The notes: generated by a model from the letters alone, not told the origin. A DNA stretch of 64,000 bases from Sandaracinaceae bacterium (GCA_019694315.1 JAIBCE010000004.1:1-64000); one strand, 5' to 3'. Positions 1 to 64,000 are shown, counted from the stretch's first letter. A program made the numbers and translations.

Positions 1-2
1 TG

Positions 3-1991
3 CTCCTGCTCGGCACGCCGGAGGGGACGGGGCCCTTCCAGGAGGGGCCCGGCTTCGGCGCCGAGCGCGTGCTCGCGAAGGGCGCGCGGCCCGAGCGCAT
101 CGCCGAGGTGCTGCGGCGCATCGCGCTGCGCAAGAAGGGCGGCCCCGATGCGTCGCGTGAGCGTCGCGTGGAGCACACGCTCGAGCTCGGGCAGCGTGGC
201 GAGCCCGGCGCGGGCGAGTGGCGGACGCAGTCGGGCGATCGCGACCTCTCGCGCGACCCGCCGGGCGTCGTGCGCCGCGATCCTCCGCCGGATCGTCAGG
301 TCTCGGAGGTCATCTCCGCGCGCGAGCTGAGCCAGGTCTTCGACAGCCCCGAGTCGCCGCGTCGTCCCGGCTCGCAGCCCGGGGATCGTCGTGGCGACAG
401 CGTCGTTCCCGGCAGTCATCCCGGCACCGGCTCGGGCATCGCGTCGAGCCCCGGCACGGGCTCGGTCCCGAGCACCTCGCAGCTCTTCGTGGTCGCCTCG
501 ATCAGCGACGAGCTGCGCAAGCTCCTCTACGACGCCGATCGCCGCGTGTTCCCCGAGCGCCCACCGATCGACGTGTCCCTGCCCCGCGGCGAAGAGGCCG
601 CGCGCGAGCTCGTCCCCGACGACTTCGTCGAGGCGATCTCGATCGCGCTCGACGAGCCGGAGCGGGCCGATCTCGAGCTCACGTTCGTCGGCGCGGCGGC
701 CAAGGGCGACGAGCCACGCGCGCGCGCCGTCGTGGCCGAGGCGCCGCGCCCAGCGGCTGAGTCGGCCAAGAGCGACGCCGACGACGAGAACCGACCCAAG
801 ACCTCGCCTGGGACGCCGACGAGCATGTCGAAGCGCCCTCCCGAGCCCGACGGCACGCGCAGCAGCGCCGACGCGCAGGCTCCCCTTGCCCGTCCCCACC
901 TCGGGGAAGCCCCTGCCATGAGAGAGGACGCCGTGCGCCCATCGCAGCCTCCGCCCCGAGTCGCGCTCGTGTCGAGCGAGCGCGGTGAGCTCGCGCCGCT
1001 CGGAGCGCTCGCGCTCCTCGGACAGCTCGCGCTCGGCCGTCTCGACGTGGTCCTCACCGTCCGCGTCGAGGACAAGCCCTGCATCCTCACCCTCGTGCGC
1101 GGCGAGCTCGTGGCTGCGGCGGGCGAGGGCTGGATCGAGCTCCGACGCCGCGCCCTGCATCGCGTGCTCGCCTCGAGCGTGGGGGCGGGACAGGCCACGG
1201 AGCTGTCGCGCGGCGAGCCCACCTTCGTGCTCGAGCGCTCGTCGCGTCTCGCCGACGAGGCCGTGCTCGGCGACGTCCTCGCCAAGGCCCGCGGTGCCTT
1301 CAGCCTCGAGCCTCGCGAGGCGCGCGAGCCGGGTCCGCGCCTCACGCAGCGCCCGCTCGCCGCGATGCTCCTCGAGCTCTCGCGTCGCGTCCTCGGTGTC
1401 GATCGCGTGCTCTCGTTCCACGTGTCGGGCCCCGACGATCCGACGGTGTCGCGCCTCGAGCGCCTCGCGCGGATCGAGGTCTCTCGCACCACCGCGCTCG
1501 AGCGCGTGCTCGACGCCGTCGAGGCGCCGCGCGAGCTCGGCTGGCTCCTGCGTCGCGAGACGGCCACGGCCGCCACCACCTTGGCCTCGCTCACGACGCT
1601 CGCGCCCGACGAGCCTGGTCTCGTGGGCGCCGTCTTCGCGCTCGCTCAGCTCGGAGGTCTCACGCTCACGGTGCTGCCCGAGACCGGCTCGCTCGCGCAC
1701 ACCGATCTCGACGCCCGCGCCGAGAAGGCGATCCTCGCCCTGCGCGAGCGCGCCGACCGCGCCGATTACTTCGACGTGCTCGGCATCGCGCGCGACGCGG
1801 ACGGCTCCGCGGTGGTCGAGGCGCACTATCGCCTCCGCACCGAGCTGCTCGCGTGGCCGCTCGCGGATCTCGGCCTCGCGCGGCTCGAGGCCGATCGCAT
1901 GCGCGTGCTCGCCGTGCTCGACGACGCGGCCGAGGTGCTGGCCGACGCGCGCCTGCGTCGTCGCTACAGCCGCGGCCTCGCCGGCGCGTAG
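3..1991 (+). CDS. DUF4388/J-domain-like regulatory protein, 5' end cut by window
   Basis: The frame is open to the first base of the window, so the N-terminus is missing; 662 residues are visible. The first 45 or so residues (LLLGTPEG... to VLAKGARPERIAEVLRRI) resemble the last strand and helix of a receiver domain, with LAKG where receivers have the conserved Lys. A long Pro/Ser/Arg-rich low-complexity linker follows. The middle (around codons 320-470) resembles the DUF4388 (PATAN-like) module found in myxobacterial signalling proteins. The C-terminal 75 residues (YFDVLGIARDADGSAVVEAH onward) look like a J-domain fold but lack the HPD triad, so DnaK stimulation is doubtful. Receiver assignment is inference from the tail alone. 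A strong hairpin (2041-2075) follows the gene. Confidence 0.6.
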   Translation, partial: LLLGTPEGTGPFQEGPGFGAERVLAKGARPERIAEVLRRIALRKKGGPDASRERRVEHTLELGQRGEPGAGEWRTQSGDRDLSRDPPGVVRRDPPPDRQVSEVISARELSQVFDSPESPRRPGSQPGDRRGDSVVPGSHPGTGSGIASSPGTGSVPSTSQLFVVASISDELRKLLYDADRRVFPERPPIDVSLPRGEEAARELVPDDFVEAISIALDEPERADLELTFVGAAAKGDEPRARAVVAEAPRPAAESAKSDADDENRPKTSPGTPTSMSKRPPEPDGTRSSADAQAPLARPHLGEAPAMREDAVRPSQPPPRVALVSSERGELAPLGALALLGQLALGRLDVVLTVRVEDKPCILTLVRGELVAAAGEGWIELRRRALHRVLASSVGAGQATELSRGEPTFVLERSSRLADEAVLGDVLAKARGAFSLEPREAREPGPRLTQRPLAAMLLELSRRVLGVDRVLSFHVSGPDDPTVSRLERLARIEVSRTTALERVLDAVEAPRELGWLLRRETATAATTLASLTTLAPDEPGLVGAVFALAQLGGLTLTVLPETGSLAHTDLDARAEKAILALRERADRADYFDVLGIARDADGSAVVEAHYRLRTELLAWPLADLGLARLEADRMRVLAVLDDAAEVLADARLRRRYSRGLAGA

Positions 1992-2040
1992 TACTTCTGC
2001 CCGGAGCTCCGTTCCGGGTTCCTCTCGTCCGTCGCGGAAC

Positions 2041-2075
2041 CGCCCGATTTCCTTGGTTTCGAGGGAAATCGGGCG
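2041..2075. terminator. 12-bp stem hairpin after the first gene
   Basis: CGCCCGATTTCC (2041-2052) pairs perfectly with GGAAATCGGGCG (2064-2075) around an 11-nt loop. No T-tract follows, so it may be a processing or Rho-assisted end rather than a classic intrinsic terminator. It lies in the 207-bp gap between the first gene and def, in which I see nothing else. Confidence 0.5.
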
Positions 2076-2198
2076 CGAGGGGCTCGCCGCTCGGCGCTTG
2101 CGCGTCCGTCCCGGCGCCCTACAGACTCGCCTCTCTCCGGGGCGTGTGTCCGTGTCGCGGATCCACGCCCGAGCCGTCTCCAGCCCCCAGGCGCGCCC

Positions 2199-2714
2199 AT
2201 GGCGATCCGCACGATCCTCCACTACCCCGACAAGCGCCTTCGCGAGCCCGGCCTGCCGGTGACCGACTTCGGTCCGGCCTTCCAGGCGCTCGTCGACGAC
2301 ATGGCCGAGACCATGTACGCCGCTCCCGGCGTGGGCCTCGCGGCCACGCAGATCGGCGAGCTCAAGCGCCTCTTCCTCATCGACGTCGCCACCGGTGACG
2401 ACGAGCCCTCCGACCTCCGCGTCTTCGTGAACCCGGAGATCCTCGAGAAGGAGGGCGAGGTGCGATGGGAAGAGGGCTGCCTCTCGTTCCCCGGCGTGCA
2501 CGAGGAGATCGATCGCGCCGAGCGCGTGAAGGTCCGCGCCCAGGATCGCGAAGGAAAGCCCTTCGAGCTCGAGGCCGACGGCCTGCTCGCCATCGCGATC
2601 CAGCACGAGAACGATCACCTCGATGGAAAGCTGATGGTCGACCACCTCGGCCTCATCAAGCGCCGCCTCGTGCACCGCCAGATGGTCAAGCGCGCCACCG
2701 AAGCTGCAGAGTGA
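2199..2714 (+). CDS. def: Peptide deformylase
   Basis: 171 residues, the usual length. Removes the formyl group from the initiator Met of nascent proteins in the cytosol, using a metal ion (typically Fe2+). All three signature motifs are present: motif 1 GVGLAATQIG (about residues 45-54), motif 2 EGCLSFP with the metal-binding Cys (about 90-96), and motif 3 QHENDHLDG with the two metal-binding His and the catalytic Glu (about 132-140). It stands alone, without the fmt gene often found beside it. It is followed 49 bp later by the pyrimidine degradation genes on the same strand, with no obvious functional link. Confidence 0.97.
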   Translation: MAIRTILHYPDKRLREPGLPVTDFGPAFQALVDDMAETMYAAPGVGLAATQIGELKRLFLIDVATGDDEPSDLRVFVNPEILEKEGEVRWEEGCLSFPGVHEEIDRAERVKVRAQDREGKPFELEADGLLAIAIQHENDHLDGKLMVDHLGLIKRRLVHRQMVKRATEAAE

Positions 2715-2763
2715 TCCTGGGGCCCCGAACGTCGTAGTCTCGCCCCTCCAACGAGGTGGACCG

Positions 2764-4017
2764 ATGGCCGACGGAAGCAAGCACGCGGATCTTCGAGTGA
2801 ACGGTGAGCGCCTCTGGGGCTCGCTCATGGAGCTCGCGCAGATCGGCGCGACCGACAAGGGTGGCGTGTGCCGCCTCGCCCTCACCGACCTCGACAAGCA
2901 AGGTCGCGATCTCGTCACGCGGTGGGCGCGCGAGGCAGGGCTCACCGTGACGATCGACAAGATCGGCAACGGCTTCCTCCGCCGCGAGGGCAAGAACCCC
3001 GCGCTCGCGCCGATCGTCACCGGCAGCCACATCGACACGCAGCCGACGGGCGGAAAATTCGACGGCAACTACGGCGTGCTCGCGGGCCTCGAGGTCGTCC
3101 GCACGCTCAACGATCACGGCATCCAGACCGAGGCGCCCATCGAGGTCGCGTTCTGGACCAACGAGGAGGGCTCGCGCTTCGTCCCCGTGATGATGGGCTC
3201 CGGCGTCTTCGCGAAGGCCTTCTCGCTCGAGACCGCGTACGCCGCCGTCGACACCACGGGCAAGAGCGTGAAGGGCGAGCTCGAGCGCATCGGCTACGTC
3301 GGGCCCGAGGAGCCCGGCGCGCATCCGATCGGCTGCTACTTCGAGACGCACATCGAGCAGGGTCCCGTGCTCGAGGATCACGACGTGACGATCGGCGTCG
3401 TCACGGGCGTGCTCGGCATCCGCTGGTACGACTGCGTGGTCACTGGCATGGAGGCGCACGCGGGCCCCACGCCCATGGCGCTGCGCAAGGACGCGATGCA
3501 GGTCGCGACGCGCATCATGCAGGAGGTCGTCGCCATCGCGCACCGCTTCCCGCCGCACGGCCGCGGCACGGTGGGGATGGTGCACGTGCACCCCAACAGC
3601 CGGAACGTCATCCCGGGCCGCGTGAAGTTCTCGATCGATCTCCGCAACGCGACGGACGCGCTCTGCGATCAGATGGACGCCGAGATCCGCGCATTCATCC
3701 GCAAGACGAGCGAGGAGACCAAGCTCCCGATCACGATCGAGCTCGTTTCGAGCTACCCCGCGCAGCCGTTCCACGCCGAGTGCGTGGAGGCCGTGGGCAA
3801 CGCAGCGGCTGCGCTCGGCTACTCGAACATGCGCGCCGTCTCGGGCGCGGGTCACGACGCCGTGTACATGGCGCGCCTCGCGCCGAGCGGGATGATCTTC
3901 ATCCCCTGCAAGGACGGCATCTCGCACAACGAGATCGAGGACGCCAAGCCCGAGCACATCACCGCGGGCTGCAACGTGCTCCTGCACGCCATGCTCTCGA
4001 AGGCGAAGGCCGTCTGA
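2764..4017 (+). CDS. Zn-dependent M20-family amidohydrolase, probable beta-ureidopropionase
   Basis: 417 residues of the allantoate amidohydrolase/N-carbamoyl-amino-acid hydrolase branch of family M20. Metal and substrate motifs seen: GSHIDTQPTGGKFDGNYG (His and Asp ligands; Gln replaces the more usual Val after DT), TNEEGSRF (Glu ligands) and HIEQGPVLE, plus a C-terminal GAGHDA His. Expected reaction: N-carbamoyl-beta-alanine to beta-alanine, CO2 and NH3, the third step of reductive pyrimidine breakdown. The family also hydrolyses allantoate and N-carbamoyl-L-amino acids, so the assignment rests on the neighbours: dihydropyrimidine dehydrogenase and dihydropyrimidinase directly downstream. 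The start has a good GAGG (AACGAGGTGGACCG) ahead of the ATG. Confidence 0.88.
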   Translation: MADGSKHADLRVNGERLWGSLMELAQIGATDKGGVCRLALTDLDKQGRDLVTRWAREAGLTVTIDKIGNGFLRREGKNPALAPIVTGSHIDTQPTGGKFDGNYGVLAGLEVVRTLNDHGIQTEAPIEVAFWTNEEGSRFVPVMMGSGVFAKAFSLETAYAAVDTTGKSVKGELERIGYVGPEEPGAHPIGCYFETHIEQGPVLEDHDVTIGVVTGVLGIRWYDCVVTGMEAHAGPTPMALRKDAMQVATRIMQEVVAIAHRFPPHGRGTVGMVHVHPNSRNVIPGRVKFSIDLRNATDALCDQMDAEIRAFIRKTSEETKLPITIELVSSYPAQPFHAECVEAVGNAAAALGYSNMRAVSGAGHDAVYMARLAPSGMIFIPCKDGISHNEIEDAKPEHITAGCNVLLHAMLSKAKAV

Positions 4018-4029
4018 TCGCCCGGGATT

Positions 4030-4052
4030 GACGCGCTGCGTCGCTGTTTTTT
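4030..4052 (+). terminator. Weak hairpin with T-run between ureidopropionase gene and preT
   Basis: GACGC-GCT-GCGTC forms a 5-bp stem, followed after 4 nt by six T residues. It is short for a terminator; if active it would only partly separate the first gene of the cluster from preT. Confidence 0.25.
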
Positions 4053-4104
4053 CCCCGGATCGACTGTTCCGTTCGTGTCGCTCTGCGTGCGAGCCTGCGG
4101 CTCC

Positions 4105-5446
4105 ATGACAGCCACTCACGACGACCCGGCGGGTCGTGCGCGCCTGCCGTCCGAGCGCGCCGAGACCGTGTTCTCGGACTACAAACCCGCGCTGACGAAG
4201 GATCAGGCTCTCGCAGAGGCGAATCGGTGCTTGTTCTGCACCGACGCGCCCTGCGTGAAGGCCTGCCCCACGCACATCGACATCCCGCAGTTCATCCGGA
4301 AGATCGCGACCGGCAACGAAGAGGGATCGGCGCGCACCATCTTCAGCGCGAACATCCTCGGCACGAGCTGCGCGCGCGTCTGCCCCGTCGAGGTGCTCTG
4401 CGTCGGCGACTGCGTCTACAACGACAAGGGCGAGCCGCCGATCCAGATCGGCAAGCTCCAGCGCTACGCCACCGACGCCGCGCTCGCGAGCGGCCTTCGC
4501 TTCTTCGAGGCGGGGCCCGACAGCGGCAAGAGCGTGGGCCTCGTGGGGGCCGGCCCCGCGAGCCTGGCCGCGGCGCATCGCCTCCGGCGCTTCGGCCACC
4601 GCGTCACGATCTACGAGAAGCGGAGCGTCGTGGGCGGTCTCAACACCACGGGCATCGCGCCGCACAAGCTCCGCGCCGATGCGAGCCTCGAGGAGGTCGC
4701 GTGGGTCCTCGGCATCGGCGGCATCGACGTGAAGACGGGCGTGTCCGTGGGCACCGACGTCTCCTTCGAAGAGCTCGAGAAGCGTCACGACGCGCTCTTC
4801 GTCGGCGTGGGCCTGGGCGCCGACACGAGGCTCGGTGTGCCCGGCGAGAACCTCGGAAACGTCGAGGGCGCCGTCGCTTGGATCGAGCGCATGAAGCTCG
4901 AGAAGCTCGACCTCTCGTCCCACTCGCGCTGCGTGGTGGTCGGTGGCGGCAACACGGCGCTCGACGTCGTCCGCGAGGCCCGCACGCTCGGCGTCGCGAG
5001 CGTCACGCTCCTCTATCGCGGCGACGAGGCGGGCATGCCCGGCTATTCGCACGAGTGGGAGTCGGCCAAGGTCCAGGGCGTGGCGGGCGCCTGGCGCGCG
5101 CAGCCGGTGGGCTTCGTCGCGAATGCCACGGGCACCGTCGTGACGGGTGTGCAGTGCGTGCGCCTCGACGCGAGCAAGAAGCCCATCGCGGGCACCGAAT
5201 TCGTCGTCCCCGCCGATCTCGTGCTCGTCGCGATCGGGCAGTCGACGCTCGGACATCTGCTCTCGTCGCTGCCGGGCGTCGTGATCGACAAGGGCCGAGT
5301 CGTGACCGACGAGCACGGCCGCACGGGCCGCAAGGGCCTCTTCGCCGGAGGCGACTGCCGCAATGGTGGCAAGGAGGTGGTCAATGCCGTCGCCGAGGGC
5401 GACGCAGCGGCCATCGCGATCGATGCCTATCTGAGGGGAGCCGACC

Positions 5447-5454
<8 letters not shown>
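4105..5454 (+). CDS. preT: NAD(P)-dependent dihydropyrimidine dehydrogenase, FAD/NAD(P) subunit PreT-like
   Basis: Glutamate-synthase-small-subunit-like protein that passes electrons between NAD(P)H and the PreA subunit. It opens with a double Cys cluster for Fe-S centres (CLFCTDAPCVKACP and SCARVCPVEVLCVGDC), then a dinucleotide-binding GLVGAGPASLAAA loop for FAD and a second one, VVVGGGNTALDV, for NAD(P). The C-terminal GLFAGGDCRNGG motif is typical of the family. I place the start at ATG 4105, giving 449 residues; a GTG at 4075 would add ten residues that are not conserved-looking. The stop overlaps the preA start by 8 bp, which suggests translational coupling of the two subunits. Confidence 0.92.
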
Positions 5455-8336
<2,882 letters not shown>

Positions 8337-8394
8337 GCCACTCGCCCCTTCGCTCGTCCCTCGCTCCCCTCTTCGCGTCCGCACGGAGACATCC

Positions 8395-9885
8395 ATGTTC
8401 CCCAACTTCCCTGCTCGCTCGTACGACTTCACCGCCTATCCGAACGCCGTCAATTACGTGGGGGGCGAGTTCCTGTCGCCCAAGTCGTCCAAGGACACAC
8501 TGCCCATCTTGAACCCGCGCTGGGGCAAGCCCATCTCCGACGTGGTGATGAGCGCCCGCGAGGACGTGGACGCGGCGGTGCTGGCGGCCGAGAAGGGCTT
8601 CGCGGAGTGGCGTCAGTGGCCGATCCGCGATCGCGCCTACGTCCTCTACAAGCTCCGTCAGCTCATGATCGACAACATCGAGGAGCTGAGCTGGCTCATC
8701 ACCCACGAGAACGGCAAGATCTTCCCCGAGGCCAAGGCCGAAGTGGAGAAGGCCATCGAGTGCTGCGAGTACGGCTGCTCGCTCCCGAACATCGCGTCGG
8801 GCAACCAGCTCGAGGTGAGCCGCGGCGTCGCGTGTGAGGTGGTCTACGAGCCCCTCGGCGTCGTGGCCGGCGTCACGCCCTTCAACTTCCCCCTCATGGT
8901 GCCCATGTGGATGCTCCCGCAGGCGCTCGTGGGCGGAAATGCCTTCCTCCTCAAGCCCAGTGAGCAGGTGCCCCTGAGCTCCATGCGATTGGCGCAGATG
9001 CTCGCCGAGGCGGGCCTTCCCAAGGGCGTGTTCAACGTGGTGCAGGGCGGCCAGGCGGTGGTCGAGGCGTTCTGCGATCACCCGCGCATCAAGGCCGTGG
9101 GCTTCGTCGGCTCGACGCGCGTCGCCAAGGCCGTCTACGGGCGCGCCGCGACGCACGGCAAGCGCGCGCTCTGCCTCGGCGGCGCCAAGAACCACCTCAT
9201 CGTGGTGCCCGACGCCGACGTCGACGTGACGGCCGACAACGTGGTCGCGTCGTTCACCGGCTGCGCGGGCCAGCGCTGCATGGCCGCCAGCGTGCTCCTC
9301 GCGGTGGGCGACTGCGATCACATCCTCGAGGCGATCAAGCAGAAGGCCAGCAAGCTGCAGCTCGGCAAGGAGCTCGGCCCGATCATCAACGAGGCCTCCG
9401 AGAAGCGCATCCGCGGCTACATCGACGACGCCGAGAAGCGCGGCGCCAAGGTGGTGGTCGACGGCCGTGGCCAGAAGGCCACCGACTCCGGCTACTGGGT
9501 CGGCGCGACCATCCTCGACGGCATGAGCACCGACATCCCCGCCGGCAAGGAGGAGATCTTCGGGCCGGTGCTCTCGGTGATCCGCGTGCCGAACGTGGAG
9601 AAGGCGCTCGAGATCGAGAACGCCAATCCGTACGGCAACGCCTCGAGCGTCTACACCACGAGCGGCGACGTCGCGCGTCGCGTGATGGGAAGTGTCGAGG
9701 CAGGCATGTGCGGCGTGAACGTGGGTGTCCCCGTGCCGCGCGAGCCCTTCGGCTTCGGCGGCTGGAACGACTCGGCCTTCGGACACGGCAACATCACGGG
9801 CTGGGACGGATATCGCTTCTGGACCCGTCAGCGGAAGATCACCAGCAAGTGGGCCCTCCAGAAGGACGCCACCTGGATGAGCTGA
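8395..9885 (+). CDS. mmsA: CoA-acylating methylmalonate/malonate-semialdehyde dehydrogenase
   Basis: 496 residues of the aldehyde dehydrogenase superfamily, MMSDH branch. It would oxidise malonate semialdehyde to acetyl-CoA or methylmalonate semialdehyde to propionyl-CoA, with loss of CO2 and NADH formation. Visible features: TPFNFPLMVPMWM, the NAD loop GFVGSTRVAKAVY (about 236-248), GGAKNH (family-typical EGAKNH), and the nucleophile Cys295 in GCAGQRCMAA. Its place after dihydropyrimidinase and before the transaminase makes it the final step of the pyrimidine route, but MMSDH also serves valine and inositol catabolism. Confidence 0.9.
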   Translation: MFPNFPARSYDFTAYPNAVNYVGGEFLSPKSSKDTLPILNPRWGKPISDVVMSAREDVDAAVLAAEKGFAEWRQWPIRDRAYVLYKLRQLMIDNIEELSWLITHENGKIFPEAKAEVEKAIECCEYGCSLPNIASGNQLEVSRGVACEVVYEPLGVVAGVTPFNFPLMVPMWMLPQALVGGNAFLLKPSEQVPLSSMRLAQMLAEAGLPKGVFNVVQGGQAVVEAFCDHPRIKAVGFVGSTRVAKAVYGRAATHGKRALCLGGAKNHLIVVPDADVDVTADNVVASFTGCAGQRCMAASVLLAVGDCDHILEAIKQKASKLQLGKELGPIINEASEKRIRGYIDDAEKRGAKVVVDGRGQKATDSGYWVGATILDGMSTDIPAGKEEIFGPVLSVIRVPNVEKALEIENANPYGNASSVYTTSGDVARRVMGSVEAGMCGVNVGVPVPREPFGFGGWNDSAFGHGNITGWDGYRFWTRQRKITSKWALQKDATWMS

Positions 9886-9946
9886 GAGCGCGCGCCGGAG
9901 CGGGCCAGGAAGGGCTTTCCTCCTTGCCTGTCCGGCGACCCGCTCG

Positions 9947-9977
9947 GAGCACGCCCGTCACCGCGGGCGTGCTCTTT
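9947..9977 (+). terminator. Intrinsic terminator-like hairpin between mmsA and the aminotransferase
   Basis: GAGCACGCCCG (9947-9957) and CGGGCGTGCTC (9964-9974) form a perfect 11-bp stem with a 6-nt loop, followed by TTTC. A second perfect 6-bp hairpin (9992-10006) sits just ahead of the next ribosome site. These may make the aminotransferase a separately controlled unit. Confidence 0.6.
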
Positions 9978-10026
9978 CACACCTCACTCGAGCGCCCTGC
10001 GGGCGCGTCCCGACAGGAGAAGTTCC

Positions 10027-11352
10027 ATGAGCATGTCGTCGAAGGAGATGGTCGAGCTGTGCCTCCAGCACAGCCTCTTCTCGTGGTCTGCGACCGGCAA
10101 GGTCGACCCGATCCCCGTGGCCCGGGCCGAGGGCATCTACCTGTACTCGCCCGAGGGTCAGCGCTGGATCGACTGGAACAGCCAGCTCATGAGCGTGAAC
10201 ATCGGTCACGGGCATCCGCACGTGATCAAGGCGATCGCCGAGCAGGCCCAGACGCTCACGTTCGCCTATCCGGGCATGGCCACCGAGGTGCGCGCGCGCC
10301 TCTCGAAGCGCCTCGCCGAGCTCTGCCCCGGTGACATCAACACGTTCTTCTACACACTCGGTGGGGCCGAGGCGAACGAGAACGCCATCAAGGCAGCGCG
10401 CCAGTTCTCGGGGCGCCACAAGATCCTCGTGCGCTATCGCAGCTACCACGGCGCCACACACGGCGCGATCTCGCTGACGGGTGATCCGCGCCGCTGGCCG
10501 AACGAGCCGGGCATGAACGGCGTGGTGCGCGTGATGGACCCCTCCCCCTACGACTACTCGTTCGGCACGACCGACGAGGAGATCGTGAGGAACAACCTCA
10601 CCTACCTCGAAGAGGTCATCCAGTACGAGAACCCGAAGAACATCGCCGCGATGTTCATCGAGACCGTCACGGGCACCAATGGCATCCTGCCGCCGCCCAA
10701 GGGCTATCTGAAGGGTCTCAAGGCGCTGCTCGACAAGTACGGAATCCTCCTCGTCTGCGACGAGGTCATGGCGGGCTGGGGCCGCACCGGAAAGACCTTC
10801 GCCTTCGAGCACGGCGACATCGTCCCGGACATCGTCACGATGGCCAAGGGCCTCACGTCCTCGTACATGCCACTCGGCGTGATGGGCGTGAGCGACAAGA
10901 TCGCCCATCACTTCCGCGAGAACGTGTTCTCCGGCGGTCTCACCTACAACGCACATCCCATGTGCCTGGCGGCGGCCATGGCGGTCATCGACGTGCTCGA
11001 GAGCGAGAAGCTCATCGAGAACAGCGCGCGCATGGGCGAGGTGATGCACGGCCACATGGAGCGCATGAAGGCCAAGCACAAGAGCGTGCTCACGCACCGC
11101 AACATCGGCCTCTTCGGCACGATCGAACTCCGTAAGAACAGCAAGAACGAGCGCCTCGTCCCCTACGCGGGCGCTCATCCGGTCATCGGCAAGCTCAACA
11201 AGTTCTTCCGCGACAACGGCCTCTTCACCGTCATCTCGCAGAGCCTCGTCATGTGCAATCCGCCGCTCTGCATCACCGAGGCGCAGATGGCCGAGGCCTT
11301 CGAGATCCTCGACCGAGGTCTCTCGCTGGTCGACGAGGTGTTCGAGGGCTGA
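10027..11352 (+). CDS. Class III PLP aminotransferase, probable beta-alanine (omega-amino acid) transaminase
   Basis: 441 residues, PLP fold type I. Pyridoxal phosphate site: Asp245 in CDEVMAGWGRTG and the Schiff-base Lys274 in TMAKGLTSS; GGAEANE and the SYHGATHGA loop are also present. In this setting it would convert beta-alanine or beta-aminoisobutyrate to the semialdehyde used by the preceding dehydrogenase. Amino acceptor (pyruvate or 2-oxoglutarate) cannot be read from sequence. AGGAG lies at a good distance before the ATG at 10027; an in-frame ATG two codons later is an alternative. Class III enzymes vary widely in substrate, so the role is inferred from context. Confidence 0.85.
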   Translation: MSMSSKEMVELCLQHSLFSWSATGKVDPIPVARAEGIYLYSPEGQRWIDWNSQLMSVNIGHGHPHVIKAIAEQAQTLTFAYPGMATEVRARLSKRLAELCPGDINTFFYTLGGAEANENAIKAARQFSGRHKILVRYRSYHGATHGAISLTGDPRRWPNEPGMNGVVRVMDPSPYDYSFGTTDEEIVRNNLTYLEEVIQYENPKNIAAMFIETVTGTNGILPPPKGYLKGLKALLDKYGILLVCDEVMAGWGRTGKTFAFEHGDIVPDIVTMAKGLTSSYMPLGVMGVSDKIAHHFRENVFSGGLTYNAHPMCLAAAMAVIDVLESEKLIENSARMGEVMHGHMERMKAKHKSVLTHRNIGLFGTIELRKNSKNERLVPYAGAHPVIGKLNKFFRDNGLFTVISQSLVMCNPPLCITEAQMAEAFEILDRGLSLVDEVFEG

Positions 11353-11370
11353 GCTCCCTCTCTCAGTATG

Positions 11371-11577
11371 TTCGCGCCTCCGGCGCGGTCGGGGGGAGTC
11401 GGCAACTCCCCCCCATTCCCCCCTGCTCGACGCTCCCCAAGCCTCGCGTTCTCGCGCGCTCCTGGGGTGAGCCAAGCTCACCCCCGGTGATCGGACACCG
11501 CGCACAGGCACGAAGTGCCGAGCACGGGGAGAACCCGGCGTGGCGTCCCCGACGGCGGTTTTTTCTCCAGCTCTCAG
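11371..11577 (+). repeat. Dispersed intergenic repeat, copy A (inverted partner at 46697-46851)
   Basis: Bases 11371-11468 (98 nt) match the reverse complement of 46754-46851 with two mismatches, and 11538-11568 matches 46706-46736 with three. Internal hairpins: GCGCC/GGCGC, a G-run/C-run arm around CGGCA, and GGGGTGAGC-CAA-GCTCACCCC (11464-11484). Between the two matched blocks copy A carries about 53 extra nt with a further small hairpin (GGCAC-GAA-GTGCC). A 13-bp imperfect repeat, CTCCCTCTCTCAG at 11354 and CTCCAGCTCTCAG at 11565, flanks it. The right edge includes the stop codon of the PIN remnant. Confidence 0.85.
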
Positions 11578-11825
11578 ATCGCGATCACGCGGCGCACGGC
11601 GCGGAAGTGCTGCTGTAGCCGCGTGAGATCGACTGGGTCGGACGTGTAGACGACGTCGCCGCGCGAGGCGGCCGAGGCCATGACGACGGCGTCGACGAGC
11701 GTGGCGCCTCGAACGCTCGTGAGCGCCTCGCCTGCGCGACGCGCGAGCTCGGGCGTGAGGAGCTCGACGCACACGCTCTCGAGCATCGCCTCGCGCAGAT
11801 CGGTCTGCGGGGCGGCGCGAGTCAT
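11574..11825 (-). pseudogene. PIN-domain (VapC-like) C-terminal remnant
   Basis: About 83 residues from ATG 11825 (an ATG at 11864 would add 13). The second half, TLVDAVVMASAASRGDVVYT followed by a D-x-x-D-L pattern, matches the last third of PIN-domain ribonuclease toxins, with the late acidic residues. The N-terminal strand with the first catalytic Asp is absent and I found no continuation in other frames upstream, nor an antitoxin gene. It is probably a decayed toxin. Just ahead of the ATG lies an 8-bp inverted repeat (CCGTGGTC-G-GACCACGG, 11833-11849), the kind of site toxin-antitoxin modules use for autoregulation. Confidence 0.55.
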
Positions 11826-11832
11826 GGTCCTA

Positions 11833-11849
11833 CCGTGGTCGGACCACGG
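11833..11849. promoter_or_regulatory. Inverted repeat upstream of the PIN remnant
   Basis: CCGTGGTC and GACCACGG are perfect complements around a single G, 7 bp before the ATG at 11825 on the minus strand. Possible operator; no regulator gene is adjacent. Confidence 0.35.
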
Positions 11850-11883
11850 GTCACGGTCAAGCAAGGCCGGGACGAGCGCGGAG

Positions 11884-11914
11884 CGTGAGTACTCGTCACG
11901 CGTGAGTACTCGTC
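11884..11914. promoter_or_regulatory. Pair of GAGTACTC palindromes upstream of the permease gene
   Basis: The 14-mer CGTGAGTACTCGTC occurs twice, at 11884-11897 and 11901-11914, a 17-bp period. Each holds the perfect 8-bp palindrome GAGTACTC (11887-11894 and 11904-11911). It lies 55-85 bp before the NCS1 permease start and looks like a double operator. Confidence 0.5.
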
Positions 11915-11968
11915 CACTGTCTCGGCGATTCTGTTTACAGTCGTCGGCTCGGCGGAGGCACGACGCGA

Positions 11969-13525
<1,557 letters not shown>

Positions 13526-13546
13526 GCGTGCCCCGTCGCGCGCCGA

Positions 13547-15322
13547 TCACTCTGCGCCGCCCGCGCGGGTGAAGATCTGCGAGACGTAGGGGCCTGCGCC
13601 CTGCGTCGCGCGCACGGTGAGTGTGAAGCTCTGGGTCGTGCCCACGCAGTGACGCAGCGCGAGGAAGGCGCCGCGCGTCGTCGTGTCCGACTCGATCTCG
13701 TGCCCGTCGCGCGAGAGCGTCGCGTCGAGGTCGCGCACACCCGCGCCGCCCGCGACGAGGATCGAGTAGCACTGTCCGCCCGTGAGCTGGATCTGCTGCG
13801 TGGCCTCCTGGCCCTCGCGGCGGATGCGACCCTGCTGGGGCTCGTAGTTCGTGTCGAACTGGAAGCCCTCGGTCTCGAGCAGCGCCGTCATCTCCGAGAA
13901 GCGCACGTAGGTGAGCCCCTCGAGGCCGAACGGACCGCGCGTGCCGCGCGGCCAGCGATAGGCGCCCAGCATGTAGTTGCCCTGACCGTTCTGCATCGCG
14001 ATGCGGAGGAGGTAGCGTCCCGCGCGGCTCGTGCAGGCGCGCACCGTCGGACGCGAGCCCCCTGCGTCGTCGAGGTCGACGACCTGACCGTTCGGATCCA
14101 CGAGCGAGAGCGAGAGACCACGCACGCCGCCATCGCCCACGGCGAGCAGCGCGTAGCACTTGTCGTCCTCGAGCTCGACGGGGAAGTCCTGCTGCGCGCC
14201 CTGCGCGAGCTGACCGCTCTGCGACTGCCCGAGCGTCTCGTAGCCGCGTGCGCGCATGTCGGCGTCGAGCAGCGCGAAGTTCTCGGAGAGGCCGCCGCCG
14301 ACGGATTCGGTGAGCACGGGGTCGGTGCTGGTCTGTTCGCCCTGCGTCGAGCCGGTCTGCTGGCCCGTCGCGGCGGCCTGCGTGTAGGCCACGGTGAAGA
14401 CGGGGCCCGCGCCCGCGGGCAGACGAACCTGCAGGCGGTACTGCGCGGTGTCCGTCGCGCAGAAGCGCACGAGCGCGTCGCGACCGTTGCTCTCGTCGGC
14501 CTGGAGCGTGCGGCCCGTTCCGTCCACGAGCTGGATGTCGGTGTCGGTCGTGCCGGGGCCGCCGAGCGAGGCGAACGCGTAGCACTGCTCGCGCTGGAGC
14601 GAGAGCTGGAAGGCGCGCTCCTGACGCTCGCCGAGCACCACGCCGCTGGGCTCTCCCGCCCGTGTGTAGCGCTCGCCCGCGAGCGTCTGATCCAGCACGC
14701 CGAGGCGCGTGCGCGTGTCTCCGTCGAGCGTGGCCGTCTGCGCGGCGCTCGACTGCGTGCCGAAGAAGGCGGCGAGGTTCACGGGGCGACGCCCGCGCGA
14801 GTGGTAGGGGGCGAAGAAGAACTCGCCCTCGCCGCGCGCCAGCTGCACGCGGACCACGAAGCGGCCGCCACGCGCCGCACAGAACGAGGCCCACGGGTGC
14901 TCGTCGGGCAGCACGTTGTGGCTCGCGTCCCGTCCGAGCGGATCGAGCACGAACATGTTCACGTCGGTGCCGCCGGTGCCGAAGACGGTGAGCGCGTAGC
15001 AATAGCCGCGACGCACATCGATCGGGAACGCGGCGATCGCCTGGCTCGCGCTGAGGACGCCGCGCGTGGCGGGGCCCACCGGCTCGTAGCCCGCCTGACG
15101 CAGGACCTGGTCGTACTGGTCGAGCTGCTCGCGGGGTGTGCCGTGGGCCACCACGCCGGAGCCGACCTCCACGCCGGTGGTCCGCTGGTCGGTCTGCCCG
15201 TTGCCCGCGACCTCGCCTCCCCCGCGCACCACGTAGCGGCGCGGGCGACAGCCAGTGCCGATCGCGAGGAGGACCAGGGCAGAGAGGAACAGGCCCCAAC
15301 GAAGCGAGCGCAAGGTAGTCAT
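13547..15322 (-). CDS. Secreted lipoprotein-like protein with four tandem Cys-paired repeats
   Basis: 591 residues from ATG 15322, chosen because TGAGG lies 6 bp upstream and a signal sequence follows ([13 protein letters not shown]... with a lipobox-like IGTGC, Cys25). The rest is four repeats of about 110-120 residues, at roughly 66-175, 203-320, 355-470 and 485-590. Each starts with an amphipathic helix (such as [14 protein letters not shown]), then has a Cys-Tyr pair (GYCYAL, EQCYAF, DKCYAL, GQCYSI) and a second Cys about 40 residues on (SFCAARG, RFCATD, RACTSR, RHCVGT), suggesting one disulfide per domain. The fold resembles PPC-type bacterial prepeptidase beta-sandwich domains. No catalytic motif; role unknown. 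Divergent from the next gene. Confidence 0.75.
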
Positions 15323-15497
15323 CACCAACCTCAGGTCAGAAGGAAGGCACGCCCAGCGCCCTTCGAGTGGCGCATCGAAGCACGCCCCTGGCGGAGCCCG
15401 CAACTCGCGAGATCCCGGGAGCGTGAGCTTCGACGCGCGCTCTCCGTGTTTCTTCGCGCCACGCAACCAGGTCCGCGAGCGCGCGATACGGGCGGCC

Positions 15498-16016
15498 ATG
15501 CACGCCATGCTACGGGCCCTGGCTCTCGTTTCTTTCCTCGCCTCCGCCTCCGCCGCCTACGCCGATGCGCCCGCGCCCACCCAGGAGCTCGCCTCGGACC
15601 CCGAGCCTCCCCGACCTTCGTTGGGCCTGAGCGCCGACGGCGCCGCGATCATCGTAGGCGACTATGCAGCACGGCTCGACCTGCTGGTGCTGCCGGCCCT
15701 CTCGATCGGCGGGGTGATCGGGGCGAGCCATCGACGCGCGACCGACGACGTCCTCCTCGAGCTCGTGGCCTCGCTGTGGTGCCTGGGGCAGGGCCTGGAG
15801 GGACCGTTCGTGTCGGCCGCGGCGGGCGTGGCCTGGGGCGGTCCCTGGAACCAGACGCCGAGCTGGACCGTGCGCCTCGGGGGGGATGCGGGGTGGCAGT
15901 TCCTGTGGCAATCCTTGTCGATCACGCTCGGCGCAGGCGCGCACGCGGCTGTGCGCGACGATGGAGCCGTGGTCCCGGAGGCGCGGCTGCGCGTGGCCCT
16001 GGGCCTCGTGTTCTGA
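15498..16016 (+). CDS. Small exported hypothetical protein, possible outer-membrane beta-barrel
   Basis: 172 residues (ATG 15498; an ATG three codons later also fits). A clear signal peptide, [21 protein letters not shown], is followed by alternating hydrophobic/Gly-rich strands such as [31 protein letters not shown] and [15 protein letters not shown], and it ends in a hydrophobic Phe (LGLVF), the usual last residue of outer-membrane barrels. Eight or so strands would fit. Family not recognised. Divergent from the four-repeat lipoprotein with a 175-bp gap. Confidence 0.65.
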
Positions 16017-16180
16017 TCAAAATGCTTGCGCGAGGCGGGACCCTCGGTCAGTGTTCCGCCCCCTCCGGATCGGGCGCGACACGTCCGACCGGGGATGGCG
16101 AGCAGAGGCGAGGTCCTCTCGCTCGTCGATGGCGGCCCCGCGCTGCAGTGCAGGCGAGGCAGATCGAACGAGGAACGGCC

Positions 16181-16489
16181 ATGTACGCAGTGATCAAGAC
16201 GGGCGGAAAGCAGTACCGCGTCGCCCAGGGCGACCGCCTCCGGGTGGAGAAGCTCGTGGGCGAGGTCGGAACGACGGTGACCCTGGACGAGGTGCTGATG
16301 ATCGGCGGCGAGAAGGTCGTCGTCGGCACGCCCCGCGTGAAGGGCGCCAAGGTGACGGCCGAGATCGTCGCCCAGGACCGCGCGAAGAAGGTCATCATCT
16401 TCAAGTTCCGCCGCCGCAAGAACTACCGCCGCAAGCGCGGTCACCGTCAGCCCTTCACCGAGCTCAAGATCACGGGCGTGTCGGCCTGA
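16181..16489 (+). CDS. rplU: 50S ribosomal protein L21
   Basis: 102 residues, standard length. Starts [18 protein letters not shown] and ends in the basic L21 tail with [17 protein letters not shown]. Binds 23S rRNA in the large subunit. A GAGGAA ribosome site precedes the ATG. Upstream in-frame codons are open a long way but run antisense through the lipoprotein gene and are not coding. Forms the conserved rplU-rpmA operon with a 22-bp gap; the obg gene that often follows is absent here. Confidence 0.98.
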
Positions 16490-16511
16490 GCCCCCTCGAG
16501 AGGTCAATCAC

Positions 16512-16802
16512 ATGGCACACAAAAAAGGACAGGGCTCGTCCCGCAACGGCCGCGACTCGAATTGCCAGTACCGCGGCACGAAGATCTACGGCGGTCAGGA
16601 AGTCCGCGCCGGCAACATCCTCGTCCGCCAGGTCGGGTCCAGCATCCACGCGGGCGTGAACGTGGGCATCGGCAGCGACTTCACCCTCTGGGCGAAGATC
16701 GACGGCGTCGTGAAGTACGAGCGCTGGGGCAAGGACCGCAAGCGCGTCGCCGTGTACCCCAAGGGCGATCCCCGCCTCGCGCTGGCCGTCGCCGCGGAGT
16801 GA
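16512..16802 (+). CDS. rpmA: 50S ribosomal protein L27
   Basis: 96 residues; the family is usually 85-95. The start [16 protein letters not shown] is diagnostic, followed by [19 protein letters not shown]27 reaches into the peptidyl-transferase centre with its N-terminal tail. Here the tail starts directly with AHKKG, so no Firmicutes-type cleavage of an N-terminal extension is needed. The 190-bp gap to the next gene shows no clear element beyond a possible TATCCT -10-like box near 16963. Confidence 0.98.
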
Positions 16803-16992
16803 GCGCTGGTCCGGGCGCCTCGCGCGCTCGGCCACGCTCGACCCTCGAGCCTCGTCACTTCGGTGGCGGGGCTCGTGGCGTTCGGGCCCGCTCATCCGAG
16901 GATCTGCGCGATTCTCGCGGTCTCTCTCGGAGGCTGTATCGAAATGTGGAGCCTGCCGCTATCCTGATCCGCTGTCGCGGACGAGGTGTGCA

Positions 16993-18726
16993 ATGGCTGG
17001 CTCTTCTTCTTCTTTCTGGCGTCTGGGGCTCTCGGTCGGTGTCGTGGCCACGCTCGCATGCGCGAGCGCCGCCGAGGCGCAGACCAGCCTCGAGGCGGGA
17101 CACGGTGGCACAGCAGGCTACGGGCCGAGCTGTCTCGGCGAGAACGACGACGGCTCGAGCAACGTCGTCGACATCACGCCCTACTTCCCATCGGGCCTGA
17201 ACTTCTTCGGCACGGTGCAGCGCTCGCTCTACATCAACACCAACGGCAACATCACGTTCGCCGGCCCGGTGCCGACGTACACGCCCAACCCGTTCCCGGT
17301 GGCGTCGCAGCCGATGATCGCGCCCTACTGGGCCGACGTCGACACGCGGCACGAGGACTCGAGCTGGCTCGGTAGCGGCTGCACCGGCCCCGGCGACGGC
17401 GAGGCCGTGATGGGCCCGGCGTGCGACAACCCCACCGAGGACGGAGTGTGGTGGTACTTCGAGCGCGGCCGCGCGATCTTCACGTGGGATCGCGTCGGCT
17501 ACTACCAGTGCCACGAAGATCACCGCATGAGCTTCCAGCTCATCCTCACCGAGGCCACGGGCTGCGCAGGGGCGGGCGACTTCGACGTGGAGTTCCGCTA
17601 CACGCAGTGCGACTGGGAGACGGGTGACGCGAGCGGCGGCTCCGGCGGCTTCGGTGGAACGCCGGCGCAGGCCGGCTTCGACGCGGGCAACTCACGCGAC
17701 TTCGTGATGATCGACCGCTCGCGCGAGGCGGGCATCGCGCGTCACCTCTGCGATGCGTCGAACGTGGGCATCAACGGGACGTGGCGCTTCAGCGTGCGCT
17801 CGGGCGTGATCATGTGCCCCGACGCGGGCATGCCGTGCACGGTCGCGGGTCAGCTCGGTGCGTGCGCCGAGGGCCGCACCAACTGCGTGGGCATGGGCAC
17901 CGAGTGCGTGCAGCAGATCACGCCCGCGCCCGAGCGGTGCGACAACATCGACAACGACTGCGACGGCATGACGGACGAGGTCGACACCGCGGCGCTCTGC
18001 GTGGCGCCGGACGTGTGCGTCTCGGGCGTGTGCACGCCGATGTGCTTCGAGGGCGGCTGCAACGAGGGACAGACCTGCACCGCGACGGGCTGCGTCGACA
18101 ACGACTGCGTGGGCGTCACGTGCGGCGAGTCGGAGCGCTGCGTGCACGGCAGCTGCGTGGGCGCGTGCGACGGCGTGATGTGCCCTGCGGGTCAGATGTG
18201 CCGCGGCGGCCACTGCTTCGACGCGTGCGCGGGCGTGACGTGTGACGACTGCGGCGTCTGCGAAGACGGCGCGTGCGTGCCCAACTGCACGCCCACGAGC
18301 TGTGCGGGTGGCGAGACGTGCCAGGCCGACGGCCACTGCATCGAGACGGCCTGCGCGGGCGTGACGTGCTCGGCGGGCACGTACTGTCGAGGCGGCGCGT
18401 GCGTGGACGCGTGCGACGGCGCGACGTGCCCGTTCGGCGAGACCTGTCGCATGGGCGCGTGCGTGCCCGCCGAGGCGCCCGACGCGGCGTTCGTGGGCCT
18501 CGACGCGAGCTTCGAGGGCGTCGATGGCGGCGGCGTTCCGTTCCCCGATGCGGCCTTCGGGCTGGACGGCGGCGCGGGCGGAGACGCAGGACGTCGCCGC
18601 AGCGGCGGTGGCTCGACGGGCTGCAGCTGTCGCGCGCCCGGCGGCGGCGAGGGTGGTCGAGGTCCGCTCGCGTGGGGCCTCGGCCTGCTCGCGCTCGGCG
18701 CGATCGTGCGTCGTCGTCGCCGTTGA
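16993..18726 (+). CDS. Secreted nidogen-like, Cys-rich protein with MopE-type motif and MYXO-CTERM tail
   Basis: 577 residues. Signal peptide (to about residue 32, AEAQ), then a nidogen-like (NIDO) extracellular domain: LNFFGTVQRSLYINTNGNIT, MIAPYWADVDTR, RAIFTWDRVGYY, and GGTPAQAGFDAGN. Next comes ERCDNIDNDCDGMTDE, the CDxxDNDCDGxxDE Asp/Cys motif of MopE-like proteins that binds metal. A long run of short Cys repeats (CAGVTC, CDGVMC, CRGG and so on) resembles small EGF-like or trypsin-inhibitor-like knots. The C-terminus has a Cys (GCSCRAPGG), one membrane helix and RRRRR: a MYXO-CTERM sorting signal, so the protein is expected to be processed and displayed on the cell surface. A paralogue lies at 34610-35446. 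Confidence 0.82.
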   Translation: MAGSSSSFWRLGLSVGVVATLACASAAEAQTSLEAGHGGTAGYGPSCLGENDDGSSNVVDITPYFPSGLNFFGTVQRSLYINTNGNITFAGPVPTYTPNPFPVASQPMIAPYWADVDTRHEDSSWLGSGCTGPGDGEAVMGPACDNPTEDGVWWYFERGRAIFTWDRVGYYQCHEDHRMSFQLILTEATGCAGAGDFDVEFRYTQCDWETGDASGGSGGFGGTPAQAGFDAGNSRDFVMIDRSREAGIARHLCDASNVGINGTWRFSVRSGVIMCPDAGMPCTVAGQLGACAEGRTNCVGMGTECVQQITPAPERCDNIDNDCDGMTDEVDTAALCVAPDVCVSGVCTPMCFEGGCNEGQTCTATGCVDNDCVGVTCGESERCVHGSCVGACDGVMCPAGQMCRGGHCFDACAGVTCDDCGVCEDGACVPNCTPTSCAGGETCQADGHCIETACAGVTCSAGTYCRGGACVDACDGATCPFGETCRMGACVPAEAPDAAFVGLDASFEGVDGGGVPFPDAAFGLDGGAGGDAGRRRSGGGSTGCSCRAPGGGEGGRGPLAWGLGLLALGAIVRRRRR

Positions 18727-18855
18727 GGATCGTGGCAGTGGTTGCTCGCGCGACGGTTGCTCGCGCGAGCGTCCCGTCCTTGCCTCGACACGCCGCGCGT
18801 CGTGGTGCGGTCGTCGTCGTTGTCGCGCGCGCCGCGGCGCGGTAGGGCTGCGCGC

Positions 18856-19815
18856 GTGTCCGGTCATGGTAGCGGCAAGGTCATCCTCCTCGGCGAGCAC
18901 GCCGTCGTCCACGGCGTGCCAGCGATCGCGGCCGGGCTCGAGGCGGGCGCGGTGGCGCGCGTCGTCGACGGCGAGGCGGAGCTGCGCATCGCGCCGTGGG
19001 GCGTGCTCGTGAGGGCCGGAGATGCGAGCCCGCTCGGCGCGGCGTTCGCGGCCCTGCTCGAGGCGCGGAGGCGCGACGCGATCGACGGTGTGCGGGCGAA
19101 CGAGCACGCCCTCGAGGCGCACGTCACGCTTCCGGGGAGCGCGGGCCTCGGGAGCTCCGCGGCGCTCGGCGTGGCCGTGCTCCGCGCGCTCGACGAGATC
19201 GATGGCATCTCGCGCGACTTCGATCGCAGCCAGGCGATCGCGCTCGCCTGGGAGCGCGTGTTCCACGGAAATCCGTCCGGGATCGACACCGCGCTCGCGC
19301 TCTCGGGGGGGCTCGCGCGCTACCTCCGCAACCCGCCTCCTGGCGAGCCCGCTCTGCGCCCGATCACGGGCGCACGCACTCTCTCGCTCGTCGTCGCGCA
19401 CAGCGGCGCACCTGGCTCCACCAAGGAGACCGTCGCGGGCGTCGCTCTGCGAAAGACGGCCGATCCACAGGCGTTCGAGCGCACGCTCGCGGCGTTCCGC
19501 GAGGTCGTGGCCATGGGGGAGGCCGCGCTCGCTCGGGGCGATCTGGGCGCGCTCGGCGCTTGCTTCGATCGTTGCCAGTCGCTCCTGGCGGGCTGGGGCG
19601 TCTCGACGCCGACGCTCGACGCGATGTGCGCCTGCGCCAAGGAGGCCGGCGCGCTCGGCGCCAAGCTCACGGGCGGTGGCGGTGGCGGCTGCATGATCGC
19701 GCTCGCCGAGGCGAGCGATCGCGCGCGGGTGCGCGAGGCGCTCGCCTCGAGGGGACACGAGGCCTTCGAGACCACGATCGGGCCCGCGCGGCCCGAGAAC
19801 ACGGAGAGAGCATGA
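18856..19815 (+). CDS. mvk: Mevalonate kinase
   Basis: 319 residues from GTG 18856; the frame is open upstream for 38 more codons but that part is Arg-rich and unlike the family. GHMP-kinase motifs in order: GKVILLGEHAVVHGVPAIA (motif 1), PGSAGLGSSAALG (motif 2, phosphate loop) and KLTGGGGGGCMI (motif 3). NPSGIDTA is the mevalonate-kinase version of the middle motif with the catalytic Asp. Phosphorylates mevalonate at the 5 position in the isoprenoid pathway. Its stop overlaps the next start (ATGA), so the two are translationally coupled. Confidence 0.93.
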   Translation: MSGHGSGKVILLGEHAVVHGVPAIAAGLEAGAVARVVDGEAELRIAPWGVLVRAGDASPLGAAFAALLEARRRDAIDGVRANEHALEAHVTLPGSAGLGSSAALGVAVLRALDEIDGISRDFDRSQAIALAWERVFHGNPSGIDTALALSGGLARYLRNPPPGEPALRPITGARTLSLVVAHSGAPGSTKETVAGVALRKTADPQAFERTLAAFREVVAMGEAALARGDLGALGACFDRCQSLLAGWGVSTPTLDAMCACAKEAGALGAKLTGGGGGGCMIALAEASDRARVREALASRGHEAFETTIGPARPENTERA

Positions 19816-20792
19816 GTGGAAGGGCCACGGTCGTCGCACGCGCGAACATCGCGCTCGCCAAGTACTGGGGAAAGAGCGACGAGGCGCTCAACCTGCCGGC
19901 GGTGCCGAGCGTGTCGATGACGCTCGCGCCGATGCGCACCGAGACCACCGTCACGCTCGAGCCCTCGCTCGATCACGACGTGTTCGAGCTCGACGGTGCG
20001 CGCGCGAGCGACAAAGAGTCGGTGCGCGTCTCGACGATGCTCGCGGAGATCCGCGCCGAGGCGCACGACAAGACGCACGCGCGCGTGGCGAGCCGCAATT
20101 TCTTTCCGACCGCGAGCGGCCTGGCCTCGAGCGCGTCGGGCTTCGCGGCGCTGGCGGCCGCGGCCCGCGCTGCCTATGGCCTGCCCCGCGACGATCGGCG
20201 CGCCTCGATCCTCGCGCGCCGCGCGAGCGCGTCTGCGGCGCGCTCGATCTTCGGTGGCTTCGTGGAGCTGCCTGCGGGCACGCCCGGCGACGACTCGCTC
20301 GCGGCGTACCCCCTCTTCGGCCCCGATCACTGGGACCTGCGCCTCGTCGTGGCCGTGATCACCGAGGGTCGCAAGGACGTCAGCTCGCGCGACGGAATGG
20401 GCATCTCGCGTCGCACCTCGCCCTACTACGAGGCGTGGGTCGAGAAGTCTCCGCTCATCGCGGCGCGCATCCGCGAGGGGCTCTCCAAGCAGGACCTCGC
20501 CATGCTCGGCGAGGCCACCGAGCAGAGCTTCACCGCGATGCACGCGCTCGCGTTCGCCTCGAGCCCCTTCACGCTCTACTTCCAGCCTGGCTCGCTCGCC
20601 GCGCTCGGCACCGTGCGTCGCCTGCGCGACGTCGAGGGCGTCGGTGTGTACGCGACGATGGACGCGGGCCCGCACGTGAAGGCGCTCTGCCGCGCGAAGG
20701 ACGTGGAGCACGTGGCCGCGACGCTGGGGCAGACGCAGGGCGTGCTCCGCACGATCGTGGCGGATCCCGGCCCGGGCATCGAGCTCGCGTAG
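19812..20792 (+). CDS. mvaD: Diphosphomevalonate decarboxylase
   Basis: 326 residues, GHMP superfamily. Starts with the diagnostic NIALAKYWGK, then the phosphate loop PTASGLASSASGFAAL and the SAARSIFGGFVE stretch; FTLYFQPGSLAAL and YATMDAGPHVK are also conserved. ATP-dependent decarboxylation of mevalonate diphosphate to isopentenyl diphosphate. Coupled to mevalonate kinase by a 4-bp overlap. Phosphomevalonate kinase, which must act between the two, is not in the window. Confidence 0.95.
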   Translation: MSGRATVVARANIALAKYWGKSDEALNLPAVPSVSMTLAPMRTETTVTLEPSLDHDVFELDGARASDKESVRVSTMLAEIRAEAHDKTHARVASRNFFPTASGLASSASGFAALAAAARAAYGLPRDDRRASILARRASASAARSIFGGFVELPAGTPGDDSLAAYPLFGPDHWDLRLVVAVITEGRKDVSSRDGMGISRRTSPYYEAWVEKSPLIAARIREGLSKQDLAMLGEATEQSFTAMHALAFASSPFTLYFQPGSLAALGTVRRLRDVEGVGVYATMDAGPHVKALCRAKDVEHVAATLGQTQGVLRTIVADPGPGIELA

Positions 20793-20852
20793 CGCCGCGC
20801 TGCGATCGGCGAAAACGCCCTGATTCGTGGGCGATCCGCGGTTCGAACGACC

Positions 20853-20919
20853 CGGGCCCGCGCGGCAGAACGCCGGCGGGCCCGTGTCGTGATCGCGTGG
20901 TCGTCGCGAGGCGACCACG
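20853..20919. terminator. Two hairpins between convergent mvaD and bactofilin-like genes
   Basis: CGGGCCCGC (20853-20861) pairs with GCGGGCCCG (20876-20884), and CGTGGTCG (20896-20903) pairs with CGACCACG (20912-20919). They lie in a 148-bp gap between genes that point toward each other, a usual place for bidirectional termination, but no T-tracts follow. Confidence 0.4.
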
Positions 20920-20940
20920 TCGTGAGCGCGTGACCGCGCG

Positions 20941-21894
20941 TCAGCGGTAGGCCGCGCCCGAGGGCACCGCGAGATCACGCGGGGCCTCGGTGCGGAAGCG
21001 TGTGCGGACCAGGGCGCCCACGCCGATGCATGCGGTGATCGCGACGAGGATGGGACCGACGAAGGGCACGAGCGACGCGATGAAGAGCACTCCGACGCCC
21101 GCGGCGAGGCGGAGGATGGGGCGGTCGGTGAGCCTCTCGCTCGGGATCGCCGCGCCCAGCACCGTCGCGCAGGCCGCGAGGCCGACGTACGTGGCGATGG
21201 GCATGCCGAACGCGAGCACGACCGCGGCGGGGATGCCGAGCACCGTGATGGTGAGCGCGATGATGAGCACGATGGCAGCGACATAGCTGCCCATGCCGAG
21301 CGCGCCCGAGCGCATCGGCTCGCGGATGATCGCCTTGTGCAGGGCGGTCATGCGCTCCGGGAACAGCCCCGAGAGCACGAGCGCGAGCAGGAACAAGAGA
21401 CCATGGGCCACGAGACTCTCGAACATGGTGCGGGCTCCTTCTGCCAAGCCACCGTCGTGATGCGAGCGGTGGTGCGAACCGTGGTGACCAGAGAAACCTT
21501 CCCAGCGCGGGCCCGGAGCGGGCTGCCAGCCGCCGCTCGAGTCGGCGCCGCCGAAGAGCGCGATCGATCCGTCGATGATCGCCCCCGGTGAGCGTGCGAG
21601 CGCGCCGCCCATCGTGGCCACGTCGCCGTGCACGTGGGCATGCGGGCCGAGCACGATGGCGCCGCCGAAGCTCGTGACGTCGCCGCGGACCTCTCCGTCG
21701 ACGCTGACGTCGCCACCGAACGACGTGGCCGCGTCCACGACCTCGTTGGTGCCGACGACGACGCTCTGTCCGAAGCCCACGCGCTCGTCGGCGAGCGCAG
21801 GGGAGGGCTCGTGCAGCACGAGGCCGGCAGCGAGCGGCGCAGCGAGAACGACGGACGTGAGCACGGCGCGGGCCGCGCGCGGACGGGCGAGCAT
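20941..21894 (-). CDS. Exported polymer-forming (bactofilin-like) repeat protein with membrane domain
   Basis: 317 residues from ATG 21894, fixed by a near-perfect AAGGAGG 4 bp ahead. Signal peptide (about 1-36, ending near PALADE), then a right-handed-helix-like set of short repeats typical of polymer-forming proteins: DAATSFGGDVSVDGEVRGDV, TSFGGAIVLGPHAHVHGDV, ATMGGALARSPGAIIDGSI. A His-rich link (HHGSHHRSHHDGG) leads to a C-terminal half with about four membrane helices. Unlike cytosolic bactofilins, the repeat part would be outside the inner membrane. Probable envelope scaffold; exact role unknown. Confidence 0.7.
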   Translation of the reverse strand: MLARPRAARAVLTSVVLAAPLAAGLVLHEPSPALADERVGFGQSVVVGTNEVVDAATSFGGDVSVDGEVRGDVTSFGGAIVLGPHAHVHGDVATMGGALARSPGAIIDGSIALFGGADSSGGWQPAPGPRWEGFSGHHGSHHRSHHDGGLAEGARTMFESLVAHGLLFLLALVLSGLFPERMTALHKAIIREPMRSGALGMGSYVAAIVLIIALTITVLGIPAAVVLAFGMPIATYVGLAACATVLGAAIPSERLTDRPILRLAAGVGVLFIASLVPFVGPILVAITACIGVGALVRTRFRTEAPRDLAVPSGAAYR

Positions 21895-22052
21895 GAGACC
21901 TCCTTCGTCGCGCCCAGCAGGGTCGGCAGCGACGTTCACGGTGCCCTACGCGAGGCCCGCGCCCCGTATTTCAGCCCCGATCGCGCGCGTCGCACGAAGG
22001 GTCGCTCCGCGGTTCTTGGCGCCTCCGGGCTGCCTCCTGCCACGATCTCCGG

Positions 22053-22892
22053 ATGGTCGGTCGGCTCGCCTGGGCTCGAGGTCTGCGCGCGCGTCGGGGG
22101 CTCGGTCCCCGAGCTCCGTACCGCCACTCGATCTCGGTCTCTCTGCTCGCGTGCGTGCTCGTGACGAGCTCGCTGGTGCACGGTCAGGCGCGCGAGACGC
22201 TCGACGTCGGCGAGGACTGCACGCTCGCCCTGGCGCCTCGGATGGTCGCGATCCCCGCCGTGCCTCGCGGAGGCCGCGCGCTCGGGGCGCTCGAGTCATC
22301 GCAGTGCGAGCAGCTGCTCCGCGACGCCTCCGTTCCGTTCGAGTCGATCGGCTCCGTGGCTGGGGTCGGCGAGCCCGTGCGCCTGCGCGGTCCCATCGGG
22401 GACGGGGTCGCGATCCGCACGCAGGGCGCCGCGCCGCGCGCGCGTGGCGGTCCCGCGCCTCACGACCCTCGCTTCGAGGCCGTCTTCGACTGCCGTCTCG
22501 TCCTCGCGCTCCGCGTGTGGGCCCGCTGGGTGCACGAGGCGGGCTTCGAGGCGATCGAGCACGTCTCGGTGCTGCGTCCGCACGCGCGCGTCGCAGCGAC
22601 GGGGCGCGTGAGCGGTCACGCGCACGCGCTGGCGATCGATGTGCTCGCGCTCGTGAGACCCGACGGAAGCCGCTTCACGATCCTCGACGGCTGGACCTCA
22701 CGCTCGCGCGGGGCCGATCCATGTGCTCACTATGACGAGTCCGCGGAGCAGGCTCGCGTCCGCGCGCTCGTGTGTCGCGGCGTCCAAGAGGGCCTGTTCC
22801 AGATCGTGATCACGCCGCACCACGACGACCGCCACGCGAACCACGTGCACCTCGAGATCCGCCCCGACGTGGACTGGGCCATCGCGCGCTGA
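22053..22892 (+). CDS. Extensin-like C-terminal domain protein (M15-peptidase-like fold)
   Basis: 279 residues. Basic N-terminus then a hydrophobic signal segment (ISVSLLACVLVTSSLVHG). The rest matches the extensin-like C domain: FDCRLVLALRVWARWVHEAG, SGHAHALAIDVLAL with His and Asp, and HDDRHANHVHLEI near the end. These His/Asp positions correspond to the zinc site of D-Ala-D-Ala carboxypeptidase-like (M15) enzymes, so cell-wall peptide hydrolysis in the periplasm is plausible but unproven for the family. Conserved Cys suggest a disulfide. Confidence 0.72.
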   Translation: MVGRLAWARGLRARRGLGPRAPYRHSISVSLLACVLVTSSLVHGQARETLDVGEDCTLALAPRMVAIPAVPRGGRALGALESSQCEQLLRDASVPFESIGSVAGVGEPVRLRGPIGDGVAIRTQGAAPRARGGPAPHDPRFEAVFDCRLVLALRVWARWVHEAGFEAIEHVSVLRPHARVAATGRVSGHAHALAIDVLALVRPDGSRFTILDGWTSRSRGADPCAHYDESAEQARVRALVCRGVQEGLFQIVITPHHDDRHANHVHLEIRPDVDWAIAR

Positions 22893-22968
22893 GCCCCCCG
22901 ACGAGCGCGGTGAATCTCGGCCGCCTCGTAACGTCCACGCTCCCGCACGTACGAACGCCCGAGGTACG

Positions 22969-23481
22969 ATGAGCTCGATGCGTGGACTCCTCACCGCGGC
23001 AGCGACCGCGACCGTTCTCTCCGTCACGAGCCTGACCGCCGCCCAGACCGCGCCGGCCGACTCGGTCCCAGCCACCCCCGCGACCGTGCCCGACACCCAG
23101 CAGACCTTCCTCGGTCCGGGCATGTACGTGTTCCAGACACGCGTGCGCGCCGCGACGTGCGGCGACGATCAAGCCACGGGCTACGTCGACTCGTTCATCG
23201 CGCCCATCCACGGCGTGCCGGGCAGCCGCCGCATGGTGATGCACCTGCTCAATTCCGCGTACTTCCCCGACTGGACGATCACGATCACCGAGCGTGACGA
23301 GATCTACGGTGACTCCTCGCTCGCCAATTGGCGTGGCGCCGATCCGCCGACCAACCACTTCATGGTGACCCGTCGCGACGCCGCCCGCTTCACGGGGCTC
23401 GGCGTGCGCCGCTATCGCGGACAGCAAGGTCAGCCCTGCGAGGTCTACGTGGACGCGCTCCTGCGCCGCGTCGACCTCTGA
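22969..23481 (+). CDS. Exported hypothetical protein
   Basis: 170 residues (ATG 22969, or ATG 22978). Signal peptide MRGLLTAAATATVLSVTSLT with cleavage near AAQTA. The mature part has two Cys (RAATCGDD and GQPCEVYVD) that could pair, a MVMHLLNSAYFPDWTITITE stretch and an aromatic-rich middle; no domain recognised. It follows the extensin-like gene on the same strand with a 76-bp gap. Confidence 0.65.
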   Translation: MSSMRGLLTAAATATVLSVTSLTAAQTAPADSVPATPATVPDTQQTFLGPGMYVFQTRVRAATCGDDQATGYVDSFIAPIHGVPGSRRMVMHLLNSAYFPDWTITITERDEIYGDSSLANWRGADPPTNHFMVTRRDAARFTGLGVRRYRGQQGQPCEVYVDALLRRVDL

Positions 23482-23564
23482 CAGCGCGGCACGCGGTGGC
23501 GAGAGACCGACGGCCCACCGCCGAGGCTCCGCGCGCCTCGTGAGCGGTGCTCGTCAGCGCGCGA

Positions 23565-24377
23565 TCACTGGCACTGGAGCTCCATCGTCCAGCCGCGGAG
23601 CTCGCCCATGTCGGCCCGCACGTCGTCGCGCACGATGAGCTGCCAGTCGCCGCCGGAGGTGTGGCCCACCGCGCGGCGCACGCTGTGCCGGCTGAAAGGA
23701 TTGCCGCGCGAGTGGTTCTGGAGCTGGTAGCGCTGTCCGTCCGGGCCGACGAGCGTGATCACGAGGTCCGAGAAGAAGGTGTGCGTGCCCGCGAGGGTGA
23801 CGTCGAGATCCCCGATCACGCAGTTCACGTCCACGTGCGCCGAGCCGGTGGCGGTGCCCATGTCGGGGATGCGTCCGCCGCCGCGACCGCGCACGGTGAT
23901 CGCGCGCGCGCCGCCCGGCGTGGTCGGTGTCGTGGGTGTCGTGGGTGTCGTCGGCGTGGTCGGTGTCGTCGGCGTGGTCGGTGTCGTGGCCGTCGTCGGC
24001 GGCGCGCCCAGGCCCTGATCGGGCTGCATCAGCACGTTGAGCGTCAGCGTGTTGTTCACGGGCGATGCCGTGATCGTCTGCGTCTGATAGCCCGGGAGCT
24101 GGAAGGTGAATTCGAAGGTCTGCGTTTCGCCGGGACGCGGCCTGGGCACCGGCACCTGCGTCGTGAACGGCGTGCGGCCGAGCATCGCGCCGCCTCCGGT
24201 GACGGTCGCGCCCGCGGCCGTGCTCGCCGCCGACGCGCTCACGAGCACCTGATCCGCGGGGATCGCCGGCGGCTCGGCGGTCACGGTGGGCGGCGGCGTC
24301 GAGCTGCGGCCGCTACAGGCGCTCGCGCCCAGCGCGAGCAGGGTCCAGAGGAGCGTCGTCGGGATCGAGGGGCGCAT
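23565..24377 (-). CDS. Lipoprotein with Thr-Thr-Pro repeat and P-domain
   Basis: 270 residues from ATG 24377 (an ATG six codons earlier is also possible). Signal peptide with lipobox LGASAC, so an anchored lipoprotein. The middle resembles a PEGA-like beta domain (PFTTQVPVPRPRPGETQTFE). A run of 8-9 TTP triplets, coded by a 9-bp DNA repeat at about 23920-24000, forms a rigid spacer. The C-terminus is a proprotein-convertase P-domain: DVTLAGTHTFFSDLVITLVG, then GDWQLIVRD and LRGWTMELQCQ. P-domains normally accompany secreted proteases; here no protease domain is present. Its start lies inside the end of the TetR gene. Confidence 0.75.
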   Translation of the reverse strand: MRPSIPTTLLWTLLALGASACSGRSSTPPPTVTAEPPAIPADQVLVSASAASTAAGATVTGGGAMLGRTPFTTQVPVPRPRPGETQTFEFTFQLPGYQTQTITASPVNNTLTLNVLMQPDQGLGAPPTTATTPTTPTTPTTPTTPTTPTTPTTPGGARAITVRGRGGGRIPDMGTATGSAHVDVNCVIGDLDVTLAGTHTFFSDLVITLVGPDGQRYQLQNHSRGNPFSRHSVRRAVGHTSGGDWQLIVRDDVRADMGELRGWTMELQCQ

Positions 24378-25176
24378 CGCGCGGCGTTGTACCATGGGGC
24401 TCGCTCGGAGGTTCGGTGGGGCTCGGACCTTCGCGCAAGAGCCCGCCTTGGCGCATCACGCCGATCACGTCCTCGCGAAGGCCCGAGAGCAGTGGAAGGC
24501 TCAGTATCGTCGCGATCTCCGCAGCGAGACGCGCGCTGCCCTCCGCGAGGAGGCGGGTCTCCTTCTGGCCCGGCGACTCGTCGTGCACGAAGCGCAGGAG
24601 CACCCCGAGGTGCAGCGCCCAGAGCGCGAGCGCCATCGGCTCCTTGAGCGAGTCGTCGAGCTCGGGCACCTCCGCCACCTCTCGAAACAAGGCGATCGAG
24701 CGCGCACGGAGCGTCTCGGTCTCCTTCGAGAAGAGCGAGATGGGGTTCTTGGCGTCGAGCACCGTGCGCGCCATGACGAGCAGCACCGGCCGATCGGCGG
24801 AACGCACGTCGATGCCCACGAGCAACGCCGCCTCGATGCGCTCCGCGAGGCCCTCGCGGCTCGCGAGCGCCTTGCGCGTCTCGGTGTCGTGCCGCGCGAT
24901 GTGATCGCCGTAGAACGCGAGCGCGAGCGCCTCTTTGTTCTCGAAGTAGTGGTACGCGAGCCCGAGCGAGACGTGCGCGTTCGTCGCGATCTCTCGCATC
25001 GTCGTCGCGTCGAAGCCCTTCTTGCGAATGAGCGTGAGGGCCGCGTCCTGGATGCGCTCGCGCGTGGCCTCCGCGTCTCGACGTCGCGGCGCGACCTCGG
25101 CCGTCTTCTGCGCGCCACCCCGCGTCGCGGCCCTGGCCTCTCGCGGCTTGCTCGGCTTGCTCGGAGCTCTCGCCAT
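24313..25176 (-). CDS. TetR-family transcriptional regulator
   Basis: 287 residues, longer than the usual 190-220 because of a basic N-terminal tail (about 35 residues) and a Pro-rich C-terminal tail. The HTH runs ATRERIQDAALTLIRKKGFD to TNAHVSLGLAYHYFENKEAL. The ligand-binding part is not close to a family I know. The last 65 bp overlap, in another frame, the start of the lipoprotein gene downstream. It lies 84 bp after the TonB-receptor/lipoprotein genes on the same strand, so co-transcription and control of those genes are possible but not shown. Confidence 0.85.
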   Translation of the reverse strand: MARAPSKPSKPREARAATRGGAQKTAEVAPRRRDAEATRERIQDAALTLIRKKGFDATTMREIATNAHVSLGLAYHYFENKEALALAFYGDHIARHDTETRKALASREGLAERIEAALLVGIDVRSADRPVLLVMARTVLDAKNPISLFSKETETLRARSIALFREVAEVPELDDSLKEPMALALWALHLGVLLRFVHDESPGQKETRLLAEGSARLAAEIATILSLPLLSGLREDVIGVMRQGGLLREGPSPTEPPSEPHGTTPRDAPLDPDDAPLDPARAGRERL

Positions 25177-25260
25177 CGTTCGTGCGCTCAGGGTCGCACG
25201 CCGACGCGATCGCGTCGCGCAGTACGAGCCCGCGAGCGCGCCGCGCGGCCGGTCCTCCGA

Positions 25261-26175
25261 TCAGAGCCCGCGATCGAGGTGCATGTGGCCGACGCCGTTG
25301 GCGAGGCACTCGCCTTCGCCGTTGAGGTGACCTTGCGTCTGGAGCTGCGCGCGGGCGTAGAGCGACATGTTGGTGATCGCCATGCCCTCCACCGTGGGAG
25401 CCCCGGTGAGCGCGTAGTCGCTCGCGGGGAGGATCGAGATGGGTGTGCCCTCGAGATCGGCGTTGTCGACCGTCCCGTCGGCGCCCGTCGCGTCGTCCAC
25501 GAGGGCGAGCCAGCCCGCACGTCGCGTCACGACCGCCTCGTCGCCTGCGGGGAAGCCGTTGAAGAAGAGGTGATCACCGTGCACCGTCATGAACGCGGTG
25601 CTCGAGCCCGCCGACACCACGATGCCCTCCATGCCGTCGGTCGAGGAGCACGCGTAGTCCGCTTCGGCGTCCAGACACACGTCGAACGTGATCGTGCGCG
25701 TGCCGTTCTCGGCCGTCCCCGCGATCAGATAGCTACAGCCCTCGGCGACCATGCGATCGAAGTCGGCCTGGGACACCGACGTGTCCCGCGTCATGCCCGC
25801 CGTGGCGACCGGCATGGAGTACTCGAACGCATAGCGGCCCTCCGCGAGGGGACCTGTGCGAACCACGCGCCCCGTCTCCGGGATCGTCGTGAGGTCCACC
25901 ACCAGGTCCATCGCCGTCACCACGGAGGCGCCCCCCGCCATCGACGTGAGGTGGAGCTCGCCGAAGGTCGTCACGTACTTGTCGAACGTGACGTTCCAGC
26001 CGTCGACGATCTGCTCCTCCGCGGTGCCCGCGCTGAGCCCCTCCGTGATCGTGTCCTCGGCCTGGATGGCCACCGTGAGATCACCGTTGGGGCTGCCCGA
26101 GCCGCCGCAGCCTGCGAGCGCGGCCGCGAGGGCGCCGAGGACGACTCGGCGGGTCTTGATACGCAAATGATTCAC
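25261..26175 (-). CDS. Lipoprotein of the TonB-receptor operon, second member
   Basis: 304 residues from GTG 26175, chosen for a CGGAG site 7-8 bp upstream and the lipoprotein signal that follows (RRVVLGALAAALAGC). The early mature part, VDGWNVTFDKYVTTFGELHL, matches in pattern VGDWDVTVREARLAFGPVYL of the neighbouring lipoprotein, so the two are probably distant paralogues. Further on are FMTVHGDHLFFNG and several acidic loops, and the protein ends NGVGHMHLDRGL; the paired His could bind metal. Four non-lipobox Cys. No known domain. Third gene of the operon begun by the TonB-fusion receptor. Confidence 0.75.
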   Translation of the reverse strand: MNHLRIKTRRVVLGALAAALAGCGGSGSPNGDLTVAIQAEDTITEGLSAGTAEEQIVDGWNVTFDKYVTTFGELHLTSMAGGASVVTAMDLVVDLTTIPETGRVVRTGPLAEGRYAFEYSMPVATAGMTRDTSVSQADFDRMVAEGCSYLIAGTAENGTRTITFDVCLDAEADYACSSTDGMEGIVVSAGSSTAFMTVHGDHLFFNGFPAGDEAVVTRRAGWLALVDDATGADGTVDNADLEGTPISILPASDYALTGAPTVEGMAITNMSLYARAQLQTQGHLNGEGECLANGVGHMHLDRGL

Positions 26176-26210
26176 TTGTATCTCCGTTGCGTGTAGAGGA
26201 CGGAACGAGG

Positions 26211-26231
26211 CCTCCGGACCAGAGCCGGAGG
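26211..26231. terminator. Hairpin between the two lipoprotein genes
   Basis: CCTCCGG (26211-26217) and CCGGAGG (26225-26231) pair around a 7-nt loop, in the 59-bp gap. No T-tract; may be an mRNA stabiliser or partial terminator that sets different levels for the two lipoproteins. Confidence 0.35.
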
Positions 26232-26234
26232 AGG

Positions 26235-26996
26235 TCAGTCGGTGGGCTGCCACTCGAAGGAGGGAAGCGCAGTGACGGTGAGGGCCGTCTGGAGCGCGCT
26301 CGACGCCATGTCGTCGGCGGGTACGTCGATCGGGGCGCCGGGGCTCGGCGCCTCGAGCATCGCGAGCGCGTCGTAGTCGATCATCGACGCCCAGAGCGTG
26401 GGATCGAAGCGCACGACGAGGCCGGGCTCGTGCGCCGTGATCTCGTGCGCCGTGAGGCGTGCGCGCGTCGCCGTGCTGCCGCTCGGCTGCGTGCCGCCAT
26501 CCACGTCGAGCACGAAGCGATAGACGCGCTCGACACCATCGCCGTGATGCATGGCCACGAGCTCGATCACGGCCGAGTGCGCACCGTCCACCGCGCCTGC
26601 CAGCGGCCGAGGCTCGGTCTCGGACAAGCGCCAGCTGCGCCCGTAGTCCCACATGCCCGAGAGCACGGTGACGCCGGTCGTCGCGTTCAACGTGCCCATC
26701 GGCGTGGGCGTGGGGGAGAGCGCGTCGAAGCTGGTGGCGCCGAGGTGCTCGGCCGCTGCCCGCGCACAGGAGTCGAGGCCCGCGTTCTGGGCCGAGCAGA
26801 GGTACACGGGCCCGAAGGCCAGTCGCGCCTCTCGCACGGTCACGTCCCAATCACCCACGGTGACGGGCTCGGCAGCGGTGCCGGCGGCGGCCAGCGGGAA
26901 GCTCGTGCGTGTCTGTCCCGTGTCGCCGCAGCTCGTCACGAGCGTCGCGGTGAGCGAGGCGAGGACGAGCTCGTGCGTGCAGCGTCGTCGCGTCAT
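26235..26996 (-). CDS. Lipoprotein of the TonB-receptor operon, first member
   Basis: 253 residues. The ATG (26996) overlaps the TonB-receptor stop in an ATGA, so the two are translationally coupled. Signal peptide with lipobox VTSC (Cys23). It shares the DWDV...FGPVYL motif with the next lipoprotein. A central VAMHHGDGVERVYRFVLDVD strand pair and AHEITAHEPGL give a His-rich face. Two more Cys (YLCS and DSCARA) flank the first motif. Unknown family. The tight coupling to a TonB receptor suggests a surface or periplasmic partner for the same ligand, as SusD-type lipoproteins are for SusC, though no SusD similarity is visible. Confidence 0.78.
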   Translation of the reverse strand: MTRRRCTHELVLASLTATLVTSCGDTGQTRTSFPLAAAGTAAEPVTVGDWDVTVREARLAFGPVYLCSAQNAGLDSCARAAAEHLGATSFDALSPTPTPMGTLNATTGVTVLSGMWDYGRSWRLSETEPRPLAGAVDGAHSAVIELVAMHHGDGVERVYRFVLDVDGGTQPSGSTATRARLTAHEITAHEPGLVVRFDPTLWASMIDYDALAMLEAPSPGAPIDVPADDMASSALQTALTVTALPSFEWQPTD

Positions 26997-29809
26997 GGGA
27001 TCTGGGCTCCGAGCTGCACGAGCAGCGTGAAGGGCTGTCCGGCGGCGAAGTGACGCGCAGGAAGACGCGAAGTGAGGCCCTCGGACTGGTTCTGGAACGA
27101 CGGATCCTGCCAGTCCGAGGCGAACGCGTACTCCACGGCGGCATAGCGACTGTCGGTGAGGTTGTAGATGTCCACCGAGAGCTCGATGCCGTGCCACTCC
27201 ACCCCTGCGCTCGCGTCGAGGAGGCCCACGGGCTCCGAGCGCTCTCCATACGGAAGGGGCCTCGACGAGAGCACCGAGACACCCGCGCCGAGGTGCCCTC
27301 GGAACGGCGTGCCGTCGAGATCGAACAGACGCTCTCTCGCGCCGAGGTCCGCACGGAGCACGAAGGGCGCCACATACGGCAGGAGCTGCCCTGGCTGGTA
27401 AGGCGGATAAGGCTCTTCGATCGTGGGCACCGGCGGCGCGTCGAGCGTGGCGTGCACGTACGTGACCGAGACCTGTCCGGTGAGGAAGGGCCAGGGCTGC
27501 GCGCGCAGCTGCGCCGCCACGCCGATGCGCGTGGAGGGGCCGAGGGGCTCGAGGCGCCCCTCGCTCGGATCGAAGGCGATGTCGCGCGAGAGCGCCGTCA
27601 CGAAGCCCGAGACCGACGCGGTGAGCTCGTCGTGCTCGCCCACCCGCAGACGCGCGCCGACATCGCCGGACCACACCTTCGCATACGGTGCGGACTCGCC
27701 ATCTTGCAATTGACGCGCTTGCGGCGAGCGATAGCCCTCTCCGTACGCGACCGAGAGGGTCAATTCGCGGATCGGTGTCCACTCGACGCTCGCGCGCGGG
27801 CCCATCGCCACACCCGCCGCCGAGCGGCGGAATCCGAGGAGGTAGCTGTCGCGCCGGAAGCGCGGGATGAAATTGCCGAGTCGATCGTCGACTCCGTAGT
27901 AGAGGAAGTCGGCCCGCGCCCCACCGCGCACGCGCACGTGGTCTCCGAAGTGCAGATCCGCATCCACGTAGGCCCCGAGATCGGCGCCCTGGACACTGGC
28001 ATCCACGCGCTGGTCCCAGGTCTGGTTGAGCGGCGCCTGGAGCAGATTCTGGCTCTGACTGCGCAGATCGACCCGCCCCTGCACGCCGAGCTCGACGAAG
28101 CCAGAGAGCCAGTCGAACGCGGTGAATCGCTCGGTGTGATAGCGGGCCCGGAGCCCCGCGGAGAAGGCCTCGTCGCGCTGCTCGACGATGTCACCGCGGC
28201 CGCGCCACGTGGGATCGTAGCGAGAGATCTCGGTGTATCCCGTGTAGTTGGCCTGGTAGCGGAATCCGGTCCATCCCCCGAAGATCGAGAGCTCGCCGAA
28301 GCTGCCGTTCTGCCCGCGGAGCTCCACGGCGCCCGCGGCCAAGGCCCGAATCGAGAAGGCCGACTGGCCCTGTGCGGCGGCCACCGGATAGGTGCCATAG
28401 AAGTCGACGAGCCCGGCGTTCACGTCGTCACGCCGGAGCACGCCGCCGATGCCGGCGCGCGCCGCCTGCACGGCCGCGAGCAAGCGGAAGCGCACGTGCT
28501 CGTCGCCCCAGACCACCTGTCCGAGGAAGCCCCCGGACTGCCCCTCTCGGTTCGTGCCATAGCCGCCCGTGCGGCGATAGGTCACGGCCGCGAAGGTCTC
28601 TTCGCGCTCCCCCGGAGGCGCCCAGAGCACGAGACCACGGAGCGAGTCGAACATGCCATACGAGGCCGAGAGGCGAACGCCGCGCCGCGCCACGCCGAGA
28701 TCGAAGTCGATGGATCCCGCCGTGGCGAAGTCGCCCTGGCTCGGGTCGTAGACACCCTCGGTCACGCGCACGCTGCGCACGGTCTCGGGGATGACGAAGC
28801 CCAGATCGGCGTAGCCCTGTCCGTGGAGATGCGAGGGCTGGTTGATGGGCACACCGCCTGCGGAGAACGCGATGTCCTGTCCGTGCTCCGCGTCGAAGCC
28901 GCGAAGGAAGATGCGAGGCGCCACGGCGTCGCCCTCGGCGCGCGTCGCGAAGAGACCCGGCGCGACGTTGAGCATGTCGCTCGTGTCGCGGTGGGGCGCG
29001 AGCTCGAGCACGCTGCGGTCGAGCTCGTAGGTGGACGAGGCACGGGGCGCGCGGGCCTCGCGGAGGGGATCGACGACCGCCGTCGCCGAGTAGCTCGCGG
29101 TCGACTCGGTGATCGGGCCTTCGGACTCGCTCTGGCCGGGGGCGCCCGGCTCGGGGGCGTCGCCCTCCGCGCCGTGCTCTCCCTCTTCGCCGTGCTCCTC
29201 CTCCTCGCCTTGCGGGCCCTCCTCGCCGTGCGGGGCTTGGTCGTGAGCAGCCTCTTCGCCGTGCTCGCCATGCGCATCGACGTGTGGCTCGCCGGTGTTG
29301 TGGGCTTCCTCGCCCTCGCCATACGCGTGGTGGGAGCCCGCCAGATCGAAGTGCGGGATGGGTGACTCGAAGCGCACGCTCACGCGCACCGCGGCGCGGA
29401 TCGGCGTGCCACCGCGCGTGGCGGGCTCGAAGCGCCACGTGAGCACCGACTCCACCGCCGCGCGGTCGAACGCCTCGTCGTGCGGCGTCTCGGCGTGGGC
29501 CGTGCTGACGCTCCCGTCGACGTCGACCACGCAGTGCACGAGCACCGTGGGCTCGACGAGCTCGTCCTCGCGATCCTCGGGGTACGCCGGTGCGCTGGCC
29601 TCGACGAGCCGCGGCGGCACGAGCACGGGCGCGGCCGGCGGCGAATCGGGCGGCGCATCAGGTGTGTCGTGCGCGCTCGGCGTGTCGGGTGCGTCTGGCG
29701 CTGCGTCTTGCGCGCTGGCGGGCTGGGCGCCGAGCGCCCACGCGAGCGCGAGCCAGCGCGCGCGCCCGAGGGGCGACGACGCGCGGGACCGGCGCAGGCT
29801 GGGCGACAT
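26993..29809 (-). CDS. TonB C-terminal domain fused to a TonB-dependent outer-membrane receptor, His/Glu-rich linker
   Basis: 938 residues. Signal peptide (about 1-33, ASAQ). Residues 62-148 are a TonB C-terminal domain (PRLVEASAPAYPEDRED, CVVDVDGSV, VLTWRFEPA), which normally belongs to a separate inner-membrane protein. Residues 153-218 are a linker with about eleven His and many Glu (for example EEEEHGEEGEHG). A plug domain follows (about 240-370: RIFLRGFDAEHGQDIAFSAG, SHLHGQGYADLGF), then a 22-strand-type barrel ending PFTLLVQLGAQIP. No iron-siderophore-specific feature is visible; the linker and His in the plug point to a metal such as Zn, Ni, Co or Cu, which is inference. Heads an operon with two lipoproteins. 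Confidence 0.85.
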   Translation of the reverse strand: MSPSLRRSRASSPLGRARWLALAWALGAQPASAQDAAPDAPDTPSAHDTPDAPPDSPPAAPVLVPPRLVEASAPAYPEDREDELVEPTVLVHCVVDVDGSVSTAHAETPHDEAFDRAAVESVLTWRFEPATRGGTPIRAAVRVSVRFESPIPHFDLAGSHHAYGEGEEAHNTGEPHVDAHGEHGEEAAHDQAPHGEEGPQGEEEEHGEEGEHGAEGDAPEPGAPGQSESEGPITESTASYSATAVVDPLREARAPRASSTYELDRSVLELAPHRDTSDMLNVAPGLFATRAEGDAVAPRIFLRGFDAEHGQDIAFSAGGVPINQPSHLHGQGYADLGFVIPETVRSVRVTEGVYDPSQGDFATAGSIDFDLGVARRGVRLSASYGMFDSLRGLVLWAPPGEREETFAAVTYRRTGGYGTNREGQSGGFLGQVVWGDEHVRFRLLAAVQAARAGIGGVLRRDDVNAGLVDFYGTYPVAAAQGQSAFSIRALAAGAVELRGQNGSFGELSIFGGWTGFRYQANYTGYTEISRYDPTWRGRGDIVEQRDEAFSAGLRARYHTERFTAFDWLSGFVELGVQGRVDLRSQSQNLLQAPLNQTWDQRVDASVQGADLGAYVDADLHFGDHVRVRGGARADFLYYGVDDRLGNFIPRFRRDSYLLGFRRSAAGVAMGPRASVEWTPIRELTLSVAYGEGYRSPQARQLQDGESAPYAKVWSGDVGARLRVGEHDELTASVSGFVTALSRDIAFDPSEGRLEPLGPSTRIGVAAQLRAQPWPFLTGQVSVTYVHATLDAPPVPTIEEPYPPYQPGQLLPYVAPFVLRADLGARERLFDLDGTPFRGHLGAGVSVLSSRPLPYGERSEPVGLLDASAGVEWHGIELSVDIYNLTDSRYAAVEYAFASDWQDPSFQNQSEGLTSRLPARHFAAGQPFTLLVQLGAQIP

Positions 29810-29916
29810 GAGGCCTGCTGATTATCGCAAGCGTGTTGCAAGAGCAACCCAAGGGTGACTGTGACCGCGATGCGATGCGCGCAACGCCGCCGCGGCGCGT
29901 GGTAGGAGCGGGCGCC

Positions 29917-30918
29917 ATGGACGATCTCCGCTATCGCTACCGCGGCGACGCGGCCGACTACGCGACGTGCCTCGCGGTGTCGGTTGACGGCGCGCACGTG
30001 GCCGTGGGCAACGGCGCAGGGGGCCTCACGGTCCTCGACGGGACGACGGGCGCGCTGCGCTTCGGTCGCGAGATGCATGTGGAGGGCGTGCAGGCGATCG
30101 ATCTCGCGGCGGGGCTGGGCGTCTCGGGCGGCAACGATGGCAAGGCGCGCCTCTGGGACGCGAGCACCGGCGTGGAGCGCGCCGTGATCGAGGGCGAGCC
30201 GCGCGCCTGGGTCGAGCACCTGTCGTTCGCGCCGGACGGCAAGCTCTTCGCGATGGCCTCGGGCAAGGTGCTCCGCTTCGTCGACGCGACGGGCCAGCTC
30301 CTCCATCGCATCGAGGCCGCGCCCGCGACCATCGCGGGCATGGCGTGGAACAAGAAGGGCACAGAGCTCGCGATCGCGTCGTACGGGGCCCTCCGCACGT
30401 ATCGGCCCGCGACCGGCGCGCGCGCGAAGTACCTCGCGTGGAAGGGCTCGCTGATCTCGATCGCCTGGAGCCCCGACGAGAAGGTCGTGGCCTGCGGCAC
30501 GCAGGACTGCGCGGTGCACTTCTGGCGTCTCGCGACGGCCAACGACTCCGAGATGAGCGGCTATCCGGGCAAGCCCAAGGCGCTCGCGTGGGATGCCTCG
30601 GGGACCTTGCTCGCCACGGGCGGCGACGCGACGGGCATCGTGTGGACCTTCACGGGCAAGGGCCCCGAGGGCACGACGCCGATCCAGCTCGCGGGGCACG
30701 GCAAGCCGATCACGAAGCTCGCGTTCCACCCGAGGAAGGGCCTGCTCGCGAGCGCGAGCCAGGACGGCTCGATCTTCGTGTGGGAGCCGAAGAAGTCGAA
30801 CAAGCCGCTCGCGTTCGCGTCGATGCCCGCGGAGGTCACGGGCCTCGCGTGGCGCGGCACCACGACCGACCTCGTGGCCTCTGACGCCGAGGGCGGCATC
30901 GCGTGCTTCATGGAGTGA
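29917..30918 (+). CDS. WD40-repeat protein
   Basis: 333 residues from ATG 29917 (TAGGAGCGGG upstream); codons further up are open but not protein-like. Beta-propeller repeats are clear: ATCLAVSVDGAHVAVGNGAG, GGNDGKARLWDAST, HLSFAPDGKLFAMASG, SIAWSPDEKVVACGTQDCAV, LAWDASGTLLATGGDATG, LAFHPRKGLLASASQDGS, making about seven blades. No signal peptide and no partner domain, so probably a cytosolic scaffold. Divergent from the TonB-receptor gene with a 107-bp gap. Confidence 0.85.
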   Translation: MDDLRYRYRGDAADYATCLAVSVDGAHVAVGNGAGGLTVLDGTTGALRFGREMHVEGVQAIDLAAGLGVSGGNDGKARLWDASTGVERAVIEGEPRAWVEHLSFAPDGKLFAMASGKVLRFVDATGQLLHRIEAAPATIAGMAWNKKGTELAIASYGALRTYRPATGARAKYLAWKGSLISIAWSPDEKVVACGTQDCAVHFWRLATANDSEMSGYPGKPKALAWDASGTLLATGGDATGIVWTFTGKGPEGTTPIQLAGHGKPITKLAFHPRKGLLASASQDGSIFVWEPKKSNKPLAFASMPAEVTGLAWRGTTTDLVASDAEGGIACFME

Positions 30919-30955
30919 GGCGAGCTCGCGCTCGTGAGGGGCGCTGCGTGCGCCC

Positions 30956-31633
30956 TCAGCCGGGGCGGCAGCCTGCGACGACAAGGGTCACGAGCTCGCC
31001 GAGGTGCTTGGCGTGCTCCTCCGGGGTCCTGGTGTGATAGGCCGCGCCGTGCCCGGCGCGCAGGAGCGCCTCGGTGAGGCGACGCGAGGTGAGGCCTGCG
31101 CGCGACAGATCGAGCTCGCCCGCCTCGTCGGCCGCCTCGACGAGGCGGCGCACGATCGTCGCGAAGTCCTTGTCGGTGGCCTCGACCTGCGCGGCGCCCA
31201 CGCGGCTGCCCGAGCCGAGGAGCTCGCTCGCGTGGGGTGATCGATCGACGAGGCCGAAGAGGTACGTGAACTTCGCGGAGAGCACCGCGGAGAGGCGCGC
31301 CTCGATCGGGCCCGGCGTGGCCGCGGCCTCGCGTGCCGTCGTGAGGATGCAGCCGAGCACCGCCTCCACCACGGCCGCGAGGATGGCGTCCTTGTCGGGG
31401 AAGTAGGCGTAGAGCGTGGGCTTGGCGAGCTGCGCGGCGGCCGCGATCTCGTCGACCGAGGTGCGCCGGAAGCCGTAGAGCGAGAAGAGACGCGTGGCCT
31501 CCTCGACCACCCGCGCCCTCGTCGCGGCCGAGCGCGCCGCACGTGCCGGGCTCTCGGCTGCTCGAGGGGCTGTTCGAGGGGCCGTTCGAGGGGCTGCTCG
31601 AGGGGCTTGTCGCGTCTCGGGACGTCGCGCCAT
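30956..31633 (-). CDS. TetR-family repressor, divergent from SDR gene
   Basis: 225 residues. A basic Ala/Pro/Arg-rich tail (APRTAPRTAPR, coded by four 12-bp DNA repeats at 31562-31609) precedes the HTH: RVVEEATRLFSLYGFRRTSV, then AAAAQLAKPTLYAYFPDKDA. The C-terminal half resembles the TetR_C domain of the AcrR-like group. It faces the SDR gene at 31742 across a 108-bp region containing an inverted repeat, the standard arrangement for a repressor and its target. Confidence 0.9.
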   Translation of the reverse strand: MARRPETRQAPRAAPRTAPRTAPRAAESPARAARSAATRARVVEEATRLFSLYGFRRTSVDEIAAAAQLAKPTLYAYFPDKDAILAAVVEAVLGCILTTAREAAATPGPIEARLSAVLSAKFTYLFGLVDRSPHASELLGSGSRVGAAQVEATDKDFATIVRRLVEAADEAGELDLSRAGLTSRRLTEALLRAGHGAAYHTRTPEEHAKHLGELVTLVVAGCRPG

Positions 31634-31675
31634 GGCCCGGACCCTAGCACGGACCCGCTCGACCGACTTGACCGA

Positions 31676-31709
31676 TTGAACTCGTTACATCATTCTAGTT
31701 CAACTCGTT
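31676..31709. promoter_or_regulatory. Candidate TetR operator between repressor and SDR genes
   Basis: TTGAACT (31676-31682) and AGTTCAA (31697-31703) are exact inverted repeats with a 14-bp spacer. Overlapping this, AACTCGTT occurs at 31679-31686 and 31702-31709 as a direct repeat. The area is notably AT-rich for this genome, as expected of a divergent promoter. Confidence 0.5.
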
Positions 31710-31741
31710 CACGCGCGGCCCCCGCGCGCCGGAGCTCGTCC

Positions 31742-32788
31742 ATGCCCTCTCCCGTCACGACCGCCCCCATCCTCGTCACCGGCGCCAACGGCTTCATCGC
31801 GACGCAGCTCATCTCGGACCTGCTCGCGGCGGGCTATCGGGTGCGGGGCACCGTGCGCTCGGTGGAGAAGGGGACCGAGCAGCTGCGGGCGCTGCCGGGC
31901 GCGGCCGAACGACTCGAGCTCGTGTCGGCGGAGCTGCTCGCCGAGGGCGCGTACGACGCGCCGATGAAGGGCGTGACGCACGTGGTGCACACGGCGAGCC
32001 CCTACTCGATGAACGTGGCCGATCCGCAGCGCGACCTCGTCGATCCTGCGGTGCAGGGCACGCGCAACGTGCTCATGGCGGCGCACCGGGCCGGGGGCGT
32101 GCAGCGCGTGGTGCTCACCTCGTCGATGGCGGCGATCACCGACGAGCCGGGCTCGGATCACGTGCTGACCGAGGCCGACTGGAACGTGAAGTCGACGCTC
32201 ACGCGCAACCCCTATTACCTCTCGAAGACGCTCGCCGAGAAGGAGGGCTGGCGCATCGTCGAGGCGGAGAAGACGCGCTTCGACCTCGTCGTGATCAACC
32301 CCTTCGTGGTGATCGGGCCCTCGATCGCGCCCTCGCTCAACGCGAGCAACCAGATCTTCGTGGACATGCTCAAGGGCGTCTATCCCGGCATCATGAGCCT
32401 CACGTGGGGCATGGTGGACGTGCGCGACGTGGCGCGCGCGCACCAGCTCGCGCTCGAGACCTCCTCGGCCAAGGGCCGCTACCTCTGCGCGGCCGAGACG
32501 ATCAGCATGCGCGAGGTCGTGGGCCTGCTCCGCGAGCACGGCTACGGCCAGGGCACCAAGCTTCCGTCGATGGGGATGGATCACGCGGTCGGCGACGTGC
32601 TCGTGAAGCTCACGAGCCACTTCCAGCCGAGCGGGATCGGCTCGTACCTGCGCACCCACGTGGGACGGGTGCCGCGCTTCGATCACGGCAAGATCGAGCG
32701 CGAGCTCGGCCTCTCGTTCCGCCCGATCCGCCAGAGCATCCTCGACACGATGGTGGACCTGAAGCGCTGGAAGCACCTCGCGGGCTGA
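31742..32788 (+). CDS. NAD(P)-dependent extended SDR (dihydroflavonol-reductase/aldehyde-reductase type)
   Basis: 348 residues. Nucleotide-binding TGANGFIATQLISDLL near the N-terminus (about 14-29), VVHTASPYS, the catalytic Ser region LTSSMAAI and the YYLSK pair (Tyr and Lys). RFDLVVINPFVVIGPS is typical of this branch, which reduces aldehydes or ketones such as methylglyoxal or cinnamaldehyde-like compounds. Substrate unknown. Divergent from and probably repressed by the TetR gene. Confidence 0.87.
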   Translation: MPSPVTTAPILVTGANGFIATQLISDLLAAGYRVRGTVRSVEKGTEQLRALPGAAERLELVSAELLAEGAYDAPMKGVTHVVHTASPYSMNVADPQRDLVDPAVQGTRNVLMAAHRAGGVQRVVLTSSMAAITDEPGSDHVLTEADWNVKSTLTRNPYYLSKTLAEKEGWRIVEAEKTRFDLVVINPFVVIGPSIAPSLNASNQIFVDMLKGVYPGIMSLTWGMVDVRDVARAHQLALETSSAKGRYLCAAETISMREVVGLLREHGYGQGTKLPSMGMDHAVGDVLVKLTSHFQPSGIGSYLRTHVGRVPRFDHGKIERELGLSFRPIRQSILDTMVDLKRWKHLAG

Positions 32789-32838
32789 ACGATCCGCGAC
32801 GGCACGGGCACGCGCGCCGAGGCGGGCTATCCCTCGGC

Positions 32839-34527
32839 ATGACCGACAAGCGCACCGTGGCCGACGTGCTCTCGCGCCTGGCCTTCGTGCACGAGCTGCT
32901 CGACGGCGAGGGGCAGCGCGGAAAGACCTACGCGGCGGCGTCGCGCACGGTCTGGCAGCTCGAGGGCGATCTCGCGGCGCTGCACGGCTCGGGGGCGCTC
33001 GCGCGCGTGCGTGGCCTCGGGCCCAGCACGCTCGCGGTGATCGGCGTCGTGCTCGGAGGCGCGACCCCCGACGAGCTCACGGCGCTCGAGGCGAAGCTGC
33101 CGCCCGGCCTCTTCGAGCTGCGCCGCATCAAGGGCCTCGGCCCCGCGAAGATCCGCGGGCTGTGGAAGGGCCTCGAGATCACGAGCCTCGCGGAGCTCGA
33201 GCAGGCGTGCGCGGAGAACCGTCTCCTCGAGCTCTCGGGCTTCGGCAAGAAGACGCAGGAGAACGTGGCGCGCGCGATCGCCGAGCTTCGCGCGCACGAG
33301 GGCAAGCTCCTCCGTGACGGCGCGATGGAGCGCATGGCGAGCTTGCTCGGCGCGCTGCGCGACGCGGGGATCTCCGCGCGTGCGGTCGGTGGGCTCGTGC
33401 GCGGCGACGAGACGATCGATCGCCTCGAGATCCTCGTGATCGGGGAGGTGGGCCCCGCGTCGGAGGCGCTCGCGAAGGTGGGCGTCGCGGGGGCGAGGCT
33501 CGACGGGACGAAGGTCGTGGTGCACACGGCGCGCGCCGAGGACGTGGGCGTCGCGGAGCTCGTGCACACCTCGTCACCGGGGCACTTCGGCGTGCTCGTG
33601 GCGCACGCGAAGGCGCGCGGCCTCACGCTCAGCGAGCTGGGCCTCTCGGGCGCGCACGGCACCATCGCCTGTGCCGACGCGGAGGCCGTGTATCGCGCGA
33701 TGGAGCTCTCTCCGACGCCCGCGGAGCGTCGTGACGAGGGCGTACCGCTCGTGGGCCTCGGCAAGATCACGCCCAAGCTCCTCGAGCTCGGGGATCTGCG
33801 CGGCGCGCTCCACAACCACACGGTCGCCTCGGATGGCTCGGCCACCTTGCGCGAGATGCGCGAGGCTGCGCGACGGGCGGGCCTCACCTACCTCGGCATC
33901 ACCGAGCACAGCCAGAGCGCGGACTACGCGCGTGGGCTCACGGTGGAGCGCCTGCGCGCGCAGGAGCGCGAGATCGCCGACGCGAACGCGAGCGATCCCC
34001 TCGCGCCCACGCTGCTCACGGGTGTGGAGAGCGACATCCTCGCGGACGGCGCGCTCGACTATCGCGACGAGGATCTCGCGAGCCTCGAGGTGGTGGTGGC
34101 GAGCGGTCATCGTCGCTTCGGGCTCGCACGGGCGGAGACCACGGCGCGCATGATCCGCGCGGCGCGCCACCCGCGCACCGACGTGATGGGACACCCCACG
34201 GGGCGCTTGCTCCTGGGCCGCCCGCCGAACGACTTCGACATGGAGGCGTTCCTCGAGGCGTGCGCGCAGAGCGGCTGCGCGGTGGAGCTCAACGGGAGCC
34301 CGCATCGCCTCGATCTCTCGGCCGAGCACCTCGCGATGGCCAAGGCGCGCGGCGTGCTCGTGTCGATCGCGGCCGACGCGCACGCGACGGGCGAGCTCGA
34401 TCACCTCGCCCATGGCGTCGTGATCGCGCGGCGCGCAGGGCTCACGGCCGAGGACGTGCTGAACGCACGTTCGCTCACGGAGCTGCAGTCCTGGCTCGCC
34501 TCGCGACGGGCGCGCGTGCTCTCCTGA
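32839..34527 (+). CDS. PolX-like protein: HhH repeats, degenerate polymerase palm, intact PHP phosphoesterase
   Basis: 562 residues. Layout matches bacterial family-X polymerases: 8-kDa-like helical domain with helix-hairpin-helix motifs (RVRGLGPSTLAVI about 57-69, RIKGLGPAKIRGL about 96-108, LSGFGKKTQENV about 132-143), palm (about 175-300), and PHP domain (about 319-562). The palm signature that should read GSxRR...(G)DxD is here GGLVRGDETIDRLEIL (184-199): the GS, the second Arg arrangement and both Asp are changed, and the later VDLRVV-type Asp strand reads KVVVHTA. The PHP ligands are intact: HNHT..SDG, ITEHS, GVESDI, ASGHRR, GHPTGR, ADAHA. It is probably an exonuclease or phosphoesterase without polymerase activity. 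Confidence 0.88.
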   Translation: MTDKRTVADVLSRLAFVHELLDGEGQRGKTYAAASRTVWQLEGDLAALHGSGALARVRGLGPSTLAVIGVVLGGATPDELTALEAKLPPGLFELRRIKGLGPAKIRGLWKGLEITSLAELEQACAENRLLELSGFGKKTQENVARAIAELRAHEGKLLRDGAMERMASLLGALRDAGISARAVGGLVRGDETIDRLEILVIGEVGPASEALAKVGVAGARLDGTKVVVHTARAEDVGVAELVHTSSPGHFGVLVAHAKARGLTLSELGLSGAHGTIACADAEAVYRAMELSPTPAERRDEGVPLVGLGKITPKLLELGDLRGALHNHTVASDGSATLREMREAARRAGLTYLGITEHSQSADYARGLTVERLRAQEREIADANASDPLAPTLLTGVESDILADGALDYRDEDLASLEVVVASGHRRFGLARAETTARMIRAARHPRTDVMGHPTGRLLLGRPPNDFDMEAFLEACAQSGCAVELNGSPHRLDLSAEHLAMAKARGVLVSIAADAHATGELDHLAHGVVIARRAGLTAEDVLNARSLTELQSWLASRRARVLS

Positions 34528-34609
34528 TCGGGGCCGCGGCTCGCCAAGGAACATCTCCGGAGGGTGGTCCGTAGAACATCGCGGCGGCTCGTCCGTCCAT
34601 GGAGCACGT

Positions 34610-35446
34610 ATGCGCACCCGCCTCGCGGTCCTCGTCTCGCTGCTCGTCTCGTTCGCGGTCGCCTCGAGCGCCAGCGCCCAGAGCGGTCCGCTGATCACAG
34701 GCCTCGGTGGCGAGGCGGGCTTCGGCGCCGGCGTGCTCGACTACAACGACGACGGCTCGAGCGCGGAGATCGATCTGCGCCCCGCGTTCCCGAACGGACT
34801 GGACTATTTCGGACAGCGCTTCTCGAGCTTCTTCGTGAACAACAACGGGAGCGTGACCTTCGGTCAGGCCGTGGGCAGCTACACGCCCGAGGCGTTTCCG
34901 CTCGCGGGCACGCGGATGATCGCGCCGTTCTGGGGCGACGTGGACACGCGCGGCGGAGGGCGCCCATCGCGCAACGGCGTGTACTGGGACATCCGTCCGG
35001 GGCGCGTCATCGTGACCTGGCACAACGTCGGCTACTACGGGATGCACGACGATCACCAGAACACGTTCCAGCTCGTGATCGAGAGCAACGCGCTGCTCGA
35101 TCAGGATCACATCTGGCGCGTGGAGCTGCGCTACGCGCGCTGCGAGTGGACGACGGGGGATGCGAGCGGTGGCTCGGGCGGGCGCGGCGGAACGCCGGCA
35201 CAGGCCGGCTTCAACGCGGGCGACGGACAGGTCGCGCGCATGCTGCCGGGCTCGCGCACCGACGCGGTGCTCTCGCTCTGTCGCCAGTCGAACATCGGGC
35301 AGCCGGGCGTGTGGATCATCAACATCTACAACGGCATGCCGCAGGAGATCGTGCCCTCGACCGGTGGCACGCAGACCTACGACTTCTCTGGCGGCGGTGG
35401 CGCTGCGCCGGCGGTGCCGCATCGTCGGCGTCGTCGCACGCGCTGA
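34610..35446 (+). CDS. Secreted nidogen-like domain protein
   Basis: 278 residues. Signal peptide (MRTRLAVLVSLLVSFAVASS, cut near ASAQ). Nidogen-like domain: LDYFGQRFSSFFVNNNGSVT, MIAPFWGDVDTRGG, RVIVTWHNVGYYG, and a shared TTGDASGGSGGRGGTPAQAG loop nearly the same as in the protein at 16993-18726. It lacks that protein's Cys repeats, membrane helix and Cys-containing sorting signal, ending instead in Gly/Ala-rich sequence and RRRRRTR. It may be freely secreted. Confidence 0.8.
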   Translation: MRTRLAVLVSLLVSFAVASSASAQSGPLITGLGGEAGFGAGVLDYNDDGSSAEIDLRPAFPNGLDYFGQRFSSFFVNNNGSVTFGQAVGSYTPEAFPLAGTRMIAPFWGDVDTRGGGRPSRNGVYWDIRPGRVIVTWHNVGYYGMHDDHQNTFQLVIESNALLDQDHIWRVELRYARCEWTTGDASGGSGGRGGTPAQAGFNAGDGQVARMLPGSRTDAVLSLCRQSNIGQPGVWIINIYNGMPQEIVPSTGGTQTYDFSGGGGAAPAVPHRRRRRTR

Positions 35447-35455
35447 CGTCGTCGC

Positions 35456-36109
35456 TCACGCGCGCGCTCCGATCGCGCCGGCCGTGGGCCGTGCTCGTGG
35501 CTCCGGGTCCGACGTCCACGAAGCGTTCGGGCCCCCCTCCACGCGCGCGGAGGCCCAGTGGAGCAAGGCCGCCACGATCGCGCCGAAGCCGCAGAGCGGA
35601 GTGATGGCGAGCAGATCCTCCTCGAGCGAGCCTGGCTCGACCACGACGAGCCACGCGAAGAAGACGACCAGCACGTAGGCGTGGTGTGCGTAGCCGTGGA
35701 ACGCGGCGAGCCGCGCGCTCGTTCTGGCGCGCGGATGTCGGCGCACCAGGCGCGAGGCCGCGCGCAGGTTCGAGCCGACGAGGCCGAGGCCCGACAAGAG
35801 CGCGAGGCCGAGGCCGAGGAGGAAGGGCCCTTGGCTCTGGCTGCTCACGATGAGGAAGAGCAGCGCGCCCGCCCCGACGAAGAGCACGGTGGCGATGGAC
35901 CATGCCGAGGCGAGGGCGGCCGTGCCCACCACGTCCCAGCGGATCGCGACCGCTCCGGGCAGCTGGCGCGGAGCCTCGCGATACGAGCCCGTGCTCGTCG
36001 ATCCCGCGCGTCGCCAGCGGTGGCGATGGGCCGCGAGCTGGAGCCCGAGGACGAGCATCACGACGAAGGTGACGGAGCCCAGGACGAGGAGGGGAGCGCC
36101 GAGATCCAT
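35456..36109 (-). CDS. Hypothetical integral membrane protein
   Basis: 217 residues from ATG 36109 (six codons more from 36127). Four hydrophobic segments likely to span the membrane: LGSVTFVVMLVLGLQL, ALASAWSIATVLFVGAG into LFLIVSS, FLLGLGLALLSGLGLVG, and YVLVVFFAWLVVVEPG, with LLAITPLCGFGAIVAALL as a fifth. No domain recognised. Convergent with the nidogen-like gene, 9 bp apart. Confidence 0.65.
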   Translation of the reverse strand: MDLGAPLLVLGSVTFVVMLVLGLQLAAHRHRWRRAGSTSTGSYREAPRQLPGAVAIRWDVVGTAALASAWSIATVLFVGAGALLFLIVSSQSQGPFLLGLGLALLSGLGLVGSNLRAASRLVRRHPRARTSARLAAFHGYAHHAYVLVVFFAWLVVVEPGSLEEDLLAITPLCGFGAIVAALLHWASARVEGGPNASWTSDPEPRARPTAGAIGARA

Positions 36110-36186
36110 GCGGGAGCTACCCGGCACGAGCGCCGCGTCTTTCGTCGATGACGCGATCGTGACGTGGGCGCGTGTACGATGACGAG

Positions 36187-37971
36187 GTGCGCGTCGGTGC
36201 GATCGCCTGTGTGGTCTGCGTGTGGCTCGGCGCGAGCGTCGCCCCGGGATGCGCGCCGTCGGTGGAGCGCGCGGACGCGGGGCGACGAGACGCCGCGCGG
36301 AACGACGCGACGCTCGAGGGGCTCGACGCGCCCGGCCTCGACACCGGACGATTCGTGTTCCCCGACGCGCCGTTTCCGCCCGAGCTCGATGCGCACCTCG
36401 ACGCGGGACCGCCGCCGGCGCGCTGCTTCGAGGAGGCGGCCGCCGAGGTGGGTCTCGCGGATCCGTTCGGGCCGTATCGCCGTGCGCCCGACTGCCTCTT
36501 CGACGATCCCGCGCACGATGGGCCTGGCGATCACTGCGACGCGGAGTGGGCGCTCGCGGGTGCGACCGTGGGCGACGCGAACGGTGACGGGCACGACGAT
36601 CTCTTCGTGACCCGGATCGGACGTGCGCCCTCGCTCTACATGAACGACGGAACGGGCCATTTCGTCGACGAAGCGGCCACGCGCGGCCTCTCGCTCGCCG
36701 AGCCCACGGCGGCCTCGGCCTTCGGTGACGTGGACGGCGACGGGGACCTCGACCTCTACGTGACGGTGGTCGGAGGCATGTCCCATCACCTCTTCCTCAA
36801 CGACGGCGGGAGCTTTCACGACGTGGCGCTCGCGCGTGGCGCGTCGCTGACCTCGAGCCGTCCGCTGCTCGGATCGAGCGTGACGTTCGGCGACTACGAC
36901 CGCGACGGCGATCTCGATCTGTACGTCGGGGAGTGGCGCTTCCACAGCGTGCACGATGGACCCTCCATGGCGCGTCTGCTCCGCAACCGTGGGCCGGCGA
37001 TGCCCGGCTACTTCGAGGACGTGACGAGCAGCGCGGGCGTCTCGATGCAGGACGCGTGGAGCGGCGTCGCGATGCCGGGCGTGTACGTGTACGCGGCGTC
37101 GATGGTGGACCTCGACGACGACGGCGCGATCGACCTCGCGATCAACGGCGACTTCCGGACGAGCCGGCTCTTCTTCGGTCGCGGCGACGGGACCTTCGTG
37201 GACGGTGCGCGCTCGGCGGGCGTGGGCACCGAGACGAACGCGATGGGCATGAGCCTCGCGGACCTCGACGACGACGGCGATCTCGACTGGCTCGTGACCT
37301 CGATCTGGATGGAATTCGGCCCGGATTGGGGCAATCGGCTCTATCGGAACGAGGGTGCTCGGCGCTTCACCGAGGTGACGAGCGAGGCGGGCGTGCTGGC
37401 CGCGGGCTGGGCGTGGGGCGCGGCCTTCTTCGACTACGACAACGATCGCGCGCTCGATCTCGCCGTCGCGAACGGCTGGGACTTCGCGCCGCACGACACC
37501 GACGCGATGCAGCTCCTCCACGGCGAAGGAGCGTTTCGCTTTCGCGACGTGGCCGTGGGCGCGGGCATCGACGATCGGGGTCAAGGTCGCGGCGTGGTGG
37601 TGCTCGATGCCGACGCGGACGGAGACCTCGACCTCTTCGTCGCGCGCTACGGGGACGTGCCGCGCTACTACCGGAACACGTGCGGCAGCGAGGCCTCGTG
37701 GCTGCGCGTGCGCGTGCGTGGGCCGGGCGGCGCGCTCCGCGAGGGCCTGGGCGCGCGCGTGACGATGCGCGAGAGCGCGGGCGCGCCGCTGCGCACGGTC
37801 GCGATCGGTCAGACGAGCCACTTCCTGGGCCAGAGCGAGCGCGTGGCGCACTTCGGGCTCGGCGATCACGCGGGCTCGGTCGCGGAGCTGCGCGTGACGC
37901 TGCCGGACGGCACGAGCCGCGAGATCGCGGATCGTTCGATCGATCACGAGCTCGTGGTGACGGTCCCGTGA
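36187..37971 (+). CDS. CRTAC1-type FG-GAP/VCBS lipoprotein with ASPIC/UnbV C-terminus
   Basis: 594 residues from GTG 36187 (GTG 36172 also possible). Lipoprotein-like signal ending SVAPGC. Multiple calcium-binding FG-GAP/VCBS repeats of the D-x-D-G-D-x-D-L form: GDANGDGHDDLFV, GDVDGDGDLDLYV, GDYDRDGDLDLYVG, VDLDDDGAIDLAI, ADLDDDGDLDWLV, LDADADGDLDLFV, forming a beta-propeller. The last 100 residues (RGPGGALREGLGARVTMR, VAHFGLGDHAGSVAELRV) are the ASPIC/UnbV domain. Likely surface or outer-membrane protein that binds calcium. Its stop overlaps the next start in GTGA. Confidence 0.85.
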   Translation: MRVGAIACVVCVWLGASVAPGCAPSVERADAGRRDAARNDATLEGLDAPGLDTGRFVFPDAPFPPELDAHLDAGPPPARCFEEAAAEVGLADPFGPYRRAPDCLFDDPAHDGPGDHCDAEWALAGATVGDANGDGHDDLFVTRIGRAPSLYMNDGTGHFVDEAATRGLSLAEPTAASAFGDVDGDGDLDLYVTVVGGMSHHLFLNDGGSFHDVALARGASLTSSRPLLGSSVTFGDYDRDGDLDLYVGEWRFHSVHDGPSMARLLRNRGPAMPGYFEDVTSSAGVSMQDAWSGVAMPGVYVYAASMVDLDDDGAIDLAINGDFRTSRLFFGRGDGTFVDGARSAGVGTETNAMGMSLADLDDDGDLDWLVTSIWMEFGPDWGNRLYRNEGARRFTEVTSEAGVLAAGWAWGAAFFDYDNDRALDLAVANGWDFAPHDTDAMQLLHGEGAFRFRDVAVGAGIDDRGQGRGVVVLDADADGDLDLFVARYGDVPRYYRNTCGSEASWLRVRVRGPGGALREGLGARVTMRESAGAPLRTVAIGQTSHFLGQSERVAHFGLGDHAGSVAELRVTLPDGTSREIADRSIDHELVVTVP

Positions 37972-38465
37972 GAGCCGTGTCGTGGCTCGCGACCGGGGGC
38001 GCAGTGCTCGCGATGGGCGCGTGCGGGGGCCACGACGGAGGGCTCGACGCCGCGAGCGCGCGAGATGGATCCGTCGGGGCGGCCGTGGAGCTCGGCACGG
38101 GCCTCGAGGCGTTCGAGACGGTGCCGGTCCGCGGCGGAGAGCTCGAGCTCGTGCACGGTCCCCAGGGTGGATGGCACGTGTACGTGTCGGTCCGCGTGCG
38201 AGGGCTCGTCCCGAGCGAGCTCGTGTACGACGTGACGCGCGACGACGGGGTGGTGCTCGCGCACGTGCCGATCACCGTGCGCGAGGGGACCTTCGTGTCA
38301 CGCGACGAGTGGCTCGAGCGGGTGGGCGATCTCGCGATCTTCGCGATCGCGTCGCCCGACGAGGTGGTGGGGCGCGACGTGCACGCGAGCGTCGTCGTGA
38401 TCGCGAGCGACGGCCGCCGCTTCGGTGCTGCGCTCGACGCGCGCGTGGTCGACCGCACGCCGTGA
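37968..38465 (+). CDS. Small lipoprotein coupled to the FG-GAP protein
   Basis: 165 residues from GTG 37968, which overlaps the previous stop by 4 bp. Signal peptide with lipobox AMGAC (MRAVSWLATGGAVLAMGACG). Mature part is strand-rich, with GGWHVYVSVRVRGLVPSELV and DVHASVVVIASDGRRFGAAL, like a single Ig-type or fibronectin-like beta-sandwich. No family recognised; the coupling suggests a partner of the upstream FG-GAP lipoprotein. Confidence 0.7.
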   Translation: MRAVSWLATGGAVLAMGACGGHDGGLDAASARDGSVGAAVELGTGLEAFETVPVRGGELELVHGPQGGWHVYVSVRVRGLVPSELVYDVTRDDGVVLAHVPITVREGTFVSRDEWLERVGDLAIFAIASPDEVVGRDVHASVVVIASDGRRFGAALDARVVDRTP

Positions 38466-38554
38466 TGCGCGGACGTGGGGCTGGCAGGCTGCGCGTTTGG
38501 TCGTAGATCCGCGCCCCACGCGACGCGCCTTCGCGCGTCCAGGAACAACACACC

Positions 38555-39166
38555 ATGAACGTCACGAACACGTCCCTCGTCGTCTCGTCTCTCGTCGCGG
38601 TCGCGCTGGCTGGCTGCGGCGGATCGCAGGCGAATTGCCCGGAGACCACCACTGCGGCCGCCGCGACGCTGCGAGAGCCCACCACGGCGCCCGAGTCGAT
38701 CACCGTCACGATCGGCGGCCTCGAGGGCGATCGTGTGCCGCTCGAGAGCGTGTTCGGTGGCTTCGGCTGCGAGGGGCAGAACCGCTCGCTCGCGCTCAGC
38801 TGGACGCCGGTCGAGGGCGCGCAGAGCTACGCGGTGGTGATGCACGATCCCGACGCGCCCACCGGCGTGGGGTTCTTCCACTGGATCGCCGTCGATCTGC
38901 CCGCGGGCACCACGTCGCTTCCGCTCGGCGCGAGCGGCAGCGCGATGCCAGAGGGCGCCGTGGAGACCTACACGGACTTCGGCGCGAACGGCTACGGCGG
39001 TCCCTGCCCGCCGCCGGGCGACCCGCACCGCTACGAGGTCACGGTGTACGCGGTGGACGTGCCCTCGCTCGGCGTGCCCGCAGGTGCGACCGGCGCGCTC
39101 ACGCGCTTCATGCTGCGGCAGCACTCGATCGCGATCGGCCGCGCGACAGCGCGCTACGGCCGCTGA
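38555..39166 (+). CDS. YbhB/YbcL (PEBP) family lipoprotein
   Basis: 203 residues. Lipoprotein signal with lipobox VALAGC (Cys21). The phosphatidylethanolamine-binding/RKIP fold signature DPDAPTGVGFFHW and the second motif NGYGGPCPPPGDPHRY are both intact, so the anion-binding pocket should be present. Bacterial PEBPs have been linked to inhibition of serine peptidases or binding of small ligands; which applies here is unknown. Followed by a strong hairpin. Confidence 0.9.
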   Translation: MNVTNTSLVVSSLVAVALAGCGGSQANCPETTTAAAATLREPTTAPESITVTIGGLEGDRVPLESVFGGFGCEGQNRSLALSWTPVEGAQSYAVVMHDPDAPTGVGFFHWIAVDLPAGTTSLPLGASGSAMPEGAVETYTDFGANGYGGPCPPPGDPHRYEVTVYAVDVPSLGVPAGATGALTRFMLRQHSIAIGRATARYGR

Positions 39167-39193
39167 GACGCGATCGGCCGCGCGCCTCGGACC

Positions 39194-39227
39194 TCACGGA
39201 TCGCCCACGAAACAGGGCGATCCGTGA
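39194..39227. terminator. Bidirectional terminator-like hairpin
   Basis: TCACGGATCGCCC (39194-39206) and GGGCGATCCGTGA (39215-39227) form a perfect 13-bp stem with the loop ACGAAACA, in the 82-bp gap between the convergent PEBP and thrA genes. Confidence 0.65.
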
Positions 39228-39248
39228 AGTTCGTACGATCGTGGCGCG

Positions 39249-41744
39249 TCAGCCGAGCGCGCTCGCGAGGCGCAGGAGATCGGCGAAGACGCCACCGGCC
39301 GTGACCTCGGGGCCCGCGCCCGGACCGCGCACGACGAGGGGCTGGCTCGCGTAGCGCGCGCTCGTGAAGGCGATGACGTTGTCGGTCGCGGCGAGGCCCG
39401 CGAACGCGTGGCTCCGCGGATACGGGAGCAGGGCGACCTTCGCGCGGCCGTCGGCGCTCACGACGCCCACGTAGCGGAGCACCGAGGCCTCGGCGCTCGC
39501 CCGCTCGAGGCGGCTCTTCATCGCGTCGTCGTGCTCGGGCAGCGCGTCGAGGAAGGCGCTCGCGCTCACGCCGCGCAGCGCCTCCGGCACGAGGCTCTCG
39601 ATCTCCACGTCCGAGAGCTCGATCGCGACGCCCATCTCACGCGCGAGGATCACGAGCTTGCGGGCCACGTCCATGCCCGAGAGATCGTCGCGAGGGTCGG
39701 GCTCGGTGTAGCCCCGCGCCTTGGCCTCGCGCACGACCTCCGAGAAGGGGCGCGTACCGTCCCACACGTTGAACACGTACGAGAGCGTGCCGGAGAGCAC
39801 GCCCTCGATCTTCGCGACGCGATCGCCCGTGCGCACGAGATCCCGCAGGGTCGCGATCACCGGAAGGCCTGCGCCGACGGTGGCTTCGTAGAGCCAGGAG
39901 CGTCCACGCGCTTCGTGCGCGCGCAGCGCTCGGTACCGCACGAGCGGGCCTGCGCCGGCGCGCTTGTTGGGCGTCACGACGTGCAGGCCCTGCGAGAGCC
40001 AGCCCTCGTAGCGTGTCGCGACCTCCTCGCTCGCCGTCGCGTCGACGATCACCGCGTGCGGCAGGTGCGGCGCGCGCACGTGCGCGGCGAGCGCGTCGAG
40101 ATCGAGGGGCGTGGTGCTGGAGTCGAGGGCGATCAGCGCGCGCTCCGGGGAGAGACCGGTCTCGCTCAGCACCATGCGCTTGCTGTCGGCGACCGCGCGC
40201 AGGCGGAGATCGAGGCGGAGCGTCTCGCGCAGGACGGGGGCCTGCTCGGCGAGCTGCGCGAGCAGGGCCTTGCCCACGAGGCCAGGGCCCACGAGGCCCA
40301 CGGAGAGCACGCGATCGCTCAGCACGAAGCCCGCGTGCACGGCGCGGAGCGCGCGCGTGGAGTCGGCGCGATCGACGACGGCCGAGATGTTGCGCTCGGA
40401 GCTGCCCTGCGCGATGGCCCGCACGCTCACGCCGGCCTTGGCGAGCGCCGAGAAGAAGGTCGCGGCGACACCGGGCGTGTGGGCCATGCGATCGCCCACG
40501 GCGGCGAGGATCGTCTGGCCGGGCACGAGCTCCACGCGCTGGACGAGGCCCTCGCCGATCTCCGCGGCGAACGCGCGGGAGATCACCTCGCGCGCGATGC
40601 CGCCATGACGCTCGGGCACGGCGACGCAGATCGAGTGCTCGGAGCTGCCCTGCGAGATGAGCACCACCGACACGCCCGCGTTGCGCAGCGCACCGAAGAG
40701 GCGCTCGGCGACGCCTGGCACGCCGATCATCCCGCTGCCCTCGAGGTTCACGAGCGCGATGCCGTCGAAGGTGGAGAAGCCAGCGACCGCGCGGCGCGCG
40801 AGACCCTCGAGGCGCGTGGGCGACGCGATGAGCGAGCCGGGGCGCTCGGGCGCGAACGTGTTCTTGATGCGGATCGGGATGTCGCGCGCGATCGCGGGCT
40901 CCATCGTGCGGGGGTGCAGCACCTTCGCGCCGAAGTACGCGAGCTCGCAGGCCTCGTCGTAGCTCATGGCCTCGAGCACCACGGCCTCGGGCACGCGCCG
41001 TGGATCGGCCGAGAGCACGCCGTCGACGTCGGTCCAGATCACGATCTCCTCGGCGCCGAGGAGCGCACCGAAGATGCTCCCCGAGAAGTCCGAGCCGTTG
41101 CGCTTGAGCGTGGTGGGCACGCCCTCGCGGGTGGAGGCGATGAAGCCGGTGATCACCGTGAGCTCCGCAGCGTGGCGCCGTCGGAAGTCGCCGAGGCGCT
41201 TCTCGCTGAGCGCCCAGTCGATGCGTGGGCCGCTCTCGTGGCTCGTGACCACGAGGACCTCACGCGCGTCGAGCCAGCTCGCCGGATGGCCCTCGGCCAC
41301 GAGGTGTGCGGCGAGGAGCTGCGCCGACCAGAGCTCGCCGTAGCCCGAGACGAGCTCCTCGGTGAGCTCGGAGGCGCCGCGTCCGAGCCACACGCCGCGG
41401 AGCACGTCTGCGAGATCGCGACCGTCGCGCGCCAGGATCGACGCGAAGCGCTCGGCGTCGGCTGGCGAGAGGAGCTCGCTCGCCACCTCGCGATGGCGCG
41501 CGAGCAGGGCCTCGAGGGCCGCGGGATAGGTCTCGTCTCGCTGCTTGGCGCGGCTGACGAGGTCGAGCAGGCCGTCGGTCACCTTCGACATCGCGGACAC
41601 GACGATGCCCTGCGTGCGGAGGCTGCCATCGGGCGCCCTCCGGTAGGGCGCGCCCGTGACGATGCGCGCGACGTTGCGGTAGCGATCGGCCCCCGCGACG
41701 CTCGTGCCTCCGAATTTGTGGACCAGGAACGAAGGAGGGCTCAT
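39249..41744 (-). CDS. thrA: Bifunctional aspartate kinase/homoserine dehydrogenase
   Basis: 831 residues, close to E. coli ThrA (820). N-terminal aspartate kinase: KFGGTSVAGADRYRNVA at residues 10-26, then FSGSIFGALLGAEEIVIWTDVDGV substrate loop. Two ACT domains follow in the centre (about 320-470; SVVLISQGSSEHSICVAV and SVRAIAQGSSERNISAVV), the site of threonine feedback. C-terminal homoserine dehydrogenase begins with the NAD(P) loop GLVGPGLVGKALLAQL and has TPNKRAGAGPLV and GVLSGTLSYVFN. It supplies homoserine for Thr and Met and is not grouped with thrB or thrC. Confidence 0.96.
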   Translation of the reverse strand: MSPPSFLVHKFGGTSVAGADRYRNVARIVTGAPYRRAPDGSLRTQGIVVSAMSKVTDGLLDLVSRAKQRDETYPAALEALLARHREVASELLSPADAERFASILARDGRDLADVLRGVWLGRGASELTEELVSGYGELWSAQLLAAHLVAEGHPASWLDAREVLVVTSHESGPRIDWALSEKRLGDFRRRHAAELTVITGFIASTREGVPTTLKRNGSDFSGSIFGALLGAEEIVIWTDVDGVLSADPRRVPEAVVLEAMSYDEACELAYFGAKVLHPRTMEPAIARDIPIRIKNTFAPERPGSLIASPTRLEGLARRAVAGFSTFDGIALVNLEGSGMIGVPGVAERLFGALRNAGVSVVLISQGSSEHSICVAVPERHGGIAREVISRAFAAEIGEGLVQRVELVPGQTILAAVGDRMAHTPGVAATFFSALAKAGVSVRAIAQGSSERNISAVVDRADSTRALRAVHAGFVLSDRVLSVGLVGPGLVGKALLAQLAEQAPVLRETLRLDLRLRAVADSKRMVLSETGLSPERALIALDSSTTPLDLDALAAHVRAPHLPHAVIVDATASEEVATRYEGWLSQGLHVVTPNKRAGAGPLVRYRALRAHEARGRSWLYEATVGAGLPVIATLRDLVRTGDRVAKIEGVLSGTLSYVFNVWDGTRPFSEVVREAKARGYTEPDPRDDLSGMDVARKLVILAREMGVAIELSDVEIESLVPEALRGVSASAFLDALPEHDDAMKSRLERASAEASVLRYVGVVSADGRAKVALLPYPRSHAFAGLAATDNVIAFTSARYASQPLVVRGPGAGPEVTAGGVFADLLRLASALG

Positions 41745-41794
41745 CGAGCGCAGGAATACCGCGGATCGGAGCTCGCGCGTACGATGGCCCGACC

Positions 41795-42280
41795 ATGCCC
41801 TGGACGGCGCTACCGAGACTGCTCGCGGCGATCACGCTCGCGCTCGCGCTCGTCGTGGTCGTGGGCTCGGCGCCCGTGATGCGCTCTCGCGCGCAGACGT
41901 CGATCGCCCCGCAGGCGGCGATCGACGTCGCGCTCGAGGCGCCTCGAGGCCCCATCCACGTGGGCGATGCGCTCGAGATCGTCGCGCACGTGAACCTGCG
42001 CGAGGGCGCTCGCGGTCCGTGGATGCTCTCGCCCACCTCCGACGGGCCAGCCCTCGAGGTGGTGCGCGGGCGCCTGCTCTCGATCGACGCCGACACGCTC
42101 GAGCACACCGACCGAGAACTCGAGGCACGGCTGCGGATCCCGGTGCTCGCGCGTGCGCAGGGAACGACCGTGCTCCGGGCGCGGGTCGAGGCGTACGGGT
42201 GCCGCGAGGGCCGCTGCCGCACGATCGACGGTGAAGGCTCGCTCGTCGTCGAGGTGCTGCCGGCGCCCATCACCCCTTGA
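41795..42280 (+). CDS. Exported hypothetical protein
   Basis: 161 residues. N-terminal hydrophobic segment LLAAITLALALVVVVGSAPV serves as signal or anchor. The mature part is one beta-sandwich-like domain (IDVALEAPRGPIHVGDALEI, ending GEGSLVVEVLPAP) with a two-Cys hairpin GCREGRC. It resembles in outline the small Ig-like domain preceding thiol-disulfide transporters, but I cannot assign it. First gene of a run that leads into a thioredoxin-like protein and a histidine kinase. Confidence 0.6.
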   Translation: MPWTALPRLLAAITLALALVVVVGSAPVMRSRAQTSIAPQAAIDVALEAPRGPIHVGDALEIVAHVNLREGARGPWMLSPTSDGPALEVVRGRLLSIDADTLEHTDRELEARLRIPVLARAQGTTVLRARVEAYGCREGRCRTIDGEGSLVVEVLPAPITP

Positions 42281-42342
42281 GGGGGACATTCGACACCACG
42301 CTCTCTCAGGATCCGGGTCGGACCGAACGATGAGCCCCTCGT

Positions 42343-42969
42343 ATGGGTCCATACTCGGAGGGCATCGAGACGGGCGTTCAGCACCGTGAGGCGTTCGCGG
42401 ACCCTCGCGTGCTCGCGGTGCTCCTCGTGTGGCTCGTGGCCACGGGTGTCGGGGTTGGGGCGCTCTGGCGCTTCTCGGAGACGCCGGGCGAGGCCGCGGA
42501 GGCGCCGCTGGCATGGCCCGCGGAGACCGGGATCCCGACGACATCGGGCACACCGACGCTGCTCGTGTTCGTACACTCCGTGTGCGACGGCTCGCGCGCA
42601 ACGCTGTCGGTGCTCGACGACGTGCTCGAGGACGCGCGCCGTCCGGTCTCGACGCACGTGGTGGTCGAGTCGGGCACCGACTCCGCCGAGATCGTGCGAC
42701 GCGCGCGAGAGATCGTCGGCGTCGAGGTGCGGGTCGAGCGCGACGAGCTCGAGGCGCGGCGCTTCGGCGTCCACACCGCGGGGCAGGTGCTGCTCTACGA
42801 CGAGCGCGGTGTGCTCCGCTTCTCGGGCGGCATCACGCTCGGGCGACCACGGCTCGGCTCCTCCCGAGGCGCCGATCATCTGCGCGCGCTCCTCTCGGGA
42901 CGCGCCTCCGAGACGGTCGCGCTCGCGCGCGCCGACGTCTTCGGCTGCGATCAGAGGGCGGTACCGTGA
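42343..42969 (+). CDS. Membrane-anchored thioredoxin-fold-like protein with altered active site
   Basis: 208 residues. One membrane helix (LAVLLVWLVATGVGVGALW) followed by a thioredoxin-like region: TPTLLVFVHSVCDGSRATLS, a beta strand VSTHVVVESG, and RFGVHTAGQVLLYDERGVLR, where the TAGQ takes the place of the cis-Pro loop. The usual CxxC reads CDGS, keeping only the first Cys, so redox exchange with two thiols is not possible; a single-Cys or binding role is more likely. The stop overlaps the histidine kinase start (GTGA), suggesting a shared signal path. Confidence 0.62.
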   Translation: MGPYSEGIETGVQHREAFADPRVLAVLLVWLVATGVGVGALWRFSETPGEAAEAPLAWPAETGIPTTSGTPTLLVFVHSVCDGSRATLSVLDDVLEDARRPVSTHVVVESGTDSAEIVRRAREIVGVEVRVERDELEARRFGVHTAGQVLLYDERGVLRFSGGITLGRPRLGSSRGADHLRALLSGRASETVALARADVFGCDQRAVP

Positions 42970-45323
42970 CGGCCGCTTCCGGAGCAGGAGCGAGCGTGAC
43001 GCGGTCCATTCCGCCCACGATGGCGCAGGTCCGCAACGAGCTCCTCCTCGCGACACGCCGCGACGTCCAGCGCATGGCGGGGATCCTCTTCGTCTTGCAG
43101 TGGGTCGGCGCCATCGCGTTCGCGGCGACGACCGTCGCGCGTAGCTGGGACAGCCACGGGCCGATCCTGCACCCGCACCTCTATGCCGCGGTGGTGCTCG
43201 GCGCGGTGGCGACGCTCTTGCCGACGATGCTCGCCCGCCTCCATGCCGACAGCCGTGCCACGACGATCGCCACCGCAGTGGGGCAGATGACGTTCGCCAT
43301 CCTGCTCACCGTGGTCTCGGGCGGTCGCATCGCGTTCGCGTCGACGGCGCTCGCTTCGCTCGCGTTCCTGGCCTTCTTCCGCGACGAGACGGTCATCGTC
43401 GTGGCGGGAGCGATCGCGCTCTCGGCCGAGCTCGCGATGCATGTCGCGCAAGGACAGTCGCTCGCGGTCGGGTCGACCGATGCGGTGACGATCTTGTTGA
43501 CCACCGTGGCCCTCGTCTGGGGCGGCATCCAGGCCAGACGCGCCGTGACGGCGATCGCGGAGGCGCGTGTGAACGTCGAGACGGCCCGCGTGGACGTCGA
43601 GCTGACCCGCGCGGTGCTCGATCAGCGCGACGCCGACGCGCGCGAGCAGGCCGTCCGTGCGCGCGTGGATCAGGCGGAGCAGCACGAGCGAGAGGCCTCC
43701 CTCAAGACTCGCACGCAGCTGCTCGCCTCCCTGAGCCACGAGCTCCGCACCCCGCTCAACGCCGTCGTGGGCTTCCTCGATCTCCTCGCGCGCTCGAGCT
43801 TGACCACGCCGCAGAGCAGCCACGTGGAGGGCGCGCGCACCTCGGCCAAGCACGTGCTCGCGCTGATCTCGGACGTGCTCGACGCCTCGAAGATCGAGAG
43901 CGGGGCGCTCGAGCTGGAGCGGGCGGCGTTCGACGTGGCCAACACGGTCCGCGAGGCAGCGCGCCTGGTGGAGAGCAGCGCGCGCGACCGCAACGTCACC
44001 CTCGAGGTGGACGTGGCCGACGACCTCACCGCTCCGCTCGTCGGCGATTCGCTCCGGCTCCGACAGATCGTCCTCAATTTGCTGTCCAACGCGATCAAGT
44101 TCACCCGGACCCGCGTCGTGCTCCGCGCCCGTTGGAGCGGCGAGACCGACTCGCTGAGCATCGAGGTGGAGGACGACGGCGTCGGCATTCCCGAGGACCG
44201 CGTCGCGCGCATCTTCGAGCCATACCGTCAGGCCGATCGCAGCACGAGCCGTCGTCACGGAGGGACCGGCCTGGGTCTCTCGATCTCGCGGCAGCTCGCG
44301 CGTCTCATGCGCGGCGATCTCGTCGTCGAGTCGCGGCACGGGAGCGGCTCGACCTTCCGGTTCTCGGCGCCGCTGCCCCGCGCCGACGCCGCCGATCTCG
44401 CGGTCGGCGCCTCGGAGGAGATGGCCGTCGAGGTCCCGCCGCTGCGGGTCCTGCTCGCGGACGACGACGCGTCGAACCGGCTCGTCGGTGGCCAGCTCCT
44501 CGGCGTCTTGGGGCACACGGTCGATCTCGCGATCGACGGCACGGACGCCCTCGAACAGGCGCTGGCCGTGCAGCACGACCTGATCATCCTCGACGTCGAG
44601 ATGCCGCACCTCGACGGCACGGAGGTCGCGCGGCGCCTGCGCACCGCGGGCGTGAACGTGCCCATCCTCGGCTTCACGGGGCATGCCTCGAGCCAGCAGC
44701 GCGTGGCGTGTCTGAGGGCGGGCATGGACGGTGTCGTCGAGAAGCCGGCGGACCTCTCGCGTCTCTCCAAGGGCATCCTCGACGTGCTCCTGCCTCCGGG
44801 CGGGCCCCACCGCCGGGAGAACGGCGCGGAGGTCGCGAAGTCGCTGGCGTCGCACGTGGGCGTTCCCACACCTCCGATCGGCGTCTCCCGTCCGGAGGTG
44901 GCGGAGGCGCTCGCTGCGCGTCTGGCGGCCAACACGGCCCCGCACCCCAAGCCGTCGGCGCCCCTGCGCGACGTCGGCTCGGGCCTCGATCTCGACGAGC
45001 TCGATCAGCGGGTGGGCGGCGATGCACAGCTCTTCCGCGACGTGCTCGTGGCCGTCCGCGACGAGTCGCGTCGTCTCTTCTGCGAGCTCGGGCAGGCGAC
45101 GGAACGTCGCGATCTCGAGGGCATGCGCAAGGTGGCCCACACCCTCAAGGGCTGCGTCGCGAACGTCGGCGCGCGTCCCGTGCGCGAGGCCGTGACCGCA
45201 GTGGAGGTGGCCGCCAAGGCCGGTGAGGTGGAGCGGGCGCTCGAGCTCGCTGGCCACGCAATCACGCTCGGCGATTCGCTCGCTGCAGCGCTCGCGCACG
45301 CCTGCGAACAACGTGCGGCGTGA
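42966..45323 (+). CDS. Membrane hybrid histidine kinase with receiver and HPt domains
   Basis: 785 residues from GTG 42966, which overlaps the previous stop; ATG 43020 is an alternative. About six hydrophobic helices (residues 40-190), a coiled coil (195-250), then HisKA with His258 in ASLSHELRTPLNAVVG, and HATPase with NLLSNAIKFT (N box), DDGVGIP (G1) and GGTGLGLSI (G2). Receiver domain with Asp543 in LIILDVEMPHLDG and Lys593. HPt domain with His725 in MRKVAHTLKGC. All four phosphorelay sites are intact, so a His-Asp-His relay within one protein is expected, like ArcB- or BarA-type kinases. Final receiver partner unknown; the receiver-CheX protein downstream is a candidate. Confidence 0.9.
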   Translation: MTAASGAGASVTRSIPPTMAQVRNELLLATRRDVQRMAGILFVLQWVGAIAFAATTVARSWDSHGPILHPHLYAAVVLGAVATLLPTMLARLHADSRATTIATAVGQMTFAILLTVVSGGRIAFASTALASLAFLAFFRDETVIVVAGAIALSAELAMHVAQGQSLAVGSTDAVTILLTTVALVWGGIQARRAVTAIAEARVNVETARVDVELTRAVLDQRDADAREQAVRARVDQAEQHEREASLKTRTQLLASLSHELRTPLNAVVGFLDLLARSSLTTPQSSHVEGARTSAKHVLALISDVLDASKIESGALELERAAFDVANTVREAARLVESSARDRNVTLEVDVADDLTAPLVGDSLRLRQIVLNLLSNAIKFTRTRVVLRARWSGETDSLSIEVEDDGVGIPEDRVARIFEPYRQADRSTSRRHGGTGLGLSISRQLARLMRGDLVVESRHGSGSTFRFSAPLPRADAADLAVGASEEMAVEVPPLRVLLADDDASNRLVGGQLLGVLGHTVDLAIDGTDALEQALAVQHDLIILDVEMPHLDGTEVARRLRTAGVNVPILGFTGHASSQQRVACLRAGMDGVVEKPADLSRLSKGILDVLLPPGGPHRRENGAEVAKSLASHVGVPTPPIGVSRPEVAEALAARLAANTAPHPKPSAPLRDVGSGLDLDELDQRVGGDAQLFRDVLVAVRDESRRLFCELGQATERRDLEGMRKVAHTLKGCVANVGARPVREAVTAVEVAAKAGEVERALELAGHAITLGDSLAAALAHACEQRAA

Positions 45324-45389
45324 GCCCTTCGTCACTCGTCGTCGATTCTACGCTCGAGCTCGTCTCACCACCTCCCGTCGGAGATCCCC

Positions 45390-46541
45390 ATGGACGTCAT
45401 CGTCGTCGAAGACTCGGTCGCGCAGGCGCTCCTGCTCGAGCGCCAGATCACCGCGCTCGGCCACACGGTACGCGGCGCGCGGAGCGGCGGAAAGGCCGTG
45501 GAGCTCCTCAAGGAGCGCCTGCCGAACTTGCTCGTGACCGATGGCATCCTGCCCGAGCTCAGCGGCGAAGCGCTCACGCGCCTCGTCCGATCACAGGACG
45601 GCACGCGCTACGTCTACGTGCTCTTCGTGTCGGGCACCGAGGGGCCGGAGGCGATGAAGGCCGCCTTCGCAGCGGGCGCGGACGACTACATGGTCAAGCC
45701 GCTCGATCGCGAGCAGCTCATCGCGCGGCTTCGCGTCGCCGATCGCATCAGTCACCTCGAGACGCGCCTGCGCGGACGTGTTCGCGAGCTCGAGAGCGCC
45801 CTGCGCAGGCTCGAGGCCGCGGCCACCATGGCCGGCGCGGCCGTCGTCGCGCGCAGCACGAACGTCGCCCCGACCGTGATCCACGCCGACGACGAGCTCG
45901 TGCCCCGCGAGCTCGCGGAGAAGAACGCGTATCGCCGCATGGCCGACACGATCCGTCGCATGGTGGGCGAATTCGTGCAGAAGGAATTCGCCGTCGGCGC
46001 CAGGCCCCCCGAATTCCAGCCCGCGCTCGCGCGCGAGATCGCGCTCACCAGCGTGAGCCTCGTGGTGGAGCTGCGGATCGTCCTCTCGGTCGAGCAGAAC
46101 GTGGCGAACGAGCTCGCAGTCGGGCTGTTCGGGCCCGACCCCGATCCCGCGCTCGTGGAGGACACGCTGGCCGAGCTCGCGAACCTCGCGATGGGCGGCG
46201 TGAAGGCGTCGTACGCCGAGGAAGGCGTGACGCTCACGAGCGGCCTCCCCTCGCCGATCCCCTTGCCGCTCGTCCACGTCAGCGGCGCCCTCGCGCACCG
46301 CGAGTACTTCTTCGTCGCGGAGGACGGAACCCGCATGGCCCTCACCGTCGAGGTCGCCCGCTGCCCCACGCGTCGCGCGCGGAGCTTCGAGCTCACCGAG
46401 GGCATGATCCTCGCCTCGCCCGTGACGAACGCCGCAGGCGTGCTGCTGGTCCCTGGTGGCGTGCGCCTCACGACGGTCACGATCGAGAAGATCGCCCGCA
46501 CGCTCCCCAACGAGCACTTCGAGGTGATCGCGAGCCGCTGA
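45390..46541 (+). CDS. Receiver domain fused to a CheX-like phosphatase domain
   Basis: 383 residues. Receiver at 1-118 (VVEDS acidic pair, phospho-Asp51 in TDGILPEL, Lys103 in MVKPL). A coiled-coil linker (120-150) leads to a CheC/CheX-like domain at about 180-330 with E262 and N265 in AELANLAMGG, matching the ExxN catalytic pair of CheY-P phosphatases. The last 50 residues (LTEGMILASPVTNAAGVLLV) look like the short segment seen before HD-GYP domains, but no HD-GYP follows. It sits 66 bp after the hybrid kinase, same strand. Confidence 0.78.
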   Translation: MDVIVVEDSVAQALLLERQITALGHTVRGARSGGKAVELLKERLPNLLVTDGILPELSGEALTRLVRSQDGTRYVYVLFVSGTEGPEAMKAAFAAGADDYMVKPLDREQLIARLRVADRISHLETRLRGRVRELESALRRLEAAATMAGAAVVARSTNVAPTVIHADDELVPRELAEKNAYRRMADTIRRMVGEFVQKEFAVGARPPEFQPALAREIALTSVSLVVELRIVLSVEQNVANELAVGLFGPDPDPALVEDTLAELANLAMGGVKASYAEEGVTLTSGLPSPIPLPLVHVSGALAHREYFFVAEDGTRMALTVEVARCPTRRARSFELTEGMILASPVTNAAGVLLVPGGVRLTTVTIEKIARTLPNEHFEVIASR

Positions 46542-46696
46542 TCGCGCGCGCGCTCGCGTGGAGAGGCCTGGCTCGCGCTGGGCCTCTCTCGCATGGGGCG
46601 CGCTGCATCGCGTCGCGGGCTCGCCGCCCCACGGGCCTCGTCGAAGGGCGCTCCCGCGGAGGTCACGCGTCTCCCAACGAGGAGACGCCCGGAGGA

Positions 46697-46851
46697 CTGA
46701 GAGAGGGAGAAAGAATCGCCGTTGGGGACGCCACGCGGCGGGGTTGCGCAGCAACCCCAGGAGCGCGCGAGAAAGCGAGGCTTGGGGAGCGTCGAGCAGG
46801 GGGGAATGGGGGGGAGTTGCCGACTCCCCCCGACCGCGCCGAAGGCGCGAA
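46697..46851 (-). repeat. Dispersed intergenic repeat, copy B (inverted relative to 11371-11577)
   Basis: Lies in the 384-bp gene-free stretch 46542-46925, which otherwise shows no ORF-like or regulatory feature I can name. 46754-46851 matches the reverse complement of 11371-11468 with two mismatches; 46706-46736 matches 11538-11568 with three. The central hairpin is GGGGTTGC-GCA-GCAACCCC (46740-46758), with arm bases different from copy A yet still paired. Another hairpin, GCGCC-GAA-GGCGC (46837-46849), is followed by a run of A. Confidence 0.85.
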
Positions 46852-46925
46852 AAAACTGACTCCTCCGGGCGTGGTGCTCGTCGATCGTGCCGCGCGGACC
46901 TGCGCCCGCGCGCGCCCGAGCCCCC

Positions 46926-47540
46926 CTACTTCATCGACGCGAGCTCGGCGCGCAGGGCATCGACGCGCGGGTGCCTCTCGCCTTCGGACGCGATCAGCAC
47001 GTCGATCTCGCGTCGCAGGAACGCTCGTGCCCGCGCGATCGCGCCCTGTCCGCGGTAGAGCTTGGACAGGGCCGAGAGGTTGCCGGCCAGCGAGCTGTGC
47101 TCGTGGCCGAGCTCCGCCTGCATCGTCTCGAGCGAGCTCAGGTAGGCCTCTTCCGCGCGACGCGCGTGGGCGCCGAGGAACCTGCGGCCCACCGCCAGGC
47201 GCGCCGCGATCTGCTCTGCATCCACGGGCTTACAGAGCATGTCGTCTGCGCCCGCCTCGAACGCACGCAGCGTGTGCTCGCGCGCCGAGAGTGTCGTGAT
47301 GACCAGGATGTACGTGTACGCGTCCGCCGTCTGCGCTGCGCGGATCTTCTGTGTGAGCTCGATGCCGCTCATCTTCGGCATCATCCAGTCGGTCATCACC
47401 ATCGGAAACGGCCGGGCCTTGTAGAGCTCCCACGCCTCGTCCCCATCGGCTGCCGCCACGACCTCGAGGCCGTTCGCGCGAGCGAGACCGGTCAGCAAGA
47501 TCCGCGTGGCGAGCTCGTCGTCCACCACCAAAGCACGCAT
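46926..47540 (-). CDS. Response regulator with C-terminal helical (TPR-like) extension
   Basis: 204 residues from ATG 47540 (GGGGAGGAC upstream). Receiver at 1-120: VVDDE acidic pair, phospho-Asp51 in MTDWMMPKMSG, Thr in LVITTLS and Lys in CKPVD. The last 80 residues are helical and resemble a TPR pair (ELGHEHSSLAGNLSALSKLY, RARAFLRREIDVLI). No DNA-binding domain. Divergent from cheA across a 258-bp gap, so a likely accessory output or adaptor of that system. Confidence 0.85.
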   Translation of the reverse strand: MRALVVDDELATRILLTGLARANGLEVVAAADGDEAWELYKARPFPMVMTDWMMPKMSGIELTQKIRAAQTADAYTYILVITTLSAREHTLRAFEAGADDMLCKPVDAEQIAARLAVGRRFLGAHARRAEEAYLSSLETMQAELGHEHSSLAGNLSALSKLYRGQGAIARARAFLRREIDVLIASEGERHPRVDALRAELASMK

Positions 47541-47798
47541 ACGTCCTCCCCTCTCTGCATCGGCCGAACGCGCCGGAACATGAGGCCGTCGTGGCCTGCT
47601 CCGATGCGCCGCTCGTGACTCCCGCGGAGCACCGCTCCCGCGCCGCCAGCAGCTTGGCATCGATCGCCAAGGAGTCGCCACCTCCGTTCCCGGCATCGAC
47701 GCGCGGACGCAAAACACCAAGGGAATTCGCGAGCTCCGTCGTCGGCATCGCCCTTGCTCAACGCCCGTCCGCGCCGAGTGCGCCGAGAGGGTGATGGC

Positions 47799-50102
47799 AT
47801 GAACGACGACGACATCGTCAAGGAGTTCCTGGTCGAGAGCTACGAGAACCTCGACCAGCTCGATCAGCTCCTCGTGGAGCTCGAGGAGAATCCGACCTCG
47901 CGGGAGCGCCTCGCGAGCATCTTCCGCACGATCCACACGCTGAAGGGGACGAGCGGCTTCCTCGCGTTCCACAGGCTCGAGGCGATCGCCCACGTGGGCG
48001 AGAACCTCCTCAGCAAGCTGAGGGACGGAGAGCTCGCGCTCGATCAGCCGCGGACGAACGCGCTGCTCGCGATGGTGGACACGATCCGCCACCTGCTCCG
48101 CGCCATCGAGGCGACGGGTCAGGAGGATGATCGCGATCCGAGCGAGCTCGTCGCGCGGCTCACCGCGCTGACGGAGGCCACGCCGGTCGCTGCGCCGGTC
48201 GCCGCGCCTGCGCCGCGTACGGTGGCCCCGCGCAGCATCGCGCCTGCGCCCAAGGCGCCGAGCCTCGCTCCCAAGAGCGTCGCGCCGGTCCGCGCGCACG
48301 TGTCGGTCGCGCCTGCCGCGATCGGCGCGGCCAACGACCCTCATCCCGCGCACCCGGCAGCGCATCCAGGCAAGGAGGAGTCGGAGGAGGCCAGCGAGAC
48401 CAAGCGCGGCGCCGCCGACTCGAGCATCCGTGTCGACGTCCAGCTGCTCGATCGCCTGATGAACCTCGTCGGCGAGCTCGTGCTCGCGCGCAATCAGGTG
48501 CTGCAGGTCACGACGAACCTCGAGGACTCGGTCATCCAGGCCACCTCGCAGCGGCTGAACCTCGTCACGACCGAGCTGCAGGAAGGGATCATGAAGACGC
48601 GGATGCAGCCGATCGGCAGCATCTGGAACAAGTACCCGCGCGTCATCCGCGACCTCTCGGCCCAGTGCGGCAAGCAGATCCGTCTCGAGATGGAGGGCGC
48701 CGACACCGAGCTCGATCGCAGCATCCTCGAGGCGATCAAGGATCCGCTCACGCACGTGGTGCGCAACAGCGCCGACCACGGCATCGAGCGCCCCGAGGTG
48801 CGCTCGTCTCGCGGAAAGCCGAGCTATGGCACGCTGCGCCTGCGCGCGTTCCACGAGGGCGGCAAGGTCAACATCGAGATCTCCGACGACGGCGGCGGCA
48901 TCGACGTCGACCGCGTGCGCGAGAAGGCGATCGTCCGCGGCCTCGTGACGAAGGAGCGCGCCGCGGCCATGTCCGAGCGCGAGCTCACGCAGCTCATCTT
49001 CCTGCCCGGCTTCTCCACCGCAGAGAAGGTCTCGAACGTCTCGGGTCGCGGCGTCGGCATGGACGTCGTGCGCACCAACGTCGAGCGCATCGGCGGCACG
49101 ATCGATCTCTCGAGCCGCCGGGGCCAAGGGACCACGCTGCGCATCCGCATCCCGCTCACGCTCGCGATCGTCCCGGCCCTCGTCGTGGCCGCGGCCGGCG
49201 ACCGCTACGCGATCCCTCAGGTGAACCTGCTCGAGCTCGTCCGCCTCGAGGGCGAGCAAGCCAAGAACGCGCTCGACGATCTGCACGGCACGCGCGTCCT
49301 TCGCCTGCGCGGACAGCTCCTTCCCCTCGTGCGCCTGCGCGACGTGCTCGGCCTCGCTCCGCTCGACGAGGATCACGTGAACGTGGTGGTGCTCCAGGCC
49401 GACGACCGCGCCTTCGGTCTCGTGGTTGACGACATCAGCGACACCGAGGAGATCGTCGTCAAGCCGCTCGGCAAGGAGCTCAAGGGCCTGGGCGTGTACG
49501 CGGGGGCGACGATCATGGGTGACGGTCACATCGCGCTCATCCTCGACGTCCTCGGCATCGCCGAGCGCGCGGGCCTCGTCGACGAGGCGCGCGCCAAGAG
49601 CACGGTGGAGTCGGCCGACGCCGAGGCGCAGCGCTCCTCGACCACACAGCGCCTGCTCGTGTTCCGCGCGCCGAGCGGCGACCGGAGCGCGATCCCGCTC
49701 GATGCGGTCGCGCGCCTCGAGGAGCTCCGCTCCGACACCATCGAGCGAAGCGGTCACGACGAGGTGGTGCAGTACCGCGGCGAGCTGCTGCCGATCATCC
49801 GGCTACCCGGCGACACCGGGAACGATCCGGAGGTCCTGCACGTGGTCGTGTGCGCGCACCAGAGCCAGCTCGTGGGCATGGTCGTCGGGCAGATCGAAGA
49901 CATCGTCGAGCAGGAGCTCGAGATGTACGGCGCGACGCGCTCGGGGACGCGCACTGGCTGCGCGGTCGTGCAGGGCAAGGTCACGTCGATCCTCGACGTC
50001 CCCACGATCGTGCAGAGCGCAGACATCGGCCTCGTGCGGCTTCGCCCCGTGGCCGATGTCCAACCGGGCGCCCTCGGCGTCCACACCGCCCGCGCGGCCT
50101 GA
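47799..50102 (+). CDS. cheA: Chemotaxis-type histidine kinase CheA with tandem CheW-like domains
   Basis: 767 residues from ATG 47799. HPt (1-110) with His46 in TIHTLKGTSGF; Ala/Pro-rich linker (125-200); dimerisation helix pair (about 210-270, VQLLDRLMNLVGELVLARNQ); HATPase with HVVRNSADHGIE, DDGGGID and GFSTAEKVSNVSGRGVGMDV. Then two CheW-like domains in a row, about 465-605 and 625-750, where most CheA have one. I see no CheY-binding P2 domain of normal length. Starts an operon with cheW, receptor, cheY, cheB, cheR and two cheX-like genes. Confidence 0.95.
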   Translation: MNDDDIVKEFLVESYENLDQLDQLLVELEENPTSRERLASIFRTIHTLKGTSGFLAFHRLEAIAHVGENLLSKLRDGELALDQPRTNALLAMVDTIRHLLRAIEATGQEDDRDPSELVARLTALTEATPVAAPVAAPAPRTVAPRSIAPAPKAPSLAPKSVAPVRAHVSVAPAAIGAANDPHPAHPAAHPGKEESEEASETKRGAADSSIRVDVQLLDRLMNLVGELVLARNQVLQVTTNLEDSVIQATSQRLNLVTTELQEGIMKTRMQPIGSIWNKYPRVIRDLSAQCGKQIRLEMEGADTELDRSILEAIKDPLTHVVRNSADHGIERPEVRSSRGKPSYGTLRLRAFHEGGKVNIEISDDGGGIDVDRVREKAIVRGLVTKERAAAMSERELTQLIFLPGFSTAEKVSNVSGRGVGMDVVRTNVERIGGTIDLSSRRGQGTTLRIRIPLTLAIVPALVVAAAGDRYAIPQVNLLELVRLEGEQAKNALDDLHGTRVLRLRGQLLPLVRLRDVLGLAPLDEDHVNVVVLQADDRAFGLVVDDISDTEEIVVKPLGKELKGLGVYAGATIMGDGHIALILDVLGIAERAGLVDEARAKSTVESADAEAQRSSTTQRLLVFRAPSGDRSAIPLDAVARLEELRSDTIERSGHDEVVQYRGELLPIIRLPGDTGNDPEVLHVVVCAHQSQLVGMVVGQIEDIVEQELEMYGATRSGTRTGCAVVQGKVTSILDVPTIVQSADIGLVRLRPVADVQPGALGVHTARAA

Positions 50103-50114
50103 GAGGAGCGTCCC

Positions 50115-50546
50115 ATGGCGAGCATCCAGATGTGCACGTTCACGCTCGATCGCTACCTCTTCGGCGTCGATGTCCGGCAGGTACAAGAGGTGCTGCGCAC
50201 GCAGCCGATGACGCGGGTGCCCCTGGCCCCCTCGCTCGTGCGCGGGCTCATCAACCTGCGCGGTCAGATCGTGACCGCCTTCGATCTGCGCGAGCGCCTC
50301 GATCTCCCCAGGCGTGACGAGCACGCGCAGCCGGTGAACGTGGTGCTCCGTCGCGACGATGGCGCGGTCGCGCTGCTCGTCGACGACATCGGCGACGTCG
50401 TCGAGATCGACGAGGCCAAGCTCGAGCGACCCCCGCACACGCTGCGCGGTCCTGCGGCCGAGGTGGTGCGCTGGGTCGTGCAGCGCCCGGGCGCGCTGCT
50501 CTGCGTGATGGACACCGCGCGCGCCACCGGCGCCGTGGGCGAGTGA
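50115..50546 (+). CDS. cheW: CheW-like coupling protein
   Basis: 143 residues, a single CheW domain: CTFTLDRYLFGVDVRQVQEV, PSLVRGLINLRGQIVTAFDL (the conserved NLRG core) and LLVDDIGDVVEI. Links the receptor to CheA. Lies 12 bp after cheA with a GAGAGGAG ribosome site. Confidence 0.95.
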   Translation: MASIQMCTFTLDRYLFGVDVRQVQEVLRTQPMTRVPLAPSLVRGLINLRGQIVTAFDLRERLDLPRRDEHAQPVNVVLRRDDGAVALLVDDIGDVVEIDEAKLERPPHTLRGPAAEVVRWVVQRPGALLCVMDTARATGAVGE

Positions 50547-50609
50547 GCCGCGGGTGAGTGGGCCCGCGAACGAGATCAACGAGCCAAGGGACCAGCGAAA
50601 GGGAAGACG

Positions 50610-52439
50610 ATGACCGACACGAACGATGCGATCGGAAGCGGCAACGGAAACGCGCTCCGCGAGGGCGCGACGCCTCGCGGGCGCAAGGGCGCTGGGCCCG
50701 CGCGAGACGCCGCTCCGAAGATGTCGAGCACCGTCGCGACGGCGTACCGCGCGATGGTCGAGAACGCCCCCATCAACGTGATCGTCATCGATCGCGAGAT
50801 GGTCATTCGCTACGCGAACGCGCAGTCGATCTCGACCCTGCGCCGACTCGAGCAGTACCTCCCCATCCGCGCGGAGCAACTCATCGGCAACACGGTCGAC
50901 ATCTTCCACAAGAACCCGGCGCACCAGCGACGCCTCCTCAGCGATCGCTCGCGCCTGCCTCACACGGCCCGCATCCAGGTGGGCCCCGAGCACCTCGAGC
51001 TCCGCGTCGTTGCGATCGAGGACGAGGGCGCCTACGTCGGCGCGATGCTGACCTGGGACATCGTCACCGAGAAGGTGCGCTCCGAGGCCGAGGTCGCTCG
51101 TCAGGCCTCGATGCTCGAGAACCTCCCGATCAACCTCATGTACTGCGATCGGGAGCTGATCATCCGCTATCAGAACCCGGCGTCGGCCAACACGCTGCGG
51201 ACGCTCCAGCAGTACCTGCCCGTCCGGGTGGATCAGATCGTCGGCCAGTCGGTCGATGTCTTCCACAAGAACCCGATGCACCAGCGGCGCCTCCTGGGCG
51301 ACCCGTCGAACCTCCCGCACGCCGCGAACATCCAGGTCGGTCCCGAGACGCTGCGGCTCAACGTCAGCGCGGTGCGTGACGGACAAGGCGCCTACGTCGG
51401 CGCGATGGTCACCTGGGAGCTCATCACCGAGAAGATCCACAACGAGCGCAAGCTCGCGGAGGCGCAGGAGCGCGAGCGCGCCGTCGCGCGCGAGCTCACC
51501 GAGAAGGTCGACTCCATCCTCTCGGTGGTGTCGTCGGCTGCTTCCGGCGATCTCACGCGCAACATCGACGTGAAGGGCACCGACGCCGTGGGCCGCATGG
51601 GCGAGGAGCTCCAGCGCTTCTTCGTCGACCTCCGCAGGAGCATCACGCAGATCGGCGCCAACGCGACCTCGCTCGCCGCCGCGGGCGAAGAGCTCACCGC
51701 GGTGAGCCAGCAGATGAGCGCGAACGCCGAGGAGACGGCCACGCAGGCCAAGGTCGTCACCAACCTCTCCGGCGACGTCTCGAAGAACCTCCAGACCGTC
51801 GCGGCCTCGACCGAGGAGATGACGGCGAGCATCCGTGAGATCGCCAAGAACGCGAGCGAAGCGGCGCGCGTCGCCTCCCAGGCGGTCAGGGCCGCGCAGA
51901 GCACGAACGCCACGGTCGCCAAGCTCGGCGAGAGCAGCGCCGACATCGGCAAGGTCATCAAGGTGATCACCTCGATCGCCCAGCAGACGAACCTCCTCGC
52001 CCTCAACGCGACCATCGAGGCTGCGCGCGCCGGTGAGGCGGGCAAGGGCTTCGCCGTCGTCGCGAACGAGGTGAAGGAGCTCGCGAAGGCCACCGCGAAG
52101 GCCACCGAGGACATCAGCCAGAAGATCGAGACGATCCAGACGGACACGCGCGGCGCCGTCGACGCCATCTCGCAGATCGGCACGATCATCACGCAGATCA
52201 GCGACATCCAGACCACGATCGCGAGCGCCGTCGAGGAACAGACGGCCACCACCAACGAGATGAACCGCAACATCGTCGCGGCGGCGCGCGGCAGCGCGGA
52301 GATCTCGGAGAACGTCCAGGGCGTGGCGCAGGCCGCGACGGAGACCACCACGGGCGCCGCCGACACGGATCGCGCCGCCAGCGAGCTCGCCCGCATGGCC
52401 TCCGAGCTCCAGGGCCTCGTGGGTCGGTTCAAGGTCTGA
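50610..52439 (+). CDS. Soluble methyl-accepting receptor with two PAS-like domains
   Basis: 609 residues, no membrane helix, so a cytosolic receptor. Two similar PAS-like domains (about 44-155 and 168-282) share [20 protein letters not shown] / [20 protein letters not shown] and the HKNPxHQRRLL stretch with IQVGPE, so they arose by duplication. A HAMP-like stretch (about 300-345, [20 protein letters not shown]) leads to the signalling coiled coil with hairpin tip [20 protein letters not shown] and [18 protein letters not shown]. Adaptation Glu/Gln pairs are present in both arms. The PAS pair may bind haem, flavin or a small ligand, which cannot be told from sequence. Confidence 0.94.
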
Positions 52440-52492
52440 CGCGACCGCGAGCCCTCAAGTTCCACACGTGATCTGCCGCACCCGAGGAAACC

Positions 52493-52864
52493 ATGAGCCA
52501 CGCCCTCGTCGTCGATGACTCCCGCGCCATGCGCGCGATTCTCAGCAAGCAGCTCAAGTCGCTCGGCTTCGACGTGCTCGAAGCAGAGCACGGTGAGCAG
52601 GCGCTCGAGCGCATCGCGAGCGCGCCGAGCATGCCAGTCCTGGCGCTCGTGGACTGGAACATGCCACGCATGAACGGCATCGAGTTCATCAAGGCGGTCC
52701 GCAACCGCCGTGACCTGGACAAGATGCGCCTCATGATGGTCACCACCGAGACCGAGCTGTCTCAGGTGAAGACCGCGCTCGAGGCGGGGGCGAACGAATA
52801 CATGATGAAGCCGTTCACCCCCGACGCGCTGCTCTCCAAGCTCAACACCATGGGCTTGCCATGA
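52493..52864 (+). CDS. cheY: CheY-like single-domain response regulator
   Basis: 123 residues, one receiver domain: VVDDS acidic pair, phospho-Asp54 in LVDWNMPRMNG, Thr in MVTTET and Lys in MMKPF. ATGA overlap with cheB downstream. It is nearly the same length and layout as the broken receiver at 55294-55664. Confidence 0.94.
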   Translation: MSHALVVDDSRAMRAILSKQLKSLGFDVLEAEHGEQALERIASAPSMPVLALVDWNMPRMNGIEFIKAVRNRRDLDKMRLMMVTTETELSQVKTALEAGANEYMMKPFTPDALLSKLNTMGLP

Positions 52865-53988
52865 GCACCCGGGTTCGCGTGCTGCTCGCCGACGACTCGG
52901 TCGTGGTGCGGCGCGCGCTCGCCAAGGCTCTCGAGAGCGACCCCGACTTCGAGGTGGTCGCGACCCTCGCCAACGGCGTGCAGGCGCTGGCGAGGCTCGA
53001 GACCACGAAGGTCGACGCGGTCGTGCTCGACATCGAGATGCCCGAGCTCGACGGCCTCGAGACACTGCGCCGGATCCGCGCGAAGTGGCCTCTTCTGCCG
53101 GTGATCATGTGCTCGACGCTCACGGAGCGGGGCGCCACGGTCACCATCGAGGCCCTCTCGCTCGGCGCCACCGACTACGTCACCAAGCCAGCCCAGGCCT
53201 CGAGCTACGCCGAGGCCCTCGCCGGGCTCCGCGAGGAGCTCGTCCGCAAGATCCGCGCGGTCGTGTGCCCGACGCGGCCGAGCATCCGGCCGCTCCGCAC
53301 CGCCTCGGCGCCTCCTGCGACGCCTCCGCCCGTGGTGGCCGCTCCGCCAGCACGCCAGCAGCGCCCCGAGATCCTCGCGATCGGGTGCTCCACGGGCGGC
53401 CCCAACGCCCTCATCGACTTCTGGCGAGGGATCCCTCGCACCTTCCCGTTTCCCATCGTGCTGGTGCAGCACATGCCGCCCGTGTTCACACGGATGCTCG
53501 CAGAGCGCCTCACCGCGCTCGGGGGTGTGCCGGTGAAGGAGGGCGCCGAGGGAGAGCGCCTCGAGCCCGGACAGGCACGCATCGCTCCCGGCGGCTTCCA
53601 CATGGAGCTCTTCCGTCAGGGCGAGCTGGTGAAGATCCACCTCCACGAGGGGCCGCCCGAGAATTCCTGTCGCCCTGCGGCGGACGTCCTCTTCCGATCG
53701 GTCGCGCGCGTCTACGGCCCCAAGGCCTATGGCGTCGTCATGACCGGAATGGGTCAAGACGCGCTGGTCGGAAGCCGAGCGATCGTCGATGCCGGTGGCG
53801 CCGTCCTCGCCCAGGACGAAGCGACCAGCGTGGTCTGGGGCATGCCGGGCTTCGTGGCCCGCGCAGGCCTCGCGCGCGAGGTGCTCCCGCTCGCGCAGCT
53901 CGCTCCCGCCGTCTCCCGCGCATTCCTCGGGACGGCCGGGCGCAGCGACCGAATGAATCCACTCCTGCCTCCCACGAAGGCCGCATGA
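52861..53988 (+). CDS. cheB: CheB protein-glutamate methylesterase
   Basis: 375 residues. Receiver with phospho-Asp57 in VVLDIEMPELDG, linker, then the methylesterase domain with the catalytic triad Ser177 (IGCSTGG), His204 (VQHMPP) and Asp300 (MTGMGQD). Removes methyl groups from receptor glutamates. Overlaps cheY and cheR by 4 bp at either end. Confidence 0.96.
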   Translation: MSTRVRVLLADDSVVVRRALAKALESDPDFEVVATLANGVQALARLETTKVDAVVLDIEMPELDGLETLRRIRAKWPLLPVIMCSTLTERGATVTIEALSLGATDYVTKPAQASSYAEALAGLREELVRKIRAVVCPTRPSIRPLRTASAPPATPPPVVAAPPARQQRPEILAIGCSTGGPNALIDFWRGIPRTFPFPIVLVQHMPPVFTRMLAERLTALGGVPVKEGAEGERLEPGQARIAPGGFHMELFRQGELVKIHLHEGPPENSCRPAADVLFRSVARVYGPKAYGVVMTGMGQDALVGSRAIVDAGGAVLAQDEATSVVWGMPGFVARAGLAREVLPLAQLAPAVSRAFLGTAGRSDRMNPLLPPTKAA

Positions 53989-54806
53989 CCCTCCAAGAGT
54001 CCGATTTCGCGTTCGTCCGAGACTTCGTTCTCTCGCGCTCGGCCATCGTGCTCGAGCAAGGGAAGGAGTATCTCGTCGAGGCCCGCTTGGCGCCGGTGGC
54101 GCGCGACGCAGGCCTCTCGGGGATTCCCGCCCTCGTCGAGCAGCTCAGGCGTCAGCCCTCGGGTGCGCTCGCGACGCGCGTCGTCGAGGCGATGACCACG
54201 AACGAGACGAGCTTCTTCCGGGACTCGCACCCGTTCGATGCGCTCAAGTCGACCATCATTCCCACTCTGCTCGAGCGCAACCGCGCCGATCGGACCATCA
54301 ACATCTGGTCGGCCGCCTGCTCGACGGGGCAAGAGCCCTACACCATCGCGATGACGCTGCGAGAGAACTTCCCACAGCTCGACTCGTGGAAGGTCCGCAT
54401 CGTCGCCACCGACCTCGCCGAGCACGTGCTCGATCGGGCGCGGGCAGGGCGCTATCGGCAGCTCGAGGTGAACCGAGGCCTGCCGGCCCTCTACCTCACC
54501 AAGTACTTCACGCGACATGGCCTGGACTGGGAGGTCACGCCCGCGCTCAAGCAGTGGACCGAATTCCGCCAGCTGAACCTGATTGGGGACTGGGGCGTCA
54601 TGCCTCGCTTCGACGTCGTGTTCCTGCGGAACGTCCTCATCTATTTCGATCTGGACACCAAGCGGAAGATCCTTGGTAAAGTCCGCCGAACCATGTCCCG
54701 GGATGGATGGTTGTTCCTCGGGAGCGCGGAGACGACGTTGAACATCGACGAGGCATTCCGCCGCGTGCACGCCGATCGTGGCCACGCTTACCAGAACGCC
54801 GCCTGA
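53985..54806 (+). CDS. cheR: CheR protein-glutamate methyltransferase
   Basis: 273 residues from ATG 53985, which overlaps the cheB stop. N-terminal helical domain, then TNETSFFRD, the SAM-binding IWSAACSTGQEPYTIAM, and FDVVFLRNVLIYFD. Methylates receptor glutamates using S-adenosylmethionine. With CheB it completes an adaptation pair for the soluble receptor. Confidence 0.96.
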   Translation: MTLQESDFAFVRDFVLSRSAIVLEQGKEYLVEARLAPVARDAGLSGIPALVEQLRRQPSGALATRVVEAMTTNETSFFRDSHPFDALKSTIIPTLLERNRADRTINIWSAACSTGQEPYTIAMTLRENFPQLDSWKVRIVATDLAEHVLDRARAGRYRQLEVNRGLPALYLTKYFTRHGLDWEVTPALKQWTEFRQLNLIGDWGVMPRFDVVFLRNVLIYFDLDTKRKILGKVRRTMSRDGWLFLGSAETTLNIDEAFRRVHADRGHAYQNAA

Positions 54807-54817
54807 TCGGAGGGACC

Positions 54818-55270
54818 ATGAGTGATCAACCTGCCATCGAGCTCGAGTCCGTGATCGAGGTGACCCAGGCGGTGTGCGAGTCGCTGCTCGGAGACTATGC
54901 CGAGCCGCGGCCCGCCACGAGCCCGCCACCACCACCTTCGGATGACGACCTGGTCGCCTGGGTCACCATCTCCGGAGCATGGACCGGAAAGGTCGCGGTG
55001 CGTCTGTCGCCCGCGCTCGCCACCCGCCTCGCCCGCGAGATCATGGAGGTCGACCCCCACTCCACGGACGATCTCGAGGTGCGTGACGTCGCGGGGGAGG
55101 TCGCGAACATGATCGGCGGAAACCTGAAGGCGCTGCTCCCGGAGCCCTGCCGACTGTCTCTGCCGAAGGTCTCTCACGAGCGTCCCTCCTCCGAGGAGGA
55201 GGAGGGGGTGGTGCAGAGGTTCGCCATCGGGGCCGATACGTTCGAAGTCACGGTGAAGAGCGCTGCCTGA
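54818..55270 (+). CDS. CheX-like chemotaxis phosphatase
   Basis: 150 residues from ATG 54818 (CGGAGGGA upstream). One CheX-type domain, with E94 and N97 in GEVANMIGGN forming the ExxN pair that attacks CheY-P. A Pro-rich loop (about 32-42) interrupts the first strands. Expected to remove phosphate from one of the CheY proteins beside it. Confidence 0.82.
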   Translation: MSDQPAIELESVIEVTQAVCESLLGDYAEPRPATSPPPPPSDDDLVAWVTISGAWTGKVAVRLSPALATRLAREIMEVDPHSTDDLEVRDVAGEVANMIGGNLKALLPEPCRLSLPKVSHERPSSEEEEGVVQRFAIGADTFEVTVKSAA

Positions 55271-55293
55271 GCAGCATTCGGGAGGAGGTCGCC

Positions 55294-55664
55294 ATGAAGG
55301 TGCTCATCGTCGATGACAGCAAGGCCATGCGCATGATCGTGACGCGCACGCTCCGCCAGGCAGGCTATGGCGGCGCGACATCAAGGAGGCCGAGAACGGC
55401 GCACAGGCGCTCGTCGCGATCCGCGCCGACAAGCCCGATCTCGTGCTCTGTGACTGGAACATGCCCGAGATGAGCGGCATCGAGCTCCTGTCCACGTTGA
55501 ATCAGCAGGGGCCCAAGGTACGCTTCGGCTTCGTGACCTCCGAAGGAACGGACTCGATGCGCGAGCGGGCGCGGCAGGAAGGGGCTCTCTTCCTCATCGC
55601 GAAGCCGTTCACCGCCGAGTCATTCTCCTCAGCGCTCTCACCCGTGCTCGGACCCCCGTCATGA
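55294..55664 (+). pseudogene. Second CheY-like receiver, broken by a one-base frameshift
   Basis: ATG 55294 follows a strong GGAGGAGG. The first frame reads VLIVDDSKAMRMIVTRTLRQ and AGYGG, then falls out of frame and stops. From base 55377 the next frame resumes exactly where expected: DIKEAENGAQALVAI, LVLCDWNMPEMSG with the phospho-Asp, FVTSEG and AKPFTAESF. One missing base within 55371-55377 (a GGCGGCGCG run) accounts for it; restoring it gives 123 residues, identical in length to the intact CheY at 52493. All phosphorylation residues survive, so this may be a sequencing error or a very recent mutation. Confidence 0.85.
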
Positions 55665-56131
55665 AGCTCCCGCCCGCCGAGGCCGTCTCTCACATGCTCA
55701 CCGACCTCCTGGGTCGAGCCTGCATCGCGAGATCGACTGCCAAACCGGGCTTCGCCGATCAGGGCATCATCGGCGTACTCGTCAACCGTGCGGGCGAGAC
55801 CAAGGCGCTCACGTTCAGTGATCGGTCCTTCGTCTCGTTGACCGGCGCGGCGCTCGCGCTCATCCCGAGGACGGTGGCGGAAGAGGCGGTGAAGAAGGGC
55901 GTCATCCCGCCGAGCATCCTGGAGAACCACCAGGAGATCATCAACATCGCCACCACGCTCTTCAACGCGATCCACTCCGACGCCGAGCATCTCAAGCTCG
56001 GTCCGACCGTGGCGACGGGCCCGGCGTGTCCCCAGGCGCTCCGCACCTTCCTCGTGAAGCCCGCGGCGCGGCTCGACCTCGAGGTCGAGATCACGGGCTA
56101 CGGCACGGGCAAGCTCTCTCTCCTCGTGTGA
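55661..56131 (+). CDS. CheX/CheC-like protein
   Basis: 156 residues; ATG overlaps the stop of the preceding receiver (ATGA). CheC/CheX-like fold suggested by the helix ENHQEIINIATTLFNAI, with E92 and N95 as an ExxN pair, preceded by TGAALALIPRTVAEEAVKKG. Less typical than the CheX at 54818. It is the last gene of the chemosensory operon and is convergent with the hydrolase gene. Confidence 0.72.
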   Translation: MKLPPAEAVSHMLTDLLGRACIARSTAKPGFADQGIIGVLVNRAGETKALTFSDRSFVSLTGAALALIPRTVAEEAVKKGVIPPSILENHQEIINIATTLFNAIHSDAEHLKLGPTVATGPACPQALRTFLVKPAARLDLEVEITGYGTGKLSLLV

Positions 56132-56151
56132 TCGCGAGCGTCGCTCTCGCC

Positions 56152-57855
56152 TCAGAGGGTGCCGCGGACGAACGAGTCGAGGACGCTCACGAGCTCGTTG
56201 GGGCGCTCGTCGTGGATGGAGTGTCCGGTGTCCTTCCACACGAGCGCGTGGCCCTTCGCGGGCATCTTCGGGCCGAGCTCCGTCACGCGATCGGCGATGT
56301 TCGTGTTGGCGAAGTTGTCGCCCGTGCCGGCCATCAAGAGCAGCTCGCCACCGACGAGGCTGTAGCCCGGCAGCTGCGTGCCTTGTCCGTCGAGGCCGAT
56401 CACGGGATCCTGGTGACTGAACTTCACCTGCTCGTGGGCCACGATCCAGTGCCAGCGGCGGAAGCGCGGTGAGTACGTCTCGTGTCGCGCCAGCCAGCCC
56501 TCGGCGATCGCGCGTCGCTTGTCGGGCCAGCCCTTTCGATACCACTGCTCGGCTTGTCGGATGACGACCACCCAGATGTGGTCGACGTTCATCCAGCGGT
56601 TGATGTGGTCTCGGCGGCGGTCTTCGTTCTCGGGCTCGTAGCTGCGGCCGTGGGGCTCGCCCGCGGCAAAGCCCGGTTGGTCCCAGAGACACGCGGGCGA
56701 CCACGACGCGATCCGCTTCATCCAGGTGAGGCGCGGATCGACCCACGCGTGGCGCGCCGGAACACCCCACGGAGAGAGCGCCGAGAGGAGCAATCCGAGG
56801 TTGCCTCCGAGGCTTCCGCCCCCGACGAGATCGATCCGCGGCGGCAGGCCGTGCTGCGCGAAGACGTGCTCCACGAAGTGATGGATCGTGTCGATCAGGA
56901 ACCGCAGCGTGTAGAGCGACGAGTGCTTGTCGACGCGGCGTGGCTCCTTCGCATACGGGAGCGGAACGCCGCGCACAGGGTCCTCGGCGAAGAGCACGTG
57001 CTTGTGATCGAGCTGTCCCGAGTAGCCGTTCGTCGGCAGATCGAGCGCGAGCACCACGTAGCCCAGGCCCACGAGCCCGGTGATCACGTGCTCGACCTCC
57101 TCGATGCGAGAGCTGTGGCCATGGAGGAGCAGCACGTTCTTGCTCGTCGCCGTCGGCGTTCCGGCGAGCACGTAGCGAATGGGCACGTCGAGGCCCCACA
57201 CCCGGAGCACGACGTCGCGCTGAGGGTGATCGGTGACGGAGACGTTCACGGGCCTGAGCGGGAGATCGTCCTCTCCCGACACGGCGATCCATCCGAGCGC
57301 CGGGCGAAGCGCCGCGCGGTCCTTCTCTCCGGCGCGGAGGTAGGCGTGCACCTTCTTCGCGCGCTCGATCGCACGCTTGACGTCGGCGTCCTTCGGAGCG
57401 ACGAGGGGAGGGCGTCCCTCGATCGCCCGACGCGCCTTGGTCTCGGGGAGGATCGCCGCATGCTTGGCGGCCTCCTCGACACGATCCCAGTCCACCGGGT
57501 CGTCGATGTTGCGGACACCGAGGCTGCGCAGCGACTCGCGCCCCGTCACGCAGAGATCGGCGATGGCGTCGCCCACGTTCGGCGCTCCGCTCGCGTAGTG
57601 CGCTGCCGCGGTGGCGAAGCGCGCGTCGATGGGCTCGAGGCTGCCGAATTCACCGCTCCGGATCGTCTCCCGGAAATAGGGGAACAGTCGCCCCGACTCG
57701 TAGTGGGGAATCGAGATCGTGTCGCCGTCGTAGCCCACGATCTCGTTCGCGTGCTTGGTCGGCGCCACCAGCCACGTGGGTCCTTTGCCAGGCAGTGTCG
57801 GGCGCGTGGGCTCCGCGGCCGTGGGGACGTAGGTGCGCAGCGAGAGGGTCGGCAT
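56152..57855 (-). CDS. Large alpha/beta-hydrolase
   Basis: 567 residues. The C-terminal 330 residues are an alpha/beta-hydrolase: oxyanion loop LLLHGHSS (about 242-249), nucleophile elbow GGGSLGGNLG with Ser348, a later MAGTGDNFAN acid candidate and DTGHSIHDE with the catalytic His. The first 230 residues are not part of the fold and match nothing I know; there is no signal peptide, so it is cytosolic. The domain is rich in Trp and His. Substrate unknown. ATG 57855 begins the family-like start MPTLSLRTYVPTA. Confidence 0.72.
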   Translation of the reverse strand: MPTLSLRTYVPTAAEPTRPTLPGKGPTWLVAPTKHANEIVGYDGDTISIPHYESGRLFPYFRETIRSGEFGSLEPIDARFATAAAHYASGAPNVGDAIADLCVTGRESLRSLGVRNIDDPVDWDRVEEAAKHAAILPETKARRAIEGRPPLVAPKDADVKRAIERAKKVHAYLRAGEKDRAALRPALGWIAVSGEDDLPLRPVNVSVTDHPQRDVVLRVWGLDVPIRYVLAGTPTATSKNVLLLHGHSSRIEEVEHVITGLVGLGYVVLALDLPTNGYSGQLDHKHVLFAEDPVRGVPLPYAKEPRRVDKHSSLYTLRFLIDTIHHFVEHVFAQHGLPPRIDLVGGGSLGGNLGLLLSALSPWGVPARHAWVDPRLTWMKRIASWSPACLWDQPGFAAGEPHGRSYEPENEDRRRDHINRWMNVDHIWVVVIRQAEQWYRKGWPDKRRAIAEGWLARHETYSPRFRRWHWIVAHEQVKFSHQDPVIGLDGQGTQLPGYSLVGGELLLMAGTGDNFANTNIADRVTELGPKMPAKGHALVWKDTGHSIHDERPNELVSVLDSFVRGTL

Positions 57856-57962
57856 CGACGGAATCGTCCACCGTGGAGGGCCGAGAGCGCAACGCGTTCG
57901 GCACGTATCGCGAGCGTCGGGTCGTTCGACGGCGCTTCGGGCTGTGGCAAGCTCGCGCCGCC

Positions 57963-59336
57963 ATGGATCGCTCGCTCCTCTCCACGCTCGTGTCCCTCGG
58001 TCTCGTCCTCGGCGGTTGCGGTGCGGCCGGCGGCGCCACGCTCCATCCGCGCATGGGCGATCGCGGGCTCGTCGCCGCGCGCGGGCAATTCGGCATCGAG
58101 CACGGCGGGGCCCGCCGCGAGCGGGTGGCCACGCCGGCCTGGGGCATCGCGAACTTCACCCCCGATCTGAACGGCACGCTGTCGGACGCCGAGCACATCC
58201 ACCAGGCTCGCCTCGACGGCGCCGCACGCCAGAGCGAGGAGGTGTTCGAGCTCGACCTCCGCCACATGCGCCTTCCCGCGCGCATGTGGGCCCGCACCGT
58301 CCCGCTGCCGCGCGCGCTCGAGCAGCGCGAGCTCGCGGAGCTGGCGCCGAGCATCGTCGAGCGCTCGGTGAACGAGCGCTTCTGGCTCTTCGACGACGCC
58401 GAGGGCGCGGGGCCGCGCACCTATCAGACGCGGGTCATCGCGAGCGCCCCGTGTCAGCTCGACGGGCTGCCGGCGCAGGAGGTGCTCGACGAGGCGCGCA
58501 CGCGGGCGGGCGACGCGACGCACGTGCACCTCGTGCTCTTCCATGGACTGCGCCCCTGGCTCGCGACCCCGCGTGGCACGACGCCCGGCGCGCCGTACCG
58601 GCCGCTGGTGGTGCTCGGCCTCTCCTCGCGACCGGAGCTGCACCCGGAGCTCGCGCCGCAGCTCGCCGATCTCGCGCACCGCGTGCGCGTGTTCGACGCC
58701 GACGGGAGCGCGCGTCCTCCCGGTCCCTCGACCTGTGGGGCCCTCCGCTCCGAGCCACTGCGCGGCACGCGCTATCGCGTGGGCGACTACGTGGTCTATC
58801 GCTATTCCGGCACGCTCGTCGGAGAGCCGATGCTCCTGCGCGAGGAGATCACCGACCAGGAAGAAGATCACCTGACCATCGAGGTCACCGTGACGCGCGG
58901 CGACGCGACCGTGCGCCGCTGGGCGCAAGAGGTCATCGACACGCCGGAGAACCAGGCGGCCAATCGCATCGAGGCCCTCTGTGTCTTCGAGGGAGAGTCC
59001 TGCCACGAGCAGCCCGTCGAGACGTTGCCGCAGCTCTATGCCGGTCTCCTCGTGTCGCCCGACTCTGCGCCCGCGAACGTCACCGAGACCACCGAGACGC
59101 GTCCGATCGGCCCGCTCCAGCTCGAGTGTCGCGTTCGGCAGGGCGACACGACGATCGGCGGCCGCCCCACGCGCTTCGAGGAGCTGCGCTGCCCCGAATT
59201 CCTCTGGTCGAATGGCAACGCGGCGTTCGTCGATCAGGCCTCGGGCGACTTCGTCCTCCAGGTGGATGTGGCGGAATTCGGCTCTCCGCTCGGCCCCTGG
59301 CGCTGGGGCACCTTCGGCGCTCCGCTGGCGCGCTGA
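57963..59336 (+). CDS. Hypothetical lipoprotein
   Basis: 457 residues from ATG 57963. Lipoprotein signal with lipobox VLGGC (Cys19). No domain recognised. The mature protein has six Cys, several beta-rich segments (YRVGDYVVYRYSGTLVGEPM, EEDHLTIEVTVTRGDATVRR) that could be a lipocalin- or LolB-like barrel, and ends in a Trp/Gly-rich PWRWGTFGAPLAR. Divergent from the hydrolase gene with a 107-bp gap. Confidence 0.65.
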   Translation: MDRSLLSTLVSLGLVLGGCGAAGGATLHPRMGDRGLVAARGQFGIEHGGARRERVATPAWGIANFTPDLNGTLSDAEHIHQARLDGAARQSEEVFELDLRHMRLPARMWARTVPLPRALEQRELAELAPSIVERSVNERFWLFDDAEGAGPRTYQTRVIASAPCQLDGLPAQEVLDEARTRAGDATHVHLVLFHGLRPWLATPRGTTPGAPYRPLVVLGLSSRPELHPELAPQLADLAHRVRVFDADGSARPPGPSTCGALRSEPLRGTRYRVGDYVVYRYSGTLVGEPMLLREEITDQEEDHLTIEVTVTRGDATVRRWAQEVIDTPENQAANRIEALCVFEGESCHEQPVETLPQLYAGLLVSPDSAPANVTETTETRPIGPLQLECRVRQGDTTIGGRPTRFEELRCPEFLWSNGNAAFVDQASGDFVLQVDVAEFGSPLGPWRWGTFGAPLAR

Positions 59337-59369
59337 GCGAGGCTGCCTTTCGCGAAGCTGGGGAGAATG

Positions 59370-59448
59370 CCAGTCGGAGAGTGCCAGTCGGAGAGTGCCA
59401 GTCGGAGAGTGCCAGTCGGAGAGTGCCAGTCGGAGGGCGCCAGTCGGC
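59370..59448. repeat. 14-bp tandem repeat (VNTR-like)
   Basis: Six copies of GCCAGTCGG at 59370, 59384, 59398, 59412, 59426 and 59440, a strict 14-bp period with the unit GCCAGTCGGAGAGT; the last spacing is slightly changed. It lies between two convergent genes (the lipoprotein and the methylase), so it is outside coding sequence. Confidence 0.9.
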
Positions 59449-59464
59449 GCGCGACGCCGGGTGC

Positions 59465-60304
59465 TCAGCGTCGCTTGCCGGGCTCGGCTCGCGCGGGCTT
59501 CTCGAGGATGAAGAGGTAGTTGAAGCCGCGGAGGAAGAAATTCCCCTCTTCCGCCGCACGGTGGTAGTTGCCCTGAGACAGCGTCTTGTGGTGGCGCGTC
59601 ACCGCGATCATGTCCACGGGCGCGAGGTGCTGCGCCGCGAGCGCGAAGAGCTCGAAGCCGACGCAGGCGATGCCCTTCTGCTTCTCGAAGTAGTCGCAGA
59701 CGTAGAGGCCGAAGTGACCGCCGGGGCAGAGCACGCGCGCGCACTCGGCGATCACCTTGCCCATCTCCGTGTAGAAGCGCGGATCGTAGGCCGAGAGCTT
59801 GCCGATGCAGCGCGGGTCCTCGGAGTAGTGGATGTGATCGCCGTACGGCGGGTCGATGAAGACGAGCCTGGCGCTGCCGGTCTCGAGGGGGAGCTTGCGT
59901 GCGTCGGCGGGCTCGATGTCCGGGCGGTGCGGGCTGACGTCGAAGCCGCGACCCCGTCGGTTCGTGTCCTTGCAGACGTCGAGCGTGGTGCCCGAGCCGC
60001 ACATCGGATCGACGACGAGATCTCCCTCGCGCGTGTATCGCTGGATGAGGTTCCACGGGATGTACGAGGGGGTGGCGCCCACGTAGCGCGCGTCGCCCTG
60101 CATGCCGCGTCCGTAGTGTTGAGACGGGTAGTCCCACAGCGTCGTCGTCTGTAGGCGAAGGGGGGGCTTGTCCGGGCGCGAGACGGGCTTGCCGCGAAAG
60201 GGCTTGTCCGATCGGAGGCTCGGCGCGGAGGGGCCGCGGGGCGACTCACGATCTCGGGCGGATTCACGATCTCGGCCGGACTCACGATCTCGGGGAGGGC
60301 GCAC
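59465..60304 (-). CDS. DNA-methylase-like SAM-dependent methyltransferase
   Basis: 279 residues from GTG 60304. The N-terminal 25 residues are RDRES repeats coded by three 18-bp DNA units (60243-60296). Then motif I VVDPMCGSGTTLDVC (about 97-111) binds SAM and motif IV DPPYGD (151-156) marks an amino-methyltransferase acting on adenine or cytosine N. Order I then IV, about 45 residues apart, fits both N6/N4 DNA methylases and Trm11-like tRNA methylases. No restriction gene lies beside it, so an orphan modification enzyme is likely. Confidence 0.75.
   Translation of the reverse strand: MRPPRDRESGRDRESARDRESPRGPSAPSLRSDKPFRGKPVSRPDKPPLRLQTTTLWDYPSQHYGRGMQGDARYVGATPSYIPWNLIQRYTREGDLVVDPMCGSGTTLDVCKDTNRRGRGFDVSPHRPDIEPADARKLPLETGSARLVFIDPPYGDHIHYSEDPRCIGKLSAYDPRFYTEMGKVIAECARVLCPGGHFGLYVCDYFEKQKGIACVGFELFALAAQHLAPVDMIAVTRHHKTLSQGNYHRAAEEGNFFLRGFNYLFILEKPARAEPGKRR
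60243..60296 (-). repeat. Three 18-bp coding repeats at the methylase N-terminus
   Basis: Units GACTCACGATCTCGGGCG, GATTCACGATCTCGGCCG and GACTCACGATCTCGGGGA, in frame, giving RDRES repeats. Copy-number change would alter only the tail length. Confidence 0.85.
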
Positions 60305-60376
60305 GATGCCTCGCGAAAGGACACGCGCGCCCAGCTCGGGGCGCGCGTGCTCGAGTGGGGAGAGACGAGCGATTGC

Positions 60377-61255
60377 TCAGCAGACGGTGCCGGGCGGCAG
60401 GCACACCCAGACTCCGCCGCCAGGTCCGCGACAGAGCGAGCAGGTCTGGCCGGGCGCGCACGGAGGAGAGCAGGTGCCGCTCGAGCACTCACCGACCGAG
60501 CCCACACGCACGCCAGCGCCGGCGGCATAGCAGTCGTTGCTGTAGGTGGCGCCATCGCAGCCGCAGACCGGGCTGTAGATGTCGCGGCAGATGTCCGGTC
60601 GCACCACGCAGGTGCCGGGCGTGTCGCAGCCCGTGCCGGCGCAGTACTGCGCGGGGTTGCAGTCGGCGTTCGACATGCACCCACCCGAGGAGCCGCACAT
60701 GCCCTCGGAGGCGACACGCACGCCCGCTGCGGAGGCGGAGCACGCGTTGTCGTAGGTGTTGCCGTCGCAGCCGCACACAGGCGCGAAGATCTCGCCGCAC
60801 GTCGCGGGCATCGGCTCGCACACGCCGTCGGTGTCGCAGCCAGTGCCCGCGCAGAACTGTCCCGCGTCGCAGTCGGCGTTGACGCGGCACGCGCCGGGCG
60901 GCAGCCACGCATCGGCGCCGGGCTCCGTGCCAGCGTCCTCGCAGACGAGCGTTCCGCACGAACACTCTCCGGCGGGCGGAGGGTCGTAGTGGCAGCCGAA
61001 CGGCGGCGCGGCGCACTCGATCATGCACGAGGCATCGAGGCCGGGCGCGTCGAGGCCGGGTGCGTCGAGACCGGGCGCGTCGAGGCCGGGCGCGTCGAGA
61101 CCAGGCGCATCCGCGCCATTCCCCGTGTCCGCGGCCCTCGGGCCCGAGTCGCCGGCCCCCTCTCCGCCGCCGCAGGCGGAGCCCGCCACCAGCACACTGG
61201 CGATCGAGAGCGTGAAGAAGAGCGAGCGCGTGGAGACGAAGTTGGTGTAGGTCAT
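60377..61255 (-). CDS. Lipoprotein with two Kazal-like domains
   Basis: 292 residues from ATG 61255. Lipobox VAGSAC. A spacer of DAPGL repeats, coded by five 15-bp DNA units (61036-61110), precedes several Cys pairs (NADCDAGQFCAGTGCDT, NADCNPAQYCAGTGCDT) and two Kazal/follistatin-type inhibitor domains: CGEIFAPVCGCDGNTYDNAC and CRDIYSPVCGCDGATYSNDC. Kazal domains inhibit serine proteases; the reactive-site residues here are not diagnostic. It ends with a third Cys-rich knot (CSPPCAPGQTCSLCRGPGG). Confidence 0.85.
   Translation of the reverse strand: MTYTNFVSTRSLFFTLSIASVLVAGSACGGGEGAGDSGPRAADTGNGADAPGLDAPGLDAPGLDAPGLDAPGLDASCMIECAAPPFGCHYDPPPAGECSCGTLVCEDAGTEPGADAWLPPGACRVNADCDAGQFCAGTGCDTDGVCEPMPATCGEIFAPVCGCDGNTYDNACSASAAGVRVASEGMCGSSGGCMSNADCNPAQYCAGTGCDTPGTCVVRPDICRDIYSPVCGCDGATYSNDCYAAGAGVRVGSVGECSSGTCSPPCAPGQTCSLCRGPGGGVWVCLPPGTVC
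61036..61110 (-). repeat. Five 15-bp coding repeats (DAPGL spacer)
   Basis: Unit CGAGGCCGGGCGCGT, five copies with single-base changes, in frame in the Kazal lipoprotein gene. It forms the flexible stalk between the lipid anchor and the Cys-rich domains. Confidence 0.9.
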
Positions 61256-61318
61256 GGCCCTGAAGATAGACGAGCGGCGCAGGCAGGCCCAGCCCTGCGT
61301 GTGGCAAAGGAGACCTCG

Positions 61319-62248
61319 ATGGCCTGGACCTCCGAATCGATCGCGGATCAGCGCGGCAAGACCTTCGTCATCACGGGCGCCAACAGCGGCATCGGGTACG
61401 AGGCGGCCGTCGCCCTCGCGAGCAAGGGCGCTCACGTCGTGATGGCGTGTCGGAGCGCCGAGCGCGCCAAGGACGCGGTCTCGAGCCTGAAGGGGCGTGT
61501 GCCGAGCGCGAGCGTCGAGGTGCGCTCGCTCGATCTCTCGAGCCTCGCGAGCGTGCGCGCCTTCGCCGAGCAGCTCGCCAAGGACCTGCCGAAGCTCGAT
61601 GGCCTCGTGAACAACGCGGGCCTCATGGCGCTGCCGTACGGCAAGACCGCCGATGGCTTCGAGATGCAGCTCGGCACGAACCACCTCGGCCACTTCGCGC
61701 TCACCGGGCTCTTGCTGCCCACGCTGCTCGCCACCCCGGGCTCGCGCATCGTGAGCGTCGCGAGCACCGCGCACCGCTTCGGCAAGATCCACTGGGACGA
61801 TCTCATGGGTGAGCGCGGCTACGAGGCATGGGCCTGGTACGGCCAGAGCAAGCTGGCGAACCTGCTCTTTCTCTACGAGCTCGCGCGTCGCCTCGAGGCC
61901 AAGGGCCATCACACCGCCGCGCTCGCCGCGCACCCCGGCTACGCGGCCACGGCGCTCCAGCACAAGGGCCCCGAGATGGAGGGCTCGAGGCTGAAGGGCG
62001 CGATCATGACCGTGGGCAACTCGCTCCTGGCGCAGGGCCCCGCGATGGGCACGCTGCCCACGCTCCGCGCGCTCTGTGATCCGGAGGCGAAGAACGGCGA
62101 GTACTACGGCCCGCGCGGTCTCTTCGAGCTGGTGGGCTACCCCGTGAAGGTGAGCTCCACCAAGGCATCGCGAGACCGCGCCGACCAGGGGCGCCTCTGG
62201 GAGCTGAGCGAGAAGCTCACCGGCGTGCGCTACGCCGCGCTCGGCTGA
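61319..62248 (+). CDS. Short-chain dehydrogenase, retinol-dehydrogenase-like
   Basis: 309 residues from ATG 61319 (AAAGGAGA upstream). Classical SDR: TGANSGIG at 19-26, NNAG at 98-101, Ser149 in SVAST, Tyr174 and Lys178 in WYGQSKLAN. LAAHPGYAATALQ after the catalytic site is typical of the RDH/WWOX-like group. NAD(P)-dependent oxidation or reduction of an alcohol; substrate unknown. No neighbour that suggests a pathway. Confidence 0.88.
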   Translation: MAWTSESIADQRGKTFVITGANSGIGYEAAVALASKGAHVVMACRSAERAKDAVSSLKGRVPSASVEVRSLDLSSLASVRAFAEQLAKDLPKLDGLVNNAGLMALPYGKTADGFEMQLGTNHLGHFALTGLLLPTLLATPGSRIVSVASTAHRFGKIHWDDLMGERGYEAWAWYGQSKLANLLFLYELARRLEAKGHHTAALAAHPGYAATALQHKGPEMEGSRLKGAIMTVGNSLLAQGPAMGTLPTLRALCDPEAKNGEYYGPRGLFELVGYPVKVSSTKASRDRADQGRLWELSEKLTGVRYAALG

Positions 62249-62250
62249 GG

Positions 62251-62739
62251 TCAGAAGCTCAGCGCGAGGCCCACGCTCGCGGGGCCCAGCGTGATGCGCG
62301 CGCTCGGCCCTTCACGCGGGCGCGAGCCGAGCGTCTCGAGGCTCCAGACGCCGTGGGCGAGGTGCAGGGCGCCGAACGCGAGTGGGACGAGACCGATGAG
62401 GGCGACGGCGAGGCCATCGCTGCCCCCGGCCGCCACCACGATCCCGCTCGTGGTGGTCCCCAGACCGAGGAGCAGCTCGAACGAGGCATAGACCACCTCG
62501 AAGATCGCCCAGCCGCGCGCGAAGGGACTGTCCTGTCCGAACGACACGCAGTCTGCGACGGTGAAGATCAGGCTGGGGACCCCGATCAGGAGACCCCCGC
62601 CGATCCCGGCGCCGATCGCGAGACCGTCGTAGGAGCCTGTTCCCGAGAACTGAGCTTCTGCGCGTGTGGGGGCTGCGATCCACAGGCTGACCGCCGCGAG
62701 CGCCGCGAGGAGCGCCGGCGCCATGCGATGGACGCGCAT
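62251..62739 (-). CDS. Exported hypothetical membrane protein
   Basis: 162 residues from ATG 62739. Signal peptide (MAPALLAALAAVSLWIAAP, cut near AEAQ), then two or three hydrophobic helices (GIGGGLLIGVPSLIFTVADC, FELLLGLGTTTSGIVVAAGG, AVALIGLVPLAFGALHLAHG). Unknown family. The start overlaps the previous stop by one base, so it is in an operon with the 8-Cys lipoprotein upstream. Confidence 0.65.
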   Translation of the reverse strand: MRVHRMAPALLAALAAVSLWIAAPTRAEAQFSGTGSYDGLAIGAGIGGGLLIGVPSLIFTVADCVSFGQDSPFARGWAIFEVVYASFELLLGLGTTTSGIVVAAGGSDGLAVALIGLVPLAFGALHLAHGVWSLETLGSRPREGPSARITLGPASVGLALSF

Positions 62740-63071
62740 CAGATCCCCATTCCGCCGGCGGCGCAGTCGCTGGTGGCCGTGTGGGCGCTCGCGCACGACG
62801 CGGGCATCGGATCGGAGCACGCGGCGCGAGCGAGGCAGTCGAGCTCCGCGTCGTACAGCGACACGCACGAGGCGGGCAGCGCAGCACGGTTGTTGTTCAC
62901 ACCGGCGAGACACTCGCTCGGTGTCCCCACCACGCTCGCGCCGCACGTGTCGATCTGATAGCGGCAGTAGCGGCCCGCCGCCGTGTCGGGATAGACCGAG
63001 TCGGGGGGACAGCCCAGCATCGCAACCGCCACGAGAATACCCAGCAACCAGGTGCGAACATCGTTCTTCAT
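62739..63071 (-). CDS. Small 8-cysteine lipoprotein, copy 1
   Basis: 110 residues from ATG 63071 (GGAG at 10 bp). Lipobox AMLGC. The mature part has eight Cys in the pattern GRYCRYQIDTC, SEC, ASC, DC, AAC, ASC and TSDC, and ends in AGGMGI. It is a clear paralogue of the protein at 63624-63962 with every Cys in the same order. No known family. Confidence 0.75.
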   Translation of the reverse strand: MKNDVRTWLLGILVAVAMLGCPPDSVYPDTAAGRYCRYQIDTCGASVVGTPSECLAGVNNNRAALPASCVSLYDAELDCLARAACSDPMPASCASAHTATSDCAAGGMGI

Positions 63072-63117
63072 CGTGAGCTCCGCGCCGTGGCAGTCCGGCA
63101 ACGCCGGCCTCGGCCGA

Positions 63118-63621
63118 TCAGGGGAGGGTGAAGGGACCCGAGCCATAACAAGTGCCGAAGCCCGCCGCGAGGCGGTGCTCGAGGACTCGGGCGCTCGTCG
63201 GAGACTCGAAGTGGATGTCCATCTGGTTGCCCCGACAGGACAGGCGCACGAGGCACGGCGGATTCGGCTCGTACCCGCCGAGCGCCACCTCGCAGGTGTC
63301 GCCGGCCATGTCGCACTCGCACCCGGTGACCGTTCCGTCGGCGCCCACGGTGAACGCGACGGGATGGAACTCGAGATCGATGCTCGACATGTCGGTGCAG
63401 TCGGGGCCCGAGTACGTGAACGTGCCGATGGTCCATCGGCCCGCGTTGCGCATCGGGCACGCGTAGGCGTCGTCGGTGGGTGCCGCGGCGTCCTCGCCCG
63501 GCTCCACGTAGGCGTCGGCCTCCACGGCGGTGCCAGTGTCGGGCGAGGGGGCCGGTGTCGAGGGGCAGCCCACGAGCGCGAGGCTCAGCGCGGCCAGCAA
63601 CGTTCCCGAGAGAGCGCGCAC
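63118..63621 (-). CDS. Exported lipoprotein, hypothetical
   Basis: 167 residues from GTG 63621. Lipobox LALVGC. The mature domain has six Cys (YACPMRNAG, GPDC, GCECDMAGDTC, PPCLVRLSC) and a FTLP end; ALGGYEPNPPCLVRL is one strand pair. Not recognised. It lies between the two 8-Cys lipoproteins, on the same strand with short gaps. Confidence 0.68.
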   Translation of the reverse strand: MRALSGTLLAALSLALVGCPSTPAPSPDTGTAVEADAYVEPGEDAAAPTDDAYACPMRNAGRWTIGTFTYSGPDCTDMSSIDLEFHPVAFTVGADGTVTGCECDMAGDTCEVALGGYEPNPPCLVRLSCRGNQMDIHFESPTSARVLEHRLAAGFGTCYGSGPFTLP

Positions 63622-63623
63622 GC

Positions 63624-63962
63624 TCAGATCCCGCCCCCCATGCCGCCGTTGGCGATACAATCGCTGGTGGCGGTGTGCTCCGCCGCGCAGGGGTCGGTGG
63701 CCGAGCACGCAGCGGTCGCCTTGCAGTCGGACTCGGCGTCGAAGGCCGCGGCGCAGGCGGGGAAGGCGTTGCGGGAGCCGTTGATGGAGCTCACGCAGTC
63801 AGCGCCCGTCAGCGGAGTCGAGCCGACCGCATCGTGGCAGTCCTCGACGCGGTGCCTGCAGTACCGGCCCGTGGCGTCGTTCGGGTAGGTGTAGGTGCTG
63901 GGGCAGCCCGTCGTGGCCAGAGCGAAGAGCGCGAGGAGAGCGAGGGAGCAAGTTCGGGTCAT
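63624..63962 (-). CDS. Small 8-cysteine lipoprotein, copy 2
   Basis: 112 residues. Lipobox ATTGC. Shares with copy 1 the start TYPNDATGRYCRHRVEDC, all eight Cys, the EHTATSDC motif and a Gly/Met-rich end (NGGMGGGI). Probably paralogues created by duplication around the gene between them. First gene of the run; the last 38 bases of the window beyond it show nothing. Confidence 0.75.
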   Translation of the reverse strand: MTRTCSLALLALFALATTGCPSTYTYPNDATGRYCRHRVEDCHDAVGSTPLTGADCVSSINGSRNAFPACAAAFDAESDCKATAACSATDPCAAEHTATSDCIANGGMGGGI

Positions 63963-64000
63963 CCCACCGAGCTACGCCATTTCGGCCATGGGGCCATGGA

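Follow-up and report, generated by a model that had tools for sequence, protein, structure and literature searches.

A putative zinc-type uptake operon of Myxococcota encoding a TonB domain-receptor fusion and two homologous lipoproteins

Results

The locus and its receptor

A TonB-dependent receptor and two lipoproteins, LipoA and LipoB, are encoded one after another on the minus strand of the 64,000-nt stretch of DNA analysed here (the window; Table 1), where they are flanked by a TetR regulator and a WD40 protein. This is the gene content given by the original prediction, to which the strand is an addition. The receptor comprises, in order, a signal peptide, a TonB C-terminal domain, a His/Glu-rich linker, a TonB box-like segment, a plug and a beta-barrel, and it had rightly been called a full receptor, as Plug (aa 257-364; PF07715, Pfam E 3e-8) and barrel (aa 507-883; PF00593, Pfam E 4e-16) both score over cut-off. 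The receptor stop and the start of LipoA overlap in the sequence ATGA, confirming the overlap on which translational coupling had been proposed, and LipoB follows after a gap of approximately 60 nt. A promoter scan detected no consensus sigma-70 promoter at the receptor gene.

Table 1. Coordinates of the operon and its features within the window.
Feature	Position	Strand	Details
TonB-dependent receptor	26993..29809	(-)	938 aa; ORF 29809->26993
TonB C-terminal domain, receptor aa 72-147	29369..29596	(-)	Pfam PF03544 E 1.5e-10
His/Glu-rich periplasmic linker, receptor aa 153-218	29156..29353	(-)	11 His, 17 Glu in 66 residues
TonB box-like segment, SYSATAVVDPLRE region, directly before plug	29096..29131	(-)	Place and pattern common to unfused relatives
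LipoA, 253-aa lipoprotein	26235..26996	(-)	ORF 26996->26235; lipobox C23; MbnP-like predicted fold
LipoB, 304-aa lipoprotein	25261..26175	(-)	GTG start 26175; lipobox C23; MbnP-like predicted fold
Palindromic operator-like site TTGCAACACGCTTGCGA	29825..29841	(-)	2 mismatches to TTGCAACNNNGTTGCAA; 15 bp upstream of receptor ATG

When compared alone with solved structures (phmmer), the window receptor had no match. A profile of the receptor family, at E values up to 0.001, retrieved PqqU/YncD, BtuB and Cir, and ZnuD was not among the structures listed. The nearest were the PQQ transporters PqqU/YncD (9c4o/6v81, E 2e-21), a kinship that, judged by sequence, is too distant to settle the cargo of the receptor.

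The fused TonB domain, linker and TonB box

By its sequence the fused domain is a true TonB C-terminal domain. It exceeds the cut-offs of both PF03544 (41.8 bits against 24.6) and TIGR01352 (41.4 against 27.1), and the receptor-family profile matches solved TonB C-terminal domains (6fip, 6i97, 2gsk_B and 2grx_C, E 7e-8 to 1e-5), including structures co-crystallised with receptors. The domain had been placed at residues 62-148, which the Pfam bounds bear out, and the predicted linker of about eleven His and many Glu has exactly the composition given in Table 1, being enriched over the rest of the receptor in both His (P = 6e-8) and Glu (P = 1e-7). Linkers of the receptors at loci L036-L041 and L106 also contain His, and their sequence is not conserved; the host genome has two further TonB-fused receptors, the linkers of which have no His at all. 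Between linker and plug lies the TonB box, a conserved hydrophobic stretch (in unfused relatives ETIVVEA, EIVVVSR etc.) recognised by eye at the equal position in fused and unfused receptors, among more than 60 compared.

A TonB energy transducer is recognised by an N-terminal transmembrane helix with the SHLS motor motif (PMC12204202). The N terminus of the receptor, MSPSLRRSRASSPLGRARWLALAWALGAQPASAQ, resembles a cleavable signal peptide, and neither an S-x-H-x-L-x-S motor motif nor a transmembrane anchor was found there, ahead of the fused domain. Without a motor anchor, the fused domain would be unable to drive transport.

The TonB domain is present in 34 of the 63 receptors on our tree, a distribution requiring 9 changes against 21 when labels are shuffled, and within the clade of the window receptor it is kept by 23 of 24, with the core TonB features (YP, D-G, FD-AA, W-F-P) retained despite deep divergence. 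Degenerate versions occur at L042, L045 and L049. This pattern fits an early gain followed by repeated loss, as of a domain that is useful yet dispensable.

Two homologous lipoprotein families

Neither LipoA nor LipoB matched any family in Pfam or NCBIfam. Profiles built from their Myxococcota homologues (55 for LipoA, 71 for LipoB) align with each other over 203 columns at a probability of 98% (hhalign, E 7.5e-14), against 0.1-0.2% in control comparisons. Hence, the DWxV...FGxxxL motif that the two proteins had been noted to have in common is beyond chance, the families being alignable over their full length, and reflects common descent. The paired-His loops proposed for both lipoproteins stand for one of them: in LipoB, H199 and H202 (HGDH) and H283 are conserved in 92-94% of the 71 homologues, and the columns H199, D201, H202, H283 and the C177/C290 pair in 82-99% of these sequences, but LipoA shows no such conservation of its His residues.

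AlphaFold models of the two lipoproteins (mean pLDDT 83 and 84) both match the MbnP structure 7l6g best, at Z 9.2 (194 residues, 3.9 A) and Z 8.4 (199 residues, 4.8 A), the runner-up fold reaching 6.8 and 6.0; unrelated models usually have a best Z that is only slightly below these values for 7l6g. Foldseek alone gave no match below E 0.001 for either model. Assignment to the MbnP family by sequence was rejected, since 11 LipoB members had no match to TIGR04052 (MbnP_like_WxW) up to E 10, and profile-profile comparison with 20 myxobacterial MbnP returned 1.1% for LipoB and 0.3% for LipoA. Because the Z values lie so little above those of unrelated models and the sequence profiles lend no support, we treat the MbnP-like fold of the models as a lead and not as membership.

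Conservation of the operon across Myxococcota

LipoB is present in 72 of the 194 good genomes of the phylum. When 60 LipoB-centred loci were compared, a receptor was found within 6 kb in 46, LipoA in 45 and both in 41, several of the remaining loci being interrupted by contig ends; the receptor had a TonB-like domain in 24 of the 60. The order receptor-LipoA-LipoB recurs in the family, including paralogues without the TonB domain. LipoB or both lipoproteins are absent beside some receptors (L039/L040, L044), and LipoB lies approximately 20 kb away in G006 and on another contig in G005, two genomes where the genes after receptor and LipoA encode a FUR protein and a Cu/Zn transporter. Receptor, LipoA and LipoB constitute a conserved operon. 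The lipoprotein pair, which the original prediction had proposed to look for beside receptors elsewhere in the phylum, therefore recurs there, and the contrary possibility, that the lipoproteins are unrelated to each other or to the receptor and do not co-occur, is rejected by the profile alignment and the locus counts together.

The relatives' loci are adjoined by several further genes: an SO_0444-type Cu/Zn transporter (NF033936, E 2e-61), an AztD-type zinc chaperone (NF038015, E 2e-51, under the cut-off of that model), a FUR-family regulator (PF01475; eight loci) and ExbB/ExbD-type motor genes (six loci). In L095, L102 and L105, three relatives that also have the fusion, ExbB and ExbD come after LipoB, and the L095 operon additionally has a TonB whose domain score is weak, but which is membrane-anchored and has a proline-rich region. 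The host of the window itself encodes a canonical inner-membrane TonB (L024).

A palindrome and a FUR-family regulator

A palindrome, TTGCAACnnnGTTGCAA, was recognised in the upstream regions of relatives. The related loci, 917 kb in all, contain 22 strong matches where Markov shuffles give 2, and most of the 22 are placed a short way ahead of a gene for a receptor, LipoB or a FUR protein. The 8.67-Mb genome of the window has two sites, one of them at the receptor promoter; when up to 2 mismatches are allowed, each of ten family genomes has 0 to 8 sites, with no genome-wide excess over a reversed control pattern. It is the placement of the palindrome that is informative, and not its genome-wide number. 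It is found upstream of the receptor in the window genome and G002, upstream of LipoB in G005 and G006, between AztD and COG0523 in G007, between COG0523 and DUF1826 in G008, before AztD in G003, and before a MerC-family gene in both G007 and G008. It is well established that Zur controls COG0523 genes (PMC6103462). The genes so marked look like a Zur regulon, and it is on account of these genes that we call the palindrome a putative Zur box.

Two FUR proteins are encoded in the host genome. The one at C153 has two CxxC motifs and 45-62% identity to six of the seven operon-linked FURs compared, against approximately 30% to the other host FUR, and is by these sequence measures the orthologue of the operon-linked FUR genes. 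The curated Zur cut-off was reached by none of the FUR proteins scored.

Discussion

A probable zinc uptake operon

When the placement of the palindrome, the zinc-type neighbours and the FUR orthologue are taken together, the best reading of the locus, and in our judgement a reasonably probable one, is a Zur-type-repressed operon of Myxococcota for the uptake of zinc, or possibly of a wider range of divalent metals. Regulation and neighbours make zinc the best-supported metal, and the original prediction of a dedicated metal-capture system with lipoproteins is supported by lipoproteins that co-occur and are homologous to one another. Under zinc scarcity, the FUR-family protein at C153 would leave the palindrome and the operon would be expressed. 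As outer-membrane-anchored proteins, LipoA and LipoB would bind zinc or a zinc ligand, LipoB perhaps through H199/D201/H202/H283, and would either hand it to the receptor or take it from the receptor. Ordinary inner-membrane TonB/ExbBD would then act on the TonB box and open the receptor, and incoming zinc could be held on the periplasmic side by the His/Glu linker. The fused TonB domain would most likely be a periplasmic accessory; by engaging TonB boxes, or else the TonB C-terminal domain, it would tune the opening of the gate.

The same kind of operon might instead serve another cargo: copper, on the pattern of the MbnP/MbnT and CruR-BfrG operons, or else an organic molecule, for instance PQQ or a metallophore. 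The receptor would take up this cargo and the lipoproteins would bind it. Copper loci in which a TonB-dependent receptor neighbours an MbnP-type protein have been described (PMC3621798, PMC9426467). By fold both lipoproteins are nearest to this copper protein, the nearest solved receptors transport PQQ, and the SO_0444 neighbour is annotated for copper as well as zinc. We consider this unlikely, however, since the COG0523, DUF1826 and AztD genes marked by the palindrome are a zinc-type set, the lipoproteins have no sequence match to MbnP, and no MbnH-type haem enzyme is found among the window genes flanking the operon. Besides the kinship with PqqU/YncD and the copper-protein nature of MbnP, the points that sit less easily with zinc are the genome-wide number of palindromes, which does not exceed the control, the 2 mismatches of the window palindrome, FUR scores below the curated Zur cut-off, the LipoA His residues, and the missing lipoproteins beside L039/L040 and L044.

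Relation to known systems

Several described systems resemble parts of this probable zinc operon. In the MbnT/MbnP/MbnH methanobactin loci (PMC3621798), a TonB-dependent receptor likewise adjoins a secreted protein, the one that our lipoprotein models match best; here, in contrast, that match does not extend significantly to sequence, two homologous lipoproteins take the place of one MbnP, the context is zinc- and not copper-type, and no di-haem MbnH gene lies beside the operon, where TetR and WD40 are the neighbours. Zur-regulated ZnuD-type receptors (reviewed in PMC6103462) are similar in that an apparent FUR-family box is common to the receptor, COG0523 and other zinc genes, although the window receptor appears to belong to another subfamily, its nearest structures being PqqU/YncD, and the window system has a fused TonB domain and paired lipoproteins. 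The palindrome is also unlike the enterobacterial Zur box, which is TATA-centred. ZepA, a zinc exoprotein (PMC10957091), is an extracytoplasmic beta-sandwich linked to Zur, TonB-dependent transporters and COG0523; it is described as secreted, two-domain and from other phyla, and judged by that description we set it aside as a candidate for the same protein.

The nearest precedent for the fusion is MxcH, the myxochelin receptor (NF038079), which also has an N-terminal TonB-like segment ahead of a full TonB-dependent receptor but is a siderophore (iron) receptor. The window receptor scores 54.6 bits against this model, for which the cut-off is 925 over 792 positions, and the alignment is restricted to the N-terminal segment, at model positions 1-91. 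We know of no lipoprotein pair associated with MxcH. A fusion of TonB domain and receptor is thus already known from the NCBIfam MxcH model, beyond which our literature search found none, and, given this model and the two other TonB-fused receptors of the host, the window fusion is not unique. In the literature searched we found no description of the homologous lipoprotein pair, of its operon with the receptor or of the regulatory site, and no paper on zinc uptake in Myxococcota. Through this operon, two homologous lipoprotein families that lack annotation become linked, across the phylum, with a conserved receptor and with a regulatory site of zinc type.

The role of the fused TonB domain

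Our best guess is that the fused TonB domain is an accessory engaging TonB boxes or TonB itself. A serious rival, though on balance rather an improbable one, is that domain and linker form a neutral or vestigial module, copied between the receptors of these genomes and tolerated by them; such a module would account for a domain gained or lost no fewer than 8-9 times on the receptor tree, for the degenerate versions at L042, L045 and L049, and for its carriage by several other receptors of the same genome, but not readily for its persistence throughout nearly all of the window's clade (23 of 24), nor for core TonB features kept across deep divergence.

A more specific form of the accessory, which we regard as doubtful, is a zinc-responsive gate working in cis or between neighbouring receptors. 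The fused domain would occupy the TonB box of its own receptor or of a partner, zinc on the His/Glu linker would alter that contact, and inner-membrane TonB would pull only when the linker was in the right zinc state. Each such receptor would come with its own competitor for TonB, and to our knowledge outer-membrane transport has not been described as being regulated in this way.

As for energy, it had been supposed that a TonB domain on the periplasmic side would have to be energised in another way, or act as a dimerisation or plug partner, and the first of these, a need for another energy source, is not supported. Because the TonB box is kept, a separate inner-membrane TonB exists and ExbB/ExbD are encoded beside fused receptors, the fused domain is no substitute for the energiser, and the best reading is a receptor driven by ordinary inner-membrane TonB. 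That the receptor could dispense with the inner-membrane protein and be energised by the TonB domain it carries is scarcely credible and was rejected: TonB domain and TonB box do lie on one chain, with a linker long enough for contact, but a domain that follows a signal peptide with neither transmembrane anchor nor SHLS motif has no link to the proton motive force, and separate TonB and ExbBD are available. The same receptor family occurs naturally with and without the TonB domain, in otherwise similar operons, and the function of receptor-fused TonB domains is therefore directly testable.

Additional TonB-fused receptors and other genes

The genome that holds the window encodes two more TonB-fused TonB-dependent receptors, on contigs C282 (L003/L026) and C595 (L004/L028), whose linkers are acidic/Ser/Thr/Gly and lack His; N-terminal sequence matches suggest that several such receptors occur in each genome, family-wide. 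A true MbnP_like_WxW protein (TIGR04052, E 4e-68) is also present, its gene (G000:C269:3972-4700) standing apart from the receptor-LipoA-LipoB operon.

Genes downstream of the operon in the window
Feature	Position	Strand	Remarks
Lipoprotein with (TTP)n repeat and proprotein-convertase P-domain	23565-24395	minus	P-domain E 6e-12
TetR regulator	24313-25176		Adjoins P-domain lipoprotein

Small exported His/Cys-rich proteins recur immediately upstream of the receptor (loci L044, L046, L095, L100, L102 and L131); that of L102, the only one of the six tested, had no Pfam match. The same pre-receptor place is held in Bordetella copper loci by the DUF2946 leader proteins that precede the copper receptors (PMC9426467). 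At L115 and L116 the genes after LipoA-LipoB are not plain ExbBD but resemble an ExbB-type motor set of several genes, rich in coiled coil. The TTGCAAC palindrome, a putative FUR-family operator, overlaps the start region of a MerC-family gene at L158/L159 (genomes G007 and G008 of the same bacterial family), and MerC may therefore belong to the same regulon as the other palindrome-associated genes.
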